A stretch of DNA of 64,000 bases from the NCBI RefSeq assembly GCF_025909975.1, contig NZ_JAPCIO010000001.1:248001-312000 (forward strand), written 5' to 3'. The translations under genes and the position numbers were made by a program. Each line of letters starts with the position of its first letter. Position 1 is the stretch's first letter. Below are positions 1 to 64,000 of this stretch, piece by piece. The notes under the pieces were generated by a model. The model was not told the origin of the DNA. It searched no databases and saw nothing but the letters and a program-made list of their open reading frames with translations. Source of the DNA: Flavobacterium lacisediminis. Lineage in GTDB: Bacteria; Bacteroidota; Bacteroidia; Flavobacteriales; Flavobacteriaceae.

Positions 1-255
1 TCAATTGTTGCAATGTTGATTTTTGAACCAAAAGGAACACCTTTATTAACCGTAGCCTTTGAATGTTTTTCAGCATATAGTACCGTTGGATTAAGTTTAA
101 ATTATACACCAACAGTAACTGAACCAAGTAAATATGTTTTAATTGCTTGTATGTTTATTGGTCGAATTGGAATGCTCAACTTAATGGTTGGATTATTACG
201 AAGATTGAATCATCAATTCTACGAATATCCAAAAGAAAATATATTAATTAACTAA
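1..255 (+). CDS. Potassium uptake channel subunit, TrkH/KtrB family (3' end only)
   Basis: The frame is open from the window edge, so this is only the last 84 codons of a longer gene. The visible protein has the terminal pore-loop and helix features of the TrkH/KtrB superfamily, including STVGLSLNYTP and a final membrane helix with MFIGRIGMLNL, close to the GR.G segment of KtrB. It acts in the inner membrane and imports K+ (Na+-coupled in Ktr systems). The RCK regulator gene begins 10 bases downstream, so the two subunits are probably co-transcribed. The KtrB rather than TrkH assignment is inference from a short tail. Confidence 0.85.
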   Translation, partial: SIVAMLIFEPKGTPLLTVAFECFSAYSTVGLSLNYTPTVTEPSKYVLIACMFIGRIGMLNLMVGLLRRLNHQFYEYPKENILIN

Positions 256-265
256 TCTACCAAAA

Positions 266-973
266 ATGAAAATTATAGTATTTGGTTTAGGAAACTTCGG
301 AATGTCGCTTGCTATCAGCTTAACTGAAACAGGAAACGAAGTAATTGGTGTAGATAAAAACATCGAAAAAATTAATCTTATCAAAGATAAAATTTCACAT
401 GCTATTGCATTAGATTCAACAAATGAATTATCGTATGAAGCTTTACCTTTAAAAGATGCAGATAAAGTAGTAGTTGCAATTGGAGAAAATGAAGGTGCTG
501 CTATTATTACAACTGCAATCATAAAAAAATTGAGTGATGTAAAAATTATCAGTCGTGCTTTATCACCTATTCACGATACGGTTTTAGAGGCAATGGGAAT
601 TCACAGTATCATTCACCCAGAGCAAGAGTCAGCAGATAGACTAACAAAACAAATCAACTTCAAATCAACGTTGGAAAACTATCAATTAGATGATAACTTC
701 ACGATTTCGGAAGTAAAAGCTAAGCCTGAATTCTTCGGAAAAACATTAGCTGAATTAGATTCTATCGATAAATATCATTTGACTTTGGTTACTATTATTC
801 GTAAAAGAGAAAAACGTAATCTTATCGGAAAAAAATCAATTATAAAAGAAACTATTGGTCGTCCTGCTCCTGATACTGTAGTATTAGAAGATGATATTTT
901 AGTAGTTTACGGATATAATAAAGATATCGAAACTTATTGTTTAGGTCAAGAAGAATATCAAATTAGAAGCTAA
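266..973 (+). CDS. Potassium uptake regulatory subunit, KtrA/TrkA type (RCK domains)
   Basis: The 235-residue protein is a cytosolic gating ring subunit of Ktr/Trk potassium transport. An RCK_N Rossmann fold occupies about residues 1-120, with the dinucleotide motif GLGNFG at 7-12 and the ribose-binding acid D30 at the end of the second strand. An RCK_C domain follows at about 140-225. One RCK_N/RCK_C unit and this length fit KtrA rather than the double-length TrkA of enterobacteria. It lies 10 bases after the channel subunit gene. hemD begins two bases after its stop, so the haem genes may be read through from this promoter. Confidence 0.9.
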   Translation: MKIIVFGLGNFGMSLAISLTETGNEVIGVDKNIEKINLIKDKISHAIALDSTNELSYEALPLKDADKVVVAIGENEGAAIITTAIIKKLSDVKIISRALSPIHDTVLEAMGIHSIIHPEQESADRLTKQINFKSTLENYQLDDNFTISEVKAKPEFFGKTLAELDSIDKYHLTLVTIIRKREKRNLIGKKSIIKETIGRPAPDTVVLEDDILVVYGYNKDIETYCLGQEEYQIRS

Positions 974-974
974 A

Positions 975-1634
975 ATGACTCAAATTCTTTCTACGAAAAA
1001 ACTTTCAAAGGCGTTAAAAAAGAAGTTTTCTGATGCTGGAATGAAACTTGTAGAAAAGAATTTTATTCAAACTAAAGCAGTTTCTTTTGAAACACCTCAA
1101 CTAAATGATTACTTAGTTTTCACGAGTAAACAAGCAGTAAAAAGTGTTTTGAAATCGGGAGTACAAAACATTCTTTTGAAACCTTGTTTGTGTGTAGGAA
1201 GTAAAACCAAGAATTTTCTCGAAAAAAAAGGTTTCACCGTTATTGAAAGTGCTGATTATGCCGAAGATTTGATTCAAATAATCGATTCGAAATATAAAGA
1301 CAATTCGTTTACATTTTTCTGTGGAAACATCAGAAAAAATACGATTCCAAATTATTTTCAGGAAAAGAAAATCGCATACAACGAATTTGTCGTATATGAA
1401 ACCAAACTAAAACTACACCAAATAAAAAAACCATTTGATGGCATTTTATTTTTTAGTCCGTCTGGAGTGAATAGTTTTTTGGAAATGAATTCATTAGAAA
1501 ATAAAAAGTGTTTTTGTATTGGAAACACCACTGCAAAAGCATTAGAAAACAAAACAGAAAATATTGTAATTGCATCACAACCCACTGTTGAAAATGTAAT
1601 TTACGAAGTAATACATTATTATAAACGCTTATAG
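975..1634 (+). CDS. hemD: Uroporphyrinogen-III synthase
   Basis: The 219-residue protein fits HemD, which closes and inverts ring D of hydroxymethylbilane to give uroporphyrinogen III in the cytosol. HemD sequences diverge strongly. The support is the two-lobed pattern with LVFTSKQAVKSVL near residue 50, FFSPSGVNSFLEMN near 160 and CIGNTTAKAL after it, which are the usual signature stretches, plus the position directly before hemE. It starts two bases after the RCK gene and is followed by a 30-base gap to hemE. The neighbouring hemA and hemC seen in some relatives are not in this window. Confidence 0.85.
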   Translation: MTQILSTKKLSKALKKKFSDAGMKLVEKNFIQTKAVSFETPQLNDYLVFTSKQAVKSVLKSGVQNILLKPCLCVGSKTKNFLEKKGFTVIESADYAEDLIQIIDSKYKDNSFTFFCGNIRKNTIPNYFQEKKIAYNEFVVYETKLKLHQIKKPFDGILFFSPSGVNSFLEMNSLENKKCFCIGNTTAKALENKTENIVIASQPTVENVIYEVIHYYKRL

Positions 1635-1664
1635 CCTATTGCTTAAAGCCTAAAGCAATCAAAA

Positions 1665-2690
1665 ATGATTAAGAACGATTTATTTTTAAGAGCATTAAAA
1701 GGAGAAACTGTTGAACGTCCACCAGTTTGGATGATGCGTCAAGCAGGAAGATATTTACCAGAATTTAGAGCTTTGCGCGATAAATATGATTTCTTCTCGC
1801 GTTGCGAAACTCCAGAATTAGCAGCTGAAATTACCGTGCAACCTATTCGTATTGTAAAACCAGATGCGGCTATTTTATTCTCAGATATTTTGGTAGTGCC
1901 AAGAGCTATGGGAATTCATGTGGAATTGAAAGACAATTTAGGTCCGATAATTCCAAATCCGATTCGTACTGCCGAACAAGTAAATCAGGTTTTTGTCCCA
2001 AATATTCACGAGACTTTAGGTTACGTGATGGATGCGGTAAAACTAACCAAAGAAATGTTGAACGACGAAGTACCGTTAATTGGTTTTGCGGGATCGCCTT
2101 GGACAATTTTCTGTTATGCTGTAGAAGGTAAAGGTTCTAAAAGTTTTGATACTGCTAAAGGATTTTGTTTTTCAAATCCGGTTGCAGCACACTTACTATT
2201 GCAAAAAATTACGGATACCACAATTTTATACTTAAAAGAAAAAGTAAAAGCAGGTTGTAATGCTATTCAGATTTTTGATTCTTGGGGAGGAATGCTTTCT
2301 CCAGTAGATTATCAAGAATTTTCGTGGCAATATATCAACCAAATTGTAGAAGCTTTAGCTGAAGAAACAGAAGTTATCGTATTTGGAAAAGGTTGTTGGT
2401 TTGCTTTAAACGAAATGTCTAAATCAAAAGCATCAGCTTTAGGAGTAGATTGGACTTGTTCGCCAAGAAACGCGCGTTATTTAACCGGTGGAAACATCAC
2501 TTTACAAGGAAATTTCGACCCAAGTCGACTACTTTCTCCAATCCCAACCATCAAAAAAATGGTACATCAAATGATTGACGAATTCGGAAAAGACAAATAC
2601 ATCGTCAACTTAGGTCACGGTATTTTACCAAATATTCCTGTTGATCATGCGAAGGCTTTTGTAGAAGCGGTGAAAGAGTATAAGAAGTAG
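1665..2690 (+). CDS. hemE: Uroporphyrinogen decarboxylase
   Basis: This 341-residue protein removes the four acetate carboxyls of uroporphyrinogen III to make coproporphyrinogen III. The N-terminal signature [18 protein letters not shown] spans residues 18-35 and holds the two substrate-binding arginines. D74 in LFSDIL corresponds to the catalytic aspartate of the family. The length is typical. The gene ends seven bases before an inserted membrane-protein gene; hemF, the expected next gene, is displaced by about 2.2 kb. Confidence 0.97.
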
Positions 2691-2697
2691 AATTTAA

Positions 2698-3216
2698 ATG
2701 AGAATCCCTTTAATTTATAAGAGAATTGGAAATTTTTTAGGTTCATTACTACTCTCATTATGTTGTTTTTTTGGTGCTTATCAAGCTCTTACATTAAGTA
2801 GCTACGATATAGATCAAATTAATAATTATAGTGGAAAAGTTATTGAAGCAGGAATAATGAATAAAAACAATTCCGTTGCCGGAAGAGGTTCGTTTAAATC
2901 TGATATTTTTTTTATAAAAATTCAAGGTCTAAATCAAATTTTAGCGACTTATAATTCTTCAAACAGCTATAGTTATTTTGAGGAAAACATTAAAGTTGGA
3001 GACGAGATAACGGTTTATTATTTAGAATCTAAAGACACAATAAAGCCAAATTTGAATTTGTTTCAAATTGAAAAGAATTATAAAATTATTTTGAATACAA
3101 AAGAATTTCAAAACAAAGAAATACTAGGTGGGTTAATAGGGTTTTTTGGAGGAATAATTTTATTAGGACTTGGTCTTTACCAAGATAAAAAGTATTGGGG
3201 AAAAAATGAAAAATAA
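2698..3216 (+). CDS. Two-helix membrane protein of unknown function (DUF3592-like)
   Basis: I do not recognise a specific function for this 172-residue protein. It has a membrane helix at about residues 10-30, an extracytoplasmic beta-rich middle of about 110 residues with GKVIEAG and VGDEITVYYLES, and a second helix near 145-165, an architecture seen in DUF3592-type proteins. The gene is visibly more AT-rich than hemE. Its last codons (Asn-Glu-Lys-stop) are encoded by a stretch identical to the start of hemF, so its 3' end looks fused to old hemF DNA. It is the first of three accessory genes that split hemE from hemF. Confidence 0.6.
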   Translation: MRIPLIYKRIGNFLGSLLLSLCCFFGAYQALTLSSYDIDQINNYSGKVIEAGIMNKNNSVAGRGSFKSDIFFIKIQGLNQILATYNSSNSYSYFEENIKVGDEITVYYLESKDTIKPNLNLFQIEKNYKIILNTKEFQNKEILGGLIGFFGGIILLGLGLYQDKKYWGKNEK

Positions 3217-3256
3217 ATTCTACACCTACATACAAACCTCCTAAGATCAAAACACT
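3206..3256 (+). pseudogene. Decayed duplicate of the hemF 5' end
   Basis: Bases 3207-3236 are identical to 4919-4948, the first codons of hemF, and weaker similarity with small indels continues to about 3256. The remnant keeps an ATG at 3206 and encodes MKNKFYTYIQ before drifting into Thr-Ser-stop. In intact hemF the matching position is TTG. The preceding gene ends inside this copy. The simplest reading is that DNA was inserted at the hemF start with duplication of that start, leaving this fragment behind. Confidence 0.8.
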
Positions 3257-3269
3257 TAGAAAATAACTA

Positions 3270-3806
3270 ATGATAACAACCGATTCATTTCATATAATCA
3301 CTTTACAATCAGATGACGCAAAAAGTTTATCTGAAATGATGGTTTTGAATTTTGATAACTTTAATCGTTATTTTCCAATTACATTATCTAAAAATCTATC
3401 CATAAAAGATAGTTTAAGTTATATTGAAGAAAAAAGAAAAGAAATCACTTTAAAATCTGAATTTACTTTTGGAATTAAAGATATTTCAAATTCAAAAATT
3501 GCTGGTTTAATTATCATCAAAGAAATAAATTGGGATACGAAACAAGGAGAATTTGCCTATTGTATTAGTTCAGAATACGAAAACAAAGGTTGGATGTCAA
3601 AAGCTATTGCTCGAGCCACAAAATACGGTTTTGAAGTTTTAGGATTCAATAAATTTCAAATTATTGCTCATAAAACAAATATTGGAAGTTGTAAAGTTGC
3701 AGAAAAGTGTGGTTTCACATGGAAAAGAACACTTTTAAATGAATACACACCTCCAAATGAAACTCCATTGGATATGGAATTATATGAATTAGAACATGAA
3801 AAATAA
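3270..3806 (+). CDS. GNAT-family N-acetyltransferase, RimJ/RimL-like
   Basis: The 178-residue protein has the full GNAT fold pattern: N-terminal strand with FHIITLQSDDAKSLSEMM, beta-4 with IAGLIIIKEINWD, the acetyl-CoA loop region EYENKGWMSKAIARATKYGFE near residues 107-127 and beta-6/alpha-4 with GSCKVAEKCGFTWK. This arrangement matches the ribosomal-protein or amino-acid acetyltransferase branch; the substrate cannot be read from the sequence. It sits in the insert between hemE and hemF, after the hemF remnant. Its final codons (His-Glu-Lys-stop) again coincide with a 14-base copy of the hemF start sequence. Confidence 0.85.
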   Translation: MITTDSFHIITLQSDDAKSLSEMMVLNFDNFNRYFPITLSKNLSIKDSLSYIEEKRKEITLKSEFTFGIKDISNSKIAGLIIIKEINWDTKQGEFAYCISSEYENKGWMSKAIARATKYGFEVLGFNKFQIIAHKTNIGSCKVAEKCGFTWKRTLLNEYTPPNETPLDMELYELEHEK

Positions 3807-3812
3807 ATTAAA

Positions 3813-4916
3813 ATGAGAGCAATTTTAACTGTATTTATTTTATTATTTTCAAACTTTATTAATGCGTGCCTTTGGGATAGAGACACTTATGCAATGGAAA
3901 AACAAAAGTTTCCAGATGCTTTTGAATTAATGACTGGGAATTTTGACAGGCACTCCAATTCATATTACCAATGGCGTATAGCTAAAATTCAAACTCAAAT
4001 TGATAAAGGAAATAAAGACCCTTTACTTTTTGATGATTTAGCAGTGGCGTATTCAAAATTAGGGAATGACAAAAAAGCTATTGAGCTTATGAAGCTTAAA
4101 GAAAAATTTGCTCCAAATTTATATGAAACATTCGCTAATCTTGGTACCTTTTATATCCATGATGGACAATTTGAAGAAGGATTAAAATATATTAATAAAG
4201 CTATCAAAATAAATCCTGAGGCTCACTTTGGAAGAGAAATATATCAAAAATACCTTGTTGAATTTATTCTGTTAAACAAAAAAAAGGAGTCTGAATCTAA
4301 TAACTTTTACATTTTTTTAATAGAAAAATACAATGCAAAAAATAATTCAAAGGAAAAATTTCTTCCAGAAGTAGAAAATGAAAAAGCTATAAAAGGAGTT
4401 TTAGGTATGATGCGATTTGGAAATTATAACTCCCCTATACTTTTAAATGCTCTTGGAGATTTGTTACTTGCGGATTCTTATAATACACCAAGCGCTAAAA
4501 GATTAGCAACTATGGCTTATATGGCTTCTGATTTATACAATGCCGGTTCAGTTTCTCTCAAAACCAAAGAAAATATTCAAATGTTTTTGAGCATGCAAGA
4601 ACGTGACAAAAACACCTATGAAGAATTGCTCAAAGAAGTTAAAAAAGGTATTCTAATTGGGAAAAGCAGATATGCTGAAATTGAAAAGAAAGAAACAAAT
4701 TGGGTTATTGAAAACAAAGATTTAGACATTGAGTTCGCACAAGATTTTTATGCAAAAACAGATTCTAAAAACAAGAACGATGTTGCTCCAAATAATCAAA
4801 ATAGAATTACTAAAAGCGAAGATAAAATATCTAAAAAACTAATCATTGGATTAATCATTACATTAGTTATTGTTGGAATTTTTGTAATTGTAAAACTTCG
4901 AAAAAAACATATTTAA
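3813..4916 (+). CDS. Exported TPR-repeat protein with C-terminal membrane anchor
   Basis: This 367-residue protein has an N-terminal export signal ending near FINAC, where Cys19 could be a lipid site although the lipobox is weak. A conserved-looking block CLWDRDTYAMEKQKFPDAFE follows. TPR helices lie at about residues 70-150 (DDLAVAYSKLGNDKKAIELM and FANLGTFYIHDGQFEEGLKY). A membrane helix with a basic tail closes the protein at 343-367. Function unknown; TPR units usually hold partner proteins, here probably in the periplasm. It is the last inserted gene before hemF, whose TTG start is one base after this stop. Confidence 0.7.
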   Translation: MRAILTVFILLFSNFINACLWDRDTYAMEKQKFPDAFELMTGNFDRHSNSYYQWRIAKIQTQIDKGNKDPLLFDDLAVAYSKLGNDKKAIELMKLKEKFAPNLYETFANLGTFYIHDGQFEEGLKYINKAIKINPEAHFGREIYQKYLVEFILLNKKKESESNNFYIFLIEKYNAKNNSKEKFLPEVENEKAIKGVLGMMRFGNYNSPILLNALGDLLLADSYNTPSAKRLATMAYMASDLYNAGSVSLKTKENIQMFLSMQERDKNTYEELLKEVKKGILIGKSRYAEIEKKETNWVIENKDLDIEFAQDFYAKTDSKNKNDVAPNNQNRITKSEDKISKKLIIGLIITLVIVGIFVIVKLRKKHI

Positions 4917-4917
4917 A

Positions 4918-5820
4918 TTGAAAAATAAATTCTACACCTACATACAAAACCTGCAAGATCAAATCTGTAAAGGATTAGAGGACATCGATGGCGGTACCAA
5001 ATTTCGCGAAGATATTTGGAAACGACCAGAAGGCGGTGGCGGTCGCACACGTGTTATTGAAAACGGAAATGTTTTTGAAAAAGGTGGTGTAAATATTTCA
5101 GCCGTTCATGGCAAATTACCCGATACGATGCAAAAAATGTTTGGTGTTGGAGAAGCCGATTTTTTCGCTTGCGGATTGAGTTTAGTTATTCATCCTAAAA
5201 ACCCAATGGTGCCAACCGTTCACGCGAATTGGCGTTATTTCGAAATGTACGACGATAACGGAAACGTAATCAACAGCTGGTTTGGTGGCGGACAAGATTT
5301 AACACCATATTATTTGTTTGAAGAAGATGCCAAACATTTTCATCAAACTTGTAAAAATGCTTGCGACAAACATAACCATGAATTTTATCCAAACTATAAA
5401 AAGAAATGCGATGAATACTTTTGGAACGCACATCGATTTGAAGCTCGTGGAATTGGCGGTTTATTTTTCGATTATTTAAAAGCAACCGAACAAATGTCGA
5501 TGGAAGATTGGTTCAATTTTGTGTCAGAAGTTGGGAATTCTTTCTTACAAGCATATGTTCCAATTGTGGAAAAAAGAAAAGATTTACCATATACAGATGC
5601 ACAACGCACATGGCAAGAAATTCGTCGTGGTCGTTATGTGGAATTCAATTTAGTTCATGATAAAGGAACCCTTTTCGGGCTAAAAACCAACGGAAGAATC
5701 GAAAGTATTTTGATGAGTCTACCACCACATGTGCAATGGGTATACGACCATCATCCAGAAGTAGGAAGTGAAGAAGAAAAATTACTGAAAATATTAGCAA
5801 AACCAGTTGACTGGGTTTAA
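4918..5820 (+). CDS. hemF: Oxygen-dependent coproporphyrinogen III oxidase
   Basis: The 300-residue enzyme uses O2 to decarboxylate two propionates of coproporphyrinogen III, giving protoporphyrinogen IX. Family signatures include EGGGGRTRVIENG near residue 40, HANWRYFEMYD near 102, WFGGGQDLTPYYLFEEDAKHF near 120 and QEIRRGRYVEFNLVHDKGT near 235. Translation appears to start at TTG 4918, because the duplicate copy at 3206 carries ATG at the same place and no other start lies close upstream in frame. The ATG to TTG change may lower expression. hemB follows after 32 bases. Confidence 0.95.
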   Translation: MKNKFYTYIQNLQDQICKGLEDIDGGTKFREDIWKRPEGGGGRTRVIENGNVFEKGGVNISAVHGKLPDTMQKMFGVGEADFFACGLSLVIHPKNPMVPTVHANWRYFEMYDDNGNVINSWFGGGQDLTPYYLFEEDAKHFHQTCKNACDKHNHEFYPNYKKKCDEYFWNAHRFEARGIGGLFFDYLKATEQMSMEDWFNFVSEVGNSFLQAYVPIVEKRKDLPYTDAQRTWQEIRRGRYVEFNLVHDKGTLFGLKTNGRIESILMSLPPHVQWVYDHHPEVGSEEEKLLKILAKPVDWV

Positions 5821-5852
5821 TTATATTCCTCAATTATAAAATATAACAAATT

Positions 5853-6848
5853 ATGTTTCCATTACACAGAGGTCGTCGTTTAAGAGTAAACGAATCTATT
5901 AGAAGTTTAGTTCGCGAAACCAGCTTGAGTCCGGCTGATTTTATGTTCCCGATGTTTATCATGGAAGGAGAAAACACGAAAGTAGAAATCTCTTCTATGC
6001 CAGGAATTTTCCGTCGTACTTTAGATTTAACGGTGGAAGAAGTAAAAGAATTATTCGCTTTAGGAATTCGTGCCGTAAACATCTATGTAAAAGTTAGCGA
6101 TGATTTAAAAGATAATACCGGAAAAGAAGCTTGGAACGATAATGGTTTGATGCAAAGAGCCATTCGTGCTATTAAAGCGGCTTGTCCAGAAATGATTGTA
6201 ATGCCTGATGTAGCGTTAGACCCATATTCCATTTATGGCCACGATGGTATCATTGAAAAAGGTGATGTAGCCAATGATGCAACTAATGATGCCTTGGTAA
6301 AAATGGCGGTTTCTCATGCAAAAGCAGGAGCTGATTTTGTAGCGCCAAGTGATATGATGGATGGTCGTGTGCTTCGATTGCGTCAAGGATTAGATGCAGC
6401 AGGATTTCATAATGTGGGAATCATGAGTTATTCGGCTAAATATGCTTCGGCTTTTTATGGTCCGTTTCGTGATGCATTAGATAGTGCGCCAAAAGATGCT
6501 GACGTTGAAGTTCCAAAAGACAAAAAAACTTACCAAATGGATTACGCTAATCGCATCGAAGCGGTTAAAGAAGCTCTTTGGGATGTAGAAGAAGGTGCTG
6601 ATATGGTCATGGTAAAACCTGGAATTGCCTATTTAGATATCGTTCGTGAAGTTAAAAATGCAGTTGATGTTCCTGTAACAGTTTTTCATGTATCTGGTGA
6701 ATATGCCATGATTAAAGCGGCTTCGGAAAGAGGTTGGTTAGACCACGATAAAATTATGATGGAGCAATTAATGTGTATTAAAAGAGCGGGTGCAAGTTTG
6801 ATTTCAACATATTTCGCAAAAGAAGCAGCCATTTTATTAAACAAATAA
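5853..6848 (+). CDS. hemB: Porphobilinogen synthase (5-aminolevulinate dehydratase)
   Basis: This 331-residue enzyme condenses two 5-aminolevulinate molecules to porphobilinogen. The two active-site lysines are K196 in MSYSAKYASAFYGPFR and K255 in MVMVKPGIAYLD. The metal loop at 119-132 reads DVALDPYSIYGHDG, with aspartates where zinc-type enzymes have three cysteines. It therefore belongs to the Asp-rich, magnesium-dependent type known from plants and pseudomonads. It lies between hemF and a cytochrome c gene on the same strand with short gaps. Confidence 0.97.
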   Translation: MFPLHRGRRLRVNESIRSLVRETSLSPADFMFPMFIMEGENTKVEISSMPGIFRRTLDLTVEEVKELFALGIRAVNIYVKVSDDLKDNTGKEAWNDNGLMQRAIRAIKAACPEMIVMPDVALDPYSIYGHDGIIEKGDVANDATNDALVKMAVSHAKAGADFVAPSDMMDGRVLRLRQGLDAAGFHNVGIMSYSAKYASAFYGPFRDALDSAPKDADVEVPKDKKTYQMDYANRIEAVKEALWDVEEGADMVMVKPGIAYLDIVREVKNAVDVPVTVFHVSGEYAMIKAASERGWLDHDKIMMEQLMCIKRAGASLISTYFAKEAAILLNK

Positions 6849-6855
6849 TTTTAAA

Positions 6856-7269
6856 ATGAAACATATATTAAAATCATTCGCTGTTTTTGCATTAGCCATT
6901 TCATTGACTAATTGTGGTGAAAAAAAAGAAACGGATGCTTACGGAAATCCAGTTGAAGAAAAAACTGAGACAACCACTGAGACAACAGTTGATCCATTAT
7001 TCGCTAAAGGGCAAGAACTTTTCGAAGGGAAAGGAACGTGTACAGCATGTCATAAACCAGATACGAAAGTAATTGGTCCGTCAATAAAAGAAATTGCTAA
7101 GATTTACAAAGAAAAAGGAGCTAGTATTGCTGCTTTCATTAACGAAGAAGGAGAACCTATCGTTGATTCATCGCAATATGAAACCATGAAAACGAACTTT
7201 GCAATTACCAAAGCTATGACGGCTGAAGAACGTAAAGCTTTAGAAATATATATGATGAGTTTCGAATAA
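6856..7269 (+). CDS. Lipoprotein cytochrome c, monohaem class I
   Basis: The 137-residue protein has a lipoprotein signal with the likely acylated Cys20 (SLTNC), a Thr/Glu-rich linker to about residue 45, and a single c-type haem site C62-x-x-C65-H66 followed by VIGPS. The distal haem ligand is likely Met111 or Met121. The size and layout resemble small c551/c552 electron carriers tethered to the outer face of a membrane. It starts seven bases after hemB, so a haem-using protein is transcribed with haem synthesis genes. Confidence 0.88.
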   Translation: MKHILKSFAVFALAISLTNCGEKKETDAYGNPVEEKTETTTETTVDPLFAKGQELFEGKGTCTACHKPDTKVIGPSIKEIAKIYKEKGASIAAFINEEGEPIVDSSQYETMKTNFAITKAMTAEERKALEIYMMSFE

Positions 7270-7276
7270 AATGCGA

Positions 7277-7966
7277 TTACTCAACTACCAATTTAAAGCC
7301 CACGCGCGGAATGTTTTCAATTCTCACGTGGGTTTCTTCTTTTATGATTTTTCGTAATCGGGAAATAAAAACATCCAAACTTCTTCCTAAGAAATAATCA
7401 TCGCTTCCCCATAAATCAATTAAGATTTTTTCTCGTTTTAAAACAGTATTAGGATTATCTAAAAACATCTTCAGCAAAGATGCTTCACGCTCAGTTAAGG
7501 TTATTTTTTGATGATCATTTTTTAATAAATAATTTTCCGGTTCAAAATGAAAACTGCCAAAGACATAATTTTTTTGAATAGGTTTATTATCATTAGATTT
7601 TTGACTTCTGTTTAAGAAAATTTCGATTTTTAAAATCAATTCTTCTATCGAATATGGTTTTACCAAATAATCATCGGCACCCAATTTCAAACCTTTAATT
7701 CGGTCTTCTTTCATAGTTTTCGCAGAAAGAAAAATAATTGGAATTTCCTGATTGCGCTTTCTGATTTCAGTGGCAATCTCAAATCCATCCATATCAGGCA
7801 ACATAATATCCAAAACACACAAATCAAAAGATTCTTTGCAAAAAAGTTGAAAAGCATCTTTTCCATTATTGCAATGAGTTACTTCAAAATGTTGTTCTAA
7901 ATTATCAGATGTTAAAAACGCTAAGGTTTCGTCGTCTTCTACATACAAAATACGTTTCTTACTCAT
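7277..7966 (-). CDS. Response regulator, OmpR/PhoB family
   Basis: The 229-residue protein has a receiver domain at 1-120 with acidic pocket E10-D11-D12, phosphoacceptor D53 (CVLDIMLPDMDGFE) and switch lysine K103 (YLVKPYS), then a winged-helix DNA-binding domain at about 130-228 with LTEREASLLKMFLDNP and DVFISRLRKII. It is encoded after the sensor kinase with an 8-base overlap. The pair resembles RprX/RprY-type systems of Bacteroidota by layout. Tandem TTAACA boxes upstream of the kinase gene at 9271-9308 are a plausible target. Confidence 0.95.
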   Translation of the reverse strand: MSKKRILYVEDDETLAFLTSDNLEQHFEVTHCNNGKDAFQLFCKESFDLCVLDIMLPDMDGFEIATEIRKRNQEIPIIFLSAKTMKEDRIKGLKLGADDYLVKPYSIEELILKIEIFLNRSQKSNDNKPIQKNYVFGSFHFEPENYLLKNDHQKITLTEREASLLKMFLDNPNTVLKREKILIDLWGSDDYFLGRSLDVFISRLRKIIKEETHVRIENIPRVGFKLVVE

Positions 7967-9227
7967 AATCGTTTTTATTTATTTGAATGGATATTGTAAT
8001 TCCTTTATCTTCATTATTCATTGCAAAAACTTTCCATTTATGCCATTCGCAAACACGTTTTACATAGGAAAGTCCAATGCCAAATCCTTCTATATCTTTA
8101 CTGTCTTCTCTGGCTACACGATAGAATTTATCAAACACAAATGGCAAATCATTAACTGGAATTCCAACTCCATTATCCGAAAATTTTAAAAGTAATCCTC
8201 TCTCATTTTCTTTGGATTGTATTTGGATCATTGGGTCCTGACCCGAATATTTTACCGCATTATCCATAATATTATACACTACATTATAAAAATGAAATTC
8301 ATCAGCATTAATTATAAAATGACGTTGTAGTTGAATGTCAATTTTAATTTCTTTCTGGTGCTTTAAAATGATATTTTCTTTAACTAATTCAAGTAATTGA
8401 TTTAAATCAACCTTGGCTTTATCTAAAACAATTTGTTTGCTTTCGGTTTTAGCAACATACAAAATTTTCTCAATGTGTTGGTTCAGTTTATTGCTTTGAT
8501 TGATGATGATATGCATGTATTTAGACAGCCTAGGATTATCAACAATTTCTTTTTGCGTATTGGCATAATTTGAAGCAATTAAAATAGATGCTAAAGGAGT
8601 TTTAAACTCATGCGTCATATTATTGATAAAATCCTTTTGTAAATCGGTATATCGTTTTTGCTTTAACATTAATAAAACAGAATAAACATAAATGATTAAG
8701 ACCAAAAACAATACACCTGTAAATATCCAATATTGTGATAAACTCTTAAAATAGGTTTGTTTAATATTAGGAAATCGTACCGCGAAATAATAGGTTAAAT
8801 CGCTATTTTTTGAAAAACAATCTTTGCAAAATTTTTCAGATTTTCCGTTAACTGAAATATAATTCCCATATACCATTGCATCTGAGCTACAATCATAAAT
8901 AGCATATTCAAAATCAAGCTCAAGTTTTACTTTTTCAAATTCGAGTTTTAAATATTGTTCTAAAATTCGATTTTCGAAAACATCATTTACATTTACAATA
9001 AAGTAATTTTCAGATACTTTTTTTACAGGATTTGTAATTGGTAATTCCGATTTATTGTCACGGTATATCTTTTCCACTACATCTTGCAGTGCAAAATGAA
9101 TTTTATCCTCCAAGTCTTTCTTCTCAAAAATATAGGCTTGATTAAGTAAGAACAATTGCATAATGATAACACCTACAATTGCTAAAAACCCAATAAAAAT
9201 GACGGTATTAAATCTGTTAAACTTCAT
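7959..9227 (-). CDS. Membrane sensor histidine kinase
   Basis: This 422-residue kinase has two membrane helices (about 9-29 and 167-187) around a periplasmic sensing segment of about 135 residues. The cytoplasmic part carries the H-box with phosphoacceptor H206 (NNMTHEFKTPLASIL), the N-box (YNIMDNAVKYS), and G-boxes (SDNGVGIP and EGFGIGLSYVKRV). There is no clear HAMP domain. The periplasmic segment contains C113 and a C134-K-D-C137 pair, which could bind metal or sense redox state; that is inference. It is translationally coupled to the response regulator downstream. Confidence 0.95.
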   Translation of the reverse strand: MKFNRFNTVIFIGFLAIVGVIIMQLFLLNQAYIFEKKDLEDKIHFALQDVVEKIYRDNKSELPITNPVKKVSENYFIVNVNDVFENRILEQYLKLEFEKVKLELDFEYAIYDCSSDAMVYGNYISVNGKSEKFCKDCFSKNSDLTYYFAVRFPNIKQTYFKSLSQYWIFTGVLFLVLIIYVYSVLLMLKQKRYTDLQKDFINNMTHEFKTPLASILIASNYANTQKEIVDNPRLSKYMHIIINQSNKLNQHIEKILYVAKTESKQIVLDKAKVDLNQLLELVKENIILKHQKEIKIDIQLQRHFIINADEFHFYNVVYNIMDNAVKYSGQDPMIQIQSKENERGLLLKFSDNGVGIPVNDLPFVFDKFYRVAREDSKDIEGFGIGLSYVKRVCEWHKWKVFAMNNEDKGITISIQINKNDYE

Positions 9228-9270
9228 AATGAGATCGATATTACAAAAAAAGTGGTTCTAAAAAACCTCA

Positions 9271-9308
9271 TTAACATCTCATTAACAATCATTAATTTTT
9301 AATTAACA
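9271..9308. promoter_or_regulatory. Tandem TTAACA boxes, probable OmpR-family operator
   Basis: Exact TTAACA hexamers occur at 9271, 9282 and 9303, with a related TTAATT at 9292. The steps are 11, 10 and 11 bases, one helical turn each, as expected for tandem binding of OmpR/PhoB-type regulators; the spacing also matches the TTAACA-N5-TTAACA box known for PhoP of Bacillus. The boxes lie between a divergent two-component operon and a DUF1573 gene, just upstream of that gene's -7 element, which lacks a clear -33 partner. Activation by the adjacent regulator is inference. Confidence 0.6.
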
Positions 9309-9328
9309 AGACGCTCTTAAAAGTTTTT

Positions 9329-9336
9329 TAGTTTTG
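9329..9336 (+). promoter_or_regulatory. -7 promoter element TAgtTTTG for the DUF1573 gene
   Basis: TAGTTTTG matches the Bacteroidota -7 consensus TAnnTTTG, 37 bases before the ATG at 9374. No TTG is found at the usual distance upstream, where tandem TTAACA boxes end instead, so the promoter may need an activator. Confidence 0.6.
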
Positions 9337-9373
9337 TATGACAAATTTAAAATAACTAAAAACATTATAGCGT

Positions 9374-9859
9374 ATGAAATCTATTAAATTATCAATTGTA
9401 GCTTTATTTATAGCTAGTGCATCATTTGCACAAACTAAAGAAGTTAAAGTAGAAACTACTAAAGCTATGCAAGTAGTTCCTTCTGAAATAAAAGCTCCTG
9501 TAGCTCCTAAACAATCAAACATTAAATGGGATCAAGAAATGCATGATTTTGGAGATATTGAAAAAGGAAAACCTGTTACTTATGAGTTTTCTTTCACTAA
9601 TACTACTAAAGAAACTATTTTAATTACAAATGTAAGACCTGCTTGTGGTTGTACGGCTGCAAATTACACAAAAACTCCAATTAAACCAGGAGAAAAAGGA
9701 ATGGTTGCTGCTACTTTTAATGCTGCATCTGGTGGTATTTTTCAAAAATCAGTAACAATTACAACTACTGAAAACGGAGCTGAAGCAGTAAAAACTTTGT
9801 CTTTCAAAGGAAAAGTATTAGAGCCAGCTACTGACAAAAAAGAAGAGATTAAATCTTAA
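9374..9859 (+). CDS. Exported DUF1573 domain protein
   Basis: The 161-residue protein has a cleavable signal peptide (residues 1-20, ending SFAQ) and one DUF1573 immunoglobulin-like domain at about 55-150. Family hallmarks are HDFGDIEKGKPVTYEFSFTN and the cysteine pair in RPACGCTAANY. Such domains are common in the Bacteroidota periplasm; their role is not well established. A good terminator follows at 9893. The divergent two-component operon and intervening boxes suggest it may be a target of that system. Confidence 0.88.
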   Translation: MKSIKLSIVALFIASASFAQTKEVKVETTKAMQVVPSEIKAPVAPKQSNIKWDQEMHDFGDIEKGKPVTYEFSFTNTTKETILITNVRPACGCTAANYTKTPIKPGEKGMVAATFNAASGGIFQKSVTITTTENGAEAVKTLSFKGKVLEPATDKKEEIKS

Positions 9860-9892
9860 CAATATTATTAATTCAGCTTTTACATCTTATTA

Positions 9893-9920
9893 AACCACCT
9901 TTTATAGGTGGTTTTTTTAT
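9893..9920 (+). terminator. Intrinsic terminator after the DUF1573 gene
   Basis: The stem AAACCACC/GGTGGTTT with a short AT loop is followed by a T7 run. It separates the DUF1573 gene from ogt. Confidence 0.85.
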
Positions 9921-9929
9921 ATTTACAAA

Positions 9930-10403
9930 ATGAAAACAGCCATCATAAATACGCCACTTGGCTTCACAGAAATTCAAGGTGATGAAAATGGGGTTTCTAA
10001 AATTCATGTTATGAATGAGAAAACTGAAATTTCAGCTAAAATCCCAAAAGAATTAAAAGAAGCTGTTTTGCAACTCCAAGACTATTTTGAAGGGAAAAGA
10101 ACTGAATTTTCATTCTTAATCAATCCATCTGGAACAGAATTTCAGAAAAAAGTTTGGCAAGAATTACTCCATATTCCATTTGGAAAAACTTGCTCTTATT
10201 TAGAATTATCGAAAAAATTAGGCGATGTAAAAGCAATTCGTGCTGTTGCTTCTGCCAATGGGAAAAATCCGCTTTGGATTGTAGTTCCATGCCACAGAGT
10301 CATTGGAAGCGACGGCTCATTAACAGGTTATGCGGGTGGATTGTGGCGAAAAAAATGGTTACTTGACCATGAAAATCCGGTAAAGCAAGAAAGTTTGTTT
10401 TAG
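9930..10403 (+). CDS. ogt: Methylated-DNA--protein-cysteine S-methyltransferase
   Basis: This 157-residue suicide repair protein transfers the methyl group from O6-methylguanine in DNA to its own cysteine. The active-site motif PCHRV includes C121, preceded by the arginine-finger helix AIRAVASANGKNP (about 102-114) and followed by the conserved GGLWRKKWLLDHE. There is no Ada regulatory domain, so this is the stand-alone Ogt type. It begins right after a terminator, with a possible TATATTTA -7 element overlapping the terminator tail. Confidence 0.95.
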   Translation: MKTAIINTPLGFTEIQGDENGVSKIHVMNEKTEISAKIPKELKEAVLQLQDYFEGKRTEFSFLINPSGTEFQKKVWQELLHIPFGKTCSYLELSKKLGDVKAIRAVASANGKNPLWIVVPCHRVIGSDGSLTGYAGGLWRKKWLLDHENPVKQESLF

Positions 10404-10429
10404 ATTTTTATAAAATCAAATCACTTTTT

Positions 10430-10462
10430 GCTACTTTTATGACGCAATCTTATAAAAGTAGC
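10430..10462. promoter_or_regulatory. Perfect 11-bp inverted repeat before a serine hydrolase gene
   Basis: GCTACTTTTAT at 10430-10440 is exactly repeated in inverse at 10452-10462 with an 11-base spacer. It ends two bases before the ATG at 10465. The left arm contains TACTTTTA, close to a -7 promoter box. There is no T-run after the right arm, so a terminator is unlikely. It could be an operator or a hairpin next to the start codon. Confidence 0.5.
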
Positions 10463-10464
10463 TC

Positions 10465-11631
10465 ATGAAATTCCTTCTTAAATTCTTTAAATGGTTCACT
10501 ATTATTTTAGCGAGCATTATTATTTTAATGTACATTTTTGATGTAGATTATCTTTTACGTGCTGTAAGAACCATTTATTTTAAAGGCTACACTACTGCAT
10601 TTTTAGAGGATTATAAAGAATTTCCAAATAGAGAAATCAAGAAAGGGATTGCACAACCTTGGGCAATTGCATCAGATTATAACTCTGTTCCAGCTACTGA
10701 AGTCTTAGCAAAAAACCATAAAGAACTACAAACCATTGCTTATCTTATCATAAAAAATGATAGTATTTGGCACGAAAGCTATTTTGACGGATTTGATAAA
10801 AACTCGAAATCCAATTCCTTTTCCATGGCAAAAAGTGTCGTTACTATGGCGATGGGAAAAGCCATTATGGATGGAAAAATTAAAAGCTTAGATCAAAAAG
10901 TAACAGACTTTTTTCCAGAATTAAAAGGTAATTATGCAAAAGACGTAACCATAGGTGATTTATCTTCTATGGCGTCAGGCTTGAGTTGGGATGAAAAATA
11001 TTATAGCCCATTTTCAATTGTAACCCGCGCTTATTTTGACGATGATTTAAAAGGTGTTATTCTTGGTTTAGACATTAAAGAAAAACCAGGTCAGTCGTTC
11101 AAATATTTAAGTGGTGCCACACAATTACTTGCTATGTGTGTTGAAAAAGCTACTGGTGAACATTTATCAGATTATGTTTCTAAACACTTTTGGCAACCTA
11201 TGGGAGCTGAAAATGAAGCGCTTTGGCAATTAGACGAAGCTCCTGACGGAATTGAAAAAGCTTATTGTTGTATTGCTAGTAATGCTAGGGATTTTGCTCG
11301 TTTTGGAAAATTATATTTAAACAATGGAAAATGGAATGGCAAACAATTACTAGATAGTGCCTTCGTGAAAAAATGTATCACTCCACGTTTTGAAAAAAGT
11401 CCGCAATATGGATATGGTTGGTGGATGCACAACTTTTTAGGTAAAGATTTATACTATATGCGCGGACATTTAGGGCAATTTGTAATTGTAATTCCCGAAG
11501 ATGAATTAATCATCGTAAGATTAGGTCATTTAAAAGGAGTTCAAACATCTTATGATCCTCACAGCGAAGACTTATATACATATATAGAAGAAGCTTACAA
11601 TATGCTAGAACAAAGAAAAAACAAAAAATAA
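10465..11631 (+). CDS. Membrane-anchored serine hydrolase, class C beta-lactamase-like fold
   Basis: This 388-residue protein starts with an uncleaved-looking membrane helix (about 8-26), followed by a periplasmic domain of the beta-lactamase/DD-peptidase superfamily. The nucleophile motif S120-M-A-K123 is clear. A second-motif tyrosine lies in FKYLSGATQLL, and the third motif appears as RGHLGQF in place of K-T/S-G. That fits esterase or peptidase members rather than true beta-lactamases; the substrate is unknown. An inverted repeat abuts its start. The exonuclease gene follows after 25 bases. Confidence 0.85.
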   Translation: MKFLLKFFKWFTIILASIIILMYIFDVDYLLRAVRTIYFKGYTTAFLEDYKEFPNREIKKGIAQPWAIASDYNSVPATEVLAKNHKELQTIAYLIIKNDSIWHESYFDGFDKNSKSNSFSMAKSVVTMAMGKAIMDGKIKSLDQKVTDFFPELKGNYAKDVTIGDLSSMASGLSWDEKYYSPFSIVTRAYFDDDLKGVILGLDIKEKPGQSFKYLSGATQLLAMCVEKATGEHLSDYVSKHFWQPMGAENEALWQLDEAPDGIEKAYCCIASNARDFARFGKLYLNNGKWNGKQLLDSAFVKKCITPRFEKSPQYGYGWWMHNFLGKDLYYMRGHLGQFVIVIPEDELIIVRLGHLKGVQTSYDPHSEDLYTYIEEAYNMLEQRKNKK

Positions 11632-11656
11632 ATACATTAATCAACTACTACTCTCT

Positions 11657-12370
11657 ATGATTGAAAAAATTAACTTAAACAACATTCTGTTTTTAGACAT
11701 TGAAACGGTTCCAGAATACCACAATTATCGTGGTTTAGATAGCGAAACACAACAACTTTGGGAACAAAAAACACAATACCAACGTAAAGATGAAGTCTCG
11801 GCAGAAGATTTTTACGAAAGAGCGGGAATTTGGGCTGAATTTGGAAAAATTATTACTATTTCTGTGGGTTACTTTGTAAATAAAGGTGATATTAGAAACT
11901 TTCGTGTGACCAGTTTTTGGGGTGATGAAAAGAAAATTTTAAACGATTTTTCTAATTTACTAAACACACATTTTAATGGAGCACAACACGTTTTATGTGG
12001 TCATAATGCTAAAGAATTTGATATTCCGTTTATAGCTCGACGCATGATAATCAATGGAATTGCACTTCCAAATAAGTTAAATTTATTCGGCAAAAAACCA
12101 TGGGAAGTACCTCATTTAGATACTTTGGAATTATGGAAGTTTGGCGATTACAAACACTTTACTTCTTTAAAATTATTAACAAAAGTGCTAGGAATTCCAT
12201 CACCAAAAGATGATATTGATGGTAGCGAGGTAGCGCACGTTTTTTACGTAGAAAACGATATTGACCGAATCATTACCTATTGCGAAAAAGATGTAATTGC
12301 AGTAGCGCAAATTTTTCTGAGATTAAGACGAGAAGATTTGTTAGTGGAAGATGAAATTATTCATGTATAA
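11657..12370 (+). CDS. Predicted 3'-5' exonuclease, DEDDy/PolB-like
   Basis: This 237-residue protein has the DEDD exonuclease pattern: motif I with D14 and E16 (LFLDIETVPE), motif II in CGHNAKEFDIPFIARR, and motif III Tyr-x-x-x-Asp in YCEKDVIAVAQIF. It matches the stand-alone PolB-like exonuclease family of Bacteroidota. A two-metal nucleolytic role on DNA or RNA is inferred from the family. A bidirectional terminator follows immediately. Confidence 0.88.
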   Translation: MIEKINLNNILFLDIETVPEYHNYRGLDSETQQLWEQKTQYQRKDEVSAEDFYERAGIWAEFGKIITISVGYFVNKGDIRNFRVTSFWGDEKKILNDFSNLLNTHFNGAQHVLCGHNAKEFDIPFIARRMIINGIALPNKLNLFGKKPWEVPHLDTLELWKFGDYKHFTSLKLLTKVLGIPSPKDDIDGSEVAHVFYVENDIDRIITYCEKDVIAVAQIFLRLRREDLLVEDEIIHV

Positions 12371-12398
12371 AAAAAGGGAGCTAATTAGCTCCCTTTTT
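12371..12398. terminator. Bidirectional terminator between exonuclease and subtilase genes
   Basis: AAAAAGGGAGCT and its exact inverse flank an AATT loop, giving A/T runs on both sides. It serves two convergent genes. Confidence 0.88.
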
Positions 12399-12415
12399 AT
12401 TTAACTCTAAATAAA

Positions 12416-15376
12416 TTATTTATTAATTACTACTTTTCTAGTAGTTTTTCCTAAATCATTTTCAATAGTTAACATATAAATTCCTTCCGATAGATTTTCA
12501 ACATTTAATGTTTCCATTGCATTTGAAGATTTTTTAGTAACAACTTGTCTTCCTTGAACATCATACAATATATACGTAGATTCTCCAAAGGTATCAGATG
12601 CTAAATTAATATTCAAAATACCTTTTGTTGGATTTGGATATACTTTAATTTCTGCTAATGCATTGCTTGGAGTACTTAAAGATTGTGCAATATTACAAAT
12701 CGATAATGAAACAGCATTAATGCTACCACCATCTCCGTTGTAAGAATCAACCACTCTTAAAATCCAAGTTCCGTCAGCAGGTAAATTATTTAAAGTTGTT
12801 AAATAATCTATTGGTTTAACTGTTCCTGTTATAGAAGGAATTCCAGTTCCACAAGTAAAGTTAACTCCGGCATCATCTAATGTACAATTGATATCATCAT
12901 TATCTCCACACGGTTCTTCAAATAAAGTTATTATTGGACTTCCAATAGCTGCAGGACCTTCTAAATAATATTTCATATCTTGTATGTACGTGTGAGTAAT
13001 ATCTATAGAAACGTTAATATCTCCAATAGTTAAACCTCCTGTAACAACAATTGGAACAGTCGCTATACTATTTACTGTTGTAGCAATTGATGCATTTGAA
13101 AAATCAGTAGCAGTAAATGTATTTCCACAACTTACAATACCTGTTCTAAAATTATTTACCGTTGCTGAAGCAGCTGCTGCCGTTCCACATCTGTTAGAAG
13201 GAACAACTCTCCAATAATAAGTTGTTTCAGGTGTTAAGCCTGATACTAAATAGTTATTCTCAGCTGTATTTACATTAGTGATGAATGAAGAAAAATTAGA
13301 TTGAGTTGATACTTGTAAATTATATGATTCAACATTTACATTAGAATTCCAATTAAAGAAAACCGTTGTTGCTACACTATTTTGTCCACTTGTAGGAGTA
13401 GTCAAAACTGTTGGTTGAAATGTTGCAGAATAGACTCTCATTTGTTTTAATCTTGTTTCTACTTCAGTTCCATTTGAACCGGTAATTCCAACTGTATAAT
13501 TTCCTGGTTGTACTGAACTTAAACTAGAGACAGTCATAGTTACAGTTCCATTAGCGCTTAATGATGTAGGGCTAAAAGTAGCCGTAGCACCAGAAGGTAA
13601 TCCAACTGCAGAAAACGTAGTTGTCATAGTTCCAGACTGTTTATAATCAAATGTATAAACAGCATCTTGATTTGAGCAAACTATTAAATCATCTGATTTT
13701 GAAGTTAATGCAAAATCAGAAACAATTCCTGTTACAACTAAAGAATAATTTTGAGCTCCAGTAACTAATGTTCCTTTGTGAGTGACAGTGATTACATAGT
13801 CGCCCGCAGCAGGAGTATCAATTTTTATAACTTCAATATTATCTACATTATTATCTCCTGTTCTTATAGCTAAAGCAGTTGGGCTTGACTGTAATTTCCA
13901 TGGATAAAAAGTAGTAGTACCATCTTTAGTCACTCTAATATCTAAGTCATTTACCAATGCTGGAGTTGTATTATTATCACCCAAAGTACCATTATTTGCA
14001 ACCCCTGGCAAGTCAGTCCAAGTGATAGATGCAATTAAAGGATTTGAAGCTCCTCCAGTTGATTTTACTGTCATCGTAAATGTTTGTCCTTGAGTCAAAT
14101 TATTTTCTGAAACCCAAGAAGTTAATCCATTCCCTGTTAAAGTTTCGACAGCTTTTTTAGCATTTAATAATCCCCAACCAAATCTAGCGTCTGGCCCTGC
14201 GTTTCCAGCATCATCTGCGGTATGACAGGCTAATCCTCTTAATGTAGCTGACTTCATAAAACTATTTGTTAAGTTTTTATGATGTTGTTGAACCAATAAT
14301 AAAGTTCCCGCTACATTTGGACCCGACATTGAAGTTCCTGACATAATTCCTGTTGCTGTATTACTGGTAGAAACTGTTGAAGTTAATGATGTTCCATTAC
14401 CCGTAATATCTGGTTTAATTCTCCTATCGTCTGTTGGTCCTTGACTACTTGATGTGTTAATTGCTACACTCGACAAAGATCCATCTGCATTAATTACAGC
14501 ATCTTGTGCATTTGCAACAATTAATGTGTTTTTAGAAGTCTTATTTCCTGTAAGTTTGTCATATCCCCCCGCAATTGGATTAGAATTGTTGTTATTTGTA
14601 CCATCGTTTCCTGCAGACATTACAGGTAAATAATAAGGAGATAAATAAGCAATTTCATCCCAACCTCTTGCGTCATCAGTATAAGCACCTATGTACCATG
14701 CTGGTAATGAAGTTGTTCCGCTTGTGATAGGCACTCCATATGAGTGATTTGAAATCAACATTCCACCTAATACTTCTGATAAAGCTTCTGCCTCATCACT
14801 ATCCCAATTAAATGTTCTAGCTGTTGCTAATGTTGCCATACCTTTAACACCAGCTGAACCTGCGTTCCAAGGTAATGCAATAATTGTACCAGTTACGTGA
14901 GTAGCATGATCACTATAAGTGGTTCCTGCAACATCATCTATAGTTGTAACTCTACCTCCAAAACCGTTGTGTGTTCTTCTTGTTGTTCCTCCATCCCATA
15001 CACGAGCTACCATTCCTTGACCATCCAATGTTAAGCCCATTCCTCCTCCTGTATTTAAGAAACTAGCTCTAGTTGATCTTGCAGCTGCAACATTTGTGGT
15101 TGCATAATAAACCGGAAAACCATCTGGTGTCAATTTCATCAACTGTTGAATGGCTCCATTTTCTCCTTTAATAATTATAGGCCAACCATTTCTATTCGCT
15201 GCTTCTATGGCTTTAGCTCTTTCGGTTTCTTCCAACTTCTGAAAGTAGGTAATTTTCTGTTGGATTTTTTCTACATCATAATCTTTTGTGATTTTAGCAA
15301 CATCATCTTTTGTTTGGGAAAAAGAAAACGCACAACAAAACACAAAAAAAGAGGTAAATAATTGTTGTTTTTTCAT
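12416..15376 (-). CDS. Secreted S8 family (subtilisin-like) peptidase with T9SS sorting domain
   Basis: The 986-residue protein has a Sec signal (1-20, ending FSFSQ) and a peptidase S8 domain with catalytic D128 (VARVWDGG), H157 (SDHATHVTGT), oxyanion N257 (SAGNDG) and S349 (SGTSMSGPNVAG). A fibronectin type III-like domain (about 655-740) and a proprotein convertase P-like domain (about 755-895) follow. The last 75 or so residues are a type A T9SS sorting domain, from VYPNPTKGILNI to GKTTRKVVINK. It is therefore expected to cross the outer membrane by T9SS and act extracellularly. Confidence 0.96.
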   Translation of the reverse strand: MKKQQLFTSFFVFCCAFSFSQTKDDVAKITKDYDVEKIQQKITYFQKLEETERAKAIEAANRNGWPIIIKGENGAIQQLMKLTPDGFPVYYATTNVAAARSTRASFLNTGGGMGLTLDGQGMVARVWDGGTTRRTHNGFGGRVTTIDDVAGTTYSDHATHVTGTIIALPWNAGSAGVKGMATLATARTFNWDSDEAEALSEVLGGMLISNHSYGVPITSGTTSLPAWYIGAYTDDARGWDEIAYLSPYYLPVMSAGNDGTNNNNSNPIAGGYDKLTGNKTSKNTLIVANAQDAVINADGSLSSVAINTSSSQGPTDDRRIKPDITGNGTSLTSTVSTSNTATGIMSGTSMSGPNVAGTLLLVQQHHKNLTNSFMKSATLRGLACHTADDAGNAGPDARFGWGLLNAKKAVETLTGNGLTSWVSENNLTQGQTFTMTVKSTGGASNPLIASITWTDLPGVANNGTLGDNNTTPALVNDLDIRVTKDGTTTFYPWKLQSSPTALAIRTGDNNVDNIEVIKIDTPAAGDYVITVTHKGTLVTGAQNYSLVVTGIVSDFALTSKSDDLIVCSNQDAVYTFDYKQSGTMTTTFSAVGLPSGATATFSPTSLSANGTVTMTVSSLSSVQPGNYTVGITGSNGTEVETRLKQMRVYSATFQPTVLTTPTSGQNSVATTVFFNWNSNVNVESYNLQVSTQSNFSSFITNVNTAENNYLVSGLTPETTYYWRVVPSNRCGTAAAASATVNNFRTGIVSCGNTFTATDFSNASIATTVNSIATVPIVVTGGLTIGDINVSIDITHTYIQDMKYYLEGPAAIGSPIITLFEEPCGDNDDINCTLDDAGVNFTCGTGIPSITGTVKPIDYLTTLNNLPADGTWILRVVDSYNGDGGSINAVSLSICNIAQSLSTPSNALAEIKVYPNPTKGILNINLASDTFGESTYILYDVQGRQVVTKKSSNAMETLNVENLSEGIYMLTIENDLGKTTRKVVINK

Positions 15377-15408
15377 TTTTTGGGGCTAATTAGTGTTATT
15401 TAATAAAA

Positions 15409-15416
15409 CAAATATA
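15409..15416 (-). promoter_or_regulatory. -7 promoter element TATATTTG for the subtilase gene
   Basis: On the minus strand TATATTTG matches TAnnTTTG, with a TTG 17 bases upstream. It lies 33 bases before the start codon. The surrounding 200-base gap to the next gene is very AT-rich. Confidence 0.6.
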
Positions 15417-15576
15417 TAATTTTTTCACAATTACAAAAAAAAAGTTTTAAAATAAAACAGAATTATTTAAATCCTTAATTTTATAAATATCAATATTTTA
15501 CAGTTTAATATTCATATTTAAATAAAATTTTCTTTAAAAGTTAAGATACACTACATTTACGAAAAAATATTAATTT

Positions 15577-17016
15577 ATGGTTTTAAGCAGATTCTGGTTA
15601 GTGATATTTATATCGTCTATCTTTTTTATTGTTTTCGGATTGTTTTCTTCGCAATACTATTCTATTGATTATGTGTTGAATGGTAAACAAGGCGAACCTC
15701 TTTTAATAGGTGAAAAGTATTTAAAAGAAGTGCCTAAATTTGTACAAGATAGTGTGCAAAAAGCGGAAGACAAAACATTCGTTATTAATAAAAACGAAAA
15801 GGATGCCGACACTACCTACATCTATAATAATCAAACCGTAAAAATCTACAGCGGAAAACAAAAAGCCGATGGTTTACTTCCTATGACCAAAAGCAGTTTG
15901 TTTGATTTAATTCTACCATTAATTGCCTATTTATCTTTTTTCTGTGGTATCATGGAATTGCTTATAATTTCAGGCGCTTCGGAAAGATTGGCTAAGAGAC
16001 TAAGTCCTTTGTTTGCGAAAGTATTTCCTTCTATCCCAAAAAATCACGAATCGATTTCTTACATGACCTTGAATTTTTCTGCCAACTTTTTAGGATTAGA
16101 TTCAGCGGCAACTCCTTTTGGTTTGAAAGCTATGCAAAGTTTACAAGAATTAAATCCTGATAAAGACAGAGCAAGTGATGCCCAAATCATGTTCATGTGT
16201 TTACATGCTGCGGGTTTAACATTAATTCCAACCTCAATTATTGGTTATCGTGCTGCTGAACATGCTGCCAACCCTGCTGATGTAATGTTGCCTTGTATTA
16301 TTACATCGTTCATCGGAACTATTGCTGCTTTTCTTTTAGTCGGAATCAAACAAAAAATCAACTTCAAAAGCGCTTCGTTATTAGCGGCTATAATGGGAGT
16401 TATTGGTGCCATCGTTGGATTATTATTCTACGTAAACAGCTTGGATTTAATCGGAAAAAATTACTTTACTTCAAACCTTTCGGGATTATTATTGATATTA
16501 ATCATCGGTGGAACTTTGATATTTTCCTTCATTCAAGAGAAGAAATTTGTGGAACAAAAAACGACTATTTTCGACACTTTTGTTGCTGGAGCCAATAACG
16601 GATTAAAAACCGGAGTTACTATTTTCCCTTATGTAATGGGAATGCTAGTTGCGATTTCCCTATTCAGAAACAGTGGTTTGTTTGAAAATATAGCCAACGG
16701 AATTTCCTTCTTATTTGCACATCTTGGAGTAGCTAAAGAAATCACCGATTCGCTTCCTGTTGCAATGTTACGTCCTTTTAGTTCAGGTGGTTCTCGTGGG
16801 TTTATGATTGATGCGATGAAGCAATTTGGCCCTGATTCCTTAACGGGAAGATTAAGTTGTATTTTCCAATGCAGTGCAGAAACTACGTTCTATGTAATTG
16901 CGGTTTATTTTGGAAGTATCAACGTAAAAAACACGCGTTATACATTAGGCATGATGCTTTTAGTTGATTTGATTTGTGTAATTACAGCGATTTTTGTAGC
17001 GAGTTGGTTTTTTTAA
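15577..17016 (+). CDS. Nucleoside-recognition (gate) domain membrane protein, SpmA-SpmB fusion type
   Basis: This 479-residue polytopic protein carries two nucleoside-recognition/gate modules, one around 100-260 (NFSANFLGLDSAATPFGLKAM split over 165-185) and a second around 330-479 (GANNGLKTGVTIFPYVMGML; LRPFSSGGSRGFMID). They resemble spore maturation proteins A and B joined in one chain, as is usual in non-sporulating Bacteroidota. An extra soluble loop lies between the first two helices (about 40-105). Transport of a nucleoside-like or other small molecule is inferred from the family; the substrate is unknown. Confidence 0.85.
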   Translation: MVLSRFWLVIFISSIFFIVFGLFSSQYYSIDYVLNGKQGEPLLIGEKYLKEVPKFVQDSVQKAEDKTFVINKNEKDADTTYIYNNQTVKIYSGKQKADGLLPMTKSSLFDLILPLIAYLSFFCGIMELLIISGASERLAKRLSPLFAKVFPSIPKNHESISYMTLNFSANFLGLDSAATPFGLKAMQSLQELNPDKDRASDAQIMFMCLHAAGLTLIPTSIIGYRAAEHAANPADVMLPCIITSFIGTIAAFLLVGIKQKINFKSASLLAAIMGVIGAIVGLLFYVNSLDLIGKNYFTSNLSGLLLILIIGGTLIFSFIQEKKFVEQKTTIFDTFVAGANNGLKTGVTIFPYVMGMLVAISLFRNSGLFENIANGISFLFAHLGVAKEITDSLPVAMLRPFSSGGSRGFMIDAMKQFGPDSLTGRLSCIFQCSAETTFYVIAVYFGSINVKNTRYTLGMMLLVDLICVITAIFVASWFF

Positions 17017-17063
17017 CGAATTTTAAAAGAGTTTACAAACCTTAAAGCACATAAATTTATCAC

Positions 17064-18137
17064 ATGAAATTATTTATCCTTTTGTTGTTTCCTTTTGCTG
17101 TTTTTTCTCAAACTAATTTTCAAAAAATAAATGAAAAGACACGAGAGCTTGCAATTAAATATTTAAAAAAAGAGGATATCCCCGCAATGTCAATTTGTGT
17201 GTCTTACAATGATTCTATTGTTTTTTCTGAAGGTTTTGGTTTTGCGGACTTAGAAAAAAGAACCGAAGTTATTCCTTCAAAAACAAAATTCGAAATAGCA
17301 AGCATAACTAAAATGATTACAGCTGTTGTTTTAGGAAAAATGCATGAAGAAGGGACAATAAATTGGAACCATAGTCCATATTTTTACTTAGATAGTTTGT
17401 CTAAAAAACCATATGATTTTACTATCAAACAAGTTGCGGGTCATATTGCTGGATTAATTAGAAATCCAAGTGAAGAAGACTGGACAAAAAAAAACAACTA
17501 TTCAAAAAAAGAATTTTACCGAGTTTTTCAAAAAGATGATTTGTTATTTAAACCATTAACCAAGTTTTCTTACAGTAACTATGGTTATGTAATTTTAAGT
17601 TTTGTAATTGAAAAAATTAAGAATAAGAATATTTATGAAGTTCAAAAAGAACTGGTTTTTGATCCGTTACAAATGAAAAATACATTTATTAATGATGGAA
17701 ATTATGATGAAAACACAGTTTCTTTTTACAAAGATATAAATAATATAAAAGTTAAGTTCACAGATTATGTTTACAATGATACTAGTTATTCCTCAGGTTG
17801 TCATCTTTCAACTTCAGAGGACATTATAAAACTCGGAAATGCTTTTCTATTTGCAAATCGGCTTCTAAAACAAGAAACACTTATTGAATTGATAAAATCC
17901 CAAAAATTAATTGATGGAACCAAGACTAATTACGGAATTGGTATAATCTCAGGTAAAGATCAATTTGGAAACTTTTATTTTGGACATGGAGGAAATGCAA
18001 TTTCAGCAAGAAGCGAAGTAAAAATTTATCCAAGTTCTAAATTAGTAATTGTAATGCTAGCAAATAAATCAAAAGTTGATGAAGATGACTTTTTAGAAAA
18101 AATTGCTAAACATTATGTAGAATTTCTAAAACATTAA
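17064..18137 (+). CDS. Exported serine hydrolase, beta-lactamase/DD-peptidase fold
   Basis: This 357-residue protein has a signal peptide (1-16, ending VFSQ) and all three serine-reactive motifs: S80-I-T-K83, Y170-S171-N172 and HGG in FGHGGNAIS. That is the class C beta-lactamase/esterase/DD-peptidase superfamily; the HGG third motif argues for an esterase- or peptidase-like enzyme, not a resistance beta-lactamase. Unlike the related protein at 10465-11631, it has a cleavable signal and so may be soluble in the periplasm. Confidence 0.87.
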   Translation: MKLFILLLFPFAVFSQTNFQKINEKTRELAIKYLKKEDIPAMSICVSYNDSIVFSEGFGFADLEKRTEVIPSKTKFEIASITKMITAVVLGKMHEEGTINWNHSPYFYLDSLSKKPYDFTIKQVAGHIAGLIRNPSEEDWTKKNNYSKKEFYRVFQKDDLLFKPLTKFSYSNYGYVILSFVIEKIKNKNIYEVQKELVFDPLQMKNTFINDGNYDENTVSFYKDINNIKVKFTDYVYNDTSYSSGCHLSTSEDIIKLGNAFLFANRLLKQETLIELIKSQKLIDGTKTNYGIGIISGKDQFGNFYFGHGGNAISARSEVKIYPSSKLVIVMLANKSKVDEDDFLEKIAKHYVEFLKH

Positions 18138-18198
18138 ATTAATTCATTTTTCCATTCCCATCAAAAATCCGTAACTTTACCTTTCAAAACATACACAA

Positions 18199-19800
18199 AT
18201 GGACTTTTTATATCAAGACCCGTATCCAATTTTAAAAGACGATACACAATACAAAAAATTAACTTCTGATTACGTAAAAGTTGAACAACTTGGCGATAGA
18301 GAAATCTTAGTGGTGGATCCAAAAGGATTAGAATTATTAGCACAAGAAGCAATGGACGACGTTTCATTTATGTTGCGTTCGGCACATTTACAAAAACTAA
18401 GAAACATTATCGAAGACCCAGAAGCAACAGACAACGATCGTTTTGTGGCTTATAACTTATTGCAAAATGCTGCTGTAGCTGTAGAAGGTCAATTGCCTTC
18501 TTGCCAAGATACTGGAACTGCAATTGTAGTTGCTAAAAAAGGTGAAAACGTCTACACTGGTGTAGAAGATGGCGAATGGTTGTCAAAAGGAATTTACAAT
18601 ACATACCAAAATAAAAATCTTCGTTACTCACAAATTGTTCCGATTTCAATGTTTGAAGAAAAAAACTCAGGTTCGAATCTTCCTGCTCAAATTGATATTT
18701 ATGCTAAAAAAGGAAATTCATATGAATTCTTATTTTTAACAAAAGGTGGTGGTTCGGCGAACAAAACGTTTTTATATCAAAAAACCAAATCGTTGTTGAA
18801 TGAAAAATCGTTAGACGAATTTGTTCGCGAGCGTATTATGGATTTAGGAACAGCGGCTTGTCCTCCGTATCACTTGGCTATCGTTATCGGTGGCACTTCT
18901 GCAGAAGCGAATTTAGCAGCCGTGAAAAAAGCATCAGCAGGCTATTATGACAATTTACCAACTTCTGGAAATATGTCGGGTCAAGCATTTCGCGATTTAG
19001 AGTGGGAAAAAAGAGTACAAATTATTTGTCAAGAAAGTCAAATTGGAGCACAATTTGGTGGAAAATATTTAACACATGATGTGCGTGTGATTCGTTTACC
19101 ACGTCATGCCGCATCTTGCCCTGTTGGAATGGGAGTTTCTTGTTCAGCAGATAGAAATATCAAAGGAAAAATCACGAAAGACGGAATTTTCTTAGAACAA
19201 TTAGAAACCAATCCAGGTCAGTTTTTACCAACATCAGCGCCTCATTTAGAACCAGCAGTAGAAGTTGATTTGAATAAACCAATGTCTGAAATTTTAGCAG
19301 AATTATCGAAATACCCAATTAAAACGCGTTTGAAATTAAACGGAACTTTAATTGTAGCTCGTGATATTGCGCATGCAAAAATCAAAGAATTATTAGACGC
19401 TGGAAAACCAATGCCAGAATATTTCAAAAACCACCCAGTGTATTACGCGGGTCCAGCAAAAACTCCAGACGGAATGCCATCAGGAAGTTTTGGACCAACC
19501 ACTGCAGGAAGAATGGATGTTTATGTAGACGAATTCCAAGCTGCTGGTGGAAGCATGATTATGTTAGCGAAAGGAAATCGTTCGAAACAAGTAATGGATG
19601 CGTGTAAAAAATATGGTGGATTCTATTTAGGTTCGATTGGTGGTCCTGCTGCTATTTTAGCGAAAGAAAATATCTTAGCTGTTGAAGTAGTGGATTTTGA
19701 AGAATTAGGCATGGAAGCCGTTCGTAAAATTACCGTAAAAGATTTCCCGGCATTTATTATTACGGATGATAAAGGGAATGATTTTTTTATGAATCTTTAG
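18199..19800 (+). CDS. Fumarate hydratase, class I (iron-sulfur)
   Basis: This 533-residue enzyme interconverts fumarate and malate in the TCA cycle using a [4Fe-4S] cluster. The probable cluster ligands are C102 ([10 protein letters not shown]), C221 (TAACPPYH) and C315 (GVSCSADR), whose 119- and 94-residue spacing matches the known class I enzyme of Leishmania as I recall it. N- and C-terminal domains are fused in one chain, as in FumA/FumB. Oxygen sensitivity is expected from the class. A terminator follows at 19837. Confidence 0.95.
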
Positions 19801-19836
19801 TCTTAGAACAAAGAGAATAGAATATAGAAAATAGAC

Positions 19837-19873
19837 AAACCTGTGAGTTGAAAGACTTGCGGGTTTTTTATTT
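19837..19873 (+). terminator. Terminator after fumarase (copy 1 of a duplicated terminator)
   Basis: A stem ACCTGTGAGT/ACTTGCGGGT with G-U pairs is followed by a T6 run. The 37-base unit is repeated at 20362-20398 with only two differences. Its T-run overlaps the stop codon of the convergent gene downstream. Confidence 0.75.
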
Positions 19874-20305
19874 AAAATAAGATTCTAATAACGTTATTGA
19901 TTTTTTGACTTTACTATCAAATGTGAATTTTAGAATTAAGATAAAAACAATCAAAAATGGAAAAAACAACAACACTTGTTTCTCTTGAATTTTAGTATAA
20001 ATAAACAAAATAAAAAGAGGTTCGACTAATATTATAAACCACAATACTTTTTTCATTATCGAACTTAAATCAAACACTAAGTCGACTTGATTACTATGAA
20101 TTTTTCCTGAGATTTCTGGGCGAAATTGATTTCTTGGTCCGTAATCAAATGTGGGCTTAATATTAATTTCTCCGCTTAAATTTACATTTCCTTCAAAATC
20201 GAATTTAGAATTGTCACGATGAAAATTTTCAACCTTAGCTTGAAGAATTGCAATGATTTCTTCATTTGAAAGTTTTGATTTTATGGTGTGTAATTTTTTG
20301 AACAT
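19868..20305 (-). CDS. Small protein with two membrane helices, unknown function
   Basis: The 145-residue protein starts at the ATG at 20305; an upstream TTG (20326) lies in a repeat and is less likely. The soluble N-terminal part of about 80 residues contains LSNEEIIAILQAKVENFHRD. Two adjacent membrane helices follow at about residues 82-125, and a short charged tail with DSKVKKSITLLESYF closes it. I do not recognise the family. The gene is bracketed by two nearly identical terminator copies, which suggests it was inserted downstream of fumarase. Confidence 0.55.
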   Translation of the reverse strand: MFKKLHTIKSKLSNEEIIAILQAKVENFHRDNSKFDFEGNVNLSGEINIKPTFDYGPRNQFRPEISGKIHSNQVDLVFDLSSIMKKVLWFIILVEPLFILFIYTKIQEKQVLLFFPFLIVFILILKFTFDSKVKKSITLLESYFK

Positions 20306-20318
20306 GATTTTAAAATTT

Positions 20319-20357
20319 AAACGCAAAGGCGCAAAGTTTTTCGCAAAGCACGCAAAA
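20319..20357. repeat. Short intergenic array of GCAAAG units
   Basis: The hexamer GCAAAG (mostly CGCAAAG) recurs at irregular short spacing in this 39-base stretch, with a final degenerate unit GCAAAA. From memory, similar GCAAAG-rich intergenic runs are common in Flavobacterium genomes. It separates the inserted small gene from the second terminator copy. Confidence 0.45.
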
Positions 20358-20361
20358 TAGG

Positions 20362-20398
20362 AAACCTGTGAGTAGAAAGACTTGCAGGTTTTTTATTT
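20362..20398. terminator. Second copy of the duplicated terminator
   Basis: This hairpin plus T-run is 35/37 identical to 19837-19873. As in copy 1, the T-run covers the stop codon of the next minus-strand gene (20393). It now faces the start of the 145-residue gene. Confidence 0.7.
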
Positions 20399-20635
20399 GA
20401 TAATTAAAGAATTAGTCATAATTAAGGTCTGATTTAAACCCTCATCAGTTAAATTACCAGTCACCAAAATTTCTTCCTTTTCTAATAATTGTACTTCATC
20501 TGATTTGTTATCAAAAAGCACAATAATTTTCCTTTTTATTCCTGTATATTCTATTTCTGCTGATAAATAATAATGTCCACCATAAGCTCCATTAGATAAA
20601 ACATTATATTCTGAAAATTTATGTTGAAAAATCAT
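20393..20635 (-). CDS. Small protein of unknown function downstream of rlmI
   Basis: An 80-residue protein reads from the ATG at 20635. It begins MIFQHKFSEYNVLSNGAYGG, is beta-strand-rich throughout, and ends EEILVTGNLTDEGLNQTLIM, a pattern like a small OB-fold, although I do not recognise a family. A longer frame runs upstream into rlmI but only as antisense-frame sequence; the ATG 11 bases after the rlmI stop is the sensible start and suggests co-transcription with rlmI. No signal peptide is seen. Confidence 0.5.
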   Translation of the reverse strand: MIFQHKFSEYNVLSNGAYGGHYYLSAEIEYTGIKRKIIVLFDNKSDEVQLLEKEEILVTGNLTDEGLNQTLIMTNSLIIK

Positions 20636-20646
20636 TTTACAATACT

Positions 20647-21813
20647 TTATTCGACAAACAACACCAATCCTTTCAAATAATGACCTTCTGGATGGTAAAT
20701 ATTCGTTGGGTGATCGGGTCCTTGCTCTAATTTGTGTAAAACCCTGATGTTTCTTCCGGTTTCTATGGCTGCTGCTGCAACTGTGTTGTAAAATAAAACA
20801 TCGTCTATGACTTGTGAGCAAGAGAACGTGAATAGAATTCCGTTGGGTGCTAAGGCTTTAAATCCTGCAATGTTTAAACGTTTGTAGGCTTGCGTTGCGG
20901 TGTGTTTACTTTTGATGCTTTTCGCGAAAGCGGGTGGATCTAATACGATGACATCATATTGTTGTGTGTGCTCTTTCATGAAGTTGAACACATCGTCAGC
21001 AACTGCTTTATGATTAGCATTTGGAAAATTCAATTCCATATTACTGGCTGCTAAATCTACCGCTTTTTGAGAAATATCTACCGAGGTAACTAATTCTGCT
21101 CCTGCGCTCATCGCGTAAATTGAAAATCCTCCAGTGTAGCAAAAGGTGTTTAGCACTTTTTTGCCTTTTGAGAATTCACCTAATAATTTACGGTTTTCGC
21201 GTTGGTCTAAGAAGAAACCAGTTTTTTGTCCTTCAACCCAATTTACTGAAAACAAAATGTTGTTCTCTTTGGCAACCGCTTCTGCTTTATTTCCGAATAA
21301 GAAATAATCAGTTCCAGTATTCGGTAAAGTTCCTGAGCTTTTGCAATAAATGGTTTCGCAATAGTCTGGAAAATTAGATTTTATGGCTTCAGAAATTTGC
21401 TCCATTTGAAGAAAAACACCTGTCGAATGCGCTTGAATCACCCAATTTTTATCGTAATAATCAATAATTAATCCCGAAATGCCATCGCCTTCTCCGTGAA
21501 TCACTCGGAACGCATTGGTAACTTCAAAATCTAATAACTGAGTGCGCAAATACCAAGCCGATTGTAGTTTGGCTGCCCAAAAGTTTTCAGAAAAAGTCTC
21601 TTCGCCGAAAGTCAAAATACGAACTACAATACTTCCTTTATCACTGAAATATCCGGTTCCTAAATGATTGTTTTTCGAATCGACTACATCTACCATTTCG
21701 CCATCGTTTATTTCACGACTTACGCCATAAACCGCACCACTGAAAATCCAAGGGTGACGACGTTGAATAGATTTTTCTTTACCTGATTTTAGAATTACTT
21801 TTGGTAAGCTCAT
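20647..21813 (-). CDS. rlmI: 23S rRNA cytosine-C5 methyltransferase, RlmI type
   Basis: The 388-residue protein has an N-terminal PUA-type RNA-binding domain (about 1-80, RRHPWIFSGAVYGV) and a class I SAM-dependent methyltransferase domain. Visible motifs are the SAM loop LNTFCYTGGFSIYAMSAGA, the catalytic block VLDPPAFAKS and the cysteine segment FTFSCSQVID, where the Cys is the likely nucleophile. RlmI methylates C1962 of 23S rRNA in E. coli; the same target here is inferred. Confidence 0.9.
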   Translation of the reverse strand: MSLPKVILKSGKEKSIQRRHPWIFSGAVYGVSREINDGEMVDVVDSKNNHLGTGYFSDKGSIVVRILTFGEETFSENFWAAKLQSAWYLRTQLLDFEVTNAFRVIHGEGDGISGLIIDYYDKNWVIQAHSTGVFLQMEQISEAIKSNFPDYCETIYCKSSGTLPNTGTDYFLFGNKAEAVAKENNILFSVNWVEGQKTGFFLDQRENRKLLGEFSKGKKVLNTFCYTGGFSIYAMSAGAELVTSVDISQKAVDLAASNMELNFPNANHKAVADDVFNFMKEHTQQYDVIVLDPPAFAKSIKSKHTATQAYKRLNIAGFKALAPNGILFTFSCSQVIDDVLFYNTVAAAAIETGRNIRVLHKLEQGPDHPTNIYHPEGHYLKGLVLFVE

Positions 21814-21822
21814 TTTCTTTAA

Positions 21823-21864
21823 AATATATAAAAACCTGACAGGTTAGAGTAACCTATCAGGTTT
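21823..21864 (-). terminator. Terminator of the ricT-gldH-pbp1A-scoAB run
   Basis: AAACCTGA and TCAGGTTT frame an inner AGGTT/AACCT stem. On the minus strand the hairpin is followed by a T-rich tail. It lies 20 bases after the scoB stop. Confidence 0.8.
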
Positions 21865-21883
21865 AAAATTATAAACTCTTTTA

Positions 21884-22543
21884 TTAATCGATTTTCATTT
21901 CCGGAATTTCTCCTTCAATGATTAAATCGGCTTCAGTTGCTTTGATAATATCTTCTACTGAAACACCTGGCGCTCTTTCTAACAATTTGAAACCATTTGG
22001 AGTGATTTCTAAAACGGCTAATTCCGTAACAACTTTTTTCACACAACCAACACCGGTTAATGGAAGCGTACATTTTTTAAGAATTTTTGATTCTCCAGCT
22101 TTGTTTACGTGCATCATAGCTACGATAATATTTTCTGCTGAAGCTACTAAATCCATAGCGCCACCCATTCCTTTTACCATTTTTCCTGGAATTTTCCAGT
22201 TGGCAATATCTCCATTTTCAGAAACTTCCATCGCACCTAAAATAGTTAAATCTACTTTTTGCGCACGAATCATTCCAAAACTAAAAGCAGAATCAAAGAA
22301 ACTTGCTCCTGGCAAAGTGGTAATCGTTTGTTTTCCTGCGTTGATGATGTCAGCATCTTCTTCTCCTTCAAAAGGAAATGGCCCCATACCTAAAACTCCA
22401 TTTTCCGACTGAAATTCTACTGAAATATCGGTACGAACGTAATTGGCAACTAAAGTTGGGATTCCGATTCCTAAGTTTACATAGTAACCGTCTTTAACTT
22501 CTTGTGCTATTCTTTTTGCGATTTGATTTTTATCTAATGCCAT
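21884..22543 (-). CDS. scoB: 3-oxoacid CoA-transferase, subunit B
   Basis: This 219-residue beta subunit of succinyl-CoA:3-ketoacid CoA-transferase moves CoA between succinyl-CoA and acetoacetate. The start KRIAQEVKDGYYVNLGIGIP and the catalytic-glutamate motif SENGVLGMGPFP (about 51-62) are typical. The alpha subunit gene ends two bases upstream. The pair is used in ketone body or branched-chain amino acid catabolism; the physiological direction is inferred only from the family. Confidence 0.93.
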   Translation of the reverse strand: MALDKNQIAKRIAQEVKDGYYVNLGIGIPTLVANYVRTDISVEFQSENGVLGMGPFPFEGEEDADIINAGKQTITTLPGASFFDSAFSFGMIRAQKVDLTILGAMEVSENGDIANWKIPGKMVKGMGGAMDLVASAENIIVAMMHVNKAGESKILKKCTLPLTGVGCVKKVVTELAVLEITPNGFKLLERAPGVSVEDIIKATEADLIIEGEIPEMKID

Positions 22544-22545
22544 GA

Positions 22546-23247
22546 TTAACTTCTTTGTCTAACAGTTCTTTGTTCAATTCTTTTCTCAAATTTCTCACCT
22601 TGGAAAATACGGTTTACCATAATTCCAGGAATGTGAATTTCGTTTGGATTTAAAGTTCCTGCTGGTACTAATTCTTCAACCTCAGCAATAGTGATTTTTG
22701 CAGCACCTGCCATACAAGCGTTGAAATTACGAGCCGTTCCTTTGAAAATAAGGTTTCCTGCTTCGTCACCTTTCCATGCTTTTACGATAGAAAAATCAGC
22801 TTTGTAAGCCAATTCCATCACGTGCATTTTTCCGTTGAATTCGCGTGTTTCTTTTCCTTCGGCAACTTCCGTTCCGAAACCTGCTGGAGTAAAGAATGCT
22901 GGAATTCCGGCTTGAGCAGCACGACATTTTTCAGCTAAAGTTCCTTGTGGAGTTAATTCTACATCTAATTCTCCTGAAAGCATTTGACGTTCAAATTCAG
23001 CGTTTTCTCCCACATAAGAAGAAATCATTTTTTTGATTTGACGTTTTTGTAATAGTAATCCCAATCCGAAATCATCCACACCTGCGTTGTTTGAAATACA
23101 AGTTAGATTGGCTACATTTTTATTTACTAATTCAGCAATACTGTTTTCGGGAATACCACAAAGACCAAAACCACCTAACATGATAGTTTGTCCGTCTTGA
23201 ATTCCTTCCAACGCTTCTTTAACGTTATTAACTTTTCTAGAAATCAT
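22546..23247 (-). CDS. scoA: 3-oxoacid CoA-transferase, subunit A
   Basis: This 233-residue alpha subunit pairs with ScoB. Signature stretches are [19 protein letters not shown] near residue 20, [15 protein letters not shown] near 53 and [20 protein letters not shown] near 175. Separate A and B subunits are the usual bacterial arrangement. It lies 18 bases after the pbp1A stop, so it is probably read as part of a longer minus-strand operon starting at ricT. Confidence 0.93.
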
Positions 23248-23265
23248 ATTTTGGTTTGTTGTTGT

Positions 23266-25557
23266 TTATAATCCGAATTCGTCCATGTCTGGCTCGTCTG
23301 TTGGAACAGCTGTGGTATCAACTACTTTTTTAGGTGTCCAACAATCTACTTTTATTTGCAAATCTTCTGGTTTTTCAAATGGTTCTTTCGATACATCTAA
23401 ATCACTATCGGCATAACATTTTTTCATGAAGATTCCCCAAATAGGTAATGCCATAGTAGCTCCTTGACCTAATCTTGTGGCTCTAAAGTGAGCTGCTCTA
23501 TCTTCGTTTCCTACCCAAACTCCTGTGGCTAAATTAGGTACCATTCCAATAAACCACCCATCTGAGTTGTTTTGTGAAGTTCCTGTTTTTCCTGCAATTG
23601 GATTTCCAAAACTATAATCGTATTGGATGAATCCGCCACCACCATATTTTAAACGAGCTCCTGTTCCTGAACTAGTAACCCCTTCCATTAATTTCACAAC
23701 AGCATAGGCAACATCTTTGTTCACAACATCTTTAGTAAATGGTACAGGTTGATCGATTATCACTCCGTTTTTATCTTCAATTTTAATAATAAACGTTGGC
23801 TTTACATATACTCCTTGATTAGCAAACGTACTCATTGCACCAACCATTTGTTCCACAGTAATATCTACAGCACCCAGGGCAATAGACGGTTGTTCCGGAA
23901 TATCAGATGTAACTCCCAATTCTTTCGCCATGTCAACAACTGCTTTTGGTCCCACTCTGTCAATTAATTTAGCTGAAACCGTATTCACCGAATTTGCTAA
24001 TGCTTTTTGTAATGTAATGGTTCCTCTATAATTGCCATCGGAATTTTTTGGCGACCAATCAGCATCGATTCCCCATTTGCCTTTTGGCATGGTGAAATAA
24101 CTATCAATAATAGAATCACAAGGCGACATTCCTAATTGTTCGATAGCAGTTGCATACAAAAATGGTTTAAAAGTAGAACCTACTTGTCTTGCTCCTTGCC
24201 CAACGTGATCGTATTGGAAATATTTGTAATTAACTCCTCCAACCCAGGCTTTAATGTGACCATTTCTTGGTTCCATAGCCATCATCCCTGTTTGCAACAT
24301 GTGTTTGTAGTAAATGATGGAATCTTTTGGTTTCATGATGGTGTCTTTTTCACCTTCATATGTAAAGATTTTCATTTTAGCTGCTACATCAAAAGACTTA
24401 ATAATTTCTTCCTCAGTTTTTCCATTCAAGTCCATTTTTCTCCAACGCTCTGAATTTTTCATGGCTTGCATCATGATTTGCTGCGTTTGCTCTGGAGTAA
24501 TATCTACAAATGGGGCATTTTCTTTGTCTTTGGCATTAATGAAGAATTCTTTCTGTAAATTTTTCAAGTGCTCGGTTACCGCTTCCTCTGCATATTGTTG
24601 CATTTTTGAATCGATGGTCGTGTAGATTTTTAAACCATCTCGATACAAATCATATTCTGTTCCATCTGGTTTTAAATGATCTTTCACCCATTTCTTCATG
24701 TAATCTCTTAGATATTCTCTGAAATAAGTAGCGCTTCCTTCGGAATGACTTTCAGGTTTAAAATCTAACTTGATAGGAAGTTTTTTTAGTTCTTCTTTTT
24801 TTGATTCGGTAATTACACCATTTTTAACCATTTGACCTAAAACCGTATTTCTTCGGTCTAGAACCAATTTTGCTCTTTTTTTTCGGTTTGGATTATATAA
24901 AGATGGGTTTTTTAACATTCCGATGAATAAAGCTGACTCCTCAATAGTTAAATCTTTTGGTTCTTTATTCATATAAATTTTAGCCGCTGAACGAATTCCA
25001 ACCGCACCATTTACAAAATCTACTTGATTTAAGTAAAGCGCAATGATTTCTTGTTTGGTATATTGACGTTCCAAACGGATAGCAATAATCCATTCTTTTA
25101 CTTTTTGAATTACTCTGAATAAAATGAATTTTGAACCTTCTCCGTGGAATAAATTTTTAGCTAACTGCTGGGTTAGTGTACTTGCTCCTCCATCTCGACC
25201 TAATCTAACAACTGCACGTAAAGTTCCTTTGGCATCAATTCCTGAGTGTTCGTAAAAACGTTCGTCTTCTGTTGCTACAAGTCCTTTTACTAAATGTTGT
25301 GGAAGTTCGTGATATTTAACTGGAGTTCTATTTTCTTTATAAAATTTACCAATTACTACTCCATCTGAAGAAATAATTTCTGTTGCAACATTTGAATCTG
25401 GATTTTCCAAATCATCAAACGAAGGCATTTTTCCGAAAAACCCCCAAGAAGCAAATAAAAATAATAAAATGATTCCCAAAAATCCGTACATAAAAAGTTG
25501 CCAAAACTTTCTTTTGTATTCGGAATAATCGTTAGTAACTGCTTTTTTAGTAGCCAT
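23266..25557 (-). CDS. Class A penicillin-binding protein 1A
   Basis: The 763-residue bifunctional peptidoglycan synthase has a cytoplasmic tail, one membrane helix (about 20-42), a GT51 transglycosylase domain with catalytic E97 (TEDERFYEHSG) and GGASTLTQQLAKNLF, and a transpeptidase domain with S461-x-x-K464, S523-V-N525 and K657-T-G. A long insert separates the two domains (about 330-410). It polymerises and crosslinks cell wall glycan in the periplasm. It starts one base after the gldH stop. Confidence 0.95.
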   Translation of the reverse strand: MATKKAVTNDYSEYKRKFWQLFMYGFLGIILLFLFASWGFFGKMPSFDDLENPDSNVATEIISSDGVVIGKFYKENRTPVKYHELPQHLVKGLVATEDERFYEHSGIDAKGTLRAVVRLGRDGGASTLTQQLAKNLFHGEGSKFILFRVIQKVKEWIIAIRLERQYTKQEIIALYLNQVDFVNGAVGIRSAAKIYMNKEPKDLTIEESALFIGMLKNPSLYNPNRKKRAKLVLDRRNTVLGQMVKNGVITESKKEELKKLPIKLDFKPESHSEGSATYFREYLRDYMKKWVKDHLKPDGTEYDLYRDGLKIYTTIDSKMQQYAEEAVTEHLKNLQKEFFINAKDKENAPFVDITPEQTQQIMMQAMKNSERWRKMDLNGKTEEEIIKSFDVAAKMKIFTYEGEKDTIMKPKDSIIYYKHMLQTGMMAMEPRNGHIKAWVGGVNYKYFQYDHVGQGARQVGSTFKPFLYATAIEQLGMSPCDSIIDSYFTMPKGKWGIDADWSPKNSDGNYRGTITLQKALANSVNTVSAKLIDRVGPKAVVDMAKELGVTSDIPEQPSIALGAVDITVEQMVGAMSTFANQGVYVKPTFIIKIEDKNGVIIDQPVPFTKDVVNKDVAYAVVKLMEGVTSSGTGARLKYGGGGFIQYDYSFGNPIAGKTGTSQNNSDGWFIGMVPNLATGVWVGNEDRAAHFRATRLGQGATMALPIWGIFMKKCYADSDLDVSKEPFEKPEDLQIKVDCWTPKKVVDTTAVPTDEPDMDEFGL

Positions 25558-25558
25558 G

Positions 25559-26056
25559 TTATTTGATTTTTTCTATTCTTAAACCTAATTCTGTAATTCC
25601 TTTTAGTTCTGACACACCATCAACTTTTCCAGTTTCTCTCACTGCCTGAACTACCTCAACATTATATTTTCCTATTCTTTTAAATCTGAAATTCTTTAAA
25701 TACCACAACTTACTTTCCTTAACGTCTGAAAAACCTTCTCCTAATAGCGTTCCATCTGGATTTGCCATTAGGTATTCCAAAGTATCCACCGCAATAGTTG
25801 GTTTTTTACCTGGTTCTTTCATTGTTACAATCAAATACATGTTGTTGAACGGATAATCGTTGTTGTTTCTCACATTTAAAAATAAATGATACGGATTTAC
25901 CGTGTCTTTTTGTTCAAATGCAAAACGCAACGTGTCTGATTTTTTCCAAGAACCGTCTAACTCTTTGTATTCGCTAAAAAATTGCTTTTCATCGCAAGAG
26001 AAAAAAAGCAAAGCAAACAGTATTAATCCAATAAATTTAGTCTTTTTTAGGAGCAT
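25559..26056 (-). CDS. gldH: Gliding motility lipoprotein GldH
   Basis: This 165-residue lipoprotein has a signal peptide with the lipid-accepting Cys21 (LLFFSC). GldH signatures include ELDGSWKKSDTLRFAF, YHLFLNVRNNNDYPFNNMYL and the C-terminal GKYNVEVVQAVRE. GldH is required for gliding in Flavobacterium johnsoniae and is linked to the T9SS/gliding machinery. The ATG at 26056 places the lipobox correctly; a longer frame starts inside ricT and would put about 21 extra residues before the signal. It overlaps the ricT 3' end by 20 bases. Confidence 0.9.
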   Translation of the reverse strand: MLLKKTKFIGLILFALLFFSCDEKQFFSEYKELDGSWKKSDTLRFAFEQKDTVNPYHLFLNVRNNNDYPFNNMYLIVTMKEPGKKPTIAVDTLEYLMANPDGTLLGEGFSDVKESKLWYLKNFRFKRIGKYNVEVVQAVRETGKVDGVSELKGITELGLRIEKIK

Positions 26057-27197
26057 TTTTGAAATTTGATGGTTTACGTTTTTTGTTTTTATTGTTATTC
26101 TTTTTCTTAGGTTGATCAAAACGTGTTAAACTATCTTGACCTACTACATTTTCGAATTTTTTCTCTACTTCTTGAACCGTTTCTACCACATAATCTTCCA
26201 AAGCCGCCACACGTTCTTTTTTCTTATTGATGGCTAAAATTTCTTTCACTTTTGCTACTGGTAAAACCATCCATTGTGCTGGAGCATTTGCATAAGAGAA
26301 CCACATAATTTCCTTAAAAATATCAATTTTCTGACAATATGCATCGCCTTTTTCGGTATACAATTTGGTTTCCATATCAGGCATATCTTTCAATGCATCC
26401 AAATAAGTATCCAATTCGTAATTCAAACAACACTTTAATTTTCCACATTGTCCTGCTAATTTTTGTGGATTTAAAGACAACTGTTGGTAACGTGCTGCCG
26501 AAGTATTTACACTTCTAAAATCGGTTAACCAAGTAGAACAACACAATTCTCTTCCGCAAGAACCAATTCCTCCTAAACGAGCTGCTTCCTGACGGAAACC
26601 TACTTGTTTCATTTCGATTCTGATTTTGAAATCTTGTGCAAATTCTTTAATTAACTGACGAAAATCGACTCTGTCATTTGCCGTGTAATAAAACGTTGCT
26701 TTTGAACCATCACCTTGAAATTCTACATCAGAAATTTTCATTTCTAACTTCAAATTAATAGCGATTTCGCGAGCACGCATACGCACCGCTTCTTCTTTAT
26801 TTCGAGCTTCTGTCCAAATATCGATATCACGTTGTGATGCTTTTCTATAGATTTTAGCTAATTCTTTGTCTGGATTATCGCCTTTCTTCTTCATTTGAAT
26901 TTTAACCAATTCTCCTGTTAAAGTTACAATCCCAATATCGTGACCTGGAGAAGCCTCCGTAGCAACAATATCGCCAATAGCTAAAGTTAGCTTTTCTGTA
27001 TTTCTGAAAAATTCTTTTCTTCCGTTTTTGAAACGGATTTCAGCAGCATCAAAAGGCGCCTGACCTCCTGGTAATGTCATGTTTGACAACCAATCAAAAA
27101 CCGAAAGTTTGTTGCAGCTATCGGTGCCACAAGTCCCATTATTATTACACCCCTTTGGTGCACCACCATCAGCGGTTGAACAGTTTGTACATGCCAT
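26037..27197 (-). CDS. ricT: PSP1 domain protein, RicT/YaaT family
   Basis: The 386-residue cytosolic protein has a Cys-rich N-terminus (MACTNCSTADGGAPKGC), a PSP1 domain at about 130-300 with LGGIGSCGRELCCSTWL and CGKLKCCLNYELDTY, and a lysine/asparagine-rich tail. RicT of Bacillus acts with RicA and RicF as an iron-sulfur complex affecting RNase Y; the Bacteroidota role is less clear. It heads the run ricT-gldH-pbp1A-scoA-scoB. Confidence 0.88.
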   Translation of the reverse strand: MACTNCSTADGGAPKGCNNNGTCGTDSCNKLSVFDWLSNMTLPGGQAPFDAAEIRFKNGRKEFFRNTEKLTLAIGDIVATEASPGHDIGIVTLTGELVKIQMKKKGDNPDKELAKIYRKASQRDIDIWTEARNKEEAVRMRAREIAINLKLEMKISDVEFQGDGSKATFYYTANDRVDFRQLIKEFAQDFKIRIEMKQVGFRQEAARLGGIGSCGRELCCSTWLTDFRSVNTSAARYQQLSLNPQKLAGQCGKLKCCLNYELDTYLDALKDMPDMETKLYTEKGDAYCQKIDIFKEIMWFSYANAPAQWMVLPVAKVKEILAINKKKERVAALEDYVVETVQEVEKKFENVVGQDSLTRFDQPKKKNNNKNKKRKPSNFKNAPKKD

Positions 27198-27306
27198 AAT
27201 TTAAATATATAGTGATTGTCCTTAAGCGGACTACGTTTCAAAACGTTTTTGAGCGTAAAGATATTGATTTTTTATGGAAACTTTCAAATTCAATCTTTTG
27301 AAGTTG

Positions 27307-27348
27307 CACAAAAACAAAAAACCTATCTCATTATAAAACGAAATAGGT
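27307..27348 (-). terminator. Terminator of the trhO-trhP-ferredoxin operon
   Basis: ACCTATCTC and GAAATAGGT form a nine-base stem with one mismatch (27321-27348). On the minus strand it is followed by a T-rich run. Confidence 0.78.
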
Positions 27349-27375
27349 CTTTATATAGTATTGTAAACCAAAAAA

Positions 27376-27606
27376 TTATGTTTCTTTCACGGTAATTATG
27401 TGAACGGGACAAGCCTTTGCTGCTAATTCACAATTTTCAACAATGGTGTGGTCTGCAGATTTTAAAGTGTGAAAACCTTTGGCATCAACCGATTTTATTA
27501 ACACCGATTTTCCGTCTTTTTTTGACATTTGAAATTGTGCTGGTGCCATTTCTACACAATAATTGCAACCAATGCATTTGTCTCTTTGAAGGGTAACAAC
27601 AACCAT
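27376..27606 (-). CDS. Small ferredoxin
   Basis: The 76-residue protein has C11-I-G-C14-N-Y-C17 and a distal C66-P, the ligand set of a single [4Fe-4S] cluster; C59 is an extra cysteine. The layout resembles small monocluster ferredoxins. It overlaps the stop of the U32 peptidase-family gene by one base and is the last gene of that operon, so it may supply electrons or help the iron-sulfur enzyme TrhP; that link is inference. Confidence 0.87.
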   Translation of the reverse strand: MVVVTLQRDKCIGCNYCVEMAPAQFQMSKKDGKSVLIKSVDAKGFHTLKSADHTIVENCELAAKACPVHIITVKET

Positions 27607-28847
27607 TAGTTTTCTACAATTTTATACATTTTATCCGATAAACGAATGCGGAACGGCACTTTTAAAGTACAACTATCTCCTTTAGTTGCTTTTTCAGAAG
27701 TGGCATCATTCACAAAAAAATCTTCTAAAATTAATTCTTGTGCTCCAGTTGATGGACCTGTGATTAGAATTTTATCGCCTTTTTTGATATCATAGGCTTC
27801 AATTTTGAATTCGGCTATGCTTGATTTTGGGAAATAATGCATTCCTTTTCCAACGTATACTTTTTTCTGAGTTGCATTGGAACCGGGATTATCCGACCAT
27901 TCGCCTAATTTTTGTCCCAAATAATAACCGCTCCAAAAACCACGATTGTAAACAGTTGCCAAAGCTTCCATCCAAGTGTTGATTTTTTCTTTGGTAAACG
28001 TTCCTTCGTAATACGAATCGATAGCTTCGCGATAGGTTTTGATAACCGTTGCTACATAATCAGCTGCACGTCCACGACCTTCAATTTTTAAAACTTTTAT
28101 TCCTGAATCGATTACTTGATCTAGAAAATCTAATGTACATAAATCTTTTGGCGACATTAAATATTCGTTATCAACTTCAATTTCAAAACCAGATTCTTGG
28201 TCAATAACGGTATATTTTTTACGACAATTTTGCTTGCAAGCACCCCGATTTGCTGATGAATTATGCGAATGTAAACTCAAATAACATTTTCCAGAAACCG
28301 CCATACACAAAGCGCCGTGACCAAAAATTTCAATTTCAACTAAATTACCGCTTGGACCTTTTACTTGTTCTTTTTCGATGTCTTCGGTGATTTTTTTTAC
28401 TTGACGCAAACTCAACTCGCGAGACAATACAATCGTATCGGCAAACATAGCGTAGAATTTTACCGTTTCTATATTAGTCACATTCAATTGCGTAGAAATA
28501 TGAACTTCGATTCCGATGGTTCTAGCCGTCATAATAACCGCTTGGTCGGATGCAATTACAGCCGTAATTCCTGCTTCTTTAGCTTTAGTCAAAAGTGTTT
28601 TTACAATCGATAAATCGTGATCGTAGATAATCGTATTTAAAGTTAGATAAGTTCTTACGTTTTTTTCGTTGCAACGACGTGCAATTTCAGGCAAATCGTC
28701 TAAAACGAAATTCACTGTTGCTCGAGCACGCATATTTAGTTGTTCAACACCAAAATAAATGGAATCGCAACCATTATCTAAAGCTGCTTGCATAGATTCA
28801 AAATTTCCTGCAGGCGCCATTAATTCAATTCTTCCCGAAGTTGTCAT
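27606..28847 (-). CDS. trhP: tRNA U34 hydroxylation protein TrhP (peptidase U32 family)
   Basis: This 413-residue U32-family protein has the N-terminal MAPAGNFESMQAALDNGCDS start and the four conserved cysteines C181, C188, C204 and C208 (GALCMAVSGKCYLS; NRGACKQNCRKKY), which bind an iron-sulfur cluster in the family. TrhP (YegQ) forms 5-hydroxyuridine at tRNA position 34 using prephenate. A C-terminal beta-barrel domain (about 330-413) resembles U32_C and is shared with the upstream gene product. Gene order and one-base overlaps suggest co-translation. Confidence 0.88.
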   Translation of the reverse strand: MTTSGRIELMAPAGNFESMQAALDNGCDSIYFGVEQLNMRARATVNFVLDDLPEIARRCNEKNVRTYLTLNTIIYDHDLSIVKTLLTKAKEAGITAVIASDQAVIMTARTIGIEVHISTQLNVTNIETVKFYAMFADTIVLSRELSLRQVKKITEDIEKEQVKGPSGNLVEIEIFGHGALCMAVSGKCYLSLHSHNSSANRGACKQNCRKKYTVIDQESGFEIEVDNEYLMSPKDLCTLDFLDQVIDSGIKVLKIEGRGRAADYVATVIKTYREAIDSYYEGTFTKEKINTWMEALATVYNRGFWSGYYLGQKLGEWSDNPGSNATQKKVYVGKGMHYFPKSSIAEFKIEAYDIKKGDKILITGPSTGAQELILEDFFVNDATSEKATKGDSCTLKVPFRIRLSDKMYKIVEN

Positions 28848-30205
28848 TAGCCAATAATTTTAAATAATTTATCAGATAATCTTACTCGGAAAGGTACTTC
28901 AAAAGTTATTTTATCGCCAACTTTAGCTACTGAATTTTCAGTTCCGTTTACGAACATTTTTTCTAAAACCAATTCTTGGTTTCCAGTTGTTGGTCCTGAA
29001 ATTAAAATTTTGTCGCCAACATTTAATTCTTGATTTTCTATAACGAAAAGTCCCACTTGTGCTTTCACATAATAATGTTCGGCTTTACCAAGCAATACTT
29101 TTTTTACTTTTATCTTCTGGCGAATATCTTTCGTTTTTTCGGCAACAGCCAAAGGTTTGTCTGACAATTCTCCAGAATGTTTGAATTTTAAATTCTCTGA
29201 TTTTCCTTTTCGGAAAACTTTATTACCTACTTGTTTTCCTCTACGAAGTTTAACTTGTTCGGCTAATGGTAAATGTGTGATTTCTAAACATTCTGTAGAA
29301 CAACAATTTTCCATAGCTGCTTTACATTCGTCACATTGGATGAACAATAAGTGGCAACCATCGTTTAAACAATTGGTGTGATTGTCGCAAGGTTTTCCAC
29401 ATTGGTGACATTGTGAAACGATATCGTCAGTAATTCTTTCACCTAATCTGTGGTCGAAAACAAAGTTCTTTCCGATGAATTTACTTTCTAAACCTTCCTC
29501 TTTAAGTTGCTTAGCATAATTGATAATTCCGCCTTCTAATTGGAATACATTTTTAAAACCTTGATGTTTGAAATAAGCTGAAGCTTTCTCGCAACGAATT
29601 CCTCCGGTGCAATACATCACTAGGTTTTTATCTTCTTTAAAGTCTTTTAATTGTTCGTTGATGATTGGTAAACTTTCTCTAAATGTTTCCACATCTGGAG
29701 TTATAGCCCCTTTAAAATGACCAATTTCACTTTCGTAATGATTTCTAAAATCAACTACAATCGTATTTGGATCTTCTAATATTTGGTTGAATTCTTTAGC
29801 TTTTAAATGCACACCAATATTCGTAACATCAAACGTTTCATCGTTCAAACCATCAGCTACGATTTTGTCACGAACTTTTACGGTTAGTTTTAAAAACGAA
29901 TGATCGTCGTGTTCTACAGCAACATTCAAACGAATGCCTTTCATAAAATCGTAGGCTTCTAAAGTTTCACGAAAAGCTTCAAAGTTTTCGGCAGGAACAC
30001 TCATTTGAGCATTAATTCCTTCTTTGGCTACATACGTTCGACCAAGAGCATCGAGCTTGTTCCATTCGATAAATAAATCGTCGCGAAATTTTTTTGGATC
30101 TTCAATTTTGGCATACGCATAGAAAGATAATGTAAGACGTTGTTTTCCGGCTTCATCAATTAATTGAGCTCTTTCTTCTGCGCTTAAGGTGTTATACAGT
30201 TGCAT
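28847..30205 (-). CDS. trhO: tRNA U34 hydroxylase TrhO with rhodanese domain and added C-terminal U32_C-like domain
   Basis: The 452-residue protein has an N-terminal UPF0176 domain (1-95), a rhodanese domain (about 130-235) with the CTGGIRC loop (C199, C204) and a Cys-rich segment (266-306). That is the TrhO/YceA layout for oxygen-dependent hydroxylation of U34 in tRNA. Enterobacterial YceA is about 350 residues; here about 85 more residues (368-452) resemble the C-terminal domain of the neighbouring TrhP, with VPFRVRLSDKLFKI against VPFRIRLSDKMYKI. The two genes overlap by one base. Confidence 0.9.
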   Translation of the reverse strand: MQLYNTLSAEERAQLIDEAGKQRLTLSFYAYAKIEDPKKFRDDLFIEWNKLDALGRTYVAKEGINAQMSVPAENFEAFRETLEAYDFMKGIRLNVAVEHDDHSFLKLTVKVRDKIVADGLNDETFDVTNIGVHLKAKEFNQILEDPNTIVVDFRNHYESEIGHFKGAITPDVETFRESLPIINEQLKDFKEDKNLVMYCTGGIRCEKASAYFKHQGFKNVFQLEGGIINYAKQLKEEGLESKFIGKNFVFDHRLGERITDDIVSQCHQCGKPCDNHTNCLNDGCHLLFIQCDECKAAMENCCSTECLEITHLPLAEQVKLRRGKQVGNKVFRKGKSENLKFKHSGELSDKPLAVAEKTKDIRQKIKVKKVLLGKAEHYYVKAQVGLFVIENQELNVGDKILISGPTTGNQELVLEKMFVNGTENSVAKVGDKITFEVPFRVRLSDKLFKIIG

Positions 30206-30262
30206 GCTATAAACGTTTAAGTGAGAAATATGTTGTGAATTCTAAATGGAAGAATTCGAGGG

Positions 30263-30291
30263 CAAAGGTAATAAAATTGATTAAAAATCAA
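30263..30291 (-). promoter_or_regulatory. Promoter of the trhO-trhP-ferredoxin operon
   Basis: On the minus strand TTTG and TACCTTTG are separated by 18 bases, a full match to the Bacteroidota -33/-7 pattern. The start codon is 57 bases downstream of the -7 box. Confidence 0.7.
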
Positions 30292-30323
30292 ATCTTTAAA
30301 TGAATTGGAAAACATATTAACAA

Positions 30324-30356
30324 TTTTTGGCACAATTGAAAAAAGCTGTATTTTTA
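30324..30356 (+). promoter_or_regulatory. recA promoter
   Basis: TTG at 30327 and TATTTTTA at 30349 are 19 bases apart; the -7 box differs from TAnnTTTG in its last base. I see no obvious SOS-type palindrome beside it. Confidence 0.5.
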
Positions 30357-30393
30357 CAAAAAAAGAATTGTAATCAATTTAAAGCCAAATATT

Positions 30394-31398
30394 ATGAGTT
30401 CAGACAAAGAAGCAAAATTAAAAGCCTTACAACTAACATTAGACAAACTTGACAAAACGTACGGAAAGGGAACAGTAATGAAACTTGGCGATAGCGCAGT
30501 GGAAGAAGTAGAGTCTATTCCTTCAGGTTCATTAGGTATTGATTTGGCACTTGGAGTAAATGGTTACCCAAGAGGAAGAATCATTGAAATCTACGGACCA
30601 GAATCGTCAGGTAAAACTACGTTAACATTACACGCCATTGCAGAAGCTCAAAAGGCAGGAGGAATTGCAGCATTTATTGATGCGGAACATGCATTTGATC
30701 GTTTTTATGCAGAAAAATTAGGAATCGATATTGATAACTTAATTATTTCACAACCTGATAATGGAGAACAAGCATTAGAAATTGCCGAAAGTTTAATCCG
30801 TTCGGGAGCAGTTGATATTGTTGTTATTGACTCGGTTGCAGCTTTAACTCCAAAAAGTGAAATTGAAGGTGATATGGGTGATTCTAAAATGGGATTACAC
30901 GCGCGTTTGATGTCACAAGCATTGAGAAAATTAACTGGAACGATTCATAAAACAAACTGTACCGTTTTCTTCATTAACCAATTACGTGATAAAATTGGAG
31001 TTATGTTTGGAAGTCCAGAAACTACAACTGGAGGTAACGCATTAAAATTCTATGCTTCAGTTCGTATCGATATTCGTAAATCGACTCAAATCAAAGATGG
31101 AGATAATGTTTTAGGTAACAGAACTAAAGTAAAAGTAGTTAAAAACAAAGTAGCACCGCCTTTCAGAACAGCAGAATTTGACATTATGTATGGTGAAGGA
31201 ATTTCAAAAGTAGGTGAAGTATTAGACTTAGCTGTAGAATTTGAAATCATCAAAAAAAGTGGTTCTTGGTTCAGTTATGGCGAAACTAAATTGGGTCAAG
31301 GTAGAGATGCTGTAAAAGCATTAATTAAAGACAACCCAGAATTAATGGACGAATTAGAACAAAAAATCAAAGATCTAATCAAAGAAAATAACGCTTAA
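30394..31398 (+). CDS. recA: Recombinase A
   Basis: The 334-residue strand-exchange ATPase acts in homologous recombination and repair. It has Walker A GPESSGKT at 68-75, Walker B VIDSVAAL near 143-150, and the DNA-binding L1/L2 regions around [20 protein letters not shown]. The length is slightly short of E. coli RecA because of a shorter acidic tail. A strong terminator follows. Confidence 0.98.
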
Positions 31399-31403
31399 AA
31401 ATT

Positions 31404-31432
31404 AAATCACGCCTAGAGCGTGATTTTTTTTA
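31404..31432 (+). terminator. Terminator after recA
   Basis: AAATCACGC and GCGTGATTT form a stem followed by a T8 run. Confidence 0.88.
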
Positions 31433-31454
31433 TAAATACACGCAACCTTTTAAT

Positions 31455-31462
31455 TAAATTTG
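31455..31462 (+). promoter_or_regulatory. -7 element TAAATTTG before the lipoprotein-sigma-barrel operon
   Basis: A perfect TAnnTTTG match lies 28 bases before the lipoprotein start. No convincing -33 element is seen. Confidence 0.5.
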
Positions 31463-31490
31463 AATCTATTAAATATAATAAATCATTAAA

Positions 31491-31901
31491 ATGAAAAAGT
31501 TCTTTTTAATACTAAGTATTTTGTTTGTTTTTAACTCATGTAGTTTAGATGACGAGCCAAAATCAGAATATGTGCTACTGCCTGTAGAATCGGTTGAAAT
31601 GCCAGCTACTGGTTTTAACATAAATGAAGTAAATTATATTAAGGTCAGATACAGAAGACCTACAACTTGCCATTTGTATGACGATTTTTACATCGAAAAA
31701 GATGGCTACACAAGAACTGTTGCAATTAGAGCCATTAAACTAAATGAAAACAATTGTGAAGATGCTACAGAAGAAGGTCCTTATGAAGTGGAATTGGCGT
31801 TTAAACCAACTGAAGTTGAAACTTATACATTTAAGTTTTGGACAGGAACAAACGGTCAAGGTGTTGATGAATATATAACAGAAGATGTCGTAATTAATTA
31901 A
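31491..31901 (+). CDS. Lipoprotein of unknown function
   Basis: This 136-residue protein has a lipoprotein signal with likely acylated Cys17 (FVFNSC) followed by SLDDEP, an acidic start often seen on surface-exposed Flavobacterium lipoproteins. The mature part looks beta-rich and immunoglobulin-like (VRYRRPTTCHLYDDFYIEK; YTFKFWTGTNGQG) with two conserved-looking cysteines that could pair. It is 12 bases upstream of an ECF sigma gene, so it may be part of the regulated module. Confidence 0.7.
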   Translation: MKKFFLILSILFVFNSCSLDDEPKSEYVLLPVESVEMPATGFNINEVNYIKVRYRRPTTCHLYDDFYIEKDGYTRTVAIRAIKLNENNCEDATEEGPYEVELAFKPTEVETYTFKFWTGTNGQGVDEYITEDVVIN

Positions 31902-31913
31902 TACAATTACAGT

Positions 31914-32456
31914 TTGATTTTAGAGCAACTCATAAATGAATGTACTAAAAACAATACCAAAGCACAAGAACAACTTTATCACTTATTAGCGCCGAAGTTG
32001 TTTGCTGTGTGTTTGAAGTATTCGAGAAGTTATGAGGAAGCACAAGATAATTTACAAGAGAGTTTTTTAGTGATTTTTGACAAAATAAATCAATATAAAA
32101 ATTCAGGTTCTTTTGAAGGTTGGGCAAAACGAATTGTAATAAATTATACATTACAACAATATCGGAATCAAAAAGTATTTGAAATTATTTCAGAGAAAAT
32201 TCCAGATACAGATGATGTGGAAATAGACGACGAAAATGTATCTATAGAATTTCTTACTCAAATAATTCAATCTTTGCCAGACCGATACAGATTGGTTTTT
32301 AATTTATATGTGATGGATGATTATTCGCACAAAGAAATTGCTGAGATGTTAGGTATCAACATAGGAACATCAAAATCAAATTTAGCGAGAGCTAAAGCCA
32401 TATTAAAAGACAAAATTGAATCGAATAACAACTATTCAATTAAAAAGACAAAATGA
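31914..32456 (+). CDS. ECF-type RNA polymerase sigma factor
   Basis: The 180-residue protein has sigma region 2 (about 20-85, YEEAQDNLQESFLVIFDKI) and region 4 (about 120-170, LPDRYRLVFNLYVMDDYSHK with EIAEMLGINIGTSKSNLARA). No region 3 or 1.1 is present, as usual for ECF factors. The frame opens with TTG at 31914. Its last four bases overlap the ATG of the next gene, which has an anti-sigma-like N-terminus, so the pair is translationally coupled. Confidence 0.92.
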   Translation: MILEQLINECTKNNTKAQEQLYHLLAPKLFAVCLKYSRSYEEAQDNLQESFLVIFDKINQYKNSGSFEGWAKRIVINYTLQQYRNQKVFEIISEKIPDTDDVEIDDENVSIEFLTQIIQSLPDRYRLVFNLYVMDDYSHKEIAEMLGINIGTSKSNLARAKAILKDKIESNNNYSIKKTK

Positions 32457-34141
32457 AAGATCAGAAAAATATAGAACGATTATTCCAAGAAAAATTTAAA
32501 GACTTTGAAGCCACGCCGCCTCAAGGCTCTTGGGATACAATTGCTTCTCGATTAAATGAAAAGAAAAAGAAAAAAAGAGTGGTGCCATTTTGGTTTCAAC
32601 TATCTGGTATTGCTGCTTCATTATTCATTATTGGTACTTTAATTTGGAATTTCCAATCAACGGAAAACACATCTCCATTTAATACCACTAATCAAACGGT
32701 TGTTGGTGTTGAAAATGAAAATAATGATAGTCAAAATTCAAACTTAAATTCTCAAGACAACAATGCTTTAAATACGAATGTAAACAATCAGAATGTTTCA
32801 ACTGAAGAGAAGAAGAACACAACAGAAAGTAAAAGTTCAAAATTTGACTCTGATTTAATACATTCAAAAAAATCAAACAATCGAGTTGTTTCAAACGAAA
32901 ATAAAAACATTCGCTCTAAGGAAAAAAACAATAAAACTAATCGTTCAATTATATCTGATACTAAAAAGAATAAAACCGGAATTCGTTACAACAATAATAC
33001 AAAAGAATCTAATTCAATTATTGTAGCTAATTCTAAAAAATCAAAAGCGAAAAGAAACAAAACTAAATATGAAACTTTAATTTCAAATGAAGATATTCTT
33101 CTTTTATCTGATGATAAAAATAATAATACAAACAATTGGGTTGGAACTAAAAATTCAAAAAAGAAATCAAATCAAAATGAAAAAATTAATGCTGAAAAGA
33201 TAGATTCGTTTTTTGATAAAAACCAAACTGATACAAATTTCGTAAATACAATTAATGATACTGAGAAAAAAAGCACCGACACCATAAATGTCATTGTAGT
33301 TTCATCAGAAAGTGTCATAAATAACGATAGTACGCTAGTGGCTGAAGTTTCTCCAGAAATTAATCCATTAGAAGAACTGCTAAAAGAAAAAGAGGCTGGG
33401 AAAAATGAAGATGAAAAAGAAAAAGAAAAAAGAAGTAGATGGGCGGTAAGTACAAACGCATCGCCCGTTTATTTTAATTCAATTGCTGAAGGTTCCTCAT
33501 TAGATAGCCGTTTTAATGCCAATCAAAAAGAATACAACAATACAGTAAGTTATGGTGTTGGTGTTAATTATGCTATCAATAACAAACTAACTTTAAAAAC
33601 AGGTGTAAACAATTTAAGTCTTGATTATAATACTTCAGACATTAGTTTTTATCAAGCTACTACAACAAAACCAATACAAAATGTAGCTACAAATGCACGA
33701 GGTAAAATGATTAACATCGAAAGCAAACTCGAAGACAATGGTACCTTTATTTCTGTATCTGGCAATCTTTTAAATAAATTTGATGGAGCAATCAATCAAC
33801 AAATTAGTTATGTAGAAGTTCCTTTAGAGTTAGGTTATAAAATTTTAGATAGAAAATTTGGAATAGAAATCATTGGAGGATTAAGTACTTTGATTTTAAA
33901 TGACAATTCGGTATCTATTGTTTCAAACGGACAAGAAATGACTATTGGTGAAGCCAATAATCTAAACAATATACATTTTAGTAGCAATGTCGGTTTGGGT
34001 TTTAAATATAATTTTTGGAAAAGCTTTAATGCTAATTTCCAACCTATGTTTAAATACCAAATCAATACTTTTAGTGAAAATTCCGGTAACTTCAAGCCTT
34101 ATTTTATAGGCTTGTATACCGGAGTAAGTTTTAGTTTTTAA
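32453..34141 (+). CDS. Anti-sigma-like membrane protein with C-terminal outer-membrane barrel-like domain
   Basis: This 562-residue protein has a cytosolic N-terminus of about 45 residues (ATPPQGSWDTIASRLNEKKK), a membrane helix at 46-66, a long Asn/Lys/Ser-rich low-complexity linker (about 68-325), and a C-terminal region (about 328-562) of alternating strands ending in Phe (GVSFSF), as in outer-membrane beta-barrels. Such a chain could span both membranes. Overlap with the ECF sigma gene suggests it controls that sigma factor; this is inference from context and domain order. Confidence 0.75.
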   Translation: MKDQKNIERLFQEKFKDFEATPPQGSWDTIASRLNEKKKKKRVVPFWFQLSGIAASLFIIGTLIWNFQSTENTSPFNTTNQTVVGVENENNDSQNSNLNSQDNNALNTNVNNQNVSTEEKKNTTESKSSKFDSDLIHSKKSNNRVVSNENKNIRSKEKNNKTNRSIISDTKKNKTGIRYNNNTKESNSIIVANSKKSKAKRNKTKYETLISNEDILLLSDDKNNNTNNWVGTKNSKKKSNQNEKINAEKIDSFFDKNQTDTNFVNTINDTEKKSTDTINVIVVSSESVINNDSTLVAEVSPEINPLEELLKEKEAGKNEDEKEKEKRSRWAVSTNASPVYFNSIAEGSSLDSRFNANQKEYNNTVSYGVGVNYAINNKLTLKTGVNNLSLDYNTSDISFYQATTTKPIQNVATNARGKMINIESKLEDNGTFISVSGNLLNKFDGAINQQISYVEVPLELGYKILDRKFGIEIIGGLSTLILNDNSVSIVSNGQEMTIGEANNLNNIHFSSNVGLGFKYNFWKSFNANFQPMFKYQINTFSENSGNFKPYFIGLYTGVSFSF

Positions 34142-34205
34142 GCTTTGTTGGTTAAGCTTAAATTTTTAGTTAAGTTGTTTCGTTTCTAGTTAAAATGAAA
34201 CTGAG

Positions 34206-34233
34206 AAAGTCCAAATGCGTTTGGACTTTTTTA
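34206..34233. terminator. Terminator between the barrel-protein gene and plsC
   Basis: AAAGTCCAAA and TTTGGACTTT form a ten-base stem with a TGCG loop and a T tail that reaches the plsC stop codon. It serves convergent genes. Confidence 0.88.
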
Positions 34234-34971
34234 TTTTAAATCCTCAAGCAACGGTTGTAAAATGATATCTCTTACTTGTTGTTTCAATGCGTTTCTATCT
34301 TCTAACGTTTTCCCTTTAGTTTCAATTATCGGATAAATTTTAGCGCGCATTTTTCCTGGAGTTCCACTGAAGAAAGTATAAGAAAAACGTTTTTTATTAT
34401 CAAAAAATACCATTGGAACAATTGGCAATCCATGCTCAATGGCAATTCTGAAAGCACCATCTTTAAATTCATCTAACACAATGTGCTCCTCTGGAACGCC
34501 ACCTTCTGGAAAAATACAAATACTCAAACCTTGATGAATTCTTTTTTGAGCACGCTCAAAAACTTGATAACGACTTTTACTGTTTGCTCTATCAACCAAA
34601 ATACAAACGCGTTTATAAATAAATCCAAAAATTGGAATCTTAGCCAATTCTTTCTTTCCCACAAAAACAAACGGGTGATTTTTAACCGCAATCAACATCA
34701 ACATAATATCGGTCATTGAAGTATGATTAGCTACTAACATATAACTTTTTCCATCTTCAAAAACTTCATCGCCTTCAATAGAATAATTAAAACCCATTCC
34801 AATTAAAATAATCTTAGACCATAACCTCGCAATTTTAAAAAATAACGGATAGGTTTTCTCGCTTAAGATCGTAGCCAAAATAAAAGGAAACAGTACAATG
34901 ATTGGAACTAAAACCAAGATGTAAAACCAAATTCGATATAATAATGTAAGCGGATATTTTAAAAATTTCAT
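34231..34971 (-). CDS. plsC: 1-acyl-sn-glycerol-3-phosphate acyltransferase
   Basis: This 246-residue membrane enzyme acylates lysophosphatidic acid to phosphatidic acid. The N-terminal membrane helix spans about 14-36, the catalytic H83-x4-D88 lies in NHTSMTD and the substrate motif FPEGG near 154-158. The PlsC assignment is by family; acyl specificity is not readable. It is divergent from trpS. Confidence 0.92.
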   Translation of the reverse strand: MKFLKYPLTLLYRIWFYILVLVPIIVLFPFILATILSEKTYPLFFKIARLWSKIILIGMGFNYSIEGDEVFEDGKSYMLVANHTSMTDIMLMLIAVKNHPFVFVGKKELAKIPIFGFIYKRVCILVDRANSKSRYQVFERAQKRIHQGLSICIFPEGGVPEEHIVLDEFKDGAFRIAIEHGLPIVPMVFFDNKKRFSYTFFSGTPGKMRAKIYPIIETKGKTLEDRNALKQQVRDIILQPLLEDLK

Positions 34972-35101
34972 TTAGCAAGTTTATTTGATTTCCAAAAGTA
35001 ATCATTTATATAAAACCTATCTCTTTTTACTTTTCTGTTTTTACTTTACATTTGCATTTCTAAATAACAACTTAGCAACGCTTAGCGTTAAAACAAAAAC
35101 A

Positions 35102-36070
35102 ATGGCAAAAATCTTAACCGGAGTTCAAAGTACAGGAACACCACACTTAGGAAATTTATTAGGAGCAATTATTCCTGCTATTCAAATGGCAAACAATCCT
35201 GATAACGAGTCTTTTCTTTTTATTGCCGATTTGCATTCGATTACGCAAATCAAAAATGGAGCAGAATTAAGACAAAACACCTATAGTACGGCTGCAGCTT
35301 GGCTAGCTTGTGGTTTAGATACAAACAAAATTGTTTTTTATCGCCAATCGGATGTGCCTCAAACTACTGAGCTTTCTTGGTATTTGAGTTGTTTTTTTCC
35401 ATTCCAGCGTTTAACCTTAGCACATTCTTTCAAAGATAAAGCAGATAGATTAGAAGATGTAAATGCCGGATTATTTACCTATCCAATGCTAATGGCAGCC
35501 GATATTTTATTGTATGATGCCAATATTGTACCCGTTGGAAAAGACCAAATGCAACACATTGAAATAACAAGAGATGTAGCCTCAAGATTTAATCATCAAA
35601 TGGGCGAAACCTTTGTGTTGCCAGAAGGAAAAACTTCTGAAGATACCATGTTAATTCCAGGTACCGACGGACAAAAAATGAGTAAATCGAGAAACAATTT
35701 CATTAATATTTTTGTGGATGACAAAGCGCTTCGCAAACAAATTATGGGGATTCAAACCGATAGTACTGCATTAGAAGATCCAAAAAACCCAGACACTTGT
35801 AATTGTTTTGCTTTGTACAAATTATTAGCAACAACAGAACAAACAGAAGTAATGAAAGCCAATTATTTGGGCGGAAATTACGGCTACGGTCACGCGAAAC
35901 AAGCTTTATTTGAATTAATCGTTGAGAAATTCAAAACCGAAAGAGAAAAATACAATTACTACATAAACAACTTAGAAGAAGTAGATAAATTATTACTTGA
36001 AGGCGCTGCAAAAGCAAGTGCTGTAGCGAATGGTGTTTTGAAAAGAGTTAGAGAGAAGTTGGGATATTAA
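35102..36070 (+). CDS. trpS: Tryptophanyl-tRNA synthetase
   Basis: The 322-residue class I synthetase has the HIGH-type motif PHLGN (14-18) and KMSKS (192-196). The start is the ATG at 35102, giving the normal MAKILTGVQSTG opening. The frame extends about 39 codons upstream with a hydrophobic stretch, but that segment does not belong to the family and covers the promoter region. A convergent terminator follows. Confidence 0.96.
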   Translation: MAKILTGVQSTGTPHLGNLLGAIIPAIQMANNPDNESFLFIADLHSITQIKNGAELRQNTYSTAAAWLACGLDTNKIVFYRQSDVPQTTELSWYLSCFFPFQRLTLAHSFKDKADRLEDVNAGLFTYPMLMAADILLYDANIVPVGKDQMQHIEITRDVASRFNHQMGETFVLPEGKTSEDTMLIPGTDGQKMSKSRNNFINIFVDDKALRKQIMGIQTDSTALEDPKNPDTCNCFALYKLLATTEQTEVMKANYLGGNYGYGHAKQALFELIVEKFKTEREKYNYYINNLEEVDKLLLEGAAKASAVANGVLKRVREKLGY

Positions 36071-36092
36071 TAAAATTCAAATTTCAATATAT

Positions 36093-36133
36093 AAAAACCT
36101 CAAAGTTTAGAAGTCTAAATTTTGAGGTTTTTT
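36093..36133. terminator. Bidirectional terminator between trpS and a lipoprotein gene
   Basis: A long stem beginning AAAAACCTCAAA and closing TTTTGAGGTTTT is flanked by A and T runs. The tail touches the stop codon of the minus-strand gene. Confidence 0.87.
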
Positions 36134-36773
36134 ATTCTTTAATGATTTTTTCAATTTTCCATTTATTCTCCTTTTGTGAGAAATTACAAAATACGTTATA
36201 GTGATAATACATTTTATTACATTGGAAATAAGCTTTTCCATTTTTGTGTATTAAAACTCTACTCAACCCAGAAAGTGGAAGATGTTCATTATCTCTTACA
36301 CCACCTTCAAAAGTGTATTTGTAAGAAACTAAAGTAACATCAAGTTTTGATTTTTCAAATTCATTTTTACTTAATTTACGCTCAGGTAATGAATCATATT
36401 CATATTTAAAATCTTCATTAAATGGCTTATTTACTGAAAGTAAAGTGTCAATAACTGCGTACTTATATTTTTTAAATTCATCAATTTTTTTGATTGCAAT
36501 TTCAATGTTTTGTTTGAGTTTTGATTTAAAAGTAATCCAATCCTCATCACGTTTCTTATTCAATTGTTGAATCTCTTCTTTAGAAAATTTCAAACTATCT
36601 GTTTCTAAAGGTGGAGGTAGAAACATATTTTGATTTTGATTTAATTCATACTTTGCAATTTCCGGCAACACATCGCACAAAACCTCCGCTTCTAATTCTT
36701 CATAGGTTTTTTCTTTCTCGGTGCAAGAGAATAAAAACAAAACTATCGTTAAGATACTGAGTGTTTTTTTCAT
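36132..36773 (-). CDS. Lipoprotein of unknown function
   Basis: This 213-residue protein has a lipoprotein signal with Cys17 (LFLFSC). The mature part starts Glu/Lys-rich, includes a helical stretch (FSKEEIQQLNKKRDEDWITF), and ends in a strand-rich region (FQCNKMYYHYNVFCNFSQKE). I do not recognise the family and the neighbours (trpS, dprA) give no hint. Confidence 0.65.
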   Translation of the reverse strand: MKKTLSILTIVLFLFSCTEKEKTYEELEAEVLCDVLPEIAKYELNQNQNMFLPPPLETDSLKFSKEEIQQLNKKRDEDWITFKSKLKQNIEIAIKKIDEFKKYKYAVIDTLLSVNKPFNEDFKYEYDSLPERKLSKNEFEKSKLDVTLVSYKYTFEGGVRDNEHLPLSGLSRVLIHKNGKAYFQCNKMYYHYNVFCNFSQKENKWKIEKIIKE

Positions 36774-36817
36774 GTTCTAAATTTAGTAATTTCAATCAAA
36801 AAATAAGCCAAAAAAAA

Positions 36818-37921
36818 TCAAACCACTTCAAACATTTTTCCAGGCAAAGGTCTAATCACTCCTTTTAATTCCATGTTCAACAAAATGGAAGAAATTCTGT
36901 AAATAGGAAAATCACATTCTAAAGCGATGATGTCCATCATTTCTTTTCCAGTTTTTTGAAGGTAATCATAAATGATTTGTTCTTCATCGGTTAAGGTAAC
37001 GAACAATTGTTTTTGTACTACTTTTTGAGATTCGCGTTGCAATTCCCAATTCAAAATATAAACCAAATCTGCTGCCGAAGTAAGTAAATTAGCGCGTTGT
37101 GTTTTAATCAAATTATTGCAACCTTGACTATATTTATCAGTTGTTCTTCCTGGAACTGCGAAAACGTCTCGATTGTAATCGTTGGCTAAATTAGCGGTGA
37201 CTAACGAACCACCTCTTTCAGCACTTTCAATTACAATGGTTGCTTCGCTAATGCCAGCAACAATGCGATTTCGTTTGATGAAATTTTCTTTATCGGGATT
37301 ACTGATGCTCCAAAATTCGGTTAAAAATCCACCGTTTTGTTCCATTTTAGCCATGTGTTTTTTGTGCGCTTTCGGATAAATTTGATTCAATCCGTGAGCC
37401 AAAACGCCGATAGTTTGCAAACCACAATCCATTGCTATTTGATGTGCATAAATATCTACGCCGTAAGCAAAACCACTAACAATTATTGGATTTAATGGTG
37501 AAATTTCTTCAATCAATTTCTTAGTAAATTCCATGCCATACGTCGTAATTTGACGTGTTCCGACAATACTGATAATTCTTCTATTCTGTAAATCGATATT
37601 TCCCGCTTGAAATAAAAGTACAGGGCTGTCGTAGCAATGTTTTAATCGTTCGGGATAATTTTCATCTTGAAAATAAGTGGTGGAAATATTTTCTTGCGCA
37701 ATGAATTGGAGTTCACCTTCCGCTTTTGCAAATACCGATTTGTCTTGCAAATTTTTAATTACAACCGAACCAATGCCGTCAATTTTTTGAAGTTGGGATT
37801 TTTTTGAAGCGAAGACTTCTGTAGCATTTCCGCAATGTTGGATGAGTTTTTTGGCGATTACATCTCCTACTCCTTCCACTTGCATGAGCGCAAGCGTGTG
37901 GTACAATTCTGACTGTGTCAT
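36818..37921 (-). CDS. dprA: DNA processing protein DprA
   Basis: The 367-residue protein loads RecA on incoming single-stranded DNA during natural transformation. It has an N-terminal helix-hairpin-helix-like segment (VEGVGDVIAKKLIQHCG), a Rossmann core with ISIVGTRQITTYGMEFTKK and VSGFAYGVDIYAHQIAMDCG, and a C-terminal winged-helix DML1-like domain (about 305-367). DprA is also found in species not known to be competent. Confidence 0.93.
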   Translation of the reverse strand: MTQSELYHTLALMQVEGVGDVIAKKLIQHCGNATEVFASKKSQLQKIDGIGSVVIKNLQDKSVFAKAEGELQFIAQENISTTYFQDENYPERLKHCYDSPVLLFQAGNIDLQNRRIISIVGTRQITTYGMEFTKKLIEEISPLNPIIVSGFAYGVDIYAHQIAMDCGLQTIGVLAHGLNQIYPKAHKKHMAKMEQNGGFLTEFWSISNPDKENFIKRNRIVAGISEATIVIESAERGGSLVTANLANDYNRDVFAVPGRTTDKYSQGCNNLIKTQRANLLTSAADLVYILNWELQRESQKVVQKQLFVTLTDEEQIIYDYLQKTGKEMMDIIALECDFPIYRISSILLNMELKGVIRPLPGKMFEVV

Positions 37922-37958
37922 GGCGTGTATAAAATTTATTTGGCGTATAATTGAAGAA

Positions 37959-37988
37959 CAAAAATAGTTCTTTTTAGCAATAATCCAA
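37959..37988 (-). promoter_or_regulatory. dprA promoter
   Basis: On the minus strand TTG and TATTTTTG are 19 bases apart, a full match to the -33/-7 pattern, about 38 bases before the start codon. Confidence 0.65.
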
Positions 37989-38008
37989 AAAAGAAAATAG
38001 AAACCTAA

Positions 38009-38152
38009 TTAGCCCTGATTACTTCACGCAGCGTATATTTTTATTTGGTGTTCAGTGAATGCTTCGCATTTGTAGTGAAAATCCTTTTTTATTTGTTGCC
38101 TGAGGTTCTCGAAGGCACCAAATAAAAGATTGCAACGTAAAGCAGGAACATG
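38009..38152. repeat. Folded intergenic element resembling a Flavobacterium interspersed repeat
   Basis: The 347-base gap 37922-38268 holds this element. It opens with AGCCCTGATT, contains AGTGAAAATCC and ends GATTGCAACGTAAAGCAGGA, which from memory match the ends of a widespread Flavobacterium intergenic element. TTTTATTTGTTGCCT (38087-38101) pairs with 38113-38127 with one mismatch. A second left arm, TTTTATTTGGTG (38039-38050), pairs perfectly with 38116-38127, so two folds compete. A small AATGC/GCATT hairpin lies at 38058-38070. It sits between divergent genes, not after a stop codon. Confidence 0.55.
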
Positions 38153-38234
38153 GAAACCAAGAAAACCCAAGCCATTCGCTTCCAATTATTTACAGTAAAA
38201 ATCGCAATTGTTAATAATTTTTGTTGATAAAATT

Positions 38235-38263
38235 TTGATATTGCTATTGATTATCTAACTTTG
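38235..38263 (+). promoter_or_regulatory. Promoter of the SPOR protein gene, predicting a leaderless mRNA
   Basis: TTG (38235) and TAACTTTG (38256-38263) are 18 bases apart. The ATG begins at 38269, only five bases after the -7 box, about where transcription should start. Confidence 0.65.
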
Positions 38264-38268
38264 TTGTT

Positions 38269-39210
38269 ATGCTTATAGAAAAACACATATCTGACTTATT
38301 ATATCGTTATCAGTGCGTTACTGTTCCTGGTTTTGGTGCTTTTTTAACCGAAACTGTGTCCGCTCACGTTACTGGAAGCGCAAGTTCGTTTTTTCCACCT
38401 AAAAAAGTGGTTTCGTTTAATGCGAATGTAAAAAATAATGATGGGTTATTGGCAAATCATGTGGCATTACAAGAAAAAATGTCCTACGAATTAGCCGTTA
38501 TCAAAATTGGTGATGTGGTGAACGAATGGACGTATTTGTTGCAAAACCGCAATCGCGTAGTGTTGAAAAACATTGGCGAAATTTCGGTTAACAATGAAAT
38601 GAATTGGGTTTTTGAACCAGCAAACACCGTAAATTATTTAACGGATTCGTTTGGTTTGAGCAGCTTTGTTTCTCCAGAAATTACAAGAGAAGTTTTAAAA
38701 CAAGAAGTAGAAGCTTTAGAAGAAAAAGCACCAATTATTTTTACTCCTGAAAGAAAGAAAGATTACTCGTATTTAAAATATGCAGCTGTTTTTGTAACGA
38801 TGTTGGGTGCTGGTGGTTTTGGTTACATGACTTACAACAATCAACAAATTGAAACCCAAACTTTAGCAGTTCAGAAAAACGTTCAAGAGAAAGTACAACA
38901 ACAAATTCAACAAGCGACTTTTCTAATTAATGCACCAGTTGAAGCAGTTGAATTAAGTGTTGCTGCACCAGTTGAAGAAAAAAGGCCTTATCATTTAGTA
39001 GCTGGCGCATACAGAAGCGTAGAAAACGCGGACGTAGCAATTGCTGAATTAAACGCAGCAGGTTTTGAAAACGCAAAGATGCTTCCAATGAACAAACTTA
39101 AATTATATTATGTAGTTTATGCAAGTTTTAAAACATTAGAAGAAGCGCAAACCGATAGAAAAAACATACAAAAAACACATAATGCAGAAGCGTGGTTAAT
39201 GATAGAATAA
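38269..39210 (+). CDS. HU-CCDC81 and SPOR domain protein
   Basis: This 313-residue protein has two N-terminal CCDC81-like prokaryotic HU-type domains (about 1-60 and 62-135, starting MLIEKHISDLLYRYQCVTVP), one membrane helix (169-188) and a C-terminal SPOR domain (about 238-313, HLVAGAYRSVENADVAIAEL). SPOR domains bind denuded peptidoglycan at division sites, so it may connect cytosolic DNA or protein to the septal wall. The start fits the family N-terminus exactly, so the short distance to the -7 box is real. Confidence 0.88.
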   Translation: MLIEKHISDLLYRYQCVTVPGFGAFLTETVSAHVTGSASSFFPPKKVVSFNANVKNNDGLLANHVALQEKMSYELAVIKIGDVVNEWTYLLQNRNRVVLKNIGEISVNNEMNWVFEPANTVNYLTDSFGLSSFVSPEITREVLKQEVEALEEKAPIIFTPERKKDYSYLKYAAVFVTMLGAGGFGYMTYNNQQIETQTLAVQKNVQEKVQQQIQQATFLINAPVEAVELSVAAPVEEKRPYHLVAGAYRSVENADVAIAELNAAGFENAKMLPMNKLKLYYVVYASFKTLEEAQTDRKNIQKTHNAEAWLMIE

Positions 39211-39238
39211 TTTTTTAACACTTTGCATAATAATTATT

Positions 39239-39263
39239 AAAATCCCTGTTTTGGGATTTTTTT
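39239..39263 (+). terminator. Terminator after the SPOR protein gene
   Basis: AAAATCCC and GGGATTTT form the stem, followed by a T-run. Confidence 0.85.
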
Positions 39264-39289
39264 ATGCATTTTATTTTCAAATTCCTCAT

Positions 39290-39297
39290 TATCTTTG
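39290..39297 (+). promoter_or_regulatory. -7 element TATCTTTG for the thioesterase gene
   Basis: This is a perfect TAnnTTTG match 11 bases before the ATG at 39309, so the mRNA leader should be only a few bases. It rules out the in-frame ATG at 39264 as the start. Confidence 0.6.
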
Positions 39298-39308
39298 CAA
39301 AAAAAACA

Positions 39309-39821
39309 ATGCAACCAAAATTTCCTTCAGAATCGGTAACTACTTTAACCGACTTAGTTTTACCAGGTGAAACGAATCCATTGAACAACTTATTTGGTGG
39401 TGAATTGCTAGCTCGTATGGACAGAGCTGCAAGTATTACCGCAAGAAGACATTCGCGTAGAATTTGTGTAACGGCATCTGTGAACCACGTGGCTTTTAAT
39501 AGAGCTATTCCTTTAGGAAGTGTAGTAACCGTTGAATCTAAAGTATCGAGAACTTTCAATACTTCTATGGAAATTTATATTGATGTTTGGATTGAAGATA
39601 GAGAATCAGGAATTAAAAATAAAGCGAACGAAGCTATCTATACTTTCGTCGCGGTTGATGAAACAGGAAGACCAATTCCAGTTCCACCAATTGAACCAGA
39701 AACCGAATTAGAAAAACAACGTTACGAAGCCGCTTTAAGAAGAAAACAACTAAGCTTAGTCTTAGCTGGAAAAATGAAACCAAGCGAGGCAACGGAATTA
39801 AAAGCGTTGTTTATGGAATAA
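39309..39821 (+). CDS. Hotdog-fold acyl-CoA thioesterase
   Basis: The 170-residue protein hydrolyses acyl-CoA. The hotdog-domain signature is TNPLNNLFGGELLARMDRAA near residue 20, followed by VTASVNHVAFNRAIPLGSVV, as in YciA/BFIT-type enzymes. Start choice: ATG 39309 (MQPKFPSESVT) rather than ATG 39264, because the earlier one overlaps the terminator and precedes the -7 box. Chain-length preference cannot be read. Confidence 0.9.
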   Translation: MQPKFPSESVTTLTDLVLPGETNPLNNLFGGELLARMDRAASITARRHSRRICVTASVNHVAFNRAIPLGSVVTVESKVSRTFNTSMEIYIDVWIEDRESGIKNKANEAIYTFVAVDETGRPIPVPPIEPETELEKQRYEAALRRKQLSLVLAGKMKPSEATELKALFME

Positions 39822-39825
39822 ATTG

Positions 39826-39849
39826 AGAACCTTCGGGTTCTTTTTTTTA
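39826..39849 (+). terminator. Terminator after the thioesterase gene
   Basis: AGAACC, a TTCG loop and GGTTCT are followed by a T-run. Confidence 0.85.
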
Positions 39850-39870
39850 TTTTTGTAAAAAATAAATCAC

Positions 39871-40926
39871 ATGTCATCATTTTATAAATTAAGCATTAAA
39901 GAAATCATCAAAGAAACTGCCGATGCCGTTTCGATTCTTTTTAATGTTCCAGACGAATTAAAATCGTATTATCAATTTGTTGCTGGACAATACGTAAACT
40001 TAAAAGTTACGCTTGACGGACAAGAAATTAGAAGAGCGTATTCTATTTGTTCTTCTCCAAAAAGTGGCGAATTAAGAATTGCCGTAAAAGCAATAAAAAC
40101 TGGATTCTTTTCTAAGTTTGCCAACGAAAAATTAGCCGTTGGAAACGTAATTGAAGTAGGAACTCCAGAAGGAAAATTTACTTTCGAACCAAAAGCAGAA
40201 CGTCAAAAAAATTACGCAGCTTTTGTAGCAGGAAGCGGAATAACACCTGTATTTTCAATCTTAAAATCGGTTTTAGAAGAGGAACCAAACAGTACTTTTG
40301 TACTGGTTTATGGAAATAAATCCGAAAAAGACACCATTTTCCACAACCAATTACACGATTTGCAATTGCAATATGTAGGTCGTTTGTTTGTACAATATGT
40401 GTACAGTCAATCTACTGCTGACAATGCTTTGTTTGGTAGAATTGATAAATCAACAGTAAATTTCATCTTGAAAAACAAACATGCCGAAATGGAATTCTCA
40501 AAATTCTATTTATGCGGACCAGAAGAGATGATCAATTTGGTTTCAGACACATTGAAAGAAAATAATATTTCGGATTCAGATATAAAATTTGAATTGTTTT
40601 CAACAACTTCATTTGGAGAAACACCTGCGATAGAAGGGTCAGAAGGTCATACCAAAATTTCTATTTTAGTTGACGATGAAGAAACGACTTTCGAAATGAG
40701 TCAAAAACAAACCTTATTAGAAGCGGCTTTGAAACAAGGTTTAGATGTTCCATATTCTTGTCAAGGTGGAATTTGCAGCAGTTGTATTTGTAGAATTACA
40801 GAAGGTGAAGCGGTCTTAAAAAAGAACCAAATTTTAACCGATGCTGAAATCGCAGAAGGATTAACATTGGCTTGTCAAGCTCATCCGACAACCGCCACTA
40901 TTAAAATTGATTTTGATGATGTTTAA
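39871..40926 (+). CDS. Flavin reductase with C-terminal 2Fe-2S ferredoxin domain
   Basis: The 351-residue protein has an FAD-binding domain (about 1-105, RRAYSICSSP), an NAD(P)-binding domain (about 110-235, FVAGSGITPVFSILKSVL) and a plant-type [2Fe-2S] domain (about 262-351) with CQGGICSSCICRITEGE and a distal cysteine in LACQAHP. This is the PaaE/PaaK or Hmp-reductase layout. No oxygenase subunits are nearby, so the electron acceptor is unknown. Confidence 0.9.
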   Translation: MSSFYKLSIKEIIKETADAVSILFNVPDELKSYYQFVAGQYVNLKVTLDGQEIRRAYSICSSPKSGELRIAVKAIKTGFFSKFANEKLAVGNVIEVGTPEGKFTFEPKAERQKNYAAFVAGSGITPVFSILKSVLEEEPNSTFVLVYGNKSEKDTIFHNQLHDLQLQYVGRLFVQYVYSQSTADNALFGRIDKSTVNFILKNKHAEMEFSKFYLCGPEEMINLVSDTLKENNISDSDIKFELFSTTSFGETPAIEGSEGHTKISILVDDEETTFEMSQKQTLLEAALKQGLDVPYSCQGGICSSCICRITEGEAVLKKNQILTDAEIAEGLTLACQAHPTTATIKIDFDDV

Positions 40927-40928
40927 TT

Positions 40929-40969
40929 AAAAATAAGAAAGGAGCTAATTAAGCTCCTTTCTTATTTTT
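40929..40969. terminator. Bidirectional terminator overlapping the 3' end of the AraC gene
   Basis: AATAAGAAAGGAGCT and AGCTCCTTTCTTATT surround the loop AATTA. The loop holds the minus-strand stop codon and the right arm encodes the last six codons of the regulator. Confidence 0.85.
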
Positions 40970-41989
40970 AAACTCTGAAGGTGTTAAACCTGTAGCTTTT
41001 TTAAAAACACTATTAAAATTTGATTTAGAATTAAACCCTGAAATATTTCCAATACTTTCTATCGTATAGTTTTCATATTCTACATTTAACAATAGTCTTT
41101 GGGCAAATTCCACTCTGAACTTATTTACTATTGATGAAAAAGATTCATTTTGAATTTTATTAATCGCATTGGAAAGATATTTTTCATTTGTTCCAATCAT
41201 TTTTGCTGCTTTTCTAATAGTGAGTGAATTATCTAAAAACAACTTTTCTTCTTGTAATTTTTCTAAAAAAAGAGCATTTATTTTCTCATATAGATTTACT
41301 TCTTCTATTGCATTAAATCTGTTTTTTTGAAGAACAAACATGCTAATGGGGAAGTAAACATAAAAGTAGGTTTTTATTAAAAATTTAATAGTGTAAGAAT
41401 CAAAAAGATAATTTAAAAACCATAAAAAAATAAATAAATTATAAAATAAAGTAAATAGAAATAAATTAGATTGAAAAGCGTTTTTCAAACCTTTTAATTC
41501 GTTTAATTGAAACAATAATTTATAACTCAAATAACTGTAATAAACCGTTACAATTGGAAACAAAAACAGAATTACGATATAGTTTACATAAGTCATTACA
41601 TTTTCCACTACTTCATAGGTAAATGAAGAATCTTTTTTAGGATTTAAACTAAAAAATACAATAGAAAAAATGTTTATTATAAAAACGGCAACAGGAAGAT
41701 AAAAATGAGTAAATGGTAATCGACTTTTCTTTTTAATTTGAAGTATTACACCAAATAATAAAGGTGGTAATAATATAAGCCATACAAAAAACAATAAAGC
41801 AAAAGTACTAATTAATGATTCATTTAAGCTTAACGATGGCGTAGTCGAAATATAAAAACTTATAAAAACCAAAAACCAAATTAGATAAAATGCAAACACC
41901 ATAGATTGTACTTTTTTAACTAAAAAAAAGTAAAATGTTATCAAAAATGATAAAAATGATGTAATTGATAAGCCTACTACAAAATTCAT
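40949..41989 (-). CDS. Membrane-bound AraC-family transcription regulator
   Basis: The 346-residue protein has about seven membrane helices (1-220) and a C-terminal AraC-type double helix-turn-helix (about 245-343, LTIRKAAKMIGTNEKYLSNA and IESIGNISGFNSKSNFNSVF then TGLTPSEFK). Such regulators may sense a membrane or extracellular cue. It is divergent from the gene for a secreted protein at 42121, with facing -7 boxes. Confidence 0.9.
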   Translation of the reverse strand: MNFVVGLSITSFLSFLITFYFFLVKKVQSMVFAFYLIWFLVFISFYISTTPSLSLNESLISTFALLFFVWLILLPPLLFGVILQIKKKSRLPFTHFYLPVAVFIINIFSIVFFSLNPKKDSSFTYEVVENVMTYVNYIVILFLFPIVTVYYSYLSYKLLFQLNELKGLKNAFQSNLFLFTLFYNLFIFLWFLNYLFDSYTIKFLIKTYFYVYFPISMFVLQKNRFNAIEEVNLYEKINALFLEKLQEEKLFLDNSLTIRKAAKMIGTNEKYLSNAINKIQNESFSSIVNKFRVEFAQRLLLNVEYENYTIESIGNISGFNSKSNFNSVFKKATGLTPSEFKNKKGA

Positions 41990-42009
41990 AATCTATAGAA
42001 AATATCTTC

Positions 42010-42017
42010 CAAATATA
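42010..42017 (-). promoter_or_regulatory. -7 element TATATTTG for the membrane AraC gene
   Basis: On the minus strand this is a perfect TAnnTTTG match 20 bases before the start codon. Confidence 0.55.
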
Positions 42018-42081
42018 CTGAAATTTGTGCGTTTTCCGTAATCTTGGACATCCTTTTTTAGTTCGTATATTATTATGAAAA

Positions 42082-42089
42082 TACATTTG
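42082..42089 (+). promoter_or_regulatory. -7 element TACATTTG for the S74-type protein gene
   Basis: This is a perfect TAnnTTTG match 31 bases before the start codon. The -33 region is not obvious. Confidence 0.55.
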
Positions 42090-42120
42090 CGGCATATTAA
42101 GGTAACCTAAATCTAATATT

Positions 42121-43884
42121 ATGAAAAAGATTTTATTATTTGCTTGCTTATTATTTACTACTCTACTAAGTTATTCTCAAGTTGGTATCAATACAACTAA
42201 TCCAACAGCCACTTTACATGTTTTTGGAAATACAACTTTACCTATTGGAGGAACTACATCTCTTTTAAACCAAAACTTTACAACAAACGATTTTACGTTT
42301 GTTAATAGTGCGACAGCATCGCACAATAATTGGAGGTTTGGTAGTGCCGCTGGAAATCCTGCAAATGCCATTTACATTTCAAACGATAGTGGAACAACAA
42401 ATGCTTATGGAACTCAATCCAATGTTACTTTTGCTTACAGAGATGTCGCAATACCTACAGGAACAACAACTTCAACCTTTTCATTTGATTGGAGATGTAA
42501 CGGTGAAAGATTGTCGGGAACTGATTATGATTACTTCAGAGTTTGGTTAGTACCAAATTCTTTTACACCAGTATCTGGAACACAAATTACTGCTGGAGCT
42601 GGAAGAATTCAAGTTGGTGCTAATTTTAATCAACAAAACACTTGGACAACCTATTCAAATGCAGCATTAAACATTAGCGCTTTTGCAGGAAGTACAATGC
42701 GCATTATATTTGAATGGCGCAATGATAGCTCTACTCACAATCAATTTCCTGCAGCTATAGATAACATTTTATTATCAATACCTACTGCTCCAATTCCTGG
42801 TTCATATGCTTTTAGATTAGAAGATGGAACACAAGCTGCAGGTAAAGTGTTAACATCTGATGCAAACGGAAATGGTTATTGGGCTACACCTACTGGAGGT
42901 GGAAGTGGAACAGATAGTCAAACATTAAGTTTAGTTGGAAACTTACTTTCTATCTCAAACGGGAACTCTGTAACTTTACCTTCTGGTAGCGGATCAAATA
43001 CTTACACTAATGGTTTAACATTAACAGGTTCAACTGTAAAACTTGGTGGTACACTTACTCAGAACACAACGTTAAACCTAGATACTAATAATTTAATATT
43101 TAGCAGTAGCACATCGGCGGCATTTCCTGGTGAGATGATAATACAAGGATCTGATCGTGTAATGATGGATACGAGTTTTGATGGTAATTATATCAATTTT
43201 GGAAGTGGTGCTTTTATTGATGGTGATGATGGTACAACATTTAGTGACACGGGAAATTCTAGTTATACAAAAGATTTTGTTGCAGGTTTTCATAATGGAA
43301 GTTCAGGAGGTACAGCTATAGCTATTGGATCAATTGAATATATAGTAGATGGAACAAATGAAATATTTTTTGAAGGATCTGGTTTTAGTCCTATGACTAA
43401 TTTTGGAGCTGACTTAGGAAAAGGTAGCCCTTTTCAATCAGGACCTATACGAAATTGGGACGATGTTTATGCTAGAAATTTTGTTGCATCTAGTGGAACA
43501 ACCTACAACAGAGTTGCTCAAAGAGGAAATAGTTTTACCAAAGGATTGAAAGAAATAATGCAATTAGAACCTATATTATATAAAGAAGAAGCTGTAAATA
43601 TAGGAAGTAGAATGTCAACAGAGGCTGAAAGAGATGAACATATTGGATTTAATGTTTCAAATGTTTTACAAGTAATTCCTGAAGCAGTAAAAACATCTGA
43701 TTGGTTTGTTTTAAAAGAAGGGCAGGACCCCGTAAAAATGAATATTGAAAACCCTACAGGAATAATGTTTAATCAAATAATCCCTGTTGTAGTAAAAGCA
43801 ATACAAGAACAACAAGGTGAAATTGAAGAGTTAAAAAAAGAAATTGAAGAATTAAAATTATTAATCAAAGAATTGAAAAAATAA
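42121..43884 (+). CDS. Secreted fibre-like protein with C-terminal S74-type intramolecular chaperone domain
   Basis: This 587-residue protein has a signal peptide (1-19, LLSYSQ) and the N-terminal VGINTTNPTATLHVFG stretch common in Bacteroidota fibre-like surface proteins. The middle is Gly/Ser/Thr-rich and beta-rich. The last 130 or so residues resemble a peptidase S74 chaperone of endosialidase (LKEIMQLEPILYKEE, HIGFNVSNVLQVIPEAV) and end in a coiled coil (EIEELKKEIEELKLLIKELK). In phage fibres such domains trimerise the protein and self-cleave. No T9SS sorting domain is visible. Confidence 0.8.
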   Translation: MKKILLFACLLFTTLLSYSQVGINTTNPTATLHVFGNTTLPIGGTTSLLNQNFTTNDFTFVNSATASHNNWRFGSAAGNPANAIYISNDSGTTNAYGTQSNVTFAYRDVAIPTGTTTSTFSFDWRCNGERLSGTDYDYFRVWLVPNSFTPVSGTQITAGAGRIQVGANFNQQNTWTTYSNAALNISAFAGSTMRIIFEWRNDSSTHNQFPAAIDNILLSIPTAPIPGSYAFRLEDGTQAAGKVLTSDANGNGYWATPTGGGSGTDSQTLSLVGNLLSISNGNSVTLPSGSGSNTYTNGLTLTGSTVKLGGTLTQNTTLNLDTNNLIFSSSTSAAFPGEMIIQGSDRVMMDTSFDGNYINFGSGAFIDGDDGTTFSDTGNSSYTKDFVAGFHNGSSGGTAIAIGSIEYIVDGTNEIFFEGSGFSPMTNFGADLGKGSPFQSGPIRNWDDVYARNFVASSGTTYNRVAQRGNSFTKGLKEIMQLEPILYKEEAVNIGSRMSTEAERDEHIGFNVSNVLQVIPEAVKTSDWFVLKEGQDPVKMNIENPTGIMFNQIIPVVVKAIQEQQGEIEELKKEIEELKLLIKELKK

Positions 43885-43906
43885 TTTATAGTTTGATTTT
43901 TAGTAA

Positions 43907-43940
43907 AGTCGTAACAATTTAAAATGTTACGGCTTTTTTT
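43907..43940. terminator. Terminator between the S74-type gene and the GT9 gene
   Basis: GTCGTAACA and TGTTACGGC pair around an AT loop, followed by a T-run. It serves convergent genes and overlaps the GT9 stop. Confidence 0.8.
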
Positions 43941-44962
43941 ATTTTTTCAATAATTGCTTGAGGCAGAATTGTTCGCATTACCTCTTCATAACCTTCTACT
44001 TTTTTGTTTCCATAAATGGAAGTTGGTAATAATGGATGTTTTTCTCTATCCGAAGTCAAACAAAAATCATCAGGTTGATTGAAAGGTTTAAAACCAGCAT
44101 AAGGATGTGTTGCGCCCCAAAGTGTTATCACTTTTACACCTAACATCGCAGCTATGTGAGCATTTCCGGAATCCATAGAAAGCATGATGTCTAAATTGGA
44201 AATCACTTCTAACTCTTGTTTGAATTTTAGTTTTCCAGCTAAAACAATTACATTTTCATGTTGGTTTAGCAATTGATTTAGCAACTGAATTTCTTTCTCG
44301 CCTCCGCCAAATAAGAAGATTTTTTGGTTTTTATTTTCAGATAAACCATTAATTACTTCTTGCATTAAATCCAACGGATAGACTTTACTTTCATATTGTG
44401 CAAAAGGCGCAATTCCTATCCAATTTTGATTTTTTGTTCCTGTGATTGAAAGAATTTCTTCTGATAAAATTGCTTTTTCTGGGAATTGAGCATTCGTTAA
44501 ATCAATAGCAAATCCAAGTTGCTTGAACGTATCTACATGTCTTTCAACCATTGGTTTAACTGGAGCAAAAACTTTGTTGGTTAAACTCGTTAATGCTTTC
44601 TTTTCAGCTCTTCCTTTATCTGTTGCGGCGACTTTTTTTCCGCTTAAAGCGAATAAGGTTCGCACTACTTTAGAACGAAGTACATTATGTAAATCGGCAA
44701 CTGTATCAATGTTTAATTTTCGTAAATCGGAAAATAAACGAAGTAAACCGATAAATCCTTTATGACGTTTATTCAAATCCACACCAAAGAAATTCACATT
44801 CGGAATGCCGTCAAAAAAAGGTTGAAAAAAAGGACGCGAAACTACCGTAATTTTTACTTCTGGATATTGCAAAACTAAGGCTCTCAACACAGGAACTGTC
44901 ATAGCAACATCACCCATGGCTGAGAGCCTTATTACCAATATGTGTTTTGGTTTAGACATCAA
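43919..44962 (-). CDS. Glycosyltransferase family 9 (heptosyltransferase-like)
   Basis: The 347-residue protein has the GT9 GT-B fold pattern: N-terminal HILVIRLSAMGDVAMTVPVL, a middle GIAPFAQYESKVYP and C-terminal LSMDSGNAHIAAMLGVKVIT. These enzymes add heptose or other sugars to the lipid A core. The acceptor is unknown. The DUF4254 gene ends seven bases upstream; the two are often adjacent in Bacteroidota. Confidence 0.88.
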   Translation of the reverse strand: MMSKPKHILVIRLSAMGDVAMTVPVLRALVLQYPEVKITVVSRPFFQPFFDGIPNVNFFGVDLNKRHKGFIGLLRLFSDLRKLNIDTVADLHNVLRSKVVRTLFALSGKKVAATDKGRAEKKALTSLTNKVFAPVKPMVERHVDTFKQLGFAIDLTNAQFPEKAILSEEILSITGTKNQNWIGIAPFAQYESKVYPLDLMQEVINGLSENKNQKIFLFGGGEKEIQLLNQLLNQHENVIVLAGKLKFKQELEVISNLDIMLSMDSGNAHIAAMLGVKVITLWGATHPYAGFKPFNQPDDFCLTSDREKHPLLPTSIYGNKKVEGYEEVMRTILPQAIIEKIKKAVTF

Positions 44963-44969
44963 ATGATGA

Positions 44970-45575
44970 CTATTTTTTATTTTGATACAACACCGGATTT
45001 AACTCCTCATCGTTGTACATTTTCATTTGTTTGTACACTTTCATGTATTTGTCGCCCGCTTCAATATCTTCAATTAATTGACTGATTGAAGTAAACATAT
45101 CGTTTTTTTGGTCTAACAAAACATTTAATTTTTCTTGACATTTAGCTCTGTGTTCCGCCGTAGCTTCAGCACGAGTTGCCTCTTCGTTCATGTGGTAAAT
45201 TTTCAATGCTAAAATCGATAAACGGTCAATTGCCCAAGCTGGACTTTCCGTATTGATTTTTGCATTTGGTTTTACTTGAACATCTTTATATTTATCTAAG
45301 AAATAGCTATCGATGTATTCCACCATATCTGTACGAACTTGGTTAGAAGCATCAATTTTACGTTTTAAATCTAAAGCTGCTACAGGGTCAATATTTGGAT
45401 CACGAACGATATCTTCATAATGCCATTGAACCGTATCTACCCAATTTTTTGCAAATAACAAATATTCAATAGTTCCTTTTTCAAAAGGATTTACAACTGG
45501 TTGATAAACATCGTCAATAATGTGATATGTTTTGATACTTTGTTCAAAAATGGGAAATGCAAATTCAGCAAACAT
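44970..45575 (-). CDS. DUF4254 domain protein
   Basis: The 201-residue protein starts at the ATG at 45575 (MFAEFAFPIFEQSIKTYH). It is mostly helical with LFAKNWVDTVQWHYEDIVRD and MNEEATRAEATAEHRAKCQE. DUF4254 has no established function. The pairing with a GT9 transferase suggests a role in lipopolysaccharide or surface glycan. A longer frame reaches 45656 but would overlap the promoter and the divergent upp start. Confidence 0.85.
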   Translation of the reverse strand: MFAEFAFPIFEQSIKTYHIIDDVYQPVVNPFEKGTIEYLLFAKNWVDTVQWHYEDIVRDPNIDPVAALDLKRKIDASNQVRTDMVEYIDSYFLDKYKDVQVKPNAKINTESPAWAIDRLSILALKIYHMNEEATRAEATAEHRAKCQEKLNVLLDQKNDMFTSISQLIEDIEAGDKYMKVYKQMKMYNDEELNPVLYQNKK

Positions 45576-45597
45576 AATTATAGCTTTAAAATTGATA

Positions 45598-45605
45598 CAA
45601 AAATA
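45598..45605 (-). promoter_or_regulatory. -7 element TATTTTTG for the DUF4254-GT9 operon
   Basis: On the minus strand this is a perfect TAnnTTTG match 22 bases before the DUF4254 ATG. A weaker box TACTTTTA (45617-45624) faces the other way for upp. Confidence 0.55.
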
Positions 45606-45648
45606 GCGATTTTTTGTACTTTTATCCTGAAAATAAAAAATAAATCCA

Positions 45649-46302
45649 ATGCACATTCATTATATCTCTGAACAAAACAGTATTCTTAATCATTTCTTGG
45701 CGCAAATTCGTGATGTAAATATCCAAAAAGACAGCATGCGTTTTAGAAAAAATATTGAGCGTATTGGAGAAATAATGGCATACGAATTAAGCAAAACACT
45801 TGATTACAACGAAATTGATGTACAAACTCCACTTGGTATTAAACACACCACAACCATTGCCGAACCTGTAGTTTTATGTTCGATTTTACGTGCTGGTTTA
45901 GCTTTACATCAAGGTTTTATGAGCTTTTTTGATAATGCAGAAAACGGATTTGTTTCGGCTTATCGTCATCATTATGACAATGATGATAAGTTTGAAATTT
46001 TAGTAGAATATCAAGCAGCTCCGTCATTTGAAGGAAAAAATTTGATATTAATTGATCCGATGTTAGCTACTGGACAATCATTAGTAGCTGTGCTTCACAA
46101 ATTACATTTGGAACACCAACCTAAAGAAATTCATATTGCTGTAGTGATTGCAACTCCAGAAGGTATTCAGTATTTAGAAGAGAATGTACCTTCGAATTGT
46201 CATTTATGGGTAGCGGCTTTAGATGAAAAATTGAATGAGCACAATTACATTGTTCCAGGTTTAGGTGATGCTGGAGATTTGGCTTACGGAATTAAATTAT
46301 AA
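45649..46302 (+). CDS. upp: Uracil phosphoribosyltransferase
   Basis: The 217-residue enzyme makes UMP from uracil and PRPP in pyrimidine salvage. Signatures are CSILRAGLALHQGF near residue 84 and the PRPP loop LIDPMLATGQSLVAVLHKL near 142-160, with the uracil-binding tail IVPGLGDAGDLAYGI. It is convergent with the DUF6427 gene, overlapping it by six bases. Confidence 0.95.
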   Translation: MHIHYISEQNSILNHFLAQIRDVNIQKDSMRFRKNIERIGEIMAYELSKTLDYNEIDVQTPLGIKHTTTIAEPVVLCSILRAGLALHQGFMSFFDNAENGFVSAYRHHYDNDDKFEILVEYQAAPSFEGKNLILIDPMLATGQSLVAVLHKLHLEHQPKEIHIAVVIATPEGIQYLEENVPSNCHLWVAALDEKLNEHNYIVPGLGDAGDLAYGIKL

Positions 46303-47226
46303 TTGCATTATAAAGAAGAAAATTCCCAATCCTAACAAAGCATAAACCACAATTTCTTTCACTAAATTATTTTCAATTTTCTCGATAAAATTTGCGCCAA
46401 TAATAGCTAAAGGTCCAAAGCAGAACGCTAAACTTCCGTTATTTTTATTAGCCGAAAGTACGTAGATTCCGACACCTAGAATAAAAGAAAACAAAATCGT
46501 TTTGTGTGACGATTGCATGTTCAAGGCTTTGTTTGGCACATCAAAAACATGCAAAACAAATGCAAATAAACTTAATGATGTAAAAGTCGCTAAAGCTATT
46601 CGTTGGTAAATATTTTCAAAGTAATAAAAATCAAAACTGATATATGTTTTATCTAACAAAGTACTCAACAAAGTATTGTCGAGAATACTATTGGCAAGGA
46701 AAAATAAAATAGTTACCGCAAACAACGCAATAAAAGGTATTATCCAATTTCGATAATCTTTAGAAACGTGAAGTATAACGGCAATGAAAACTAAAATGAT
46801 ATAAAAAATACTCCAAAAGTGAAATAAGGCAGCTAAGAAAATCCAAAACGAAGCGTCAAAAACTTTCTCTTTTGTTTGAAGTAAAGATTTTAATGAAATT
46901 AACCTTCTCAAGGCTAAAAGCAATAGAAAATTAGAAATAATAATGTTCTTATTTTGGAAAATGGAAGAAAAGAACAATAAAAAAACAAAGAATAAAAACA
47001 ACGCATAATTGTTACCTTTAGTCAATCCGTTTTTAAGTGTAATGAAATTTAGAATGAATAAAGAAGCGAAAAGCAAGACATATAAACCAAACTGCTCGGC
47101 ATAGTAAACCCAGTCTGCAGTAGGTTTAGCCAACGCAATTATCTTTATAGAAAAGAAAAAAAGCGACAGAATTCCTATTACTAAATAATTAAATGGTCTT
47201 GTTTTACTAAAAACGCTTGCTAACAT
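46297..47226 (-). CDS. DUF6427 family integral membrane protein
   Basis: The 309-residue protein has about eight membrane helices and short loops throughout, beginning MLASVFSKTRPFNYLVIGIL. The family is confined to Flavobacteriia as far as I know and has no established function. It is divergent from a small DUF6341 protein gene. The set upp, DUF6427, DUF6341, purD is a recurring neighbourhood in the order, by recollection. Confidence 0.8.
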   Translation of the reverse strand: MLASVFSKTRPFNYLVIGILSLFFFSIKIIALAKPTADWVYYAEQFGLYVLLFASLFILNFITLKNGLTKGNNYALFLFFVFLLFFSSIFQNKNIIISNFLLLLALRRLISLKSLLQTKEKVFDASFWIFLAALFHFWSIFYIILVFIAVILHVSKDYRNWIIPFIALFAVTILFFLANSILDNTLLSTLLDKTYISFDFYYFENIYQRIALATFTSLSLFAFVLHVFDVPNKALNMQSSHKTILFSFILGVGIYVLSANKNNGSLAFCFGPLAIIGANFIEKIENNLVKEIVVYALLGLGIFFFIMQL

Positions 47227-47246
47227 GCGAATATTTTATATTTTTG
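47217..47246 (+). promoter_or_regulatory. Promoter of the DUF6341 gene
   Basis: TTG (47217) and TATTTTTG (47239-47246) are 19 bases apart, a full match, 26 bases before the start codon. Confidence 0.65.
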
Positions 47247-47272
47247 TGGTGTAAATATAATACTTTATCAAA

Positions 47273-47503
47273 ATGAAATCATTTTTTGAAGGAATACAAT
47301 CACTTTTCGTAGATTTTTTATTCTTACCAATGGACGCATTAAGAGAATTAGAATTAACTAATTGGTGGACTGCAAATATCTTAAACTGGATTTTTATTAT
47401 TATTTGTTGTGCAGCTATGACTTATTGGATTAAGCAATTGAACATCTTCAAAGCAAACAATGAAGATGAGCAAGATACAACTGCACACTCATTTTTAAAA
47501 TAA
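47273..47503 (+). CDS. DUF6341 family small membrane protein
   Basis: The 76-residue protein begins MKSFFEGIQSLFVDFLFLPM, has one membrane helix (about 35-54, ANILNWIFIIICCAAMTYWI) and an acidic soluble tail. A full promoter precedes it. Function unknown; conserved in Flavobacteriia next to DUF6427. Confidence 0.78.
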   Translation: MKSFFEGIQSLFVDFLFLPMDALRELELTNWWTANILNWIFIIICCAAMTYWIKQLNIFKANNEDEQDTTAHSFLK

Positions 47504-47525
47504 TCTTATAAGATATTAGCAAGGA

Positions 47526-48797
47526 TTATAAATCCTTACCAATATCTGTTCTAAAATACATCTTATCAAATTGTAGCTTAGCTATACTTTGATAAGATTT
47601 TTTTATGGCTTCTTGAAAGTCATTACCATACGAAGTTACAGCAATTACGCGTCCTCCATTAGTCACAACTTTTCCGTTTTCTAATTTTGTTCCCGCATGA
47701 AATGGAATAGAATCCGTGATATTTTCCAATCCGAAAATCTCTTTTCCTTTTTCATAATCCTCTGGATAGCCTCCTGAAACAACCATAATTGTAGTAGCTG
47801 CTCTTTCATCGATTTCTAAAGTAATTTTTTCTAATTCCTGACTTCCAATCGCTTCAAAAATTTCAACTAAATCACTTTTTAGTCTTGGCATCACTACTTC
47901 CGTTTCTGGATCTCCCATACGAACGTTGTATTCGATAACCATTGGTTCGCCTTTCACGTTGATTAATCCAATGAAAACAAATCCTTTATATTCGATTCCG
48001 TCTTTTTGTAAACCAGCTATTGTTGGTTTTACAATTCGAGTTTCAATTTTTTCTAATAAAACAGCATCCGCAAATGGAACCGGAGATACTGCTCCCATTC
48101 CACCTGTATTTAATCCTGTATCGCCTTCTCCGATTCGTTTGTAATCTTTTGCGGTTGGTAATACTTTATATGATTTTCCGTCAGTTAAAACGAAGCAACT
48201 TAATTCGATTCCGTCTAAGAATTCTTCGATTACTACTTTTGAACTTGCTTGTCCAAATTTAGCTCCCACCAACATATTTCGTAACTCCGTTTTAGCTTCT
48301 TCTAAATCCGATAAGATTAAAACGCCTTTTCCAGCAGCTAATCCATCTGCTTTTAAAACATAAGGCGCATCTAAAGTTTCTAAAAACAAACAGCCTTTTT
48401 CAACTGTTTCTTTGGTGAAACTTTCGTAACGAGCGGTTGGAATATTGTGTTTTACTAAAAATTCTTTTGCAAACTCTTTACTTCCTTCTAATTGTGCCCC
48501 AACTTTTGATGGTCCAATTACTGGAATTTGATTGATTTGAGTGTCATTTTTGAAGAAATCATAAATTCCTAAAACCAATGGATCTTCTGGTCCAACCACA
48601 ACCATTGCTACTTTTTCTTGTAAAACAAAAGCTTTAACGGCATCAAAATCATTCGGATTTAAATCTACATTTTTTGCGATGGTTGCTGTTCCTGCATTTC
48701 CAGGTGCAACAAAAAGAGAAGTGCATTTTGAAGATTGAAGCATTTTCCATGCCAATGCGTGTTCGCGACCGCCAGAACCAAGTAGTAAAATAGTCAT
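47526..48797 (-). CDS. purD: Phosphoribosylamine--glycine ligase
   Basis: The 423-residue ATP-grasp enzyme makes glycinamide ribonucleotide, step two of purine synthesis. The start is the ATG at 48797 ([20 protein letters not shown]), which gives the family N-terminus; a longer frame to 48824 adds nine residues that overlap the -7 box. Motifs include [29 protein letters not shown] and [20 protein letters not shown]. Confidence 0.95.
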
Positions 48798-48821
48798 TTT
48801 GTGTGTTGTTATGTTGTTTGG

Positions 48822-48829
48822 CAAAAGTA
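48822..48829 (-). promoter_or_regulatory. -7 element TACTTTTG for purD
   Basis: On the minus strand this is a perfect TAnnTTTG match 24 bases before the purD ATG. Its -33 region falls in the A/G repeat tract at 48839-48877. Confidence 0.6.
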
Positions 48830-48838
48830 CTATTTCTT

Positions 48839-48877
48839 AAGAAGAAAGAAAAAAGAAAAAAGAAAAAAGAAGAAAGA
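48839..48877. repeat. A/G-only tract with three GAAAAAA heptamers
   Basis: This 39-base stretch is purely A and G and contains GAAAAAA repeated three times in tandem. It lies between the divergent -7 boxes of purD and the ligase gene. Such simple repeats are prone to slippage. Confidence 0.7.
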
Positions 48878-48893
48878 TTATTTTCAGATTTAT

Positions 48894-48901
48894 TACTTTT
48901 G
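48894..48901 (+). promoter_or_regulatory. -7 element TACTTTTG for the adenylate ligase gene
   Basis: This is a perfect TAnnTTTG match 15 bases before the ATG at 48917, so the start cannot be further upstream. Confidence 0.55.
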
Positions 48902-48916
48902 GATAAATTCCAACGA

Positions 48917-50227
48917 ATGTTCAACTTGTTTCATCTTTCTTTAAAAATAAGCGGTTTTCCTATTGCGAAAGCTCAGTCTGATTTTGAGAAAATTCTACAA
49001 ATTTCAGAAGCAGATTATCCAGATTATCTCGAAACTAAAAAACGAGAAATTGTGGAATTTCATTTGAAAAACAATGCTTTTTATCAGCATTTAGTTGGAA
49101 AAGATAGCTTTGAAAATTGGAACGAATTACCAGTTTTGACCAAAAAAGATTTGCAAAAACCTTTAAAAGACCGACTTTCCAAAGATTATTCAGAGAAAAT
49201 TGTTTTTGTAAATAAAACTTCGGGTTCAAGTGGTGATCCGTTTGTTTTTGCTAAGGATAAAGAAGCGCATGCGATAACATGGGCTTCGATTATTCATCGT
49301 TTTGGTTGGTATGGCGTTGATTTTAATTCATCATATCAAGCGCGATTTTATGGGATTCCTTTAGATTTTATTGGATATCGAAAAGAACGTTTGAAAGACT
49401 TTTTAAGCAAAAGATATCGTTTCCCAATTTTTGATTTATCGGACAAAGTTTTAGATGGCGTTTTAGAACATTTTAAAACCAAAAAATTTGATTACATTAA
49501 TGGTTACACGAGTTCGATTGTACTTTTTGGAAAGTATTTACAAGCTCGAAATATCATTTTAACCGATGTTTGTCCCACCTTGAAAGTTTGTATGGTGACA
49601 TCGGAAATGTTGTTTGAAGAAGATAAAATTCTGCTGGAAAAACATTTAGGAATTCCGGTTGTGAATGAATATGGTGCTTCGGAATTGGATTTAATTGCTT
49701 TTCAGAATCCGAAAGACGAATGGCAAGTGAATTCGGAAACTTTATTTGTAGAAATTTTAGATAAAAATAATCATCCCGTTCCGTACGGAAAGGAAGGGAA
49801 GGTAGTTATTACTTCGTTATTCAACAAAGCGCATCCATTTATTCGATATGAAATTGGCGATGTTGGGATTTTAGATGAAAAAAGCACGTTGAAAAAACCC
49901 ATTCTGAAAAAATTAATTGGAAGAACCAGCGATGTGGCACTTTTACCAAGTGGGAAAAAATCACCAGGATTAACGTTTTACTACGTAACCAAAAGTATAA
50001 TTGAAGACGATGGAAACGTAAAAGAATTCATCGTACGCCAAACCAAATTGGATAGTTTTGATATTGATTATGTAAGCTCGGTGGAATTGACTTCGGAACA
50101 AATTCAAGAAATTGAAAAAGCAATTGCTAAATATTTAGAACCTGGCTTGCATTTTACCTATAACCGAAAAGAAGTTTTGGAAAGAACAAAAAGAGGGAAA
50201 TTGAAGCAATTTCAATCAAATTTATGA
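48917..50227 (+). CDS. Phenylacetate-CoA ligase-like adenylate-forming enzyme (CapK/PaaK family)
   Basis: The 436-residue protein has the adenylation loop KTSGSSGDPFVFAKD near residue 97, NEYGASELDLIAFQNP near 250 and FIRYEIGDVGIL near 310, as in the PaaK/CapK family often found in capsule loci. The substrate is unknown. The start is ATG 48917 (MFNLFHLSLKISGF); the 38 codons before it are a repeat-encoded lysine/glutamate run and lie upstream of the -7 box. It is the only plus-strand gene of the polysaccharide region. Confidence 0.88.
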   Translation: MFNLFHLSLKISGFPIAKAQSDFEKILQISEADYPDYLETKKREIVEFHLKNNAFYQHLVGKDSFENWNELPVLTKKDLQKPLKDRLSKDYSEKIVFVNKTSGSSGDPFVFAKDKEAHAITWASIIHRFGWYGVDFNSSYQARFYGIPLDFIGYRKERLKDFLSKRYRFPIFDLSDKVLDGVLEHFKTKKFDYINGYTSSIVLFGKYLQARNIILTDVCPTLKVCMVTSEMLFEEDKILLEKHLGIPVVNEYGASELDLIAFQNPKDEWQVNSETLFVEILDKNNHPVPYGKEGKVVITSLFNKAHPFIRYEIGDVGILDEKSTLKKPILKKLIGRTSDVALLPSGKKSPGLTFYYVTKSIIEDDGNVKEFIVRQTKLDSFDIDYVSSVELTSEQIQEIEKAIAKYLEPGLHFTYNRKEVLERTKRGKLKQFQSNL

Positions 50228-50230
50228 TTC

Positions 50231-50256
50231 ATTTGTCAGTTTGAGCGAAGTCGAAA
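50231..50256. repeat. Fragment resembling a Bacteroidota GAGCGAAGTCGA intergenic repeat
   Basis: TTGAGCGAAGTCGAAA is a motif I recall in many intergenic repeats of the phylum. Its ends AGTTT/AAACT can pair. It lies between convergent genes and may act as a weak terminator. Confidence 0.35.
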
Positions 50257-50257
50257 A

Positions 50258-51010
50258 CTAATTTCTATACTTCATAAAACCGCGATACATCCAATGCAAC
50301 ATATAGTAAGCCGATTGAAAAACATTGAGCTTTTCAACTTCTCTATAAAATTGCCATTGGTATTTAATTAAATCCGATTTTTTTCTGGAAAGTGAATTTT
50401 CTCTGATTCTATAAATAGCTTGTGTTTCTTGGATTCCGTGAGCGAATGGAATCACTTTCAAATAATTCAACCACAACCCCATATCTTGACGTTTTCGAAT
50501 GAGTGGCATATATTTTTTACCCAACTTTTTAATATCTAAAAAAGCGGTCAAACAACTAATTGAATTGGATTTTAAAATGTCGGTATACGAAACTTTATGT
50601 GGTACAATAAAATCGGAATACACAAATTCTAATTCTTCATTGGCTCTTCTATAAGACGAAAACACGAATGGAATTCCAGTTTCGTTAATAGTTTTAATAT
50701 TGTTTTCGATGAAAGTTGGGAACCAAATATCATCAGCATCAATAAACGTCATGTAATCTCCTGACGCTTTTTCAATACCGGTATTTCGGGCTACTGCTGG
50801 TCCAGAATTTTGGCTTAATTTATGAAATTGAATACGATTATCGTTTTGGATGATAGATAAAACCACATTTTCCGTTACGTCAGAAGAACCATCATCTACA
50901 ATAATCATTTCCCAATTTTGATAGGTTTGATTTTGCACTGATTGTATCGTTTCAGCAATAAATTTTGCTGAATTATAAGATGGTGTAATTATGGAAACTA
51001 AAGCGTTCAT
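50258..51010 (-). CDS. Glycosyltransferase family 2
   Basis: The 250-residue GT-A protein starts VSIITPSYNSAKFIAETIQS, has the nucleotide-binding IIVDDGSSD (about 36-44), GPAVARNTGIEKASGDYM and the metal-binding DXD-type FIDADD (about 93-98). It is cytosolic and transfers a sugar from an NDP donor during glycan assembly. It is the last gene of the minus-strand polysaccharide run, overlapping the stop of the sugar transferase gene by one base. Confidence 0.92.
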   Translation of the reverse strand: MNALVSIITPSYNSAKFIAETIQSVQNQTYQNWEMIIVDDGSSDVTENVVLSIIQNDNRIQFHKLSQNSGPAVARNTGIEKASGDYMTFIDADDIWFPTFIENNIKTINETGIPFVFSSYRRANEELEFVYSDFIVPHKVSYTDILKSNSISCLTAFLDIKKLGKKYMPLIRKRQDMGLWLNYLKVIPFAHGIQETQAIYRIRENSLSRKKSDLIKYQWQFYREVEKLNVFQSAYYMLHWMYRGFMKYRN

Positions 51011-52353
51011 TAGTAGGCTTTTTCCTCTCCTTTAAAAATATTAACTACTGTTTGGATGATAATTTTAATATCCATCCATATTGACCAATTCTCTATATAA
51101 AAAACATCATATTTTATTCTATTAACCATGTCTTCATCAGTTTCAATTTCACCTCTGAAACCTCTGACCTGAGCTAAACCAGTTACTCCAGGACTTACAT
51201 GATGACGTATCATGTATTTTTTTACTTTAGTACCATATGCTTTGTTTTGGGCCCACAAGTGTGGTCTTGGACCCACGACAGACATATCTCCCAACAAGAC
51301 ATTAAAAAATTGAGGCAATTCATCAATACTTGTTTTTCTAATAAACTTTCCGATTTTTGTAACCCTTGGATCATTTCTTGTTGCTTCTTTTTCGGTTGTT
51401 TTATTAATCATCATAGATCTAAATTTATAACACAAAAAATCTTGTTCTTTAAATCCAGGTCTATTTTGTTTGAAAAAGATTGGTCCTCTTGATTCAATTT
51501 TAATTAATAACCCAAGAATGAGTGTTAACCATGAAAGAATAAAAATTATTACTAATAATGAAAATATGATGTCAAAAGTTCTTTTTATCCTATTATTAAT
51601 ATCTATTTCTAGAGGTATTTTTCTAAGAACGATTATTGGTATAATTCCATAATACTCAACAGCTAAATTTCTGTATAATTTACTTTTATTATCTGGTATT
51701 AATCTCAAAGTAATAATACTATTGTCCGTAAATTCAATTAGTTTTTCCGTTTCATTTTTAGACAAATCATCAAGTGCAGCGTAAACCTCTTCTATTCTAT
51801 TGTCAGAAATATACTCGAAAATATTTGATATACTAATATTCTTGTCATTCCTTACATCAAAATGTTTTACAATTACATACCCAAGATAAGGGTTTTTAGT
51901 AAAATAATTGCTTAATTCTAAGGTGTTTTGTTTAGAACCTATAATTATTACACTTCTAATATTTCCTTTATAATGAACTCGATATTTTTTTAATAAATAG
52001 AAAACTAAATATTTAAAAAAACTTACAACAATAAAAGAAACCAAAATATAGGTAAAAATCTCATTTGTAGTAACAAATTTATATTTAAAACCAATATATG
52101 CAAATGTAATTAACCAAATAAATAAAAATTGCTTGAGTAATTTTGAAAAAATTGTTATTTCTTTTGTTGTTCTGTAAACTTCATAAAAACCAATATAATA
52201 AGCAATAATCAACCAAAAAGTAGACAAAATTAAATGATAACCAAAATTGCTCATTGCAGATCTAAGACATACCAATACCAATAGGTTTATGACTAATAAA
52301 TCTACAAAAATAACAATAGGCCTAATATATTTGGAATATCTACCTTTTTGCAT
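51010..52353 (-). CDS. Polyprenyl glycosylphosphotransferase (initiating sugar transferase)
   Basis: The 447-residue protein has about four N-terminal membrane helices, a CoA-binding-like Rossmann domain (about 130-240) and a bacterial sugar transferase domain (about 258-445) with RGPIFFKQNRPGFKEQDF, KFRSM, IRKTSIDELPQFFNVLLGDM, SVVGPRPH and GLAQVRGFRGE. It puts the first sugar phosphate on undecaprenyl phosphate, starting the surface polysaccharide. The first sugar is unknown. Confidence 0.94.
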   Translation of the reverse strand: MQKGRYSKYIRPIVIFVDLLVINLLVLVCLRSAMSNFGYHLILSTFWLIIAYYIGFYEVYRTTKEITIFSKLLKQFLFIWLITFAYIGFKYKFVTTNEIFTYILVSFIVVSFFKYLVFYLLKKYRVHYKGNIRSVIIIGSKQNTLELSNYFTKNPYLGYVIVKHFDVRNDKNISISNIFEYISDNRIEEVYAALDDLSKNETEKLIEFTDNSIITLRLIPDNKSKLYRNLAVEYYGIIPIIVLRKIPLEIDINNRIKRTFDIIFSLLVIIFILSWLTLILGLLIKIESRGPIFFKQNRPGFKEQDFLCYKFRSMMINKTTEKEATRNDPRVTKIGKFIRKTSIDELPQFFNVLLGDMSVVGPRPHLWAQNKAYGTKVKKYMIRHHVSPGVTGLAQVRGFRGEIETDEDMVNRIKYDVFYIENWSIWMDIKIIIQTVVNIFKGEEKAY

Positions 52354-52356
52354 AAA

Positions 52357-53340
52357 CTAATATATATACTTTGAAAAGTCTTTGTGTTCTTCTTTTAAAA
52401 GTTCTTCTGATGAAAGCGTCTTAAAATAATCATATGTGATTTTCATGCCTTCAGATCTAGAAACTTTTGCTTCCCATCCCAAAATCTCTTTTGCTTTAGT
52501 GGTATCTGGTTGTCTTTGCATTGGATCATTAACAGGAAGTGGGTAATATACTACTTTTTGATTAGTTCCGGTTAACTTAATAATTTCTTCTGCAAAATCT
52601 TTAATCGTAATTTCATCTGGGTTACCAATATTAACGGGTAAATGGTAATCAGAATGTAACAATCTGAAAATGCCTTCTACTTGATCATCTACATAACAAA
52701 ACGAGCGTGTTTGACTTCCGTCCCCAAAAATAGTTAAATCTTCACCACGAAGTGCCTGTCCAATAAAAGCTGGTATTACACGACCGTCGTTTAAACGCAT
52801 TCTTGGCCCGTATGTATTAAAAATACGCACAATTCTGGTTTCTACCCCATGGAAAGTATGGTATGCCATCGTGATTGATTCTTGAAAACGCTTTGCTTCA
52901 TCATATACACCACGTGGGCCTATTGTGTTTACATTTCCATAATATTCTTCTGTTTGAGGATGAACCAACGGATCTCCATAAACTTCAGAAGTTGAAGCAA
53001 TCAAAATTCTAGCTTTTTTCACTCGAGCTAAACCTAATAAATTATGAGTTCCTAACGAACCTACTTTTAAGGTTTGAATAGGTATTTTTAAATAATCTAT
53101 TGGGCTTGCTGGTGATGCAAAATGCAGTATATAATCTAATTTTCCAGGAACATGAACAAACTTAGTGATATCATGGTGGTAAAATTCAAAATTTTGAAGT
53201 TTAAAAAGATGCTCAATATTTTTTAAATCTCCAGTAATGAGGTTATCCATACCTATTACAAAATAACCTTCTTTAATAAATCTATCGCAAAGATGCGAAC
53301 CAAGAAAACCTGCCGCACCTGTTATTAATATTCTTTTCAT
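52357..53340 (-). CDS. NAD-dependent epimerase/decarboxylase, UDP-glucuronate decarboxylase type
   Basis: The 327-residue short-chain dehydrogenase has G8-A-A-G-F-L-G14, the serine/threonine triad residues in [10 protein letters not shown] (about 115-124) and catalytic Y146-x-x-x-K150 in [11 protein letters not shown], the hallmark of UDP-xylose synthases. [11 protein letters not shown]-type sequence ([12 protein letters not shown]) follows. It likely turns UDP-glucuronate into UDP-xylose for the glycan, though other UDP-sugar products are possible. Confidence 0.88.
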
Positions 53341-53341
53341 T

Positions 53342-54688
53342 TTAATTTTTCTTTTCTGGGGTTTTATTCATAAAATTAAACAAACAATAAAAAGCCGCAA
53401 AAAACACAACTCCTCTTTGTCGCCATAAAAATGATTCTGTCAAAAATAAGCTTATCATTAGAACTGCAAAAACAATATGAACAAAATCTTTCCTTTTTAA
53501 TGCGTTTTTTAAATTTATCAATAAAATAATTATCAATAAGGTAAATCCAATTATTCCAAGTTCAGCAAAATTTTGAATATATTGATTATGAAAGTTTTTC
53601 TTTTGATACCCTTCTGCTGTTTCACTTCCTAAAAAAACATTATAATGTTTTCCTTTTTCCTCAAGTTTTATGAAAGAGGCATTTAGCCCAAATCCATTCC
53701 AAAATATTGATTCTTCTTGAAGAAATTCAAAAAACAATCTCGCTTGATAAACACGAAATGCTGTTCCAGGGAAAAAATCATTTTGGGAAAATTTTTCATT
53801 ATTCCAAGCTTCATAAATACTAACGTTGTGAACTCCTTCTGGTAATCCTGAAACAACATTATGAGAAATACTTTTTTCTGAATTTGATTGAAATTCAAGA
53901 TAAAACCTCTCTTTAATTTTCCCAAACGAAAACACTAATACTAATAGCGATAATAAAACAACTAAATTTCTTAATCTCATTTTGTTTGCAATTTTTGAAT
54001 AAAAAAATATCTGAACAAAAATTAATAAAATGACAACTAAAATGATGTTTTTTGAAGATAATAGAGTAATGAATCCAAATAAGAAAAATAAAATAAAATA
54101 ATCCAATTTAGTTTTAATTTCCTTAGTAAAAAAATAGAAAAAAGCAATTGAAACAAAAACCGAAACATGAATTGCATTTAGTAATTTGGGCACTAATCCA
54201 TAATCATTGTCGTTTTCACCATGGTAAAAAAAGGCATTACTATCATGAGTTATTATATACCTTAAAATAGCACGTAAGAAATAATACATTGTAAAGATAA
54301 CCATTGAATAACTATAAATAGAAATGGCTTTTTGTCTTTGTTTATTTGTAAATTGTACAAATAAAAATGTTATGGGTAGCAGAAATAATGCAATTTCTTT
54401 TGGAATAGCTTTTAACGTATTTTTTACATCTATTGACCAATAATATGACAGAGTCATCCACAAAAAAAGAAATATTGGCGCTAAAAATACTATTGAAAAA
54501 TTTTGTTTTGATTTGTTTTTATTAAATAAAACAGAAATAAAAAATATTACTAAAAAAACATTATTAATTCCTAGCTTTAATGGAATACTAACCATTAGTA
54601 AAACTAACGGTAAAAAAGAAATGTTTGTTTTACTTTCGTTTAGAAGATTGATCCATACATTTTTCAAAGAGTTGTAAATAATCGCCAT
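53342..54688 (-). CDS. O-antigen ligase/polymerase family membrane protein (first)
   Basis: The 448-residue protein has about ten to twelve membrane helices and a large periplasmic loop (about 240-350) containing [16 protein letters not shown], with [16 protein letters not shown] before the last helices. This is the Wzy_C/WaaL pattern. It polymerises or ligates lipid-linked glycan in the periplasm. The start overlaps the DUF1972 gene by 59 bases; the next ATG (54589) would cut the first helix, so the overlap is kept. Confidence 0.85.
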
Positions 54689-55739
54689 TTATTTTTTCCC
54701 AATTAAAATCGTTTGCAATTGCCTGATAATTGTTTTTTATAAATTGCAAGTTATCACTTTTTTTGACAGTATTTAAGATTTTTTTAACCTCATTTGGGTT
54801 TGAAAAATAATATGCGTTTTCTTTAAGTACTCCTTTATTAAAATCATTATTATGTGCAATAACAAATGCTTGTGAAGCCATGGCTTCTAACAATGATGGA
54901 TTAGTTCCGCCTACACTATGTCCATGAAAATATAAATTACTAAAGTATCTTAAGTTATTAAGATGTTCTAAATTATAAACTCCACCTAAGAAGCGAATAT
55001 TAGAAAAATCTTTGAACTTGTTTTTTAAATATGCACCATATTTTGTTTCATGTTTACCAATAACTAGAATAGGAGTTTGATTTTCCTTATCTAAGGCAAC
55101 ACCTTCTAACACCATATCTATATTGTTTTCTGGCTCAAAACGAGCCATGACCATATTATAATTTCCTTTTTCAACTTGATATTGTTGGAGAATATTTTCA
55201 TTTGGAGAATCAAATAAGTGAGCACCGTATGCAATATAAGTGGATTCTTTTTTATATGTTTTCTTTAGAAAAGACTGGATACCTAGAGAATCTGCTACTA
55301 AATAATCACCTGATTTTGCGGCTAACCATTCGGCTACTTTTAAAAATTGTTGTATTGGCCATGAATATTTTGAACGCTTCCATTCTAATCCATCCATATT
55401 TATGATATTAATAGCTTTTTGAGGCATTAAAAAAAACCAAATTGAATTACTTGTATATCCTAATTGTAAAATAATATCAAAATCTCTTTTACGAGCATCC
55501 ATTATACAGTTGTAATCATATATAAACTGGCCAAAAGTACCATATTTATACTCTGGATCATGCTTGTGTAATATGTGTACACCGTGAAAAGTTTTTTCTT
55601 GATAAGGGTGATTGTGCGAATTATAACAATAAACTTCGTGGCCTTTATCAGCTAAATAAACAGAAAAAAATTCGGCAAATTGTTCAAACCCTCCATAATG
55701 ATTGGGCACTCCTCGTGTTCCTAATATAGCAATCTTCAT
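54630..55739 (-). CDS. DUF1972 glycosyltransferase (rhamnosyltransferase-like, GT4 fold)
   Basis: The 369-residue protein starts KIAILGTRGVPNHYGGFEQF, the DUF1972 signature, and continues with a GT-B fold (INMDGLEWKRSKYSWPIQQF; HGHSVGGTNPSLLEAMASQA). Related proteins add rhamnose or glucose in capsule assembly. The donor is not readable here. It is 85 bases downstream of the next GT4 gene and overlaps the O-antigen ligase gene at its end. Confidence 0.9.
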   Translation of the reverse strand: MKIAILGTRGVPNHYGGFEQFAEFFSVYLADKGHEVYCYNSHNHPYQEKTFHGVHILHKHDPEYKYGTFGQFIYDYNCIMDARKRDFDIILQLGYTSNSIWFFLMPQKAINIINMDGLEWKRSKYSWPIQQFLKVAEWLAAKSGDYLVADSLGIQSFLKKTYKKESTYIAYGAHLFDSPNENILQQYQVEKGNYNMVMARFEPENNIDMVLEGVALDKENQTPILVIGKHETKYGAYLKNKFKDFSNIRFLGGVYNLEHLNNLRYFSNLYFHGHSVGGTNPSLLEAMASQAFVIAHNNDFNKGVLKENAYYFSNPNEVKKILNTVKKSDNLQFIKNNYQAIANDFNWEKINGDYLQLFEKCMDQSSKRK

Positions 55740-55824
55740 TAAAAAAACAATATTTTTTCAAATGTAACTATTTTAGAACTATTTTTAAAAGAAAGTTTAT
55801 GAAAGCTAATCTTAAGTTTATTTA

Positions 55825-56982
55825 CTATACTTTTTTAAAAAACTTATCAAAAGAATCTACATATTGTTCCACTGAAAATTCTTCAATTACTCTTAAATAC
55901 CCTTTTTCGCCCATTTCATTTCTTAACGATTTATCTTGAATTAGCTTTTCAAGTGCGGTTACTAAATCATTCACACTATTTGGGGTGACCAAAAACCCAG
56001 TTTCGTTGTTTTTTATAATTTCAGTTAGGCCTCCATGATTAGACCCTACAATTGGCTTGTGGGCTATCATTGCTTCTATAGCTACCATTCCAAAAGGTTC
56101 TGGTTCCGTGGATGGTACAACTGCGATGTCAATTGCCTGCCAAATTTTATGAATTTCATTTTGAAATGGAATAATTGTTACTTTGCTTTTAAGTTGATAT
56201 TGTGCGATTTTATCTTCTAAATCGTATTGAAAATTCTCCTGATTAGGTGGGGGGGCTCCAACAATAATAAGCTTTATATCTTTATTATTTTGAAGTAAAT
56301 TATTAAAAGCTTCTAATAAAATCATTTGACCTTTCCAGCGGCTAATTCTTCCAACCAATGCTATTACAATCTCATTAGTTTGTGAGGAAAATAAATTTGT
56401 TCGAATTTCAGATATTTCAGATAAACCTATTTTAGGCATACTAATTTCAATTCCGTTCCAAATTACAATTCCTTTATTTTTAATTCTTTGGTTTACTTCC
56501 CAAAAAGCTTTCGTTGCTTGAGAATTATACACAATAAATGTATTACTTTTTAAAGACAATAAGTTAACAAATGCTTTTTTAAAAAGATTTGGTTTTTCTA
56601 TAATTTCATGTACATGCCATAAATGTTTTATGTTATTTTTCCATGCAAACATAATTCCTAATAAAACAGCCAATGTGTTTGAATAAATCAAATCAAATTG
56701 ATGTTTTTTATGTAATTCATTTACTATTCTAAATGCTATTTTTATTTCTTTAAAAAAATTTAGAACATTTTTTGGAGTAAATAATTTTCTATATAATTTT
56801 AAAACTGGCGCTATTATAACTTCTATGTTTTCATTTTCTAAAGCTACTTTTAATGGCCCATCAAAAGGTAATATTACAACAGGATTAAACTCATTTTTGT
56901 TTAAATTTTTTAGCAACAATAATAAAGTTTTATCGGAGCCATACAATTCAGCTGACTGATGAATAAAAAGAATATTTTTCAT
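55825..56982 (-). CDS. Glycosyltransferase family 4, with a G7 tract in the gene
   Basis: The 385-residue GT-B protein has an N-terminal ILFIHQSAELYGSDKTLLLL, a donor-site region VALVGRISRWKGQMILLEAF (about 207-226) and the E-x7-E motif EPEPFGMVAIEAMIAHKPIV near 310. The G7 run at 56249-56255 encodes the proline-rich loop VGAPPPNQENF, not a conserved part of the fold, and is in frame here. Slippage in the run would truncate the enzyme. Confidence 0.92.
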   Translation of the reverse strand: MKNILFIHQSAELYGSDKTLLLLLKNLNKNEFNPVVILPFDGPLKVALENENIEVIIAPVLKLYRKLFTPKNVLNFFKEIKIAFRIVNELHKKHQFDLIYSNTLAVLLGIMFAWKNNIKHLWHVHEIIEKPNLFKKAFVNLLSLKSNTFIVYNSQATKAFWEVNQRIKNKGIVIWNGIEISMPKIGLSEISEIRTNLFSSQTNEIVIALVGRISRWKGQMILLEAFNNLLQNNKDIKLIIVGAPPPNQENFQYDLEDKIAQYQLKSKVTIIPFQNEIHKIWQAIDIAVVPSTEPEPFGMVAIEAMIAHKPIVGSNHGGLTEIIKNNETGFLVTPNSVNDLVTALEKLIQDKSLRNEMGEKGYLRVIEEFSVEQYVDSFDKFFKKV

Positions 56983-57659
56983 TATTCAATTACTTTTAAA
57001 ATTTTAGCAGGAACACCACCAATAATAACATTATTTGGAAAAACACCTTTTACTACTGTGCCTGCTGCTACAACAGAATTATCTCCAACTTGACTTCCAT
57101 CTAAAAAGGTGACTTTAGCACCTACCCAAATATTATTTCCTAATATTATTCCTTTTGAAGTTACTCCTTGCTCTCTTATCAAGCGTGAGGTGTCATCATA
57201 ATTGTGGTTTTCTGAATGAAAGCTAATGTAAGAGCCCATAATTACATTGTCACCAATTTCAATACCACCGGCCGCACCAAATTCCGAAAAACGACCAATA
57301 GCAGAATTTTCTCCTATCTTTAATCCTTTACCATACTTCGAAAGATGACTTGTACAAGTAACCAAAGAATAAGCCCCTATTCTTGATCCCGAACCTATTA
57401 TTACTTTTTCTGAAGCATAACAATCGATTGTTGTGTGTTTTTCAATAGTAACGTTTTTTCCAAATGAAAAATTTCTTTTATTTTTTATAGAACACCCTTT
57501 TCCTAAAAAAATTTTACCCCTCATAAAAAATAAGCCTCTTATCATCATTATAAATCTTTCAAATAGGAATTCAACAAGTAATCGGTCTGGAATCTCAGAA
57601 TCCAATTTATATGATTTACCTGTTTGCAATAGTAATTTTTGAAAAACTTTTTTTATCAT
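56982..57659 (-). CDS. Left-handed beta-helix acyltransferase (CatB/WcaF-like)
   Basis: The 225-residue protein carries repeated hexapeptide turns from about residue 60 to 215 (IGAYSLVTCTSH; IGDNVIMGSYISFHSENHNY; GNNIWVGAKVTFLDGSQVGD), forming a left-handed beta-helix. The histidine-bearing HSENHNYDD is typical of xenobiotic/maltose/capsule acetyltransferases using acetyl-CoA. It probably acetylates a glycan sugar. It overlaps the downstream-encoded GT4 start by one base and the previous stop by four. Confidence 0.9.
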   Translation of the reverse strand: MIKKVFQKLLLQTGKSYKLDSEIPDRLLVEFLFERFIMMIRGLFFMRGKIFLGKGCSIKNKRNFSFGKNVTIEKHTTIDCYASEKVIIGSGSRIGAYSLVTCTSHLSKYGKGLKIGENSAIGRFSEFGAAGGIEIGDNVIMGSYISFHSENHNYDDTSRLIREQGVTSKGIILGNNIWVGAKVTFLDGSQVGDNSVVAAGTVVKGVFPNNVIIGGVPAKILKVIE

Positions 57660-58900
57660 GATTCAACTTTTTTTCTTGATTCGAAATAACCACAAAATAA
57701 AGCGCCTAAAACAAATATAATAGTGTCATTTGTATTATAAATTCCAGTTATTGTTAATGTTGTGAAAAAATAAAAAAGAGCCATCGCTGAGATGAAAACT
57801 GTTTCGAAGGTAAATTTCATGTATATTTTTTTATACATGAAAAACAGGAATGCTAAGTATGAAAAAAGAGCTAAAATACCCGATTTATATAATAAATAAG
57901 GATAGCCATTATGTAATTCTGAAATATATTTCATTCCTTTTTTTCCACCATCTAGGGGTGCTTTAAATTTTAAATTGACTACAGAGCCATATCCAGTTCC
58001 AGTTAAATAACTAATTGGTTTTTCATTCATTAACGCAAAAGCTCGCTTTGCTTCATATCCTCTCCAATGATCCCATAAATCTTTATGATTTTCTCTATCT
58101 ATTTTCGTTTCAAAAAGTTCAGATGGAGCAATTTTAACCTTATATAAAAAACCTTCCAAACCTCTTGCCTCCCTATCAATTGTTACAGAATAAAGATAAG
58201 TGTAAAACAACAAAATTGCCATTACCATCAAAGACAATAACTTTACCGATTTCATTGTTAGTTTTGTATATCCATAAATTGAGAGTAAAATAATTAATGA
58301 AGCAACTAACATAGTTCTTGAAAAATATAATACACATGAAATTGACAAAATAGTAACAATAATTTTCTTATTTATGATACTATTAAACAATTCTTCTTTA
58401 AAGAAAAACTTATAATATAACACAAAAAAAAGAGCAAATAATTCTAAATAATTATCTCTAGTAAATTCTCTAATTTCATGTATTGAACCCGAGCTAAGAT
58501 TTGTAAAAAAAAGAACAATAAATATATGTATGATAGCAGATATTGATGCCGCTTTTATTAGGGCTTGAAAAAAAACTTTTTTATTATCAACTATTTGATA
58601 GAAAAAGTAACCAATTAAAATCCCTTGAAGAGGTTTAATAAAATGAAAAATATCTTTTAAGGCATAACCTATTGGTCTTTTGAAAATTATCATGCCAACA
58701 AATCCAATAAAAAAAATAAGAAAAAGAGGAAATAAGGATTTTAAAAATGAAGTTTTTATTTTAGGTTTTTCATAAAACAGGAAAAAACTTAAAACAAGCA
58801 ACTGAAAAAACACATTAAACTTAAATGAAGGTATATAAATTTGTGATAATAACATCACAATTAGAAGTGAATTGTAAAAACTTGCTTTATTAATCTTCAT
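57656..58900 (-). CDS. O-antigen ligase/polymerase family membrane protein (second)
   Basis: The 414-residue protein has about eleven membrane helices and a periplasmic loop (about 240-330) with YLTGTGYGSVVN and ISELHNGYPYLLYKSGILAL, matching the Wzy/WaaL pattern. With the similar protein at 53342-54688, the region carries two such enzymes, possibly polymerase and ligase. Which is which cannot be read. The gene is very AT-rich. It overlaps the acetyltransferase start by four bases. Confidence 0.82.
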   Translation of the reverse strand: MKINKASFYNSLLIVMLLSQIYIPSFKFNVFFQLLVLSFFLFYEKPKIKTSFLKSLFPLFLIFFIGFVGMIIFKRPIGYALKDIFHFIKPLQGILIGYFFYQIVDNKKVFFQALIKAASISAIIHIFIVLFFTNLSSGSIHEIREFTRDNYLELFALFFVLYYKFFFKEELFNSIINKKIIVTILSISCVLYFSRTMLVASLIILLSIYGYTKLTMKSVKLLSLMVMAILLFYTYLYSVTIDREARGLEGFLYKVKIAPSELFETKIDRENHKDLWDHWRGYEAKRAFALMNEKPISYLTGTGYGSVVNLKFKAPLDGGKKGMKYISELHNGYPYLLYKSGILALFSYLAFLFFMYKKIYMKFTFETVFISAMALFYFFTTLTITGIYNTNDTIIFVLGALFCGYFESRKKVES

Positions 58901-58940
58901 TTATATTTTTGTTAAAGACCAAAAATACAGAATAAATTAT

Positions 58941-59744
58941 TTAAAATCTAGATTTTAAAAATTTTACAAAAGAATTAATAGTTAAAGCTAAAGAAATGAA
59001 GAATACTGAAATACCTTTAAAATGTTTTTTTAAATAAATTTTATACCCTTTTACTAGTAATGGATTTTTCTTTTTATTAAATCCTACATAATGGATATAA
59101 CTTAGATTAGGTAGAAAAATGCGTTTTAATCCTACGTCTGCAATTTTTTTACATAAATCTACATCTTCAACGTACATAAAATAATCTTCATCAAATCCTT
59201 TAATTAATAAATATGTTTCTTTAGTTAACATCAAAAAAGAACCCACTAACCAATCGACTTCATAATATTTTTTTGTAAACTTACCTTTTTTAAACTCAAT
59301 TCCTAAATCTAATAGTTTTTGAAACTGAAACATATTTTTGAAGTTCGGGAAATTTCCTGCTGCTTGCAAATACTCTTTTTTCCCGTTAAGCATATTAATT
59401 CCTATAACACCAATTTTACTGTCATTTTCAAGAAATTCAAGTGCTGGTAAAAGATTATCTAATAAAATAGTGTCGTTATTAAAAAGAAGTAGATATTTTC
59501 CTTTCGCATGCTTGACAGCTTCATTATTCCCTTTACCAAAACCATGATTAATTTTTGACTCAACTAACTTAACTGTTGGAAAATTTTCTTTTATATAGAC
59601 ACAACTATTGTCTGTTGAATTATTATCTAGTATAATTATTTCAAAAGAAATATTAGTTAATTTTAGATATAATGAATCTAAGCAATCTTTTAGATACTTA
59701 ACTCCATTATAATTGACAATTATGACTGATAATTCAATATTCAT
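58941..59744 (-). CDS. Glycosyltransferase family 2, rhamnosyltransferase-like
   Basis: The 267-residue protein starts LSVIIVNYNGVKYLKDCLDS and has ILDNNSTDNS, LVESKINHGFGKGNNEAVKH and the DXD-like LLLFNNDTILL, then VDWLVGSFLMLTKETYLLIK and DEDYFMYVEDVDLCKKI. This is the WbbL/rhamnosyltransferase branch of GT2. A C-terminal membrane-associated helix is likely. It is one base downstream of the flippase gene. Confidence 0.92.
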   Translation of the reverse strand: MNIELSVIIVNYNGVKYLKDCLDSLYLKLTNISFEIIILDNNSTDNSCVYIKENFPTVKLVESKINHGFGKGNNEAVKHAKGKYLLLFNNDTILLDNLLPALEFLENDSKIGVIGINMLNGKKEYLQAAGNFPNFKNMFQFQKLLDLGIEFKKGKFTKKYYEVDWLVGSFLMLTKETYLLIKGFDEDYFMYVEDVDLCKKIADVGLKRIFLPNLSYIHYVGFNKKKNPLLVKGYKIYLKKHFKGISVFFISLALTINSFVKFLKSRF

Positions 59745-59745
59745 T

Positions 59746-61020
59746 TTAAAATAAAGTATAAAAACCCAATTTCTTTTTTATGTAATACAAACACAATACA
59801 TTAATTAAAATATTGGTTATTAAGCTAGCTATTGCAGCACCTTCAATATTATACAAAGGAATCAAAAGATAGCTTAGAAATAAGTTAACGAAAAAACTAA
59901 AAACAGTTATATTTCTTAAAATATTTTGGTTCTCAGTCATGTTTAAAATCTGATCTACATTACCCGCAACAGCACTAAAAAATACCCCAATTGAAACTAT
60001 AATTAATGTGTTTCCTCCAGCGATGGCTTCTGTTCCCCAAAAAGACAAAATATAGTCACTTAAAAAAATTAACACTAACACTATTGGCAATGACAAAAAA
60101 GCAATCAGTCGGGTTGAATTGTGTGTAAGTTTTTTCAATTGATCGAGATTTCCCTTACCAAAAAGTTCAGCCATTTTAGGTGTTATAATTGTACTTACCG
60201 ATACTATTACTAAAAAACCAACGCTTCCAATTTTATAGGCAATATTATAAATACCCACTTGTTTGTCGTTTGACATTATTCCCAACATAATAATGTTCGT
60301 ATAATTTAATAAATATATGAATAAACTGCTAAAAAGTAATGGAGACGCAGTTTTAATAAGTTTTAAAGTACTGATAGATATAGTTGCTTCCTGTTGTTTT
60401 AACTCAAAAATAGTTAAGGCTTCCAACAAAACGGTAATAAAAATAGATAAAGAAAAAGCGATAAATGTGAAGTAATTATTTTTATCCAAAGTAAAAAATA
60501 AAAATAAAAACAATATCAATAATATGTTTGGAATAACAAACATGAATAAATTATATTTTTTGAAGTTTTTTGTTGCTATCAAAAAATAAAGAAAAATTTC
60601 ATGAACTATAAATAATGGAATAGAAATTGAAACAATTAAAAAATAATTTACTAATTGTTTATTATGAAAAACACTTTCGGATAGAAAATCTGAACCAAAA
60701 TAAAAAAATAGTACGGGTATTATTGAGAAAATTAAAGCACCCTTTAAACCTTTAATCAAAAGTTTCTTCGCTTGTAAAAATGTAAAATTATTGTTTCCAA
60801 TAACTTTTATTAAAGTATTAGGAATTCCTAAAGTAAACAAAAGAGCTATTATTTGTGATAAAGCAAATACTAATGAATAGTCACCAAAAGTTCCTACGCC
60901 AAAAAAACGAGTAATTAAAACCGTTGTTAGAAAAGAAGTTCCTAATCCAAAGATTCTAAAAATAAAATTTACACCTGATGATGAAATTAACTTTTTAAAA
61001 CTACTGTTTAATTGAATCAT
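59746..61020 (-). CDS. Oligosaccharide flippase (Wzx-type)
   Basis: The 424-residue protein has about twelve to fourteen membrane helices, opening with a polysaccharide-synthase N-terminus (SSGVNFIFRIFGLGTSFLTT) and VLITRFFGVGTFGDYSLVFA. It belongs to the MOP superfamily and flips lipid-linked repeats across the inner membrane. With an initiating transferase and a Wzy-like protein in the same run, a Wzx/Wzy pathway is implied. Confidence 0.9.
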   Translation of the reverse strand: MIQLNSSFKKLISSSGVNFIFRIFGLGTSFLTTVLITRFFGVGTFGDYSLVFALSQIIALLFTLGIPNTLIKVIGNNNFTFLQAKKLLIKGLKGALIFSIIPVLFFYFGSDFLSESVFHNKQLVNYFLIVSISIPLFIVHEIFLYFLIATKNFKKYNLFMFVIPNILLILFLFLFFTLDKNNYFTFIAFSLSIFITVLLEALTIFELKQQEATISISTLKLIKTASPLLFSSLFIYLLNYTNIIMLGIMSNDKQVGIYNIAYKIGSVGFLVIVSVSTIITPKMAELFGKGNLDQLKKLTHNSTRLIAFLSLPIVLVLIFLSDYILSFWGTEAIAGGNTLIIVSIGVFFSAVAGNVDQILNMTENQNILRNITVFSFFVNLFLSYLLIPLYNIEGAAIASLITNILINVLCLYYIKKKLGFYTLF

Positions 61021-61048
61021 TTTATGATATTGACTTAAAGTAATTCAT

Positions 61049-61708
61049 TTATTTTTTAATTACAAAAAAATATTGGTAACTAAAAAATTCTTCAAATATC
61101 CCAAAAGTAATCAAATTTATAAGCTTGGCTGCTGATTTTCCTTTATAATTTTTTATAGAACTTTCTTGTGTTATTATTTTATAACCCGAAATTTCAAGTA
61201 GCTCCTGTATATTCTTTCTACAATAAAAACGCATGTGAGTATAATCAAATATTCCACTTTCTTCATACCTGAAATCACCTTTAATAAAAATTTTAATTAA
61301 AGCAGAATAATGACGAATATTAGGCATACTGACAATTATTTTTCCATCTTCCTTTAAGTATTCTTTTATTTTATTTAAAACAGGTGTTGGTTCTAACAAA
61401 TGTTCTAAAACATCGGGCAATAAAATTAAATCAAAATAACCATAATATTCCTTTAGATCGATTTGTTCAATGTTGCCAAAAATAAATCTATCTATGTTTT
61501 TATAATTTTGTTTATTGTTAACATCTTCAAACAAATCAACACCTACACATTCTGAAGCAATACCTTTTTCCTTAAGATAAAATAACGTTTCTCCATAAGC
61601 AGCTCCAATTTCCAAAATTTTTAAATCTTTTGAATTGGGTTTTATGAAGTTTATAAGGTCTTTTCTAATATTAGAAAAATAATCGGGGGCTTTTTCTTCG
61701 TAATTCAT
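61049..61708 (-). CDS. Class I SAM-dependent methyltransferase
   Basis: The 219-residue protein has the SAM-binding LKILEIGAAYGETLFYLKEK (about 29-48), GVDLFEDV and the LPDVLEHLLEPTPVL motif near residue 95, then GKIIVSMPNIRHYSAL, a UbiG/COQ5-like pattern seen in glycan loci. It may methylate a sugar or a lipid-linked intermediate. It appears to be the first gene of the minus-strand polysaccharide operon, with a bidirectional terminator just upstream. Confidence 0.88.
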   Translation of the reverse strand: MNYEEKAPDYFSNIRKDLINFIKPNSKDLKILEIGAAYGETLFYLKEKGIASECVGVDLFEDVNNKQNYKNIDRFIFGNIEQIDLKEYYGYFDLILLPDVLEHLLEPTPVLNKIKEYLKEDGKIIVSMPNIRHYSALIKIFIKGDFRYEESGIFDYTHMRFYCRKNIQELLEISGYKIITQESSIKNYKGKSAAKLINLITFGIFEEFFSYQYFFVIKK

Positions 61709-61734
61709 TTTAGTATTTTATGAATTCATAAAAA

Positions 61735-61770
61735 TAAAAAAGTTACCTCTATTAAGGGTAACTTTTTTAA
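61735..61770. terminator. Bidirectional terminator between two minus-strand units
   Basis: AAAAAAGTTACC and GGTAACTTTTTT pair around a short loop. It ends the lipoprotein gene and isolates the polysaccharide operon. Confidence 0.85.
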
Positions 61771-61785
61771 AATATTTGAATAAAA

Positions 61786-62343
61786 TTATTTTACAATTTT
61801 ACTTAATTCATCCGAAAGTGGTTGGTGAGGATACAAAATAACACCTGTTTCTTGATCTTTGCTAACTTTTTTTAACATAGTAGATTTTGGTGTAATAATA
61901 TTGATGTCTTTATTTGGATAAAAATAATTAAACACATCATTTCCTTGAGCAGAAAATTCTTTATCAAGATAAGTAACTTTGAAACCTTTTATATCATAAT
62001 ACAACTGTTCTGGATTTTTCCCTCTTCCTAAATCAATTCTTATGTGTGTTGGCAATACTTCTTTTGGTAAATTAAAAACAACCTCTTGAGCCTGAGTTGA
62101 TCCTTTAATATCTGCCCATACAGTTTTCTTATCATCAAAATTTATTGTACCGTCTTCAGTATAAAACAAGCAAGCTTTGTCATCTTTCTCTGCAACAATG
62201 TTAAATGCTACTCTAACTAATGTTTTGTCAACGGATTCAACAGGTGTGTTTTCGGTAGTCGAAATAGTACTTTTGCTTTCTTCAGTTTCATTTTTACACG
62301 AAAACATTGAAATACATAGTAATAATACAAATATTTTTTTCAT
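61786..62343 (-). CDS. Lipoprotein of unknown function
   Basis: The 185-residue protein has a lipoprotein signal with Cys16 (SMFSC) followed by KNETEE. The mature part is beta-rich (VRVAFNIVAEKDDKACLFYT; LPTHIRIDLGRGKNPEQLYY) and resembles beta-sandwich domains seen beside membrane glycosyltransferases. It lies between the GT39-type gene and the polysaccharide operon. Its own -7 box is at 62365. Confidence 0.65.
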   Translation of the reverse strand: MKKIFVLLLCISMFSCKNETEESKSTISTTENTPVESVDKTLVRVAFNIVAEKDDKACLFYTEDGTINFDDKKTVWADIKGSTQAQEVVFNLPKEVLPTHIRIDLGRGKNPEQLYYDIKGFKVTYLDKEFSAQGNDVFNYFYPNKDINIITPKSTMLKKVSKDQETGVILYPHQPLSDELSKIVK

Positions 62344-62364
62344 TTTATCGTTTTTTTATTTGCG

Positions 62365-62372
62365 CAAATGTA
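62365..62372 (-). promoter_or_regulatory. -7 element TACATTTG for the lipoprotein gene
   Basis: On the minus strand this is a perfect TAnnTTTG match 21 bases before the start codon. Confidence 0.55.
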
Positions 62373-62385
62373 AAAGTTTTTTTTG

Positions 62386-64000
62386 TTATTTAATAATTTT
62401 ATCAGAAACAAACAATCCTTTTTTTGCTAATTTTTTGTTTTCCAGATAAATTCCTACTTTATATTCTTCATTATTTAAATTACTAATTTCAAAATCTGCT
62501 TTAAAACCAGAGTTGTCAGCGTTAAAATCGCATTTGAAATAACTTGTAACATCAGGCCTGTTTATAGATTGAATTGGAATTAGTTTTACTCTATCAATTT
62601 GGGTATTGTTGTTTATTAGTACTAAATATAACTTTGTTTCTTCAGATGAAATATTGTTAAAATATGCCCATCCAGAAACCGAAAGTAAATTGTCTTTAAT
62701 ATCAAAAATTTCAATGTTATTCATAAATGAATCTCCACTGTAAGTAGATTTTATATCTAATCCACTAAGATTTATAAATTGAGGAGTTTCTTTAGTTAGT
62801 ACAAAATGCTTCGCCCACCCTTGAAATCCATCAAAAGATTCATCAATTACAAAGTTTTTGTTTATAAATTCTAAAGATTTATCGCTTGGTTGATAAACTT
62901 TTCCAAATGCATCTAAATACCAAAAAGATTGAATCTTTGATGAATCGTTAATCATTTCGTTTATTAACGTTTCAAATTCTTTTTCAACTACCGGATTTTG
63001 TTCTGACTTATTAAAATAATAATCAAACCAATACTTTTGACTAGTATATACTTCGTGTTTTCTAGAGTTGTTTTCAATAACTGTATTTGAAGCTTCTCTA
63101 AATTGTGCTTTATTTGGTGAATCATAATATTTTTTTTCTAATACCAAATTAATTAGTGAAAAAATAATAATTAAAACTATTGCGAGATGTTTCAGGAATT
63201 TATTTTTTATTTCATTTATACCCCATGCAATAAATATATAAATTACTGGAATAACACTTGTAAAGTATCTAGTTAGTATTAGTGAAACTTCCCCGTATGA
63301 TTTAACAAGTAAAAATAGCACAAAAACAACTCCCCAAAATAGTAAAAATGTGAATGCTAATAGTTTATTATTATTTGAAACATTTCCTTTTAGTTTAAAT
63401 AAATTAAACAATAGGAATTGAAATACTACCAAATACAAAAACAATAAAAATTCTGAGTTTCCGAAAACTTCTTTAATCATTATTGTAAAAGAATCTTGTG
63501 TTGGTTTTGGTACCCAAAATTCTCCTTTTCCAAAAAGTAATATAAATTTTTGAATGTTTGGCAAAAATATTAGAATTGTAATTATCCCAATTATAAAAAA
63601 CTGTTTTAATATATCTTTTGAGATTTTTTGTTTTGTTTGATAAAAATAAAAAAGGATAAAAATAAACTGACTAAAAAGATTTATAAATCCAAAAAAATTA
63701 ATGTTTAATAATAAACCTGCCGATAATCCGTAAAAAACTGCATTTTTTAAACTTTTGTCATTTAAAAAACACCATAGCCTATAATAAACAAAAATAGTTA
63801 CTGCTAAATATAAAGAATATGGTCTAGCTTCTTGAGAAATATATATGTGATAATGACTTAAGCAAAACAATAAAGAGACTATTAATGCGGTATTTTTATT
63901 AATAATTTTTTTTGTTAATATATAAATTAAATATATTGAAATAATACCTCCAAAAACCGAAAAAAGTCTTGCAATAATAGAATTAAACCCAAATAAAGCA
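62386..64000 (-). CDS. GT39-type membrane glycosyltransferase with C-terminal beta domain (5' end missing)
   Basis: The frame is open to the window edge, so the N-terminus is missing; the visible part is about 537 residues. It has ARLFSVFGG in the first visible helices, then SQEARPYSLYLAVTIF, the hallmark of PMT_2/ArnT-like transferases that use polyprenyl-linked sugars in the periplasm, and about eight further helices. A soluble C-terminal beta-sandwich (about the last 130 residues, LLSVSGWAYFN) follows. Which sugar it moves is unknown. Confidence 0.85.
   Translation of the reverse strand, partial: ALFGFNSIIARLFSVFGGIISIYLIYILTKKIINKNTALIVSLLFCLSHYHIYISQEARPYSLYLAVTIFVYYRLWCFLNDKSLKNAVFYGLSAGLLLNINFFGFINLFSQFIFILFYFYQTKQKISKDILKQFFIIGIITILIFLPNIQKFILLFGKGEFWVPKPTQDSFTIMIKEVFGNSEFLLFLYLVVFQFLLFNLFKLKGNVSNNNKLLAFTFLLFWGVVFVLFLLVKSYGEVSLILTRYFTSVIPVIYIFIAWGINEIKNKFLKHLAIVLIIIFSLINLVLEKKYYDSPNKAQFREASNTVIENNSRKHEVYTSQKYWFDYYFNKSEQNPVVEKEFETLINEMINDSSKIQSFWYLDAFGKVYQPSDKSLEFINKNFVIDESFDGFQGWAKHFVLTKETPQFINLSGLDIKSTYSGDSFMNNIEIFDIKDNLLSVSGWAYFNNISSEETKLYLVLINNNTQIDRVKLIPIQSINRPDVTSYFKCDFNADNSGFKADFEISNLNNEEYKVGIYLENKKLAKKGLFVSDKIIK

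Follow-up and report, generated by a model that had tools for sequence, protein, structure and literature searches.

Very short copies of housekeeping-gene starts and ends seem to mark the addition of single genes at several loci of a Flavobacterium genome

Background

The entry of single genes into bacterial chromosomes without integrases or transposons has so far mostly been inferred indirectly. In the 64-kb stretch of Flavobacterium DNA analysed here (the window), two nearly identical hairpin terminators lie on either side of a small membrane-protein gene between two core genes, fum for a class I fumarase and a gene for an rlmI-like methyltransferase, and the question that this arrangement raises is where the second terminator came from and which gene, if any, arrived with it. 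A preliminary description of the sequence had proposed that the small gene was inserted into the fumarase terminator with duplication of the latter, and had pointed to a second repeat at hemF as a parallel.

Gene-cassette integrons are a familiar route by which single small genes are added in one orientation next to a fixed border. A different route, homology-facilitated illegitimate recombination, has been studied in conjugation and transformation experiments (PMC3240628), with work on Acinetobacter, Streptococcus pneumoniae and Pseudomonas stutzeri cited in PMC2884548, in which illegitimate recombination assisted by homology is proposed for dimorphic loci. A process akin to it has also been proposed for the stepwise build-up of orphan immunity-gene arrays of the type VI secretion system (T6SS) in Vibrio cholerae (PMC5361080). 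Here, we describe the fum-rlmI gap, the related structure between hemE and hemF and two further loci of the same genome (G000; 2.86 Mb, 36 contigs), and compare them with the corresponding loci of other genomes.

Results

A duplicated fumarase terminator

The fumarase gene (18199..19800, plus strand; PF05681/PF05683, E 5.5e-75 / 9e-83), whose 3' end and terminator are duplicated, is followed by its working terminator (copy 1; 19837..19873, plus strand), a stem of 12-13 bp with a T-run. The minus-strand gene small145 (19868..20305), a membrane-protein gene in the first cargo slot, is succeeded by an array of GCAAAG units (about 20319..20357, plus strand), the orphan terminator copy 2 (20362..20398, plus strand), the 80-aa orf80 in the second cargo slot (20393..20635, minus strand) and the rlmI-like gene (20647..21813, minus strand; PF10672, PF17785), the core gene that bounds the slot on the right. 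The two terminators agree in 35 of 37 bases at a spacing of 525, and each T-run overlaps the TAA stop codon of a convergent minus-strand ORF (19868-19870 and 20393-20395), much as had been described, except that the ORF ending within copy 2 is orf80 and not rlmI. The GCAAAG array previously noted behind the small gene is likewise real; it is a dispersed repeat with three genome copies at up to three mismatches in 30 nt (the others at C34:82883 and C23:16685), and it is near-identical at the same place in G188. No Pfam, NCBIfam or PADLOC family matched small145 at its cut-off, and a search of the window against Rfam at gathering thresholds was negative.

A direct-repeat scan of the window (60-5000 nt apart, score at least 22, low complexity removed) returned only two pairs, namely the fum terminators and the hemF pair at 3203/4915, as against none in each of three first-order Markov shuffles of the window, so that the terminator repeat is not due to chance. 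When up to three mismatches are allowed, the genome contains two copies of the 28-nt terminator core (searched with two open positions), and we therefore rejected a high-copy (REP-like) intergenic repeat, the outcome that the preliminary description had named as damaging to its case. The predicted minimum free energy on the plus strand is -15.3 kcal/mol in each copy (z -5.1 and -5.0), compared with -5.1 and -10.8 on the minus strand, where the hairpins are weaker because G-U pairs turn into A-C mismatches; both copies are therefore fumarase-sense terminators, and copy 2 has no plus-strand gene ahead of it. It could be supposed that they are unrelated look-alikes, or belong to a terminator repeat scattered over the genome, and are retained to insulate convergent genes from each other, and another hairpin type does recur in the genome (C1:127044/130990). 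Such an explanation is nevertheless highly improbable, given only two genome copies, of which the second has a fumarase-sense orientation with nothing to terminate, and it is contradicted by the fumarase codons that precede the hairpin in relatives (see below).

The fum-rlmI gap is a variable slot

An exact motif scan over the contigs of one genome per species (84,980 species) found the terminator motif in four contigs, each time directly 3' of fumarase (F. sasangense, F. tibetense, Flavobacterium sp. LMO8 and the MAG UBA7663). Among 299 genomes drawn from the genus, ten carry the motif, all ten directly after fumarase, and three have it twice (G000, G188 and G253); G253 appears to be F. tibetense, and G311 appears to be F. 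sasangense.

The content of the gap varies within Flavobacterium, where it acts as a slot for small minus-strand genes of different kinds, most of which end at the fumarase terminator. The gap contains small145 alone in G348, a membrane-protein ORF of 130-132 aa in G032 and G240, a 237-aa lipoprotein-like ORF in G164 (partly visible also in UBA7663, whose available sequence ends there), small145 with a 150-aa ORF in G012 and G311, and small145 with the 132-aa ORF in G067 and G023. The order of small145, array and second terminator seen in the window recurs in G188, with a 111-aa ORF unrelated to orf80 behind it. In LMO8 the gap has one terminator and no ORF of at least 45 aa, and a single terminator is what had been predicted for a strain without the small gene. 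Past the fum terminator, this otherwise empty slot also holds an inverted repeat resembling a dispersed intergenic repeat.

Copies of small145 with at least 60% identity occur in six relatives, one with two terminators and five with one (G012, G311, G067, G348 and G023, the last with an internal stop), so small145 is old at fum and is not the duplicating insertion. What the duplicated terminator accompanies is a second cargo ORF, orf80 in the window and the unrelated 111-aa ORF in G188. Gene gain at the terminator, as originally suggested, thus stands; the part of the suggestion that assigned the duplication to small145 does not. A more distant homologue (33%) also lies between fum and rlmI in G322, and those in G004, G069 and G185 have no fum within the available surrounding sequence. 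We set aside the notion that the T-run acts as supplier of cargo stop codons at fum, as in G004 (L035) a distant homologue of small145, found away from fum, likewise terminates in a T-run. By eye, G067 and G023 show a candidate decayed terminator, which we do not claim, in the interval from small145 to the ORF that follows.

Fumarase-tail fossils in relatives

In G115 and G134 the first terminator is followed by a 371-aa ORF, identified as a DUF4143 ATPase by a profile search of the G115 copy, and then by a fumarase tail with stop codon, UTR and second hairpin. The tail comprises the last 16 fumarase codons in G115, 20 in G134 and 31 in G253, where the fossil measures about 170 nt including UTR and hairpin and lies ahead of an orf80 that is 91% identical to that of the window and in the same place. 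G253 also has a stretch resembling the pre-tail sequence of G134 but lacks the ATPase; it looks as if a DUF4143/AAA ATPase gene had been deleted between fumarase and the fossil tail in F. tibetense. A 39-aa fumarase-tail query matched in 256 of 398 genomes, with a second match in five (G115, G134, G253, G056 and G069); the two matches in G069 are on different contigs. For terminator copy 2 of the window, the reading we prefer is a fossil fumarase 3' end that marks the joint between two slots with different cargo. In a plasmid BLAST search (77 records), all matches listed (20 places) lay within the fumarase part or a few bases past its stop.

The several unrelated cargo ORFs that end singly, and in the same orientation, right behind the hairpin T-run might suggest a site-specific, integron-like addition of cassettes with the terminator hairpin as recombination site. 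As in integrons, single small genes stand in one orientation at a fixed border, but the cargo proteins searched (part of the gap ORFs) include no integrase, there is no constant recombination site and the joints fall in coding sequence. The fossils of G115, G134 and G253 reach 48-93 nt into the fumarase codons, i.e., the joints are outside the hairpin, which contradicts this explanation, and the repeats at hemF and at the nucleotidyltransferase-like gene described below are coding; we give it very little credence.

Typing of the 3'UTR separates two kinds, and fossil and intact copies differ in kind in two of the three typable genomes. The fossil UTR of G115 matches that of G188 at 79% and its own intact copy at 67%; in G253, the fossil matches G134 at 92% and the intact copy matches G188 at 90%. 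Fossil and intact UTR of G134 look alike by eye, the alignment of the fossil being poor. The fossil in the window itself, the terminator with no more than a few bases of UTR, offers too little sequence for lineage typing.

These observations bear on the simplest account of the repeats, in which one gene enters at a staggered break, or by way of an element, and 35-65 nt of the target are copied in the process. The four repeats counted in G000 (see below) do fall within 37-54 nt, as such a long target-site duplication would have it. Against it stand the different lineages of the two copies in G115, in G253 and at frr, the single terminator beside small145 in five of six relatives and the repeat lengths, which run across genomes from about 37 nt to about 170 nt instead of the constant length expected from a transposon; among the cargo proteins of the window there was no family match to a transposase. 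We consider target duplication unlikely. The preliminary description had taken the duplicated length to be 30-50 bases, which does not hold in the relatives, and simple duplication of the target did not predict copies of different lineages in G115 and G253, a difference that later recombination could also cause.

The hemE-hemF island

The repeat at hemF is a scar of the same type as that at fum. Between hemE (1665..2690, plus strand; PF01208, E 1.8e-128), the left core border, and hemF (4918..5820, plus strand; PF01218, E 2e-137), the right one, the window carries the plus-strand cargo genes X172 (2698..3216), a GNAT acetyltransferase gene (3270..3806; PF13302, E 1.3e-18) and a TPR-protein gene (3813..4916; PF00515, E 5.2e-8), GNAT and TPR being the domains recognised in the window's cargo; the TPR protein also weakly matched PADLOC candidate models (1.3e-6). 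A plus-strand fossil of the hemF 5' end (3203..3251; 49 nt at 88%, the first 34 nt at 97%) encodes the last codons and stop of X172 (NEK*), read in another frame than that of the ATG which the fossil includes. A second trace of the hemF start, 14 nt long, occupies 3796..3809 (plus strand) at the end of the GNAT gene, and in G115 the same GNAT end passes straight into the real hemF.

Among 16 relatives, two have GNAT-TPR-hemF (G012 and G067), two have TPR-hemF, one has a 59% homologue of X172 adjoining hemF (G222) and one, G115, has a different ORF, a fossil and then GNAT-hemF; the junction is empty in five (16-67 nt) and in the remaining five there is a longer gap with no match to the island genes of the window. 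The hemE-hemF region of the window thus looks like a joined form of two islands that occur separately in relatives, brought together around the 49-nt fossil, and the parallel drawn in the preliminary description is borne out. The start codon of hemF is TTG (4918-4920) in the window and in G012, G164, G032 and G067, all with the TPR gene upstream, and ATG in the other 12 of the 16 relatives; cargo capture may have caused the change from ATG to TTG.

Two further scars in the genome

The search for further repeat-flanked genes, advised at the outset, covered two 382-kb samples in addition to the window, or 828 kb in all (about 29% of the genome), and it proved productive. The first sample gave 32 pairs at a score of at least 24, of which 29 were inspected and sorted by eye; pairs that looked like tRNA arrays, tandem paralogues or a CCCGAT-type hairpin were excluded, and two fossils of core-gene ends were found, at the frr terminator and at the end of a nucleotidyltransferase-like gene. 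In the second sample (39 pairs, sorted by eye), nearly all pairs were within repeat proteins or paralogues, with no clear further fossil and one doubtful case. About 29% of the genome accordingly contains four scars (fum, hemF, frr and nucleotidyltransferase), two of them within one 64-kb stretch.

At frr, a 50-nt terminator repeat (88%) flanks a 150-aa lipoprotein ORF. This cargo is present in two of 16 relatives (G115 and G023); six have the same kind of terminator once, without cargo, and eight show no cargo match and another arrangement or terminator. The outer (fossil) terminator with its UTR is identical at 69 of 69 positions to the native junction of the near relative G012, and the inner copy is of the type found in the cargo-bearing G115 and G023. 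Within frr, 10 of 201 nt differ from G012 beside the insert and 2 of 360 farther off (Fisher p 0.0009, with the split chosen post hoc); farther to the right, the differences from G012 rise to as many as 22 per 100 nt, so that the tract is not sharply bounded and the region is mosaic. Incoming DNA anchored in frr would produce this pattern, and an older insertion moved by two-sided recombination fits as well.

At the second locus, the last 54 nt of the nucleotidyltransferase-like gene are repeated (98%) around a 217-aa lipoprotein ORF with a weak match to PADLOC candidate models (1.8e-4). None of the 16 relatives has this cargo, and in all 16 both neighbours lie within about 115 nt. Close copies exist in two of 398 genomes, the window's own and G261, with a partial match of 38% in G371; in G261, the fossil beside the cargo provides the cargo's own stop codon. 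Over 54 nt, the two copies in G000 differ from G012 at 0 and 2 positions, and no donor tract is visible. With copies nearly identical to each other, both near the native sequence, and cargo missing from all 16 relatives, this locus speaks for a long target duplication, which fits it equally well.

Some of the comparisons would also suit an old multi-gene island whose duplications arose once, long ago, in tandem, and which two-sided homologous recombination and gene loss have been reshuffling since. The junction of small145, array and fossil is common to the window and G188, the right junction of the frr cargo is identical in G000 and G023 and similar in G115, and the similarity of fum and rlmI is uneven near the slot, with F. 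tibetense and the window differing by 10-26 per 100 nt in the first 1100 nt of fum and by 8-14 in the last 500. Reshuffling would leave unexplained, however, why unrelated ORFs each end at the same core-gene border, and also the rarity of the 217-aa cargo, and we judge it improbable, somewhat more so than target duplication.

Discussion

A proposed one-sided homology model

The best explanation, which we hold to be slightly more probable than not, is homologous recombination within a core gene on one side and an illegitimate joint on the other, producing a chimeric gene slot. Incoming chromosomal DNA of another strain would pair with the recipient by homology in fum, and its far end, past the cargo gene, would be joined without homology just inside the 3' end of the recipient's fumarase gene. 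The intact fum would then have the incoming end, and the recipient's old tail, UTR and terminator would be left as a fossil that separates the new cargo (small145) from the old (orf80). The same process is proposed for the structures at hemE-hemF, frr and the nucleotidyltransferase-like gene. Survival of a fossil would be favoured if it is short and if a neighbouring cargo gene takes its stop codon from it, since recombination between a long fossil and the intact copy can loop out the cargo; we infer that long fossils are lost in this way and that short ones are kept where they serve a cargo gene.

Two marks of such events can be looked for. The first, a junction in a shared core gene, is seen in that the insert comes after an intact fum, frr or nucleotidyltransferase-like gene, or follows hemE. 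The second, an unrelated joint together with a partial copy of a core-gene end, is present at all four loci and in G115, G134, G253 and G261. The two copies belong to different lineages in G115, in G253 and at frr; those of G134 look alike by eye, and those of the nucleotidyltransferase locus are both close to the native sequence. One-sided homology is favoured by the empty slot of LMO8, the tail fossils with their mixed UTR lineages, the separate occurrence of the hemE-hemF parts, the frr copies of different type together with the contrast in differences (10/201 vs 2/360) beside and away from the insert, and the different ORFs behind the same series of small145, array and fossil in the window and G188, as well as by the absence of the nucleotidyltransferase cargo from the 16 relatives and the stop codon supplied by the fossil in G261. 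The like UTRs of G134, the near-native nucleotidyltransferase copies without a donor tract, the mosaic surroundings of the frr tract and the lack of a clear further case in the second 382-kb sample count against it. Natural competence has been reported for Riemerella, of the same family, and that F. johnsoniae was not competent in the same test (PMC7965970) is a further point against. The second parent, with fum, terminator, orf80 and rlmI in succession, was not found in any of the genomes, and F. tibetense has orf80 only behind the fossil.

Once present, a fossil would offer homology through which ordinary recombination could exchange the cargo behind it. A possible, and decidedly tentative, extension is that fossil core-gene ends act as re-usable landing pads, where the cargo behind can be swapped and new cargo added on the core-gene side, giving rise across Flavobacterium to ordered arrays of several slots at housekeeping genes with cargo stop codons taken from the fossil.

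Relation to known systems and significance

The closest published account, as far as its available text goes, is that of the T6SS immunity-gene arrays of V. cholerae (PMC5361080). Both systems show stepwise addition of cargo at a conserved anchor, with homology on one side and an illegitimate joint on the other, both keep displaced ends, and in both the number of steps varies among genomes. In V. cholerae, a toxin-secretion locus serves as anchor, and entire immunity genes or the 3' ends of effectors are kept (PMC5361080), whereas in Flavobacterium the anchors are housekeeping genes and the pieces kept are 14 to about 170 nt of a core-gene start or end. The dimorphic loci (PMC2884548, in the part available) are similar in that two different segments occupy one site between conserved flanks and one-sided homology is proposed; that work concerns replaced segments, to which Flavobacterium adds fossil copies of the flanking gene as markers. 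The molecular route proposed here is the same as in the recombination experiments (PMC3240628), which are experimental where our case for Flavobacterium is drawn from sequence. In a limited literature search, we came across no description of such core-gene fossils for fum, hemF or frr of Flavobacterium.

The present analysis seems to add that events of this kind can be recognised, at several loci of one genome, by very short fossils of the starts or ends of housekeeping genes. As physical scars, the fossils can be scanned for, typed to strains and ordered in time, and they may help to trace how genes are added one at a time in bacteria. Four scars in about 29% of a small genome suggest that the route may be frequent at housekeeping genes, beyond toxin loci, and a core-gene start or end that has been kept can become part of a cargo gene by providing its last codons and stop.

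Other repeats

Several further repeats of the genome were left uncounted. In the second sample, a 35-nt direct repeat (91%) surrounds a histidine kinase/response regulator pair (C1:395176/398454), a 50-nt repeat has its copies 90 nt apart (C1:339430), and a noncoding tandem unit of roughly 200 nt starts from the stop of a 632-aa ORF (C1:476297-477005); none of the three could be tied to the end of a core gene with cargo in between. The window also has a palindromic element at 21833-21863 (AACCTGACAGGTT followed by AACCTATCAGGTT), which separates rlmI from a gene that is CoA-transferase-like by its look.
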